This document shows positions 1 through 32,552 of a stretch of 32,552 nucleotides of DNA, one piece after another. The position numbers were made by a program, and so were the translations under genes. Within the stretch, counting starts at the first letter, position 1, and each line of letters begins with the position of its first letter. Source of the DNA: Clostridia bacterium DTU065 (GTDB taxonomy: Bacteria; Bacillota; DTU065); the NCBI GenBank assembly GCA_001512545.1, contig LFSI01000007.1, positions 3,555 through 36,106 of the forward strand, given 5' to 3'. The notes under the pieces are model-generated. The model was given only the letters and a program-made list of their open reading frames with translations, was not told where the DNA came from and searched no databases.

Positions 1-115
1 CTCTGTAAAGGGCAGATCCCAGGCCAGCTTTTATAGATCTGCCCTCTATTAACCTAAATTCCTTTGCGTAGATCAGGTTTGCCCTGCTTAGAAGTGGGTC
101 TTGGTTGAAATCCCT

Positions 116-856
116 TTACTTGCAGGTTTTCGGTTCCTGCTGCAGGCGGGGAATTGCCTTCAGCAGAAGTTTTTTGAGGTTTTTGGAGTTTGCTTTCATC
201 ACCTCAACCACCTTCTCGTGCTCAAGGGGCTCTTCAGAGATTCCCGCTCCGAGATTTGTCACGGTACAGATGCAGCTGTAGCAGATCTCCGCTTCCTTGG
301 CCAGCGTGACCTCAGGCACATTGGTCATGCCCACAACGTCTCCGCCTAGTTGGGCGAACATCTTAACCTCCGCCGGGGTTTCGTAACGCGGCCCTTCTGT
401 GCAGACATAGCAACCTTCGGCGTTTTTGATACCGAGACTCTGCAGTTCTTCTTTGAGTATAGCGTTAATCTGCCTGCAGTAAGGTTCGGTGAAATCCAAA
501 TGCTTCACCTGAGTTTCATCGAAGAGAAGGGCTCGGCGTTTGGTAAAGTCCAGAAACTGATTGAGGATGACAAACGTTCCCGGGACCAGTTCCGCTCGTA
601 AAGATCCCACCGCAGAAGTGGCCAGGATCCTCTCTACACCGAGCATTTTGAAAGCTGCGATGTTTGCCCTGTAGTTGATCAAGTGGGGCGGGACGCTGTG
701 GCCTTTGCCGTGGCGGGGAAGAAAGAAGATCTCTTCCCCGCCAAAAACTCCTCTTTCAAATTCAACTTCGCCGTAAGGCGTAGTTATCTTATCTGCGGTA
801 GTCTGAAAGAGTTCGGCATCGTAGACTCCTGAGCCTCCGATGATGCCTACTTTCAT
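116..856 (-). CDS. mtnP: S-methyl-5'-thioadenosine phosphorylase / purine nucleoside phosphorylase family
   Basis: 246-aa ORF. N-terminus MKVGIIGGSGVYD and motifs PRHGKGHSVPPHLINYRANI and TEGPRYETPAEVKMF are typical of the MTAP family. Confidence 0.93.
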   Translation of the reverse strand: MKVGIIGGSGVYDAELFQTTADKITTPYGEVEFERGVFGGEEIFFLPRHGKGHSVPPHLINYRANIAAFKMLGVERILATSAVGSLRAELVPGTFVILNQFLDFTKRRALLFDETQVKHLDFTEPYCRQINAILKEELQSLGIKNAEGCYVCTEGPRYETPAEVKMFAQLGGDVVGMTNVPEVTLAKEAEICYSCICTVTNLGAGISEEPLEHEKVVEVMKANSKNLKKLLLKAIPRLQQEPKTCK

Positions 857-1833
857 TTGAGATCAGCCTTGGCAAAGGCTTTGGCAAGAGCTAAAGCTGC
901 ATCAAGGTCTCTGACATCGACCATTTCCGACCTGCTGTGAACGTAGCGGGTGGGAACGGAAATCACCCCTGACGGAACGCCTTCACGGTTGAGGTGAATC
1001 GCTCCGGCATCGGTTCCTCCGAACTCGAGGACCTCCATTTGATAGGGGATGTTGTTGGCTTCTGCAAGCTCAACCAACTTGTCTTTCACGTATGGATGAG
1101 CCAGAAGCGAGTTGTCCTTCACCTTGATAGCGGCGCCTTTCCCCAAGGACACGTCCATGGTCATGGCTTTTGGAGTATCTCCAGTTGCAGTGACATCAAT
1201 TGCCAGGCCGTAATCTGGGTCGATACCGTATGCCGCTGTCTTGGCACCTCTCAAACCCACTTCTTCCTGGACTGTGAACACTGCAACAATGTGGTTGTCG
1301 GTCTCTGGTAGCTCCTGCATGAGCTTGATCAATAGCGCACAAGCAACTCTGTTGTCCATGGCTTTGGAGACCAGTCTGTTGCCCAGATCGATAAAAGGCG
1401 AAGTGAAGCAGGCGGTGTCGCCGATTTTCACCAGCTTCATGGCTTCTTCTTTACTCTCCACCCCGATATCGATGTAGAGGTTTGATTTCTGCAAATCGGC
1501 GATTTTATCCAGTTTTTCCACGCCGATAACGCCTAAAGTCCCGTTTTGGAACTGCACTCTTTCTCCTGGGAGATAGAAGGGGTTTACTCCGCCGATAAAG
1601 TCAAAGCGCAAAAACCCTTCTTTATCGATATGGGTTACGATTATCCCGATTTCGTCCATATGCGCAGAAAACATAATCTTGCTCTTAGGTCCCTTTTTCT
1701 CGACAATCAAGTTGCCCAGCGCATCGGTTCTGGTTTCGTAGTTTGGCAGCTCGGATTTGATAATCTCGCGGATACACTGCTCGGAACCTGAAGGACCGCA
1801 AGCTTGCGTTAGTTTCTTAAGCAGCTCTTTCAT
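853..1833 (-). CDS. M42 family metallopeptidase (aminopeptidase/endoglucanase-like), copy 1
   Basis: 326-aa ORF with SAHMDEIG, KAMDNRVAC, QEEVGLRGA and RYVHS motifs of M42 peptidases. Confidence 0.93.
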   Translation of the reverse strand: MKELLKKLTQACGPSGSEQCIREIIKSELPNYETRTDALGNLIVEKKGPKSKIMFSAHMDEIGIIVTHIDKEGFLRFDFIGGVNPFYLPGERVQFQNGTLGVIGVEKLDKIADLQKSNLYIDIGVESKEEAMKLVKIGDTACFTSPFIDLGNRLVSKAMDNRVACALLIKLMQELPETDNHIVAVFTVQEEVGLRGAKTAAYGIDPDYGLAIDVTATGDTPKAMTMDVSLGKGAAIKVKDNSLLAHPYVKDKLVELAEANNIPYQMEVLEFGGTDAGAIHLNREGVPSGVISVPTRYVHSRSEMVDVRDLDAALALAKAFAKADLK

Positions 1834-2855
1834 TCAAAGTCAACCCCTTTATCTGCAATATCATGCACAAACAGCTCTACGAGCTTGATCATATGCTCCA
1901 AGTCGGACTTGCTCATCACGGTAACCGGAGAGTGGATATATCTGCAGGGAACGGCAATTGGAGCGGTGGGCACGCCTTCCCGGCTGAGGGAGATCGCGCC
2001 TGCGTCTGTGCCGCCTGTGATAGTCCGCTTGTTTTGGATCGGTACACCGTGTTCTTCAGCAAGCCTAAACAGTCTGCCCACAACTTTGGGATGAGCGATA
2101 ACGCTGCGGTCCATAACCGAAACTGCAGGACCAGCACCGACTGTTGTGGAGTAGCCTTCTTCATCTGTGCCGGCTACATCAGACGCGGTGGTTCCCTCCA
2201 GAACCAAACAGACATCGGGACCCACTCTGTAAGCTGCAGGGCCTGCTCCTCTGAGACCGACTTCTTCCTGCACGGTAAAGACGAAGTAAACCGGGCAGTT
2301 GAACTCCAGCTTTGTCAGCTCAACCAATGCAGTACAGCCGGCTCTATCGTCGAAGGCTTTACCTACCACCAAGTCCCCCATCTCTCCGAAAGAAGTAGCA
2401 AAAGTCGCCACATCGCCGGGTTTCACAAGCTTCTTGGCGCTGTCATCGTCTACTGCGCCGATGTCAATATAGAGATCGTCAAAACCCAGGACCTGGGTTC
2501 TTTCTTCAGGTCTCTGCAGGTGAATGGCTTTTGCGCCAATAACACCAACTACCTTATCTTTGCCGATGTAAACGGGCTTGGAAACCAAAACCCGGGGATC
2601 TATACCGCCCACCGGTTGAAAACGCAGAAGTCCGTTTTTTTCAATAGTGGTGATCATCAGCCCCACTTCGTCCATATGGGCTGCGAGCATGACTTTGGGT
2701 CCTGGTTTATCCTTTCCCTTAACTCCGTACAAGTTCCCCAGAGAGTCGTTGAAGACTTCATCCACATGAGGCGTGATGTACTCTCTGATCAGGTCTCTCA
2801 CTTCGTGCTCTCTGCTCGAGACGCCCCGTGCCTCACTTAACTCTTTTAAAAACAT
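1830..2855 (-). CDS. M42 family metallopeptidase, copy 2
   Basis: 341-aa ORF with AAHMDEVG, KAFDDRAGC, QEEVGLRGA, GGTDAGAI and RYIHSP. Overlaps the next gene by 4 bp. Confidence 0.93.
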   Translation of the reverse strand: MFLKELSEARGVSSREHEVRDLIREYITPHVDEVFNDSLGNLYGVKGKDKPGPKVMLAAHMDEVGLMITTIEKNGLLRFQPVGGIDPRVLVSKPVYIGKDKVVGVIGAKAIHLQRPEERTQVLGFDDLYIDIGAVDDDSAKKLVKPGDVATFATSFGEMGDLVVGKAFDDRAGCTALVELTKLEFNCPVYFVFTVQEEVGLRGAGPAAYRVGPDVCLVLEGTTASDVAGTDEEGYSTTVGAGPAVSVMDRSVIAHPKVVGRLFRLAEEHGVPIQNKRTITGGTDAGAISLSREGVPTAPIAVPCRYIHSPVTVMSKSDLEHMIKLVELFVHDIADKGVDFE

Positions 2856-3892
2856 GGCAATCCCTCCACAAACTCGCGATCGGCTTTGAGGGCGAACTCT
2901 GCGAGCAACCTACCGCCTTCTTTAATGTCTGCCAGATCCAGAGTTTCAACTGAAGTGTGCATATATCTCAGAGGTAGGGACACCAACGCACAGGCAACTC
3001 CGTTCCTGGCGATTTGAATACTCCAAGCATCTGTTCCCCGCGCGCTAGTCGACGCCTCAAGCTGATAGGGGATCTTCGCTTCATCTGCTACCTCTTTCAA
3101 CTTCTCCAAAATCTTCGGATGGGTGTCAGGTCCCATGCTGATTACAGGTCCTTTGCCGAGACCAAAGCCCCTGTCTGCCCTTACACCGGGGAACTCACCG
3201 TGACAGACATCCACAGCAATAGCCAGATCGGGGTTTACGCTGTAAGCACTCACAGCTGCGCCTCTAGTTCCCACTTCTTCCTGTACTGTGGCAACCAAGT
3301 AGACATCAAGGTTGTGGTGCACTTCAGTCAGCCTTTCCAGGCAGGCTGTAAGCATGACCACACAAGCTCTATCGTCAAAAGACTTTCCGGCATACCTATT
3401 GCCTGAAAGCTTCTGAACTTCTCTGTTGATGGTGATAATATCTCCTACTCTAACCAGTTCTTCAACTTTTTCTTTTTTAAGACCCACATCGATATAAAAT
3501 TCGTCTTTCTCGTATGCCTTTTTCTGTTCGCTCGGCGACTGCAGGTGAGGAGGCTTGGCTCCGATAACTCCCCGGAGTTTCTCCCTGCCGTGAACTGTGA
3601 CTTCCTGGGCAACTAGAGTGCGGAAGTCAAACCCGCCGACAGTTGCAAAGCGAATAAACCCATTGTCGTCGATTTTCTTTACCATTAGACCAATTTCATC
3701 TATGTGGGCGGCCAAAAGCAGCTTCCCGTGCCCTTTGCCCTTCTTAAAAGCAATTACATTGCCCAGGGCGTCTTTCCTAACTTCGTCTGCCATAGGAAGC
3801 CATCTTTCGGCTATTAGATCAGCTGGCATAGTTTCATATCCCGATACGCCACTTGCTTCGGATAATGACTTCAAAAGCTCAGCTAAATCCAT
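2846..3892 (-). CDS. M42 family metallopeptidase, copy 3
   Basis: AAHIDEIG, KSFDDRACV, QEEVGTRGA, ARGTDAWSI and RYMHTS motifs. The track start (3907, a TTG) lies in GGGAGGTGAG, which is the ribosome-binding site of the ATG at 3892, so the start is moved to 3892. Confidence 0.92.
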   Translation of the reverse strand: MDLAELLKSLSEASGVSGYETMPADLIAERWLPMADEVRKDALGNVIAFKKGKGHGKLLLAAHIDEIGLMVKKIDDNGFIRFATVGGFDFRTLVAQEVTVHGREKLRGVIGAKPPHLQSPSEQKKAYEKDEFYIDVGLKKEKVEELVRVGDIITINREVQKLSGNRYAGKSFDDRACVVMLTACLERLTEVHHNLDVYLVATVQEEVGTRGAAVSAYSVNPDLAIAVDVCHGEFPGVRADRGFGLGKGPVISMGPDTHPKILEKLKEVADEAKIPYQLEASTSARGTDAWSIQIARNGVACALVSLPLRYMHTSVETLDLADIKEGGRLLAEFALKADREFVEGLPCF

Positions 3893-4023
3893 GCTCTCAC
3901 CTCCCAAAGTTGTTGCACTTATTATATTCCCCGAATGCCGGGGAAAACAACGCCAAAACCATCGGCCTACCTAAAACAATTCGCCTGCGCCGCAATTTTG
4001 CCTCTTTTTTCCAGAGGTCTTCA

Positions 4024-4048
4024 CAAAAAAGAGCAGCCGTAAGGCTGC
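4024..4048 (-). terminator. Rho-independent terminator after the aminotransferase
   Basis: Minus strand reads GCAGCC-TTAC-GGCTGC followed by TCTTTTTTGTG, just after the stop at 4057. Confidence 0.8.
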
Positions 4049-4056
4049 AGGTTGAA

Positions 4057-5244
4057 CTAAACTAGGCTTTCGGCAAAGCTCCGAATTCTTTCCACCCCGG
4101 CCTTGATGTTTTCCATGCTAGCAGCATAGGACAGGCGGACGTACTCGTCGCTACCGAAGGCAGCACCTGGAACTACCGCAACAAGGGCTTCTTCCAGAAG
4201 TGCTTGGGAAAAACTCTGACTGTCGGAGATCACTGTGCCCTTTGGGGTCTTTTTGCCGTAAAGTCCGGCCACATTAGGAAAGACGTAGAAAGCTCCCATG
4301 GGCTTCTTACAGGTGATGCCGTCAGTACTGCTGAGCCCGGCCACAATGACATCTCTTCTCTCTTCAAAAGCCCGGCGCATGGTCTCCACATCGTCTTGGG
4401 GACCGGTGATGGCCGTTACTGCTGCTTTTTGAGCAAAAGATGTAGGGTTGGAAGTGGAATGGGCCTGCAGGTTGGCCATGGCTCTGATGATCGCTCTCGG
4501 TCCCGCTGCATAACCAATACGCCACCCGGTCATGCTGTAGGTCTTGGAGACTCCGTTGACCACTATCGTTTTTTCTTTAAGTTCGGGAACAACTGTTACG
4601 ATGGACTCGGCTCTAATGCCGTAGGTGAAATCTTCGTAAATCTCATCGGAAATCAGACCGATGCCAGTCTCTAGAACTGCTTCGCCGATATCTCTCAGTT
4701 CGTCAGCGGTGTACACTACACCGGTGGGGTTACTTGGCGAAGTAAGCACCAAAAGCTTGGTGTTTGGAGTTACAAGACTTCTGATGGTATCACCGGTAAT
4801 CTTCAGTTCTTCATTAGGTACGGCGGGAACCACCTTGGCACCGCACAACCGGATCTGCTCGTCATAGCTAACCCAGTACGGAAGAGGCAGGATCACTTCA
4901 TCTCCGGGATCGAGAAGACACATAAAGGCGTTAAACAGGGAATGCTTTGCGCCGCAGGAGACGATAATCTCATCGGGTTTGTAATCAAGGTTATTGCGCT
5001 GTTTAAACTTGTGAATGATCGCCTCTTTCAGTGCTGGAATTCCATCTGTTGGAGTGTACTTAGTGAACCCTTCGCCGAGAGCCGCGCACGCTGCGGCTAC
5101 TATATGTTCCGGCGTATCAAAATCCGGCTCTCCGGCGCCGAAATCGATAACGCTAAGACCTTGGCTTTTCAGCTCCTTGGCCTTTCTGCTGATGGCCAGA
5201 GTTGCCGAAGGAGCAATGCCTTTTGCCCTCCTTGATACTTCCAT
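4057..5244 (-). CDS. Class I/II PLP-dependent aminotransferase (aspartate aminotransferase-like)
   Basis: 395-aa ORF. FGAGEPDFDTPEHI, SPSNPTGVVY, the PLP-lysine context VNGVSKTYSMTGWRIGY and VRLSYAASMENI. Confidence 0.93.
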   Translation of the reverse strand: MEVSRRAKGIAPSATLAISRKAKELKSQGLSVIDFGAGEPDFDTPEHIVAAACAALGEGFTKYTPTDGIPALKEAIIHKFKQRNNLDYKPDEIIVSCGAKHSLFNAFMCLLDPGDEVILPLPYWVSYDEQIRLCGAKVVPAVPNEELKITGDTIRSLVTPNTKLLVLTSPSNPTGVVYTADELRDIGEAVLETGIGLISDEIYEDFTYGIRAESIVTVVPELKEKTIVVNGVSKTYSMTGWRIGYAAGPRAIIRAMANLQAHSTSNPTSFAQKAAVTAITGPQDDVETMRRAFEERRDVIVAGLSSTDGITCKKPMGAFYVFPNVAGLYGKKTPKGTVISDSQSFSQALLEEALVAVVPGAAFGSDEYVRLSYAASMENIKAGVERIRSFAESLV

Positions 5245-5258
5245 GTTCTCACCTCATT

Positions 5259-5672
5259 CTAACCTAATACTTGCACGCAGACCCTTCTAGTTCGCGGACC
5301 GTCAAACTCGCAGAGGTAGATGCCCTGCCAAGTGCCAAGGGCCAACTTCCCGTCCCGCACAGGAATCACCTCAGATGGTCCTACAAGGCTTGTAAGGACG
5401 TGTGCAGGAGAGTTTCCCTCCATATGCCTGTATTCCTTGAGATAGGGGCTGATGAATTCAAAAGCAGCGAGCATATCCTGCCTGACGGTAGGATCGGCGG
5501 CCTCGTTGATCGTCACTGCACACGTGGTGTGTTTGGCAAAGACGAGACAGATCCCGCTTTCGACTCCGCTCTTTTTGACAATATCTTCCACCCGATCGGT
5601 TATGAGGACGATCTCTCTTCTGTGCTTGGTGGCAACAGTAAGATCATCCTGAAAACATGCCATCTTTTTCAC
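5259..5672 (-). CDS. YjbQ/UPF0047 family protein
   Basis: 137-aa ORF with CLVFAKHTTCAVTINEAADPTVRQDM, HMEGNSPAHVLTSLVGPSEVIPV and LGTWQGIYLCEFDGPRTR, characteristic of the YjbQ family. Confidence 0.92.
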   Translation of the reverse strand: MKKMACFQDDLTVATKHRREIVLITDRVEDIVKKSGVESGICLVFAKHTTCAVTINEAADPTVRQDMLAAFEFISPYLKEYRHMEGNSPAHVLTSLVGPSEVIPVRDGKLALGTWQGIYLCEFDGPRTRRVCVQVLG

Positions 5673-7060
5673 CTCAAAGACTTAAGATATTCATCGATGG
5701 ACCTGGCAGCTGTTTTTCCAGCTCCCATAGCTTTAATCACCGTTGCAGCTCCTGTAACGATGTCGCCTCCGGCAAACACCCCTGGAATGGACGTTTGCTG
5801 GTTTTCGTCCACCAAAATCAATCCTCTCTCATCGGTTTTCAGTCCCGGAATACTGCGCGTCGCCAGGGGATTTGGTCCCTGACCTATAGCCACAATCACC
5901 ATATCTACATCGAAAACCTCAAACTCGCCTTCGATGGGCACCGGAGCCCTCCTGCCTTTTGCATCCTTCTCTCCTAGCATCATCTTCTGACACCTGACGC
6001 CATTTACCCTGAACTCCTCGTCTCCGAGGATCTCCACAGGATTTCTGAGTAGGTTGAAGACTACGCCCTCTTCTTCGGCATTCTCTACCTCTTCAGCTCG
6101 CGCCGGGATCTCCTCACGGCTTCTGCGATAGACAATGTGGACCTCCTTTGCTCCCAATCTCAGTGCGGTTCTCGCAGAATCCATAGCAACGTTACCAGCG
6201 CCGACAACCGCAACCTTCTCACCGACGTAAACCGGAGTGTCCACTTCAGGAAACTTGTAGGCTTTCATCAAGTTGACCCTAGTGAGAAACTCGTTGGCAG
6301 AATACACACCGTTGAGGTTTTCACCGGGTATGCCCAAGAAGTACGGAAGGCCTGCCCCCGCACCAATAAAGAAGGCTTTGTAGCCCTGAGCTTTTAAGTC
6401 TTCCAAGCTCACCGTAACTCCCACGATCACATTGGTTTGGAAGGTAACACCGAGGCTCTTAATGTACTCGATCTCTGAGTCGACGATGGACTTGGGCAGC
6501 CTGAACTCAGGGATGCCGTAGCGCAGAACGCCGCCGAGCTCATGTAAAGCTTCAAACACCGTAACCTTGTAGCCTAACAGGGCAAGGTCGGCAGCAGCGG
6601 TCAGTCCTGCAGGCCCCGATCCGATCACTGCAACTTGCTCTCCGGTAACTTCTGGTTTTTCCACAGACACTCCGTCTGCCCGTTCCTTGTCAGCAACATA
6701 CCTTTCAAGAGCTCCAATGGCCACAGACTTACCCTTCTTACTGAGAATGCAGTTAGCCTCGCACTGGACCTCCTGGGGACAGACCCTGCCGCAGATGGCA
6801 GGCAGAGAGTTTTTCTCCTTGATGATTGCAGCGGCTTTTTGCAGATCGCCGTCTTTTACAGCCTGTATAAAACGGGGGATCGGTGTTTCCACCGGACAGC
6901 CCGCGACGCACTTAGGTATTTTGCAGTTGAGACAGCGCATGGCTTCAGCCAGCGCTTGATCGTCGTCAAAACCGAGGGCCACCTCTTTGAAGTCCTTCGC
7001 TCTTTCCTCAGGTGCCCTTCTCGGCATTTCGTTCCTATCTGAAAGCACCAATGGTTCCAC
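5669..7060 (-). CDS. gltA: NADPH-dependent glutamate synthase small-subunit-like flavoprotein (GltA homotetrameric type or NfnB-like)
   Basis: 463-aa ORF. N-terminal cysteine clusters CLNCKIPKCVAGCPVETPIP and CGRVCPQEVQCEANC, FAD motif VIGSGPAGLTAAADLA, NADP motif VVGAGNVAMDSARTALRLGA, C-terminal GVFAGGDIVTGAATVIKAMGAGKTAA. Confidence 0.9.
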   Translation of the reverse strand: MEPLVLSDRNEMPRRAPEERAKDFKEVALGFDDDQALAEAMRCLNCKIPKCVAGCPVETPIPRFIQAVKDGDLQKAAAIIKEKNSLPAICGRVCPQEVQCEANCILSKKGKSVAIGALERYVADKERADGVSVEKPEVTGEQVAVIGSGPAGLTAAADLALLGYKVTVFEALHELGGVLRYGIPEFRLPKSIVDSEIEYIKSLGVTFQTNVIVGVTVSLEDLKAQGYKAFFIGAGAGLPYFLGIPGENLNGVYSANEFLTRVNLMKAYKFPEVDTPVYVGEKVAVVGAGNVAMDSARTALRLGAKEVHIVYRRSREEIPARAEEVENAEEEGVVFNLLRNPVEILGDEEFRVNGVRCQKMMLGEKDAKGRRAPVPIEGEFEVFDVDMVIVAIGQGPNPLATRSIPGLKTDERGLILVDENQQTSIPGVFAGGDIVTGAATVIKAMGAGKTAARSIDEYLKSLR

Positions 7061-7158
7061 CTCTTTAACTATTTCTCCTTATAATACACCAACTAGTGCG
7101 AATTAGGAAGGTATTTTCCACATGGCGGCCTATTTCCTCCACAAAATGCGTAAGTTCG

Positions 7159-7836
7159 TCATGAATTAAGTATCTTGTATCCAAGGATACACGCAGGTTC
7201 CCTGCCGAGCCTCACCACACCGTTTTCCACAAACCCCAGATCCCCAAGAGACTCAAGAAGCACTGTGTCGCGGACAAAAACAACGGAAAGAAGCGTTTCC
7301 ACCTGCCATAGGGCAAAGGGCATTCTACCCAGCCAAAGGCCAAGAACGTGGGTGATGAACTCTTTAGTCCTCAGCTCGTTTGAGGCCACATAAAAGAAGA
7401 AGCGGGCACCGATATCCTGCCCGATGCCGTAGAGGTCGATGTCGCCTACGTAGTTTTCTGCAAGTTCCACAGACCAGAGTCTGGCATAGGGGTCCGTTGT
7501 CACCAGCCGGTACCAACGGCGCATCTCCCTACGCCTCGACTCCCAGAGAGTACCCGGAGGTACGGGGCTCCCAGTGAGGGAATAGTGGTGTTCAGGATGC
7601 TCTAGAGACCTTGTTCTTTCCCGCATGTGCTGCGTTTTCAAACCGGTGATGGCAAGGCTCTCATGAGTTAGGTCCTCAACTGCAACCCTCTCGCCTTTTT
7701 CCGCTTTGCCCTTTCCGGAAAAGATCCGGCCGATTTTACCGCACTCGGATGCTGTAAGGCCGCCAAATCCGAGCCTGTGGACTCTCTCTGCAAAACCCTG
7801 CTGGTAGAGAACGTCCCAGATCGTGTTTTTCTTCAC
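7159..7836 (-). CDS. Hypothetical protein, no family recognised
   Basis: Uninterrupted 225-aa ORF in a gap between well-identified genes, co-oriented with gltA. No motif recognised. Confidence 0.65.
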   Translation of the reverse strand: MKKNTIWDVLYQQGFAERVHRLGFGGLTASECGKIGRIFSGKGKAEKGERVAVEDLTHESLAITGLKTQHMRERTRSLEHPEHHYSLTGSPVPPGTLWESRRREMRRWYRLVTTDPYARLWSVELAENYVGDIDLYGIGQDIGARFFFYVASNELRTKEFITHVLGLWLGRMPFALWQVETLLSVVFVRDTVLLESLGDLGFVENGVVRLGREPACILGYKILNS

Positions 7837-7854
7837 AATCCCACCTCGCGTTGG

Positions 7855-7883
7855 TTTACCTGACTTGGAAATCAGGGTACAAT
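7855..7883 (+). promoter_or_regulatory. Candidate sigma-A-type promoter for nadE
   Basis: TTTACC (7855-7860), 17-nt spacer, TACAAT (7878-7883), about 70 bp upstream of the nadE ATG. Confidence 0.5.
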
Positions 7884-7955
7884 GTAAAAGGATTTCATTG
7901 GTAGCACAGAGTTAGTATGCATCTATTTGTAAACTGCTAAAAAGGTGGAATTTCC

Positions 7956-8681
7956 ATGTTTAATCCAGAAGCAACTCGAGATCTTCTCATAGAATGGTTA
8001 GCTGAATATGTCAAGTCTGCTGGAGCAAAAGGGCTGGTCTTTGGTCTTAGCGGTGGCATCGATTCTGCGGTTGTGGCCGGCCTCAGCAAGCTGGCTTTCC
8101 CCGATACATCCCTCGGGGTGATCATGCCCTGCCACTCCAATCCCACAGACAAGGAAGACGCCCTCCTTGTGGCTAACGCTATAGGCCTGCAGACGCAGGA
8201 GGTAGATCTGACAGAACCATTCGACTACTTGGTGGCCAAAACCGGAGTGAACGCAGATACCATGGCAGCCCACAACTTAAAGCCCCGCCTGCGGTCGTCT
8301 ACTCTGGGGCTTATCGGTCAAAGCTTGGGATATCTCGTTGCAGGAGGCAGCAATCTCGCCGAATGGTACACCGGCTATTTCACCAAGTACGGCGATTCTG
8401 CAGTTGACCTTTTGCCTTTAGCAAGACTGACTAAAAGCGAAGTCTACCAGCTGGCAAAGGTCCTCAAGATTCCGGAGAAAATTATCACTAAAGCCCCAAG
8501 CGCCGGACTCTGGCAAGGGCAAACCGACGAAGAAGAGATGGGGATCAAGTACGCCGATCTCGACAAGTACCTTACCGATGGTACAGGCGAGGAAGAGATC
8601 ATCGCGAGAATCGAAGCCCTGCATAAAAGAAGCGCCCACAAGCGGCAGATGCCACCTATGGGCCCGGTTGTCAGAGGCTAA
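7956..8681 (+). CDS. nadE: NAD+ synthetase, ammonia-dependent type
   Basis: 241-aa ORF with P-loop LSGGIDSAVVAGL, GTGNLAE-equivalent GGSNLAEWYTGYFTKYGDSAVDLLPLARLTKSEVYQLA and PSAGLWQGQTDEEEMG. Confidence 0.94.
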   Translation: MFNPEATRDLLIEWLAEYVKSAGAKGLVFGLSGGIDSAVVAGLSKLAFPDTSLGVIMPCHSNPTDKEDALLVANAIGLQTQEVDLTEPFDYLVAKTGVNADTMAAHNLKPRLRSSTLGLIGQSLGYLVAGGSNLAEWYTGYFTKYGDSAVDLLPLARLTKSEVYQLAKVLKIPEKIITKAPSAGLWQGQTDEEEMGIKYADLDKYLTDGTGEEEIIARIEALHKRSAHKRQMPPMGPVVRG

Positions 8682-8688
8682 CCTCGGA

Positions 8689-10011
8689 TTAGCGTTTAAT
8701 CATATGCACGGCACTGCCGTAAAGGCCAAGTCCTGCTTCAAAGAGGGCCTCTCCGAAGGAAGGATGGCTCAAGATGGCTTTGGCCAGATGATCCCTGCTC
8801 CCTCCGGAGGCAAGGAGGCTGCCTGCTAGGTTGATCAGCTCGCAGGCATCGGGCCCTACGATAAGGACACCGTTTACGCGGTCGCCATCACCGTAAACTT
8901 CAACAAAACCTGTCGCTTCTCCGCTTGCAAGAGCCCTTCCATTTGCACTAAATGGAAAGCGGCTCTTTTTTCCTTCCAGAACGCCCACTTCTGCAATCTC
9001 CGGACTGGCAAAAACAGTTCTCGGCACCAGCTCATCGCTGTAGTGGGGAGTTAGGCCGGCGAGCTTCTCCGCTACAAACACGCCTGCGTGGGATGCCGCA
9101 TGGGCAAGCTTGTAGACTTTGTCCGTGACATCGCCGATGGCATAAACACCTTCTTTTGTGGTTTCAAAATCTTCTCCAACCACGATCTCTCCTCTTTGGT
9201 TCAGCGAAACTCCGTTTTCCTCAAGGCCTAGACCGACTGTGTTGGCTTTGTTGCCCAGCGCCACCAAAAGAACGTCGCCTTTGATCTCCACATCTCCTGC
9301 AATGAGGGCTGCATCCTGCTCTCTGTAGCCGGTGACAGTGGTGTTTGTCAGGATCTCAACGCCTCTGTCCTGCAGCCTTTTTGCTGCCTGCCTTGCGGCC
9401 TGCGGCGCAAACTGCGGTAGAATGCTTTTTTCTCTTTCCACGATGGTTACCTTTGTTCCCAAGCTGGAGAAGATGGTAGCAAACTCCACACCGATGACGC
9501 CACCGCCCAAAACAACCATACTCTCCGGAAGCGCTTCTAGCTGCCAGATCTCTCTGGCGGTAAACACCTGTTTTCCGTCAGGTTTGATGCCCAAGATGGT
9601 AAGGGGAGATGCTCCAGTAGCGATGATAACCTTATCTGCTGCAATAACCTCGCCTCCAACGCTTACGCCTCCTGGGGCAAGGATTCCGGCACCCTTTACC
9701 ACTTTGACTCCCGCCGCTTGCAAAAGGCTTTCCACGCCGCCTACAAGCTGTCTGACAACGCTTTCCTGCTTCTCCTGAAGCTTATCGAAGTCAACCTGCA
9801 GCATTTGGCCATTGGCGATCTCTGCAGCTCCTCTAACCTCCTCAAGGACCTTTGCTGTGTGATAGAAGGTCTTTGTGGGAATGCAGCCCCAGTTCAGACA
9901 CGCACCTCCGAGGTGCTCTTTTTCTATCAGCGTGACATCCAAACCCAAATTCGCCGCTCGCAGAGCAGCTACATATCCGCCGGGACCGGCGCCAAGAATT
10001 GCAACTTTCAT
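8689..10011 (-). CDS. lpdA: Dihydrolipoyl dehydrogenase (pyridine nucleotide-disulfide oxidoreductase)
   Basis: 440-aa ORF. GAGPGGYVAALRAANLG, redox motif GGACLNWGCIPTK, AIGDVT, and a C-terminal dimerisation domain containing HPSFGEALFEA. Confidence 0.9.
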   Translation of the reverse strand: MKVAILGAGPGGYVAALRAANLGLDVTLIEKEHLGGACLNWGCIPTKTFYHTAKVLEEVRGAAEIANGQMLQVDFDKLQEKQESVVRQLVGGVESLLQAAGVKVVKGAGILAPGGVSVGGEVIAADKVIIATGASPLTILGIKPDGKQVFTAREIWQLEALPESMVVLGGGVIGVEFATIFSSLGTKVTIVEREKSILPQFAPQAARQAAKRLQDRGVEILTNTTVTGYREQDAALIAGDVEIKGDVLLVALGNKANTVGLGLEENGVSLNQRGEIVVGEDFETTKEGVYAIGDVTDKVYKLAHAASHAGVFVAEKLAGLTPHYSDELVPRTVFASPEIAEVGVLEGKKSRFPFSANGRALASGEATGFVEVYGDGDRVNGVLIVGPDACELINLAGSLLASGGSRDHLAKAILSHPSFGEALFEAGLGLYGSAVHMIKR

Positions 10012-10254
10012 AGCGTCGTTCTCCTTTCATTACGTCCACCCAGAATCAAACATGAGTAGTACTACCATCGGATTAACTTAAAGCATCATGAAAACCCGAA
10101 TTTATCGTCCATCCTCTACTAAGCTATTACCCAATGGGCTAAGATAAAAACAGCAGCTCGTATCCTGCTCTCCAAACGGGCAGATCTTACCCACTACCGG
10201 TGTCTCTTTCTGCAGGCTTCCATCTCCCCTTCGCCCCTAACGATTGTCTAGGTA

Positions 10255-10304
10255 AAACAGAACCGGCCCATTGTCCTGATGCGTATACTGTGGAGCCGGT
10301 TTTC
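10255..10304 (-). terminator. Candidate terminator downstream of pheA
   Basis: Minus strand reads AAAACCGGCTC...GGGCCGGTTCTGTTTT; imperfect inverted repeat with a long loop and a T-rich tail after the pheA stop. Confidence 0.4.
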
Positions 10305-10335
10305 TAACTATTGATGTTTTCCGCAAAAAAGACGA

Positions 10336-11115
10336 TTATCCTTGCCATTTGGGGTATGAGCCCAAGATCTTGAGGAAAGAGGTTTGCTCTTTCACCTTGC
10401 TCAAAGCTGCACTCACCACAGAGTCCTTTCTGTGCCCGTCGCAGTCGATGTGGAAAAGGTACTCGCCGAGATAGCGTTTTGTTGGCCGCGACTCAATACG
10501 CGTGAGGTTGATACCGTAGTCGGCAAAGATCGCAAGGACCCTGTACAGTACGCCGGGCTTGTCGTTCAGCGTGGAAAAAATGATGCTGGTTTTGTCGCGT
10601 CCGGTGGGCTCTGGACCTTCAGACCCAAGAACTGCAAAACGGGTACTGTTGTCCCTTCGATCCTGTATGCCTTTCTCCAGAATGGGAATGCCGTAAACTT
10701 TTGCAGCCTGCAGAGAGCCGATAGCCAGGGCTCTTTTCTTTTTGGCCTCAAGCACTCCATAGGCTGTGGAACTTACCGGGATGGGCTCTAGGTTGTTTCT
10801 CTCCAGGTACTCCCGGCACTGACCTATAGCCTGGGGATGGGAGTAGACAATTCTGTTCGTCTCGTTCTCATAGCCCAACAGGCAGTGGGAGATCTGCAGA
10901 TTCACCTCTCCCACCACATGAACTTCAGACTCGAGCAGAAGATCCAGAGTCTCACCTACAGACCCCTCTATGGAGTTTTCCCACGGTACGATCCCCCGCC
11001 CATTCCTGCTGTTTTGGAAGACTTCTTTAATGGACTTCACCGCAATTGCATCTTCATCTAGAAGCAGCGCTGCTTCGTGAGAGTAGGAACCTTCCGGTCC
11101 CAAGTAGTAGATCAT
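10336..11115 (-). CDS. pheA: Prephenate dehydratase with C-terminal ACT domain
   Basis: 259-aa [47 protein letters not shown], and ACT segment [26 protein letters not shown]. Confidence 0.94.
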
Positions 11116-12107
11116 ACGCCCTCACCTAGATTTAAACGGGCCATCAGACGTTCAAACTCCTCGAAGTTCAGGGACTGGGGTCCGTCAGAGAGAGCTCCGT
11201 CGGGATTGGGATGGACCTCAATGATCAGGCCGTCTGCTCCAGCTGCAAGGGCAGCCTTTGCTAGAGGTTCCACAAGGCTTCGCTTGCCCGATGCATGGCT
11301 GGGATCTGCCAAAACCGGCAGGTGGCTGGTTTCTTTTGCCAGCGCAATTGCAGAGATGTCCAGAGTGTTTCTGGTCCAGGGCTCGAAGGTTCTGATACCT
11401 CTTTCGCACAGCACCACCTGGCTGTTTCCTTCCGCAAGAATATACTCTGCGGCCATCAGCCACTCTTGAATTGTAGATGAAAGTCCGCGCTTCAAGAGGA
11501 TGGGTTTTCTGGTCAGGCCGACTTCCTTCAAAAGAGAGAAGTTCTGCATGTTACGCGCACCGATTTGGAGCATGTCTGCATACTGTGCCACGATTTCCAC
11601 GTCCCGAGGATCGACCACCTCTGTAACTACAGGAAGACCGTACGCTCTTCCTGCTTCGCTGAGGAGCTCAAGTCCTTTTGTCTTCAACCCCTGGAAGGCG
11701 TAGGGCGATGTGCGGGGCTTGAAAGCACCGCCCCGGAGCATGTTGGCTCCGGCTTTTTTCACTGCTTCTGCGGTTTTTAGCATCTGGTCCTCTGTCTCCA
11801 CCGCACATGGACCGGCAATTACTACTTTTTCCTTGCCGATGGAAACGCTTCCTACTTTGACCACACTGCCTTCAGGCTGGCATTCCCTGCTGACAAGTTT
11901 ATAAGGTTTACCAACTCTAATAGCCTTTTCCACCTTCGGCCAGAGCTGGGCCTGCTCAAGGAGTTCATCGGTGATGGTGCCGACGACGCCGATTACGCTT
12001 TGATTAACTCCATGGATCACGTGACAGGAAAAACTCAAAGTCTCGAGCTTACTGCAGACTTCCTTAATCTCCACCGACGAGGCTTCTGGCTTCATAACGA
12101 TGATCAT
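11112..12107 (-). CDS. aroF: 3-deoxy-7-phosphoheptulonate synthase, type I-beta with N-terminal ferredoxin-like regulatory domain
   Basis: 331-aa [60 protein letters not shown] and [17 protein letters not shown]; about 80 extra N-terminal residues. Confidence 0.94.
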
Positions 12108-12120
12108 AGCTTTCCCTCCT

Positions 12121-12387
12121 AAAAAAATGACCTCGCCCCAAAGGGACGAGGTTTTCTCGCGTTACCACCCTAATTGGCTGTTTCCAGCCCACTCCTATCA
12201 GGTACGAGCTTAGCGCTGATACCCGCTTCCTTTTAACGGTGGAAGTTTCCGTCCCGATCTACTTTGCGTTCAACCGGGCAACTCCGGGGAGAACTTCGCT
12301 TACGGCTTTCTACCGGGTTTCCACCATCCCCGGCTCTCTATAAGTCCCCCGCAAGGTACTTTTCCCCTTCACAGTCTTTAATATATT
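12121..12387 (-). promoter_or_regulatory. T-box leader with terminator/antiterminator, upstream of aroF-pheA; candidate UUC (Phe) specifier at 12291-12293
   Basis: Minus strand contains the T-box core AATTAGGGTGGTAACGCGAG, then terminator CCTCGTCCCTTTGGGGCGAGG followed by a TTTTTTT tract. Stem I-like AGAGAGCCGGGGATGGTGGAAACCCGG and AGCGAAGTTCTCCCCGGAG. Confidence 0.9.
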
Positions 12388-12393
12388 GAAAAC

Positions 12394-12422
12394 ATATTAG
12401 CAAGCACCAGACGCCTTGTCAA
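12394..12422 (-). promoter_or_regulatory. Sigma-A-type promoter for the T-box/aroF-pheA transcript
   Basis: Minus strand TTGACA (12417-12422), 17-nt spacer, TAATAT (12394-12399). Confidence 0.8.
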
Positions 12423-12452
12423 GAAGAAAAAGTCGCTTTTTTCGCCATTTCA

Positions 12453-13646
12453 TTACCGGCTCTTAAGGAGCGACCTGCCTACACTTAAGAAGAGCTCGGC
12501 GCCATAACCGATGATTTTTTCGTTGAACTTGAACTTGCTGTTGTGCAGAGGCATGCTGCACTCTTCTGTTCTGCTTCCGAGAAAGAGCATGGCACCTGTG
12601 ACCTTTTCGGTGTAAAAGGAGAAGTCTTCAGCAGCCATCGAGGGAAAGCTTAACTCCTTATAAGTTAAGCCTTGTGGGAGGTTTGCCTGTACAATTTCCA
12701 GAGCCGTCTGGTGATTTACGGTCGGCGGATACTGTTCGACATACTCCACCTCCGCTTCCAACCCAAAGGCTTTAGCTGTATACTCGGCGTGCCTCTTCAG
12801 GCTCTCGCCAATCTTCTTTCTTGACTCCTGCGACAGAGCCCGAATGGTCCCTTCAAGGGTTACCTTGTCGGGAATGATATTGTATGCAGTGCCTGCACTG
12901 ATGCTGCCGATGGTCAAAACCGCACCATCCCAAGGAGCTATCTCTCGGGATACGATGCTCTGAAGAGATGTGACGAGGCTGCAGGCACAGACGATAGGAT
13001 CCTTTGCCAGGTGTGGCGCTGCGCCATGACCGCTCTTCCCCTTCAGGACTACGCTGAAGCGGTCGTTTGAGGCCATAATAGTCCCAGGTCTGCTTGCCAC
13101 AATACCCTCAGGAACCTCAGGCCAGATGTGCAGGGCGTAAACGTAATCGGCTCCATCCAAAGCTCCTGCTGCAACCATCCTCTCTGCACCGCCGTAGAGT
13201 TCTTCTGCAGGTTGAAAGATTCCCCTAACCTCTCCTTCCCAGGATGTGTCTTCAACGAAGGAAAGGAGCGTGAGTGCTAGAACCGCCGTGTGACCATCGT
13301 GCCCGCAGGCGTGCATTCTGCCGGGGTTCTCCGACGCAAAGCTAAGCCCCGTCTCTTCATGCACAGGTAAGGCGTCGATATCCGCTCTGAAGGCCACCAC
13401 TGGTCCGCCTTCTCCCCTCTTAATTCTGACCACAAGACCGGTCTCGAGGGGCTGAGAGACTTGAACTTTGGCACCGTTTAGCTCCACTTCTTCAGTAGAG
13501 AAGCCTTTGGACACCAAAAAGTCCCTGATCCGCCTGGTGGTTTCCTTTTCCTCTCGTGAAAGCTCGGGAAACCTGTGCAGTTCCCTTCTGAGCTCAACGG
13601 CACTTTGATAATGCTTGTTGATTATCTCGCTAAACTCCATGTTCAC
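12453..13646 (-). CDS. M20 family amidohydrolase/peptidase (N-acyl-amino-acid or hippurate hydrolase-like)
   Basis: 397-aa ORF. RELHRFPELSREEKETT, FRADIDALPVHEETGLSFAS, MHACGHDGHTAVLAL, GIFQPAEELYGGAERM and MAAEDFSFYTEKV. Confidence 0.92.
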   Translation of the reverse strand: MNMEFSEIINKHYQSAVELRRELHRFPELSREEKETTRRIRDFLVSKGFSTEEVELNGAKVQVSQPLETGLVVRIKRGEGGPVVAFRADIDALPVHEETGLSFASENPGRMHACGHDGHTAVLALTLLSFVEDTSWEGEVRGIFQPAEELYGGAERMVAAGALDGADYVYALHIWPEVPEGIVASRPGTIMASNDRFSVVLKGKSGHGAAPHLAKDPIVCACSLVTSLQSIVSREIAPWDGAVLTIGSISAGTAYNIIPDKVTLEGTIRALSQESRKKIGESLKRHAEYTAKAFGLEAEVEYVEQYPPTVNHQTALEIVQANLPQGLTYKELSFPSMAAEDFSFYTEKVTGAMLFLGSRTEECSMPLHNSKFKFNEKIIGYGAELFLSVGRSLLKSR

Positions 13647-13665
13647 ACCTGCTTCAAGAGGTAGT

Positions 13666-14853
13666 TTAATAGCTGGCGATCTTTCTACCGTATTTTTCCA
13701 TAATCTGCCAGTTGGGTTCGGTTCCGATTCCCAAACCTTCAGGCAGGTAGATTCTTCCCTTTTTGTCCATCTCGATCTCTATAAGGTCCTTGCCCATACC
13801 GTACCATCTGGCACTAGCCTCGACGTCGGCTGGGTAAACAAAACCATTGAACGAAGCGAGAGCGAGGATCGGCATGGCTCCAACTCCCGACTCGGGCATG
13901 GTGCCGCCCCACAGTTTGATGTTATTCTCTACGGCTAGCTTGTAGAGCTTCAAACCCTCTAAGAGGCCGCCGATTCTCTGAACTTTGATGTTCCAAACAT
14001 CAATGCCGCCAAGTTCAATAACCTGCCTTCCTACCCTAAAAGACTTTAGAGACTCATCGAGGCAGATCGGGGTCTTGACGTTCTTTGCCAGAGCTGCATG
14101 GTCCAGGATGTCATCGTGGTTTAGCGGCTGCTCATAAAAGGTGCAGCCCAGCTGGTCCATTTCCCGGAAAACCTCGGAGTTTTCCAGCTCATAGGAAGAG
14201 TTTGCATCTACCCAGAACAAGAAGTCCGGCCCGATAACCTCACGGGCTGCCCTTGCAGGTTCAATATCCCAGCCGGGCTTAATCTTGATTTTGATTCTTC
14301 TATAGCCTTCCTCCACATAGTCTGCCACCCAGGTCTTCAGAGTGTCGAGACTCCGGTCCCCGGGGATACCCACTGAAACGCCGGACTCGATGTACTCTTT
14401 ATACTCAAGATGCTTCTGGTCTACGCCCATCTGAGCCAGTTTGATCTTGATGGCATCTACCAGACGCAGGTTGTTCTTCTTGGCCACAAGATCCCAGTAG
14501 GCATTTTCCAAACCGGCTTTAGCGAAGTTGTTGCCCCTTATACCTTCTGCCAGAACGCTGTTCAGCTCTTCGATGGAGGTGAACTCCTTGCCTACAACCT
14601 TCGGTATGAGCCACTCATGGAGCATTGCCTTAACCGACGAGATGGTCTCGCTGGAGTAAAACGGTGCGTCAAAAGGCGCCGATTCTCCGTAGCCCACCAG
14701 GTCGCCGGAGGTCATTTTGATAATGATGCTCTGCCTGTTGTAGCTTCTTCCACCGGAGATTTCAAAGGGTACCAGGAGCGGAATGGCCACCTGGTACAGC
14801 TCTATACCGTCTATCTTGATCCTTTCGTCTAAATAACTCATCGTTTGCCACAC
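13666..14853 (-). CDS. Enolase-superfamily protein, N-acylamino acid racemase / o-succinylbenzoate synthase-like (MenC/NSAR family)
   Basis: 395-aa ORF. RIKIKIKPGWDIEP (catalytic Lys context), FWVDANSSYELEN, FYEQPLNHDDILDHAALA, TPICLDESLKS, WNIKVQRIGGLLEGLKL and WGGTMPESGVGA. Confidence 0.86.
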   Translation of the reverse strand: MWQTMSYLDERIKIDGIELYQVAIPLLVPFEISGGRSYNRQSIIIKMTSGDLVGYGESAPFDAPFYSSETISSVKAMLHEWLIPKVVGKEFTSIEELNSVLAEGIRGNNFAKAGLENAYWDLVAKKNNLRLVDAIKIKLAQMGVDQKHLEYKEYIESGVSVGIPGDRSLDTLKTWVADYVEEGYRRIKIKIKPGWDIEPARAAREVIGPDFLFWVDANSSYELENSEVFREMDQLGCTFYEQPLNHDDILDHAALAKNVKTPICLDESLKSFRVGRQVIELGGIDVWNIKVQRIGGLLEGLKLYKLAVENNIKLWGGTMPESGVGAMPILALASFNGFVYPADVEASARWYGMGKDLIEIEMDKKGRIYLPEGLGIGTEPNWQIMEKYGRKIASY

Positions 14854-16080
14854 CTACTTTACCAGTACATATGGATTGAGATCTGTTACTTCGAGGAAGG
14901 TGAAAGGCTCGGTGCCTTTCCCTAGTTTTTCGCGGATGTATATCAGTCCTGCAACCAGACCCTTTTGGGGATTGAAAAGCAACTCGTGCACTGCTTTTCT
15001 GGTTCTGCTTGCATCTATCGGAGCATACTCACTTTGAGGTATCTGGAAAAACGTGTGCATCTGTCCGTTTACCGCACCGCGGAGAGCATACTCAAGCATC
15101 ATCTTCCCGGAACAGATGTTGCCTGTTGCAGAGACCTGCCGAGAAGGTTTGTCATCCAAGACCTCTTCCAGAGCCCAGAGGTTGCGGTCGCTGAGGTCGT
15201 AGCCGCCGTATGCTACACCGACTTTGCCCTCAAACTCCTTGTTGTGGTCGAACAGCCTGTTGAAGCAGATGGCAAAATCTGCAAGCCAGGAGCTGTCCTT
15301 ACCCAGGAATTCTCTGACCAGCTCCCGCTGAAACTCATCTTCCAAAGTTGCGTTCATCATCTTCACGCCCAGGTGAATGGGCTCGTCCACAGACTGCTTG
15401 ATGAGCCTTGGCACATCCTGCAACCAGGAGATGATCATATCCTTCTGTCCCGCCACATCGGTGCCGGCAAACGTTGGAGAGAAGTCCTTCTCCATGACCA
15501 TGTCCTCGTTTTTGTGCTTTTTCCACACTTCCAAAAGCTTTTGAGTAGTATAGGTGTACTCACTCAGCTTGTACTCTTCAGACGGGCCTGGCAGGTGGTA
15601 CTTTACGCTGGGGATAATTGGATATTCTCCTGCCACAGCAAGACACTGGTCGAAGAAGTCCAGGTAGTCGTCGAGGCTCTTCTCCCAGCCTCTGCCCTTC
15701 CACACAACCGAGTAGCCCTCTTCTCCGTTTTTGGAGACGAGCTTTTCCACCACCATCTTGGGTGCATGGATCTTCCATTGATCCATCTCGGCCTTTTTAT
15801 CCTGGTCTTCAGCGATAACGGTTTTCAGAACCGTAAAGCCCAGACCGCCTTCGATATCGGCCATAACCTGCCCCTTGTTTGTAGAAAGCTGACCTGAAGC
15901 CTTGCCAAAGGGGTTTTTGATCTTGAACGGCCCGTAAAAGCTGGACACATCGATGTTGTACCTGTCTTTGATATGGCTTTCGGGCTCTTCAATCAGTCTG
16001 TTGTAGTCCTCATTTAGAGCTTTTTGAAACTCTTCCGAGACCTCAAACTCCTGAGGCAGGAAGTACCGAGGCTTTACCAC
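14854..16080 (-). CDS. Dihydroorotate dehydrogenase-like TIM-barrel protein of unknown function
   Basis: 408-aa ORF. IKNPFGKASGQLSTNKG...GGLGFTVLKTV resembles the DHODH N-terminal FMN region (NPxGxASG...KTV). C-terminal QVSATGNICSGKMMLEYALRGAVNGQMHT resembles the GGI...ALxAGA...VQxxT phosphate-binding region. Confidence 0.6.
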   Translation of the reverse strand: MVKPRYFLPQEFEVSEEFQKALNEDYNRLIEEPESHIKDRYNIDVSSFYGPFKIKNPFGKASGQLSTNKGQVMADIEGGLGFTVLKTVIAEDQDKKAEMDQWKIHAPKMVVEKLVSKNGEEGYSVVWKGRGWEKSLDDYLDFFDQCLAVAGEYPIIPSVKYHLPGPSEEYKLSEYTYTTQKLLEVWKKHKNEDMVMEKDFSPTFAGTDVAGQKDMIISWLQDVPRLIKQSVDEPIHLGVKMMNATLEDEFQRELVREFLGKDSSWLADFAICFNRLFDHNKEFEGKVGVAYGGYDLSDRNLWALEEVLDDKPSRQVSATGNICSGKMMLEYALRGAVNGQMHTFFQIPQSEYAPIDASRTRKAVHELLFNPQKGLVAGLIYIREKLGKGTEPFTFLEVTDLNPYVLVK

Positions 16081-17033
16081 CCCAATCCCTCCAATTCCTG
16101 TACAACCTCTCTGATGGCTGCTCTTTCTTCTTCACTAACCCCCGGTCCGTAAGGATCCCAAGCGGCGCTTTCAGGCACAAGACCCTGAAGCACGCAAATG
16201 TACAACATCCTCTCGATGTAGCCTTCCATAGGTTTGATGAAGGTTACCTCTGCCAGTTTATCCACGAGAACTGTAAGTTCTACGAAAGCCTTGTAATCCT
16301 GATCGTAGTAGGCGTCAATCAAAGCTTTCTGGAGCTTGGTGAATGCAGAACCGATACCTACAAGAGCACCCCTTCCCCCACGCATCATGGTGTAGCCAAA
16401 CATGCGGTCTTCGCCGGTGATCAGGGCTTTGTTGGGGAACTCCTTTGCGATTAAGTTGGATACGTCTTGGTAGGTCATGACCGAATCTAAAGTCGCCATC
16501 TTGATAGCTACTGCGTTTTCCAGAGCAAACAGTTTACGCAGAACATCTAGGCTGTAGGAGATTCCTCCGGCAGCTTCGTAGAGGTAAAACAATACCATGT
16601 CAAGACCTAGTGAATTCAAAGCTTCATGATACTTAACGATGAGTTCGTCTTGATTATCCTTCCCCCTAAAAAAGCTCGGCGCATATGTGAGAATGCCATC
16701 TGCTCCGAGAGCTTTAGCATGCTCTCCCATCTTTTTTGCATCGGCGATAAACTCTTCTTCACTGGTGAAGTTGCGGGAACCTACGCCGCAGATGATCTTT
16801 TTGTCGGAGCTAAGAGCACTTCTGTAGACTTTGTAGACCTTTTCGCGATCCTCTTCCGAGAGCATCAGCCCTCTTCCTGTGTGCGCCCAAACGGCAATAC
16901 CTGTAATGGGCTGTGTGTCCATCCACTCGGCGTACTTCTTCAGCGCATCGTAGTCGATGGTTCCGTCTTTTCTGAATGTTACAGGTACCGCTGGATAGAG
17001 ACATCTGTCAAGTACTAAAGCCATTTTACACAT
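16074..17033 (-). CDS. Dihydrodipicolinate synthase/N-acetylneuraminate lyase (DapA) family protein
   Basis: 319-aa ORF. PAVPVTFRKDGTIDYDALKKYAEWM, GIAVWAHTGRGLMLSEEDREKVY, ICGVGSRN, GADGILTYAPSFFRG and AIKMATLDSV (Schiff-base Lys context). Confidence 0.85.
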   Translation of the reverse strand: MCKMALVLDRCLYPAVPVTFRKDGTIDYDALKKYAEWMDTQPITGIAVWAHTGRGLMLSEEDREKVYKVYRSALSSDKKIICGVGSRNFTSEEEFIADAKKMGEHAKALGADGILTYAPSFFRGKDNQDELIVKYHEALNSLGLDMVLFYLYEAAGGISYSLDVLRKLFALENAVAIKMATLDSVMTYQDVSNLIAKEFPNKALITGEDRMFGYTMMRGGRGALVGIGSAFTKLQKALIDAYYDQDYKAFVELTVLVDKLAEVTFIKPMEGYIERMLYICVLQGLVPESAAWDPYGPGVSEEERAAIREVVQELEGLGW

Positions 17034-17105
17034 AACACCTCTTTACACTGATATTGCTAAACAAAAAAGCGTTTTCTCTTTTTTGTGATCCACTATCCTC
17101 ATCTG

Positions 17106-18233
17106 TTAAAACAAAACAGCAAGCCCAACTCCTCCGGAAAAGTTAGCGGTTGCAGGTTTTCCCTTGGGAGTCGTGTAAACAACGCCTAAATCTGCCTGAA
17201 GCTGCAGACTGTCCGTGAGGCTTTTTCCAACTGCAAGCTCGGCTCGCAGCTTCTTCTCCACGATTTCGCTGAGGAAAAAGGTTTTGTAGGCCTCATCCCG
17301 GCCAATGGTAGTCCAGTACTCATCGAGGTGACCGGGACCGTGCCACTCGTAGGCTAGGCTGAGACTCGATGAAAAACCGCCGGTTCTTAGGTTCAGGATT
17401 CCACCGAGTTTTAGAGCATCTGGACCTAAATCATCACCGAGAAACTCGCTTCCCGTTGTGTAGCGCCCATGTCCTCCCCAGTGGGAATGCAGGTACCGGG
17501 TATTAGCCAGCGCTGCTGCAGAAAACTGGACCTTCGCTCCGGAAAGTTCGAAGATCTCGGAACTGTAACCTAGAGACACTCCCATCACAGGAAGTTGGTT
17601 GAAGGTAAACGGTATAAAGGGGAAGTCGTCGATGATGGTCTCCACGTAGATGATGGCTCCGCTGTTAAAGACATACCCTGTATTGAACCCCATTAAGACA
17701 TTGATGTCCCTGTTGTTTACCACTCTGCTTTTTAAAGCTAAGTGCTGTACTAGGTATACGGGCAGAAGCGGCACCGGGTTGTACATGAAGTAAATGGTTT
17801 CGTCGTTTCCCACAATCACGCTGGTTTCAAAGAAATCCAGGTAGATTGGAAAACCCTCTTTTGTAGCCTTAAGTCTGTGGGCCACAAACCTTCTAGAACT
17901 ACCAAGGTCGGCAAGGAGCTTCTCATAACGAAAATCAAAGGAGAGAAGCCGGAAAGAAAACTCATAGCCACCTGTAAAAAGGTCTGCAGAAACAGCTACA
18001 GAGGGAAGAGACTTGAACTCCTCGAAGGCGAAGCTGTCGTTGAAATCCACAAACCCTGAACTGGCTTTGAGCTTGAAATTGCCAAAGTCAAACTTCGCCT
18101 TAAAGGTCGGCTTGACCTCTCCTGTGCTTTCTAGATGTACTGCTGCTTCCCCCGACAACTTTATGGCAAATGCTGCAAAGGAAAGCAGGAGGACTAAAAC
18201 CACCGAAATAAACTGTTTTTTTGATATGTTCAT
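17106..18233 (-). CDS. Secreted or envelope protein, candidate outer-membrane beta-barrel
   Basis: 375-aa ORF with signal-peptide-like MNISKKQFISVVLVLLLSFAAFA, many alternating hydrophobic/polar segments, and C-terminus FSGGVGLAVLF ending in Phe. Confidence 0.6.
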   Translation of the reverse strand: MNISKKQFISVVLVLLLSFAAFAIKLSGEAAVHLESTGEVKPTFKAKFDFGNFKLKASSGFVDFNDSFAFEEFKSLPSVAVSADLFTGGYEFSFRLLSFDFRYEKLLADLGSSRRFVAHRLKATKEGFPIYLDFFETSVIVGNDETIYFMYNPVPLLPVYLVQHLALKSRVVNNRDINVLMGFNTGYVFNSGAIIYVETIIDDFPFIPFTFNQLPVMGVSLGYSSEIFELSGAKVQFSAAALANTRYLHSHWGGHGRYTTGSEFLGDDLGPDALKLGGILNLRTGGFSSSLSLAYEWHGPGHLDEYWTTIGRDEAYKTFFLSEIVEKKLRAELAVGKSLTDSLQLQADLGVVYTTPKGKPATANFSGGVGLAVLF

Positions 18234-18254
18234 TTTAGCTGCACCACCAGATCG

Positions 18255-19373
18255 TTAGTTTGCGGCATTGTTCTTGTAGACTCTGACCAGCCTGCTTGAG
18301 AGTTCCGTAATGATTTCGTAGTGAATAGTGCCGCTTTTTTCCGCTAGCTCGTCTGCGGTAATCTCTTCGCCGTTTTGCCTGCCGATGAGTACTACTTCAT
18401 CGTCCACAGATATGGAATCCTCAAGAGGGACCTCGATCATCAGCTGGTCCATGCAGATATTGCCCACAATGGGATAGCGCTTTCCCTGTATAAGAACGTC
18501 GGTGCCTTTGTGAGAAAGACGCCTGGTGTAGCCGTCGCCGTAACCTACAGGAATTGTCACTATCTGGCAGGGCTTTTGAGTGCGGTAACTAGCACCGTAG
18601 CCTATCGGCTCACCGGCTTCCACTTGTTCGATACGGGAGATCCGCGCTTTCAAAGACAGCGCAGGCGTCAGCCCGTCCCAGAAGGGATCTGCGCTGGGTT
18701 TCAATCCGTACAGGGCAATTCCTGCCCTGATGAAGTTGCTGCCTCTGGCAAGTTTCAGTGCTCCGGCACTATTCGACCAGTGGACCAGCCTCGGACACTG
18801 ATCCCCTAAATCCTCGCACAATTTGCGCATTTTTTCAACCTGCTGCTTGGCGGCGCTGTCGTCTTCCAGATCCGCTGTGGCAAGATGGGTAAAAATGCCT
18901 TCAACGTTTAAGCCCGCTAGCTTTCTCGCCTTTTCCAAAAGTTCTTTAGCTTGTGCAGGGCTCACCCCTAAGCGGTGCATTCCCGTGTCCACCTTCAGCT
19001 GCCCGGAAGCGGTCTTGCCCAAGCTTCGCGCAGCAGCAGACAGCACCTCTGCGCCTCTCAGATCGGTAAAGGCCACAGACAGGTTCCACTTCACAGCCAG
19101 GCGGGCATCTCGTTCGGGGACTACGCCCAACACCAGTATTGGAGCGGCGATTCCCGCTTCTCTGAGGGCGATTCCTTCTTCCACCAGAGCAACCCCAAGC
19201 CAGCTTGCCCCATTGGAGAGGACAGCTTTAGCAACCTCCACAGCACCGCAGCCGTAGGCGTTGGCTTTGATGACCGCCATGATCCCGATCTCGGGATTGA
19301 GGCTTTTTATCAGCTTGAGGTTTGCAACAATAGCGCTTAGATCCACTTCGATCCAAGCTCTGTAATCTTCCAT
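18255..19373 (-). CDS. alr: Alanine racemase
   Basis: RAWIEVDLSAIVANLKLIK, AVIKANAYGCGAVEVAKAV, KVDTGMHRLGVSP and VGNICMDQLMIEV. Start set to the internal ATG at 19373 (MEDYRAW); the track start is 19385. Confidence 0.94.
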   Translation of the reverse strand: MEDYRAWIEVDLSAIVANLKLIKSLNPEIGIMAVIKANAYGCGAVEVAKAVLSNGASWLGVALVEEGIALREAGIAAPILVLGVVPERDARLAVKWNLSVAFTDLRGAEVLSAAARSLGKTASGQLKVDTGMHRLGVSPAQAKELLEKARKLAGLNVEGIFTHLATADLEDDSAAKQQVEKMRKLCEDLGDQCPRLVHWSNSAGALKLARGSNFIRAGIALYGLKPSADPFWDGLTPALSLKARISRIEQVEAGEPIGYGASYRTQKPCQIVTIPVGYGDGYTRRLSHKGTDVLIQGKRYPIVGNICMDQLMIEVPLEDSISVDDEVVLIGRQNGEEITADELAEKSGTIHYEIITELSSRLVRVYKNNAAN

Positions 19374-19400
19374 TGTAATCACCAACCAAAATCTATGAGT

Positions 19401-20900
19401 TTATCTGTATAGCGATTTCAGCGCTGCAGGGAGGAAGTCAATAATATCGCCGGCAATGATGGCGTGAGCCCCTAGTACTTCTCTTGCCATGTCTCCAGCA
19501 AGTCCGTGCACGAAGACGCCGGTGACGGCGGCATCTTTCGGCGAAAGTCCCTGAAGCAGCAGTCCTCCGATAATGCCAGTAAGTACATCGCCTGCTCCAG
19601 CGGTGGCCATTCCGGCATTGCCTGTGGAGTTGATGAAGAAACTGCCGTCATCTAACGCTACTACTGTATGCGCTCCTTTTAAAACTACCACAACGCGGAG
19701 ATCTTCAGCTAACGCTAAAGCCACACCAACGCGGTCTTTGGCGATCTCTTCCACTTGGAGTCCAGTCAGTCTGCTCATCTCCCCAGGGTGGGGTGTGATG
19801 ATCACCGGACCGTGGTTTTCCGCAGTGAGGAGCCCGTATCTGGCAACGAGAGTAAGGGCGTCTGCGTCGAGAACCAGAGGTATGTCCTTCACTTTAGCCT
19901 CGGCGATCGCTGTTTTCAGCAGCTCAGCGTTTTCTTCGGTTACTCCCATTCCCGGACCGATCATAAGGCAGTTGTATCCGTTAATGTCAAAGGACGAATT
20001 TGCGTCTTTAACGGTCATCTCCGGTACAAGGTTCTGGAGGATGGAGAGGACTTCTTTTTTTGCCAGTGCCTGAACAAGTCCTGCACCTGTTCTCAGAGCG
20101 GCCTTTCCTGCAAGGGCAGCTGCCCCTGCCATGCCCAGTGATCCTGCTATCACAAGACCCTTACCGAAGGTGCCCTTATGGCTGTTTTCCGGTCTTGGCA
20201 GGTCGGCAATCTCTTCTATATCGATAAGGTGACCCTTGATGCTTGCGTCGTTAAGCAGTGCCGGCGGGAAGGACAGCGGTTCAATAATCACCTCGCCTGC
20301 AAAGCCTGCCCCTGGATATAGGCAGAAGCCCAGCTTTGGCAGGCCGAAGGTTACGGTGTAGTCGGCAAGGACTGCTTCCTTAAGTACCGCACCGGTTGTT
20401 GCGTCTATGCCTGTGGGGATGTCGAGAGACACAACGCTGGCATCTCCTGCGTTCAGGAGCTTTACTATCTTTCCATAGGGGTCTTTAAGGTCGCCTTTGA
20501 GGCCGATCCCCACAAGACCGTCCACTACTACATCGCAGTACTCCAGACTGTTCTTCAGTTCTGCGGTTATTCCGGAAGCTCTTTCAACCTGTCCTCCCAA
20601 ACTCTCAAAAATGCCCAGGTTGATCCGGGTTTCTTCAGCGAGTTTGGCTTCGTCTCCCACAAGAAAGGTTCTCACCTTTGCACCTGCAAGGAATAAACGC
20701 CTCGAAACTACCAGAGCATCGCCGCCGTTTTTGCCGCACCCAGCTAGAACCACGTAAAAAGCGCCACTTCCGAACTTCTCCAGAAGGAAAGCTGTAGCCC
20801 TTTCTCCGGCCTGTTCCATAAGGATCATTCCCGGTATTCCAAACTCTTTCTGTGCCCTTAAGTCGATCTCCTGCATCTTCTCTCTAGAGACCGCTTTCAT
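19401..20900 (-). CDS. nnr: Bifunctional NAD(P)H-hydrate repair enzyme (epimerase plus ADP-dependent dehydratase)
   Basis: About 500 aa. YjeF_N part GIPGMILMEQAGERA, GCGKNGGDALVVSRRL, SLDIPTGIDATTG; dehydratase part HKGTFGKGLVIAGSLGMAGAAALAGKAALRTGAGLV, NSTGNAGMATAGAGDVLTGIIGGLLLQG. Track start is 20912; ATG at 20900 preferred. Confidence 0.93.
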   Translation of the reverse strand: MKAVSREKMQEIDLRAQKEFGIPGMILMEQAGERATAFLLEKFGSGAFYVVLAGCGKNGGDALVVSRRLFLAGAKVRTFLVGDEAKLAEETRINLGIFESLGGQVERASGITAELKNSLEYCDVVVDGLVGIGLKGDLKDPYGKIVKLLNAGDASVVSLDIPTGIDATTGAVLKEAVLADYTVTFGLPKLGFCLYPGAGFAGEVIIEPLSFPPALLNDASIKGHLIDIEEIADLPRPENSHKGTFGKGLVIAGSLGMAGAAALAGKAALRTGAGLVQALAKKEVLSILQNLVPEMTVKDANSSFDINGYNCLMIGPGMGVTEENAELLKTAIAEAKVKDIPLVLDADALTLVARYGLLTAENHGPVIITPHPGEMSRLTGLQVEEIAKDRVGVALALAEDLRVVVVLKGAHTVVALDDGSFFINSTGNAGMATAGAGDVLTGIIGGLLLQGLSPKDAAVTGVFVHGLAGDMAREVLGAHAIIAGDIIDFLPAALKSLYR

Positions 20901-21273
20901 CCTCTTCACCACCTAAAACGATTACTTCGGCAATAGCCATCGCTTGCGTGTGGGACATGCTGAGCAAAATCCTCCGGGCGCCAAGATTTTCAGCTTTAGC
21001 TTTGGCTTTTCCCGAAAGCTCGATGTGGGGTTTACCAGAGTCGGTTTTTTTCACTTCGATTTCGCTTAACGCCTGTCCAAAAAGGCGCCAGCCAAAAGCC
21101 TTAATCACCGCTTCTTTAGCGGCAAAGCGGGCTGCTAGAACCTGGGCAGGAGTCTTGCTTTGCCTTGCGTACTCCAGCTCCCCCTGGGTAAAAACCCTTT
21201 CTAAGAATCTAGAACTTACCTTCTCAAATCTATTTACTTCTACAAGATCGACTCCTAATCCTAGAATAGCCAA
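20884..21273 (-). CDS. acpS: Holo-[acyl-carrier-protein] synthase
   Basis: 129-aa ORF. ILGLGVDLVEVNRFEKV, LAARFAAKEAVIKAFG and LLSMSHTQAMAIAEVIV. Confidence 0.94.
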   Translation of the reverse strand: MAILGLGVDLVEVNRFEKVSSRFLERVFTQGELEYARQSKTPAQVLAARFAAKEAVIKAFGWRLFGQALSEIEVKKTDSGKPHIELSGKAKAKAENLGARRILLSMSHTQAMAIAEVIVLGGEEDESGL

Positions 21274-21324
21274 TGCTATTCCTCCTTACCGCAAACTAAA
21301 CCAGCAGGCACCTTGCCTGCTGCA

Positions 21325-22689
21325 TCACTCGTCTTCTGCTTTATCTGCGGAAGCTACAGCTGTTGCCACTTCGTTGACAATCCTGCGAACTACCGTAATG
21401 TCCTTGGCTTCTCCCATGATCCTTACCACCGGTTCGGTCCCTGAGGGTCTGACAAACAAGCGTCCTTCTCTACCCATTTCTTCCTGGCCTTTTCTAATGG
21501 CTTCAAGGACAAACTCAGAGGTCATGATCTTCTTTTTGTCCTTCACTTTGACGCTAACCAGAAGCTGAGGAAATGGCGTCATCTGCGCTGCCAGTTCTGA
21601 AAGGGGCGCTTTGCTTCTGACCATAATCTCCAGAAGCCTGATTGCAGACAGGATGCCGTCACCTGTGAGGTTGTAGTTGGCGTGGATGATGTGCCCGGAC
21701 TGTTCCCCACCGAGAATCAGACCGCGGTCGATCATCTCGCGGAGGACGTTCCTGTCGCCGTTTTCGGTAAAGTATACAGTGCCTCCGAAAGAACTCAGGC
21801 AATCTTTAAGGCCTAAGTTGGAGTAAACAGTGGCTGCAATGGCGTTATTGGGCAGCATGTTGTTTTTTAGGAGGTCGATGGCGGTAATTGCCAGCTGCTT
21901 GTCACCGTCGACGATCGCTCCTTGTTCATCAACAAAGATCACTCTGTCGCCATCGCCGTCGTGTGCTATACCGGCATGGGCACCGCTTCTTACCACAGCT
22001 TCCTGCAGCTGTTCGGGATGAGTGGAGCCGCAGCTGCGGTTGATGTTTACCCCATCGGGGTCGGCGTTAATCAGGATAACCTTTGCACCCAGGCTCTCAT
22101 AGACTTTCGGTGCAACTTCAGAGGTGGCACCATTAGCGCAGTCCACAACGATCTTATAGCCGTCAAGGGAGAAGTCTGCCGTGCTGAGCAAAAAGTCTGC
22201 ATAGCGATCTTTTGCATCGCTTACCGAATAGACCCTGCCAACCTTATCTCCCACCGGTCTGGGCAGTTCGTCTGCTACAAACTGCCCGCTGTCGTCGACA
22301 ACGTACGCAGCAATCCTCTCCTCGTCCTCTTCTGATAGCTTCATACCGTTTTTATCGAAAAACTTGATGCCGTTATCATCATATAGGTTGTGAGACGCGG
22401 AAATCACCGCACCGAAATCTGCCTCCATCTGGCGGCAGATTAGCGCTACAGCAGGAGTTGGGATAATCCCCAGGTCCAAGCAGTCTGCTCCTGCACTGGT
22501 AAGGCCTGCAGTAAGAGCTGCGCTCAGCATCTCTCCGGAGATTCTCGGATCTCTGCCTACAAGGACCTTCCCTTTGCCTTCCTCCACTGCCAGAAATCCC
22601 ACTGCCCGTCCCAGCTTGAAGGCAAGTTCCGGGAGCAGCTCTTTGTTGGCAACTCCTCTAACTCCATCGGTTCCGAATAATCTGGGCAT
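21325..22689 (-). CDS. glmM: Phosphoglucosamine mutase
   Basis: 454-aa ORF. RLFGTDGVRGVANKELLPELAFKLGRA, ISASHNLYDDNGIKFF, HDGDGDRVIFVDE, GGEQSGHII and RPSGTEPVVRIMGEA. Confidence 0.95.
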   Translation of the reverse strand: MPRLFGTDGVRGVANKELLPELAFKLGRAVGFLAVEEGKGKVLVGRDPRISGEMLSAALTAGLTSAGADCLDLGIIPTPAVALICRQMEADFGAVISASHNLYDDNGIKFFDKNGMKLSEEDEERIAAYVVDDSGQFVADELPRPVGDKVGRVYSVSDAKDRYADFLLSTADFSLDGYKIVVDCANGATSEVAPKVYESLGAKVILINADPDGVNINRSCGSTHPEQLQEAVVRSGAHAGIAHDGDGDRVIFVDEQGAIVDGDKQLAITAIDLLKNNMLPNNAIAATVYSNLGLKDCLSSFGGTVYFTENGDRNVLREMIDRGLILGGEQSGHIIHANYNLTGDGILSAIRLLEIMVRSKAPLSELAAQMTPFPQLLVSVKVKDKKKIMTSEFVLEAIRKGQEEMGREGRLFVRPSGTEPVVRIMGEAKDITVVRRIVNEVATAVASADKAEDE

Positions 22690-22691
22690 CT

Positions 22692-23621
22692 CTACTGTTC
22701 CTCCTCCTCGGGGATGCGTTCAGCGATCAAAACCTCTACGGTTTCCGGCCAGATCTGGCTGCCGGATGGCACGACCAGCTTCACTTCTCCTCTAAACGGT
22801 ATTTCGCTAACCACAAAGGGTTCTGAGGAAACGGCCTCAATCTGCCGGTCGCCAACAAGCGACACTTCTTTCGGAATGACCGTAACTTCCAGTTCCTCAA
22901 GATCTACGCTTTCTACTTCAAAGTCCAGTTCCACCGGAACTGTACGAAGAGCTTTTTCCACAACTTCGAACCGAACCTCGGCATGGGTGGGATTTATGCC
23001 CAGGCCGCTGAGGAGCGCTCCGCTTGCGTTCCTAATTTGGATGGGAAGAGACAGCTTGTGCTCTCCCACACTTAAGTCCCTAAGTTCAAGGGTGACCGTA
23101 GCGCTCTGCGCTGTTCCCAGCAAGGAATCCGGCCCGGAGACCGCAACCTCCGTGGGTGTAATGGAGAGGTTCTGCAGCTCCCTTCCTTGAGGGAGGTTCC
23201 CGAGGTTCAAGTTCTGCAGTTCAAGCTTTTTAGTGGTTAAACTCTCAAGACGAACATCGATCGTCTCGGGATAGTACTGGATGATATTGACGTTTTCGGG
23301 CACTCGCACAGAGACGTCGATGCTGTGCCTGCCCGCCCGACGATTTTTCAAACTGGCAACGACCATAATCTGTTCCTGATTCTGGGTCATCTCCCAGAAC
23401 GGCCCCGACAGTTCCAAGAACACCTCAGGAACTTCGGAAGTCACTGTCAGTCCCTCTTCGATGTCAGTGAAGACCACTTTCTTCATAACCTTCTGGTATT
23501 GCTGCCTTTCGGAGATGTTGGGGATCTGCACGTTTTGCTTTGCAAACAGCCAGAAGATCACCGCAATGACCAGCGAAAGAACCCGCAGATAGACATCACT
23601 GCTTTTGATTTTAACTTTCAC
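22692..23621 (-). CDS. cdaR: YbbR-domain protein, CdaA regulator
   Basis: N-terminal TM segment (VYLRVLSLVIAVIFWLFAKQ) followed by repeated YbbR-like beta-rich segments. The track start (23753) lies inside cdaA; a GTG at 23619-23621 (VKVKIKSSDVYLRV) is the likely start. Confidence 0.85.
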   Translation of the reverse strand: MKVKIKSSDVYLRVLSLVIAVIFWLFAKQNVQIPNISERQQYQKVMKKVVFTDIEEGLTVTSEVPEVFLELSGPFWEMTQNQEQIMVVASLKNRRAGRHSIDVSVRVPENVNIIQYYPETIDVRLESLTTKKLELQNLNLGNLPQGRELQNLSITPTEVAVSGPDSLLGTAQSATVTLELRDLSVGEHKLSLPIQIRNASGALLSGLGINPTHAEVRFEVVEKALRTVPVELDFEVESVDLEELEVTVIPKEVSLVGDRQIEAVSSEPFVVSEIPFRGEVKLVVPSGSQIWPETVEVLIAERIPEEEEQ

Positions 23622-24426
23622 GCTGCTTTCCCTCCCGTCCAAAGGGCCAGAAGCGCTCTGACGCCTTGCTGCTCTGGGCAAGGAAGCGCTCCTGCAGCTG
23701 TTTTGGCGTGACGTAGCGGTTGAGCTTGCCGTCTTCGGCAAGAGATATGGCACCGGTCTCCTCCGAGACCACGATCACAATGGCATCGCTGACCTCCGAC
23801 AGTCCCACCGCTGCCCGGTGGCGGGTACCGAGTTCTTTGGAGATCTCGGGGTTTTCCGATAAGGGCAGGAGGCACCCTGCAGCCACGATTCTATCACCCT
23901 CGATAATCACGGCCCCATCGTGTAGAGGGGTGTTAGGAAAGAAGATGGTCTCCAGGGCAGCTGCGCTGACCATCGAATCGATTAGGGTTCCGGTTTCTAT
24001 GTATTCCAGAAGTCCTGTGTCCCTTTTCAGGACGATCAGAGCTCCCGTAGCGGTCTCGGAAAACTTCTCAACAGCGCGGATAATCTCGCCAATGGCTTTT
24101 TGAGACTGTCCCCTGTCAAACAAGCCGAAGCGCTCTTCCTTCAATACTCCCCGCCCCAACCGTTCCAAAACCTTGCGCAGCTCGGGATAGAAGACGATAG
24201 GCAGAGCGACCAGAAACAGCGTTACTAGCTGTTGAATCAGCCAGTTTACAGTGCGAAATCCCAAAAACTCGCTGAGGACACTTACAGCAAAGACCACGGC
24301 AATCCCCTTGAGCAGCGAAACTGCCCTTGTGCCCTTGATGAGAAGCATAACTCGGTAGACCACGAAGGCCACAAGAAGAATATCGATGATGTCGAGCAGA
24401 GTGATGTTTTTAAGCAGAGCTGCCAT
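23611..24426 (-). CDS. cdaA: Diadenylate cyclase, membrane-bound CdaA type (DAC/DisA_N domain)
   Basis: TPLHDGAVII (DGA) and GTRHRAAVGLSE (RHR) catalytic motifs, with hydrophobic N-terminal helices. Start placed at MAALLKNITLLDIID (24426) rather than the track start 24528. Confidence 0.93.
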   Translation of the reverse strand: MAALLKNITLLDIIDILLVAFVVYRVMLLIKGTRAVSLLKGIAVVFAVSVLSEFLGFRTVNWLIQQLVTLFLVALPIVFYPELRKVLERLGRGVLKEERFGLFDRGQSQKAIGEIIRAVEKFSETATGALIVLKRDTGLLEYIETGTLIDSMVSAAALETIFFPNTPLHDGAVIIEGDRIVAAGCLLPLSENPEISKELGTRHRAAVGLSEVSDAIVIVVSEETGAISLAEDGKLNRYVTPKQLQERFLAQSSKASERFWPFGREGKQRES

Positions 24427-24682
24427 CTGTCTACCCTCCCTGAAGATGCCTGTTCTTTTCTTTATCTTACCATGCAGCATGGGGCAAAGATAGAATTTTT
24501 CGGTAAAATCGTCCAATATCTCTAGCATGCACGATAAGTTGCCGCCTCCTTAGTCTTTCCCTATAATCCCTATATTTTCCCCAATCAGATTTTTGTGTTA
24601 AGTTTCCCGTTGCATGTAGCAGGAGTTGAAAAATCCATAACGAACGCTTAATCAGTAACTTAGTTACAAGGGAGGTTTTATC

Positions 24683-25543
24683 ATGAAAAGGTTTGCAGTT
24701 GTTCTACTTATGTTCCTCATCGTAGCATTACCAGTTTTTGCTTGGAAAAATGTCTTGGAAGTTCATGTAGGTGAAACTGCAAGGGGTGTAGCACTTAGTC
24801 CAGACGGAAAAACGCTCTATGTGGGCGCGATCCGCGACAGAAAAGTCGTTGCAGTTGACGTTAGAGACCAAGAGGTTATTTTCGATGTAAATCTCACCGA
24901 GTTTAACTCCGGCGCTTGGGCTAAAGCTGTATGGGTCAATGGCAAAGGCAACGTCTTTGCACCTGGCAGCGACGTGCCGGAAATCTACGTGTTTGACTCA
25001 GATTTAATGTGGCTCGAAACATATTATATCGACGGTTTTGGCATCACTGACTGTGAAGGTGCCGTCGCCGACGATCATGGCAACATCTACGCTTCCGATC
25101 GCAGTGGCATTGGTGGCATCTACAAGATTCGCCATGAGGATGGCGATTTGGATGCCAAGTGGGGTCAGGGTGGATGGGCCGACGTCGGTCATGTTCGTCT
25201 CCCATACCTAAAGGGCGATGCTATCTATGCTGTTGACCACACCACCTCCATCCTCTACAAGATTGACTTGGCAACCGGCAAGGTTACCACATTGGCTAAT
25301 CTGGCACCAAGTGGATTTGCAGTAGCAGTGGACGACAATGGCGTCATCTACGTTGCCCACTACTCCAACCCCAGCGTTGCAGTATCGGTTATTGAAAACG
25401 GTAAGGTTACCGAATACTCACCTTCCGCTTTCGGTCTGACCTCCAACGTTGGCGGTATTGCCGTAACCAAAGACGGCTCCACGCTGTACCTCGTTGAAGA
25501 GCAGTCCGGTATCGGCGGTTTGGTTCTGGGCTTCACCAAGTAG
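24683..25543 (+). CDS. Secreted beta-propeller protein (YVTN/NHL/SMP-30-like)
   Basis: 286-aa ORF with signal peptide MKRFAVVLLMFLIVALPVFA and repeated blade-like motifs (ARGVALSPDGKTLYVGA, DDHGNIYASDRSG, VDDNGVIYVAHYSN, VTKDGSTLYLVEE). RBS GGGAGG upstream. Confidence 0.8.
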   Translation: MKRFAVVLLMFLIVALPVFAWKNVLEVHVGETARGVALSPDGKTLYVGAIRDRKVVAVDVRDQEVIFDVNLTEFNSGAWAKAVWVNGKGNVFAPGSDVPEIYVFDSDLMWLETYYIDGFGITDCEGAVADDHGNIYASDRSGIGGIYKIRHEDGDLDAKWGQGGWADVGHVRLPYLKGDAIYAVDHTTSILYKIDLATGKVTTLANLAPSGFAVAVDDNGVIYVAHYSNPSVAVSVIENGKVTEYSPSAFGLTSNVGGIAVTKDGSTLYLVEEQSGIGGLVLGFTK

Positions 25544-25561
25544 TCTGTAATGTAAAATCTG

Positions 25562-25604
25562 AAAAAGACCTTCTTTTATGTAAATAAAAGAAGGTCTTTT
25601 TTTT
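25562..25604 (+). terminator. Rho-independent terminator
   Basis: AAAAAGACCTTCTTTTAT-GTAA-ATAAAAGAAGGTCTTTTTTTT, directly after the beta-propeller gene. Confidence 0.92.
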
Positions 25605-25662
25605 GCTACTGCCTAATTTACGTAAGTAGTTCCCCAAGGGGTTATCTTAGGGAGGTCCTCAT

Positions 25663-26604
25663 ATGTTTCTGTATGAAAAACTTGTAAGCGACGTATCAGA
25701 TTTCACGGTAGATGTGGAAAAACCGGCGGATTTCGACGTTTTTTGGGAGGAGACAATTCGCCTGGCAAAGGACAAGCTGGAGTTCACTCTAGAGCAAGTT
25801 CCTTTCCCTCTAAAGGCCAGAGTGTTCAAAGCTAACCTAGTTGGGTATGGTGATACTGAGATCAAAGGATGGTATCTACTCCCGGAGAACGAAGACAGCA
25901 CCTACCCGCTGGTGCTTACGTTTCACGGCTACAGAGGTTACGCATCCTCGCCATTCTACTTTGCCCAATACCTTTTAAACGGCATGGCCGTACTGGCTTT
26001 CGATCTGAGGGGACAGGTTGGCCAAAGTGGCGATGAAGGGTATGCCAGCGGCCACGTTCCCGGTTGGATGAATCAGGGGCTAGACAGTCCGTACGACTGC
26101 TACTACCGCAGGCTTCTTGTGGACTGCATGCGGATGGTTGATATGGCTAAAAGCCTTCCAGATGTCGATGCCAGCCGCATCGCAGTGAAAGGTGCATCTC
26201 AAGGAGGCGGCCTGGCTCTGGCAGTTGCTGCCTTGTGCGATGTGGCCTTGTGCGTTGCAGGAGTTCCCAACATGTGCTACATGGAGTACGGGGTGCTAAA
26301 CTCCAGCAGTTCGCTCAAAGAAGTAGCCGAGTACCTGAAGTTGTATCCGGAAAAGGCACCTGCTTACTTCACCACATTGAGATATTTTGATAACGTCAAT
26401 CTGGCAGACAGAATCAAATGCCCTGTGCTGGTGTCTGTAGGAATGCAGGATCCTGTGTGCCTACCTAAGACCGTTTATGCTGCCTACAACAAGATTATGG
26501 CACCGAAACAAATCCTTGCATATCCGTTCAGCGGACACGACGGAGGCGGAGCTTTGTTCGAACAGGCAGCCATGGAGTTTATTCTCGAGCACTTTAACCT
26601 GTAG
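25663..26604 (+). CDS. Acetyl xylan esterase / cephalosporin-C deacetylase family alpha/beta hydrolase
   Basis: 313-aa ORF. YPLVLTFHGYRG, FDLRGQVGQSGD, nucleophile motif VKGASQGGGLALAVAAL, CPVLVSVGMQDPVCLP and YPFSGHDGG. Confidence 0.9.
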   Translation: MFLYEKLVSDVSDFTVDVEKPADFDVFWEETIRLAKDKLEFTLEQVPFPLKARVFKANLVGYGDTEIKGWYLLPENEDSTYPLVLTFHGYRGYASSPFYFAQYLLNGMAVLAFDLRGQVGQSGDEGYASGHVPGWMNQGLDSPYDCYYRRLLVDCMRMVDMAKSLPDVDASRIAVKGASQGGGLALAVAALCDVALCVAGVPNMCYMEYGVLNSSSSLKEVAEYLKLYPEKAPAYFTTLRYFDNVNLADRIKCPVLVSVGMQDPVCLPKTVYAAYNKIMAPKQILAYPFSGHDGGGALFEQAAMEFILEHFNL

Positions 26605-26641
26605 GTTTGTCCTAAGACTAACAATATAGGAGTGAACAACT

Positions 26642-27709
26642 ATGAGAAGAAATTGGCAGATTAAGCTGCTTGCCATCGCGCTACTTTTCAGCTTGCTGCT
26701 TGTTACAGGTTGCACAAAGCAAGTCTTTAAGTTCGACATCCCCGAAAGCGAGATCCCAACCATTACGGTTCTTGCATATCACAGAATATTAGACGGTGGG
26801 CCTTCATTTATCGATGTTTCCACGTCCATGTTTGACAACCACCTGACATGGCTTGAGCAAAACGGTTACAACGTTATTTCCTACGACAAGTTTATCGATT
26901 TTCTGGACGGAAAAGGCAACCTTCCTGAAAAACCGGTCCTCATCACCTTTGACGACGGCTACAAAGAGACCTACACCAACGCTATGCCGATCCTAGCCAA
27001 ACATGAAATGCCCGCAGTTCTTTTCATCTACTCCAATCGCATGAAGGACTACTCTTTCGACGGTGGCCTTTCTGTTACCGAACTCAGAGAGATGCAGCGG
27101 AAGGGCTGGTCGATTCAGGCACACACCGTAACCCATGCTGACCTCAGCCTGTTTTCACCGCACGCTAAAGCATCGGCGATGTATGAAATGGCCCAGAACA
27201 AAAAGGATATCGAAAGCAAACTGGGAACTGAGGTAACGGGATTGGCCTATCCCTACGGGGCATATACTCCCGAGGTAGAACAGTGGGCCCAGGAAGCAGG
27301 ATTCAAAGCTGCCTTCCTCATTGAAGAAGGTCCGAACACCTATGACGACATCCATCCTTACAGAATCAAGCGCCACATGCTCTACCAGAAGGACACCCTT
27401 GAAGACTTCGCCAGAAAGGTGACCAGTTCTCCCTTGCAGGTGATCCGGACCGTTCCCGAGCAAGCTCAGGTCATTGACTACAGACCCGCTACAGTCATTG
27501 CTGATGTGGTCCTGCCAGAGGGCGTTAAAGTGGTAAAAGTTTACGCAGATATCGAATCTGAAGACCTGTCCGCTCGATTTGATGCCGAAAAACAGCGGGT
27601 AATTGTCGACACCGCCTCGGTAGGTCGCGGTCATCACAACATGACCATTAAGCTTCTAGGAAGCGATGGCAGAACCTACGTCTACGGCTGGTCGTATGTA
27701 ATTCAATAA
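26642..27709 (+). CDS. Polysaccharide deacetylase (NodB/CE4 domain) lipoprotein
   Basis: 355-aa ORF. Lipobox LLLVTGC near the N-terminus. NodB motifs VLAYHRI, LITFDDGYKETYTNAMPIL, IQAHTVTHADL and LAYPYGAYT. Confidence 0.92.
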   Translation: MRRNWQIKLLAIALLFSLLLVTGCTKQVFKFDIPESEIPTITVLAYHRILDGGPSFIDVSTSMFDNHLTWLEQNGYNVISYDKFIDFLDGKGNLPEKPVLITFDDGYKETYTNAMPILAKHEMPAVLFIYSNRMKDYSFDGGLSVTELREMQRKGWSIQAHTVTHADLSLFSPHAKASAMYEMAQNKKDIESKLGTEVTGLAYPYGAYTPEVEQWAQEAGFKAAFLIEEGPNTYDDIHPYRIKRHMLYQKDTLEDFARKVTSSPLQVIRTVPEQAQVIDYRPATVIADVVLPEGVKVVKVYADIESEDLSARFDAEKQRVIVDTASVGRGHHNMTIKLLGSDGRTYVYGWSYVIQ

Positions 27710-27731
27710 CGCAGTCATCTAAAGCAAACAA

Positions 27732-27768
27732 GCCCTTTGCCTACTAAAATAGGTAAAGGGCGTTTTTT
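27732..27768 (+). terminator. Rho-independent terminator
   Basis: GCCCTTTGCCTA-CTAAAA-TAGGTAAAGGGC followed by GTTTTTT, just after the deacetylase stop. Confidence 0.9.
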
Positions 27769-27825
27769 CGCAGTGTTTTAATGGTCACTGACTTACTCAG
27801 CGGTTTTCCCATGCTTTCTTCAAGG

Positions 27826-28068
27826 CTACATAGAATCTAAACGTGCCTTTTGTAGTTCCATTATTCTGTTATAAAGTACCGAAACAGAGGTGAGAACATA
27901 CGGAGCAACAGCCTTCAACCTCGAGTTCAGCAGCATCTCAGATATACTTTGTAAGGTCTCATGTTGGGTTTTGTAAATCAGACTTGCTTCCTTGCGGTAC
28001 GGACCAACGTTAATCCAGTTAACGCGAAGGTACAAAACCGTTAACAATACAAGCTCGCGCAAAGCCAA
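27826..28068 (-). CDS. Small hypothetical protein
   Basis: 80-aa ORF from a TTG start; no clear ribosome-binding site immediately upstream and no family recognised. Confidence 0.3.
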   Translation of the reverse strand: MALRELVLLTVLYLRVNWINVGPYRKEASLIYKTQHETLQSISEMLLNSRLKAVAPYVLTSVSVLYNRIMELQKARLDSM

Positions 28069-28274
28069 ATGACCGCTGTGAACAAGAACTTTTCCATTTC
28101 AACTCACACCCTCCTAATGTTGACTCTGGGAAAACACCCTACCCATCCCGCTCCGGTAACGGAGGACGCGTGGCTCACATTAACAAGGTAGCCGGTCTCA
28201 TGTTTTAATTAAACCAGGCCAGATAGACTTAGCCCTGTTTTTTGACTGCCTATCGATGCAGGTTCACAAAAAGC

Positions 28275-28445
28275 TTCGCCCTAAGCCGCAGCATTCATTC
28301 CTCGGTCTGCTACTATCTGGCACGACACCTGCGGTGCAACATCTGTGGGGATACCGCTAGAGCAAACAAAGCTTGAGAAGATGCAACTTCCCCTGCTCAA
28401 CGAGACTTCAAGCTGAAAAAACAGTTAGCCACGGCCTTGGCTTAC
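28275..28445 (-). pseudogene. Possible transposase remnant (IS1634/IS4-like), very tentative
   Basis: Minus-strand translation contains ...DVAPQVSCQIVADRGMNAAA then stop. The ADRGM(N) string resembles a DDE-transposase motif. Several stops interrupt flanking coding-like sequence. Confidence 0.2.
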
Positions 28446-28566
28446 CGTTTTCTTTTGAGCAGTTTCCATTCTTGTCAAACTTCCAAATGCACAATTCTTA
28501 TGCTTCCGATTGCGCGAGGTTCTTCATAGGCACTTAAACTAAAGGCACAGTATCCAGCAATAAAGT

Positions 28567-28613
28567 AAGGTAGCGTTGCTACTACTTATCAAGTAGTTTT
28601 GCAACGCTACCTT
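28567..28613. repeat. Long near-perfect inverted repeat (hairpin)
   Basis: AAGGTAGCGTTGC-T-ACTACTT-ATC-AAGTAGT-TTT-GCAACGCTACCTT. Confidence 0.85.
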
Positions 28614-28727
28614 GCTTCTTTATATAACCGCGTTTTCGAACAGGTAAAGGTATAGACTGCAGCAAAACGCGCAGTTTACGATGAGGAAGATCACTACAAA
28701 CCAAGGAACGTGTCCTAACTGAAACTG

Positions 28728-30287
28728 TTACTTCTCCAGCACGGCGTCTTTGTCTACAGGCTCCAGTGAGGGTTCGAACTTCTTCGGATGGAACGGCCCC
28801 CTGAATCTAAGGTCGATAGGCTCGCCGTAAATGTCGACCAGTGGTTTTGGAGCGACTTTTTTGTACGTTGCCAGCATCACCACAACAAACACCACAAGGC
28901 TGATCACAACGCCGATCAAGTCGTTAGGTGTGTTAGGCGAAACGATGCCGAGAATGATCCAAGAAACAAAGCCGATGATGGAAGACGTAACTGCCGCTGG
29001 AGTATTGGACTTCTTGCTCCAAATGCCAAATGTGAGTGGCACAAAGCATCCGACAAGAAGAAAGCCCCAAGCGGAAACCATTAGGTCGTAGACGTTCTGG
29101 AACCAAAGTGCTGTGGCCAAAGCTAAGGCGGTAATCACTACCGTCGCGATTCTTGCCACTTTTAGTTCGCCTTTGCCATCCATCTTCTTGATGTGTGGCA
29201 GGATGTTCCTTGTAACAATGCTTGCAGGCGCGAGAATCGCGCTGTCTGTTGAAGACATGATGGCTGAAAGCAGAGCGCCAACAAAAAGAGCAACAACGAA
29301 GTTTGGCAAGAACTTCATAGCTAGCTCCACCAGGACCAGCTCCGAGTTAGCAAGCTCGGGGAAAACCAACCTGCCCACGATACCCAAGGTTACCGGAATG
29401 ATCCCAAGAAGCATGTAGCCCAAACCTGAAAGATACGATGCCCATTGGGCTGTGTTTTCATCTTTACTGGAAAGAGCTCTCTGCATGACGTCTTGTCCCG
29501 GAATTGATCCCAGACCAACGATAATCCAAGCTTGCAAATAGAACATCCATCCCGAAAATCCGGTGTTTCTCGGGAAGAAGTAGAACATCTCATCGGGGAT
29601 TTGAGCCTTAATAGCCGAAAAACCGCCAACGTGGTTGATAACGATGGGAAACATTATGACTAGACCTGCGACGAGAATAATCATCTGGGCAAAGTCAGTG
29701 AGAGTGTCCGCCCACATGCCGCCCTGATAGGTGTAGATCAAAACAACAATTGCTGAAATGATGATGCCGGCTGTCGGGGTAAGGCCTGTTACGGAATGAA
29801 CAATCAACCCTAAAGCGACCATCTCTGCGCCTACCCATCCGATAAAGGCCGGAAGCGTGATCAGAGCAACCAGAAGTTCGCTGGTTTTTCCGTATTTGAT
29901 GGCAAAGAAGTCTGCTATGGTAAGGAGCTTCATGCGGCGCATAGTTCTAACGTAGAAAAGACCTGCAAGAAGAAGGCAGAGTCCAGCACCAAAGGGATCT
30001 GCTATGGTGCCTAAAAAGCCATTCCAGTACGACTCTCCTGCGGCACCCATTGATGTGCCGCCACCAAACCACGTGGCAAAGAGTGCAGCGGTAGCAAGAC
30101 CAAGGGGCAACCGCCTTCCGGCAACGATGTAGTCTGTTGCATCTTTGATGTTTTTGCTAGAAAGCCAACCGATTACGAGCATCATGAGAATGTAAGCCGA
30201 CACTCCGCCGATTACCCATGGATTGTTCATCCTGTTGATCATCCTCCTAAATAGTTGAAGTGCAATGATTGCTTTGCGATAGTGCAT
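28728..30287 (-). CDS. Sodium:solute symporter family transporter
   Basis: 519-aa ORF, multi-TM. ATDYIVAGRRLPLGLATAALFATWFGGGTSMGAAGESY, GLGSIPGQDVMQRALSSKDE and LSAIMSSTDSAILAPASIVTRNI. True start may be the ATG at about 30230. Confidence 0.92.
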   Translation of the reverse strand: MHYRKAIIALQLFRRMINRMNNPWVIGGVSAYILMMLVIGWLSSKNIKDATDYIVAGRRLPLGLATAALFATWFGGGTSMGAAGESYWNGFLGTIADPFGAGLCLLLAGLFYVRTMRRMKLLTIADFFAIKYGKTSELLVALITLPAFIGWVGAEMVALGLIVHSVTGLTPTAGIIISAIVVLIYTYQGGMWADTLTDFAQMIILVAGLVIMFPIVINHVGGFSAIKAQIPDEMFYFFPRNTGFSGWMFYLQAWIIVGLGSIPGQDVMQRALSSKDENTAQWASYLSGLGYMLLGIIPVTLGIVGRLVFPELANSELVLVELAMKFLPNFVVALFVGALLSAIMSSTDSAILAPASIVTRNILPHIKKMDGKGELKVARIATVVITALALATALWFQNVYDLMVSAWGFLLVGCFVPLTFGIWSKKSNTPAAVTSSIIGFVSWIILGIVSPNTPNDLIGVVISLVVFVVVMLATYKKVAPKPLVDIYGEPIDLRFRGPFHPKKFEPSLEPVDKDAVLEK

Positions 30288-30420
30288 CTGAGTTTGCTCC
30301 TCTAAAAGGCTCGAAAAAGGAGGATTTTCGAGGAAAACGCACCTTACTTGCGCTATCTCAAAATGTCTTACGAAAATTGATTATGAGGCATACACAGGCA
30401 AGAGTCAATACCCCAAAAAT

Positions 30421-30460
30421 AAAAAACGGCTAGAAATTTTTCGCTTAAATCTCTAGCCTG
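30421..30460 (-). terminator. Rho-independent terminator after tcdA
   Basis: Minus strand CAGGCTAGAGA...TCTAGCCGTTTTTTATTTTT beside the stop at 30477. Confidence 0.8.
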
Positions 30461-30476
30461 AAATAGCTCAGCTTTC

Positions 30477-31214
30477 TCATGCGTTTTCCTTTTCTAAAAG
30501 TTCGTTTGTTAATTCTCTAACAACTAGCGAAGCCAGGGTTAGTCCGAATGCAGGCGGTACAAACGAACTAGACCCGATTACCCGCTTCCCGTCAACTTCT
30601 TTAGCTTTGACCGCAGGCTCTAGCGAGTACACCACCTTCAATCCTGAGGTGATGCCGTTCAGCTTCAGCCTACGCCTCATCACCTTACTCAGAGGGTCAA
30701 CTTTAGTCTCCGAGATGTCCCCTACGCGCATGAAAGACGGGTCCAGTTTGCCCCCTGCACCCATTGCCGAGACGATGGGAATCTGGTTCTTCAGGCAGTA
30801 GCAGATGAGAGCGGTCTTTGCATCAACGTCATCGATACAGTCCACGACGTAGTCGGCGTCTTTGATGTACTCGGGGATGTTCTCATCTGTTAGCATGACT
30901 TTGATAGGATGAACATCCACGTCTTCTGCGACGCTTTTCAGCCTTTTTGCCATCTCGAAAGCCTTGTCTCTACCGATGTTCTCCAGCGTGGCAACAATTT
31001 GTCTGTTTAGGTTGGTGATATCCACTACATCTCCGTCAATGATGGTGATCGAGCCAACTCCCGATCGGGCTAGAGCCTCTGCTGCAGCTCCTCCAACCCC
31101 GCCCACACCGCAGACGATCACTCTACTTTTTGCAAGCTTCTCAAGGGCGCTCTCGCCGATGATCAAGCTTGTTCTGAGCAGACTCTTTTTACTTAATCTA
31201 TCCACAAACTCCAA
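30477..31214 (-). CDS. tcdA: tRNA threonylcarbamoyladenosine dehydratase (ThiF/MoeB/HesA family)
   Basis: 245-aa ORF. VIVCGVGGVGGAAAEALARSGVGSITIIDGDVVDITNLNRQI, DYVVDCIDDVDAKTALI, GAGGKLDPS and GSSSFVPPAFGLTLAS. Confidence 0.92.
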   Translation of the reverse strand: MEFVDRLSKKSLLRTSLIIGESALEKLAKSRVIVCGVGGVGGAAAEALARSGVGSITIIDGDVVDITNLNRQIVATLENIGRDKAFEMAKRLKSVAEDVDVHPIKVMLTDENIPEYIKDADYVVDCIDDVDAKTALICYCLKNQIPIVSAMGAGGKLDPSFMRVGDISETKVDPLSKVMRRRLKLNGITSGLKVVYSLEPAVKAKEVDGKRVIGSSSFVPPAFGLTLASLVVRELTNELLEKENA

Positions 31215-31280
31215 CTCCTATTTCTGCGTAAATCAAAACCGTATCGCTGTTTTTACCGAACTCTTTTTTTAGATTAGCAC

Positions 31281-31495
31281 AAAAAAGGGAGCCGTAAAAG
31301 GCTCCCACGCGTATCCCCCGCCATGCCGCTGGTGCTGAAAGTTAATGAACCTGCTCGGGCAGGTGGGTGTCCTGTTCACAGCTTAGGCAAAGCCGAAACC
31401 GGCTCGGCGGCCACTGCAAAACCCCGGACTCCCGTTTTGTGTGTGTTGGCTCATAAACACTTCAGCTTGACCACGAACACAGCAGGGTGGTGTCT
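31281..31495 (-). ncRNA. ssrS: 6S RNA candidate (about 215 nt, own promoter and terminator)
   Basis: ORF-free interval between aspS and tcdA. Minus strand has a promoter and an intrinsic terminator GGGAGCC-TTTTAC-GGCTCCC-TTTTTTT about 200 nt apart. GC-rich complementary ends (CACCACCCTGCTGTG / GCGGCATGGCGGGGG). From memory, B. subtilis bsrA lies in the same aspS/yrvM (tcdA) gap. Confidence 0.75.
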
Positions 31496-31501
31496 GCAAT
31501 T

Positions 31502-31530
31502 ATCTTAGCACAAAAATGGCGTTCTTTCAA
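31502..31530 (-). promoter_or_regulatory. Sigma-A-type promoter for the 6S RNA candidate
   Basis: Minus strand TTGAAA (31525-31530), 17-nt spacer, TAAGAT (31502-31507). Confidence 0.75.
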
Positions 31531-31558
31531 TGACAGAGGCGGTCTTTCGACTTGAAGC

Positions 31559-32552
31559 TTATTCCATTTTTTCCTTGACGACAGTGGAAGCGATATGCAG
31601 TTCGCGTAGCTGTCTAGGATCAACAGACGATGGTGCCTCTGTCAGAAGGCAGGTAGCCTTCTGAGTTTTGGGGAAGGCAATGACGTCTCTAATGGAGTCT
31701 GCGCCTGCTAGAAGCCAAATCATGCGGTCGAGTCCGAACGCAATACCTCCATGAGGTGGAGGACCGAACTTAAACGCTTTGAGCAGGAAGCCGAACTTTT
31801 CCTCTGCTTCTTCATCGGAGATACCCAGAGTCCTAAAGAGCCTGGACTGAACCTCGGCATCATGGATTCTAATGGAGCCACCGCCTAGTTCTACACCGTT
31901 GAGGACCAAGTCGTAGGCTTTTGCCAGAGCATTTCCGGGATCTTTATCGAAGTCCGGACTCTTTGGAGAGGTGAACGGGTGGTGCACTGCCACGTAGCGC
32001 TTCTCATCGCTGTCCCACTCTAAAAGCGGCCAGTCCACGATCCAGAGGAAGTTCATTTTGTCGTGGGGTATGAGACCTAGAGCCTCTCCCAGATCGAGGC
32101 GAAGCCTGCCGAGCACTGCAGCTACAACTTCCTTCTTGTCTGCAACGAACAAGATGAGGTCGCCTTTTTCTGCGTTCATGCGCTCGAGTATCCGGCCAAT
32201 CTCCTCCTCTGAGAAGAACTTGACGATGGGACTCTTCACTTCATCTTCTTTGTAGAGGATGTATGCAAGACCTTTCGCTCCCAACTCCTGTGCAAGAAGA
32301 GTCAGGTCGTCTAGCTGCTTTCTGGTATAGTCAGCACATCCTTTAACCAGAAGTCCCTTTACCTGTCCGCCGTTTTCTACAGCATCCCGGAAGACTTTAA
32401 AACCACACTCCCTGGCAATGTCGGAAAGATCGACCAGCTCCATACCAAAGCGGGTATCGGGCTTGTCTGAGCCGAATCTCTCCATGGCCTCGGCATAGGG
32501 CATTCTTGGAAATGGCGCATCCAGCTTGATGCCTAGCACCTTATCAAAGACG
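31559..32552 (-). CDS. aspS: Aspartyl-tRNA synthetase, C-terminal part (5' end beyond the window)
   Basis: MERFGSDKPDTRFGMEL, FLWIVDWPLLEWDSDEKRYVAVHHPFTSPK, LNGVELGGGSIRIHD and PPHGGIAFGLDRMIWLLAGADSIRDVIAFPKTQKA. The reading frame appears to run off the right edge. Confidence 0.95.
   Translation of the reverse strand, partial: VFDKVLGIKLDAPFPRMPYAEAMERFGSDKPDTRFGMELVDLSDIARECGFKVFRDAVENGGQVKGLLVKGCADYTRKQLDDLTLLAQELGAKGLAYILYKEDEVKSPIVKFFSEEEIGRILERMNAEKGDLILFVADKKEVVAAVLGRLRLDLGEALGLIPHDKMNFLWIVDWPLLEWDSDEKRYVAVHHPFTSPKSPDFDKDPGNALAKAYDLVLNGVELGGGSIRIHDAEVQSRLFRTLGISDEEAEEKFGFLLKAFKFGPPPHGGIAFGLDRMIWLLAGADSIRDVIAFPKTQKATCLLTEAPSSVDPRQLRELHIASTVVKEKME

Follow-up and report, generated by a model that had tools for sequence, protein, structure and literature searches.

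A recurrent, undescribed gene module that joins a DapA-like lyase and a predicted flavoenzyme of an unnamed DHODH-type family to an NSAR-like racemase and an M20 hydrolase

The NSAR racemase, in combination with an L-specific acylase, forms the established enzyme pair for the conversion of D- to L-amino acids. The Lys-Lys mechanism of NSAR has been described (PMC8142540), and two gene clusters are among the closest described systems for the locus analyzed here. In the yxe operon, an S-(2-succino)cysteine operon, an FMN enzyme and YxeP act on an N-acetyl amino acid derivative (PMC9706529); in the ong cluster, N-acetylglucosaminate, an N-acyl amino-sugar acid, is deacetylated and loses ammonia, as an N-acetyl-D-amino acid would (PMC9537276). 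The four-gene block of Clostridia bacterium DTU065 resembles the yxe operon in that a YxeP-type M20 hydrolase is encoded beside an FMN-type enzyme (predicted as such in our case) but differs from it in that the FMN enzyme of yxe is a monooxygenase, an acetyltransferase is present, and neither DapA nor NSAR is named (PMC9706529); we saw no gene for an N-acyltransferase within the block. The ong cluster uses a D-aminoacylase, a PLP deaminase, RidA and KdgK, and thus none of the four families of the block.

The block occupies positions 17033-12453 on the minus strand of the window, that is, the entire stretch of 32,552 nucleotides of contig LFSI01000007.1 that was analyzed, and is transcribed in the order DAP, DHO, NSAR, M20. 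DAP (16074..17033, 319 amino acids) is a Schiff-base lyase of the DapA/N-acetylneuraminate lyase family that represents a distinct orthologous group; DHO (14854..16080, 408 amino acids) is an undescribed TIM barrel protein of the DHODH/DPD superfamily, putatively of the FMN type; NSAR (13666..14853, 395 amino acids, TIGR01928) is a racemase-like protein of the NSAR/OSBS family within the MLE subgroup of the enolase superfamily; and M20 (12453..13646, 397 amino acids, TIGR01891) is an M20 family amidohydrolase similar to the YxeP/ILR1-like N-acyl amino acid hydrolases, all four genes being on the minus strand. The preliminary description of this DNA had claimed four tightly packed open reading frames, and we reproduced the coordinates, the strand, the 7 bp overlap of DAP and DHO, the gap of 0 between DHO and NSAR, and the 19 bp gap between NSAR and M20. 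The families assigned there also stand for DAP, NSAR and M20, which match the DHDPS, MR_MLE and Peptidase_M20 models (Pfam/NCBIfam); the label "DHODH-like" for DHO found no support in sequence searches and was borne out by the predicted structure.

A gene for a porin-like outer-membrane protein (17106..18233, minus strand; no Pfam match) is located 72 bp upstream of DAP, and alr another 21 bp beyond. Judging by the gene order in relatives, the porin-like gene may be the first of the unit: it precedes DAP in three of the four relatives from the same class (L006, L008 and L009), the fourth contig being too short. Its membership of the unit is uncertain. Downstream of the block, a promoter-like site and a T-box leader open a separate aromatic amino acid unit, so that M20 is the end of the block. 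Chance linkage within an alr operon was rejected because in locus L007 the block is convergent to the alr operon, and elsewhere the block occurs without alr.

DAP is a member of the DapA family (Pfam DHDPS, 87.6 bits) but falls short of every functional cut-off, with 71.4 vs 206 bits for the equivalog model TIGR00674 (4-hydroxy-tetrahydrodipicolinate synthase) and 60.4 vs 382 bits for TIGR00683 (N-acetylneuraminate lyase). The AF2 model (pLDDT 94.5) retrieves NAL and DHDPS structures in a Foldseek search with E about 1e-17 to 1e-16 and is nearest in fold to N-acetylneuraminate lyase. In common with the DapA/NAL family, DAP has a TIM barrel, the Schiff-base Lys178 and Tyr152, both residues being invariant in 45/45 orthologues. 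Unlike that family, it has HTGRG in place of the TTGE carboxylate motif and an invariant TGEDR region (among the 45 orthologues, the sampled positions of the two motifs are invariant bar one T52S), and it shows about 20% identity to solved members.

DHO represents a predicted flavoenzyme family that is absent from Pfam and NCBIfam. Sequence searches of Pfam, NCBIfam and the PDB returned no match for this protein, nor was it among the matches when the host genome was searched with PF01180. The DHODH/DPD fold was confirmed at the level of the predicted structure: the best PDB matches of the AF2 model (pLDDT 91.4) in Foldseek are DPD (E 5e-13) and DHODH (about 1e-9), and a profile of 43 DHO sequences gives only borderline matches in the PDB, most of which are DHODH or DPD. 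In its predicted fold, its flavin-site lysines and the region of the TG(N/G)I phosphate loop, DHO resembles the superfamily, but it is only 15-18% identical to the superfamily members, lacks a PF01180 match and contains an invariant GRGW. In a weak profile alignment with the host PyrD (E 0.005), K86 and K240 of DHO fall on K44 and K163 of PyrD; these FMN-site lysines are conserved across the DHO family, and we infer that DHO binds FMN. The N-x-S-C/S-P-N catalytic loop of DHODH reads E-K-D-F-S-P-T in DHO, with Ser201 invariant, in the same weak alignment (E 0.005), hence the reading of the active site is tentative. An assignment of this loop by eye to PSxKYHLP was dropped because the profile alignment and the strand order give EKDFSPT. 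Given that DHO does not preserve the DHODH motif of the orotate site and catalytic Cys in its original form, a DHODH-like reaction can be proposed for DHO by analogy only.

The preliminary placement of NSAR as NSAR-like was right: the protein scores 236 bits against the TIGR01928 cut-off of 200.65 and belongs to MR_MLE by Pfam. A dipeptide epimerase was rejected because the respective models score far below their cut-offs. The nearest solved structure is 3mwc, an unassigned protein from Kosmotoga, followed by the NSAR/OSBS structures 2zc8, from Thermus, and 1sja, the NSAR of Amycolatopsis. With these enzymes, NSAR shares the subfamily model, the catalytic lysines K190 and K290 and the metal ligands D216, E241 and D266 (invariant in 28/28 sequences), as well as the Arg of the IKxxR motif (27/28); unlike in the NSAR/OSBS family, it is grouped in the genome with a DapA-like lyase and a DHODH-type flavoenzyme, with no menD over the cut-off. 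M20 exceeds the TIGR01891 cut-off (350 vs 153.75 bits) and is close to YxeP and the ILR1-like enzymes, and its metal ligands C114, H116, E149, H173 and H368 are invariant in 15/15 sequences.

These two adjacent genes with intact catalytic residues could perform the ordinary conversion of D- to L-amino acids, with NSAR working alongside an L-specific acylase while DAP and DHO serve a separate task in the same operon. Such enzyme pairs are generally known. The Lys-Lys mechanism is also on record (PMC8142540). Nevertheless, we regard this explanation as quite improbable because, at DHO loci, NSAR is far commoner than M20 (23 vs 11), NSAR stays with DAP where DHO is lost, and no succinyltransferase was noticed beside NSAR. 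Housekeeping functions, namely, lysine/diaminopimelate, menaquinone (OSBS) or pyrimidine synthesis, to which only the family names point, are exceedingly improbable and were rejected: a canonical asd-lysC-dapA-dapB region and a true pyrD are present elsewhere in the host genome, menD is below the cut-off in 5/5 genomes of the class, and the block is sporadic outside the host class.

To chart the distribution of the block, genome contigs were scanned with the DHO alignment, which yielded 56 loci; the scan depends on the presence of one of two peptide patterns, so that this number is not a census. DAP is found nearby in 39 of these loci, always on the same strand and at a distance of at most 163 bp in 35, NSAR in 23 and M20 in 11; the 17 loci that lack DAP include many contig ends and solitary genes of planctomycetes. 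In the host class, DHO and DAP are both present in all five genomes, and DAP, DHO, NSAR and M20 are linked. In a scan of the phylum, DHO was detected in 10/399 genomes and DAP in 14/399, and all 10 genomes with DHO also have DAP (Fisher p 4e-17 by genome, where the counts are non-independent, and about 4e-7 when counted by family, assuming that at least 114 families were sampled). In three Bacillota genomes (G353, G393 and G383), which belong to two further families, DAP, DHO, NSAR and M20 are clustered in three different orders; Gemmatimonadota have the run DAP-DHO-NSAR and Paenibacillaceae the run M20-DHO-DAP, with one Paenibacillus group lacking NSAR and M20. The pairwise distances of DHO, DAP and NSAR correlate, with 0/500 permutations as high. 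In the DHO tree, the sequences from G353, G393, G383 and the class of the window form a single clade (support 100/98) that is the sister group of Gemmatimonadota; the carriage of the genes by the three Bacillota genomes is sporadic within their own orders, which indicates horizontal spread. A search of plasmids produced nothing with DHO and only distant family members with DAP.

Among 12 genomes with a solo DHO, mostly planctomycetes, none has a DAP of the group found in the block at E 1e-10, save for one weak match. Most planctomycete DHO genes are alone in genomes without such a DAP, so that DHO does not always depend on the other three proteins. These solo genes (L010, L013, L018, L037, L057 and others) are often divergent from a gene for a xylose isomerase-like TIM barrel protein. 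The four-gene set is recurrent, beyond chance neighbourhood, and its linkage is about as certain as genome comparison permits. DAP and the DHODH-type enzyme are the core, whereas NSAR and M20 are accessory and not universal. The earlier proposal that the four genes form one functional unit survives the refuting conditions set with it: the families remain linked across distant genomes although their order is rearranged, and no characterized pathway with such content was found. None of the papers found in the literature collection searched describes the combination of DAP, DHO, NSAR and M20; the module is real, undescribed and recurrent, and is built from known superfamilies and one unnamed flavoenzyme family.

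Replacement of individual enzymes within the module is the strongest functional clue and, like the linkage, folds and conserved catalytic residues, is a computed result. Three of the four genomes that possess DAP without DHO encode a DPD-like fusion or a PreA-like protein nearby. In G035 and G088, a fusion protein of 850-864 amino acids directly precedes DAP; it combines DHO_dh, Fer4_20, Pyr_redox_2 and Fer4, which is the set of domains of dihydropyrimidine dehydrogenase. The DAP cluster of G212 includes a PreA-like protein with DHO_dh and Fer4, and the fourth genome, G128, has only NSAR-DAP-Gfo/Idh. The presence of a DPD-like or PreA-like protein where DHO is absent implies that a redox step by a member of the DHODH superfamily seems to be required with DAP, and predicts one reaction for all three types of enzyme. 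The amide hydrolase slot is variable as well: two types of M20, 22-30% identical, are found in the class of the window and Paenibacillus vs G353, G393 and G383, and elsewhere the slot holds a creatininase family gene (the G212 cluster) or Amidohydro_2 proteins (Gemmatimonadota). The window also encodes a PreT-like protein (5669-7060, minus strand) with Fer4_20 and Pyr_redox_2, two domains that G035 carries in fusion with DHO_dh; the protein is conceivable as an electron partner of DHO and is unlinked to the block.

The block probably breaks down a nitrogen-containing acid by an undescribed route. Our best explanation, held tentatively, is that the block is a catabolic module that has spread horizontally and whose slots are fixed, one each for a DapA-like lyase, a flavoenzyme of the DHODH type, a racemase similar to NSAR and an amide hydrolase; the module would act on an N-acyl amino acid or amino-sugar acid. 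Both dihydroorotate and the dihydropyrimidines are cyclic N-acyl amino compounds, in which DHODH and DPD act on the carbon-carbon bond by the carboxylate or carbonyl; in N-acyl amino acids, NSAR acts at the alpha carbon and M20 enzymes at the amide bond. The three chemistries meet at an N-acyl alpha-carbon unit, which would therefore be the common substrate unit. In the scheme deduced from these parts, with substrate, order of steps and FMN inferred, a carboxylic acid that is N-acylated at its alpha carbon (whether an N-acyl amino acid or an N-acyl amino-sugar acid) would be taken into the cell, and its alpha carbon would be inverted by NSAR. The flavoenzyme may make or reduce a C=C bond beside the carboxylate, by analogy with DHODH and DPD; the acyl group would be taken off by M20 or a substitute; and the resulting 2-imino or 2-oxo acid would be split or dehydrated by the DapA-like enzyme via a lysine Schiff base. 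A more specific version is a new route that we consider unlikely: in an open-chain N-acyl amino (sugar) acid, the bond between the alpha and beta carbons would be desaturated or reduced by the flavoenzyme with the DHODH fold, and deacylation would then give a 2-oxo acid for direct aldol cleavage; if true, this would amount to oxidative deamination without PLP or an amino acid oxidase.

The neighbours of the module in other lineages match the catabolism of an amino acid derivative or an amino-sugar acid. The operons of Paenibacillaceae add a heparinase II/III, a solute-binding protein, two permeases, Gfo/Idh, a xylose isomerase-like protein and a regulator-like protein; the Gemmatimonadota loci, a heparinase-like protein, a GHMP kinase and a class III aminotransferase; G353 and G393, an Nramp-type transporter, an L-serine dehydratase and a regulator-like protein as in Paenibacillaceae; and G383, LacI, Gfo/Idh, PreA-like and NagB-like genes. 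The L-serine dehydratase, Nramp-type transporter and ABC importers nearby fit with a catabolic role, and the heparinase-like, sugar ABC, Gfo/Idh and NagB-like neighbours point as much to an amino-sugar acid as to a simple amino acid.

The main rival, which overlaps with the best explanation and is itself somewhat unlikely, is a non-phosphorylative pathway for amino-sugar acids. A heparinase-like lyase would free the sugar and a Gfo/Idh dehydrogenase would oxidize it to an N-acetyl-hexosaminate; the enolase-type protein would epimerize or dehydrate this acid, the flavoenzyme would handle an unsaturated intermediate, M20 would deacetylate, and DAP would be a 2-keto-3-deoxy sugar-acid aldolase. 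This pathway is compatible with the Hepar_II_III proteins in the Paenibacillus, Gemmatimonadota and G276 neighbourhoods and the heparinase-like genes elsewhere in G000; with the SBP_bac_1-type binding protein, permeases, Gfo/Idh and xylose isomerase-like TIM barrel near relatives of the block; with the NagB-like gene in G383 and a sialidase-like protein (by eye) in L054; with the proximity of the DAP fold to N-acetylneuraminate lyase; and with the precedent of N-acetylglucosaminate being degraded like an N-acetyl-D-amino acid (PMC9537276). Against it, the block in the window includes neither a sugar dehydrogenase nor a kinase or lyase, the enolase superfamily member is of the Lys-Lys NSAR/OSBS type rather than the acid-sugar dehydratase type, and the role of the flavoenzyme is left unexplained. 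The unnamed flavoenzyme family gains a functional context and testable partners, both in Paenibacillus, which can be cultured, and in phyla that are uncultured; the single reaction predicted for DHO and the DPD-like and PreA-like proteins opens the pathway to direct tests and would correct the annotation of the DapA-like, NSAR-like and PreA-like proteins in such clusters.

Several additional genes were observed at these loci and in the window. The regulator-like protein, of about 450 amino acids, accompanies DAP in Paenibacillus, G202, G353, G393 and G035 (for example, L020 7351-8706, L116 9057-10391 and L093 11356-12834) and is absent beside the block in the window; it shows a weak GGDEF_GdpP match in L116 and, by eye, an apparent C-terminal HTH. 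A [FeFe]-hydrogenase-like gene, a possible electron sink, lies beside the module in G353 and G393 (L090 5520-6818, L091 14406-15833). In the planctomycete locus L054, a LysA-type gene (10571-11872), over the cut-off of the diaminopimelate decarboxylase model, is inserted between DHO and NSAR and is followed by the gene for the sialidase-like protein. In the window, a T-box leader (12139-12381, minus strand; Rfam RF00230, 142 bits) precedes the DAHP synthase gene of the aromatic amino acid unit, which also has a promoter-like site (12422-12394) and a terminator (12152-12130) and looks tRNA-regulated. Omp85 is encoded in all five genomes of the host's small class, an uncultured relative of Firmicutes, and the porin-like protein is present in this Bacillota MAG; given the Omp85 genes, the class appears to have an outer membrane, that is, to be two-membraned. 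The window further includes three M42 aminopeptidase genes in tandem (853-3907, minus strand) and a 6S RNA gene (31311-31491, minus strand; RF00013, 79 bits).
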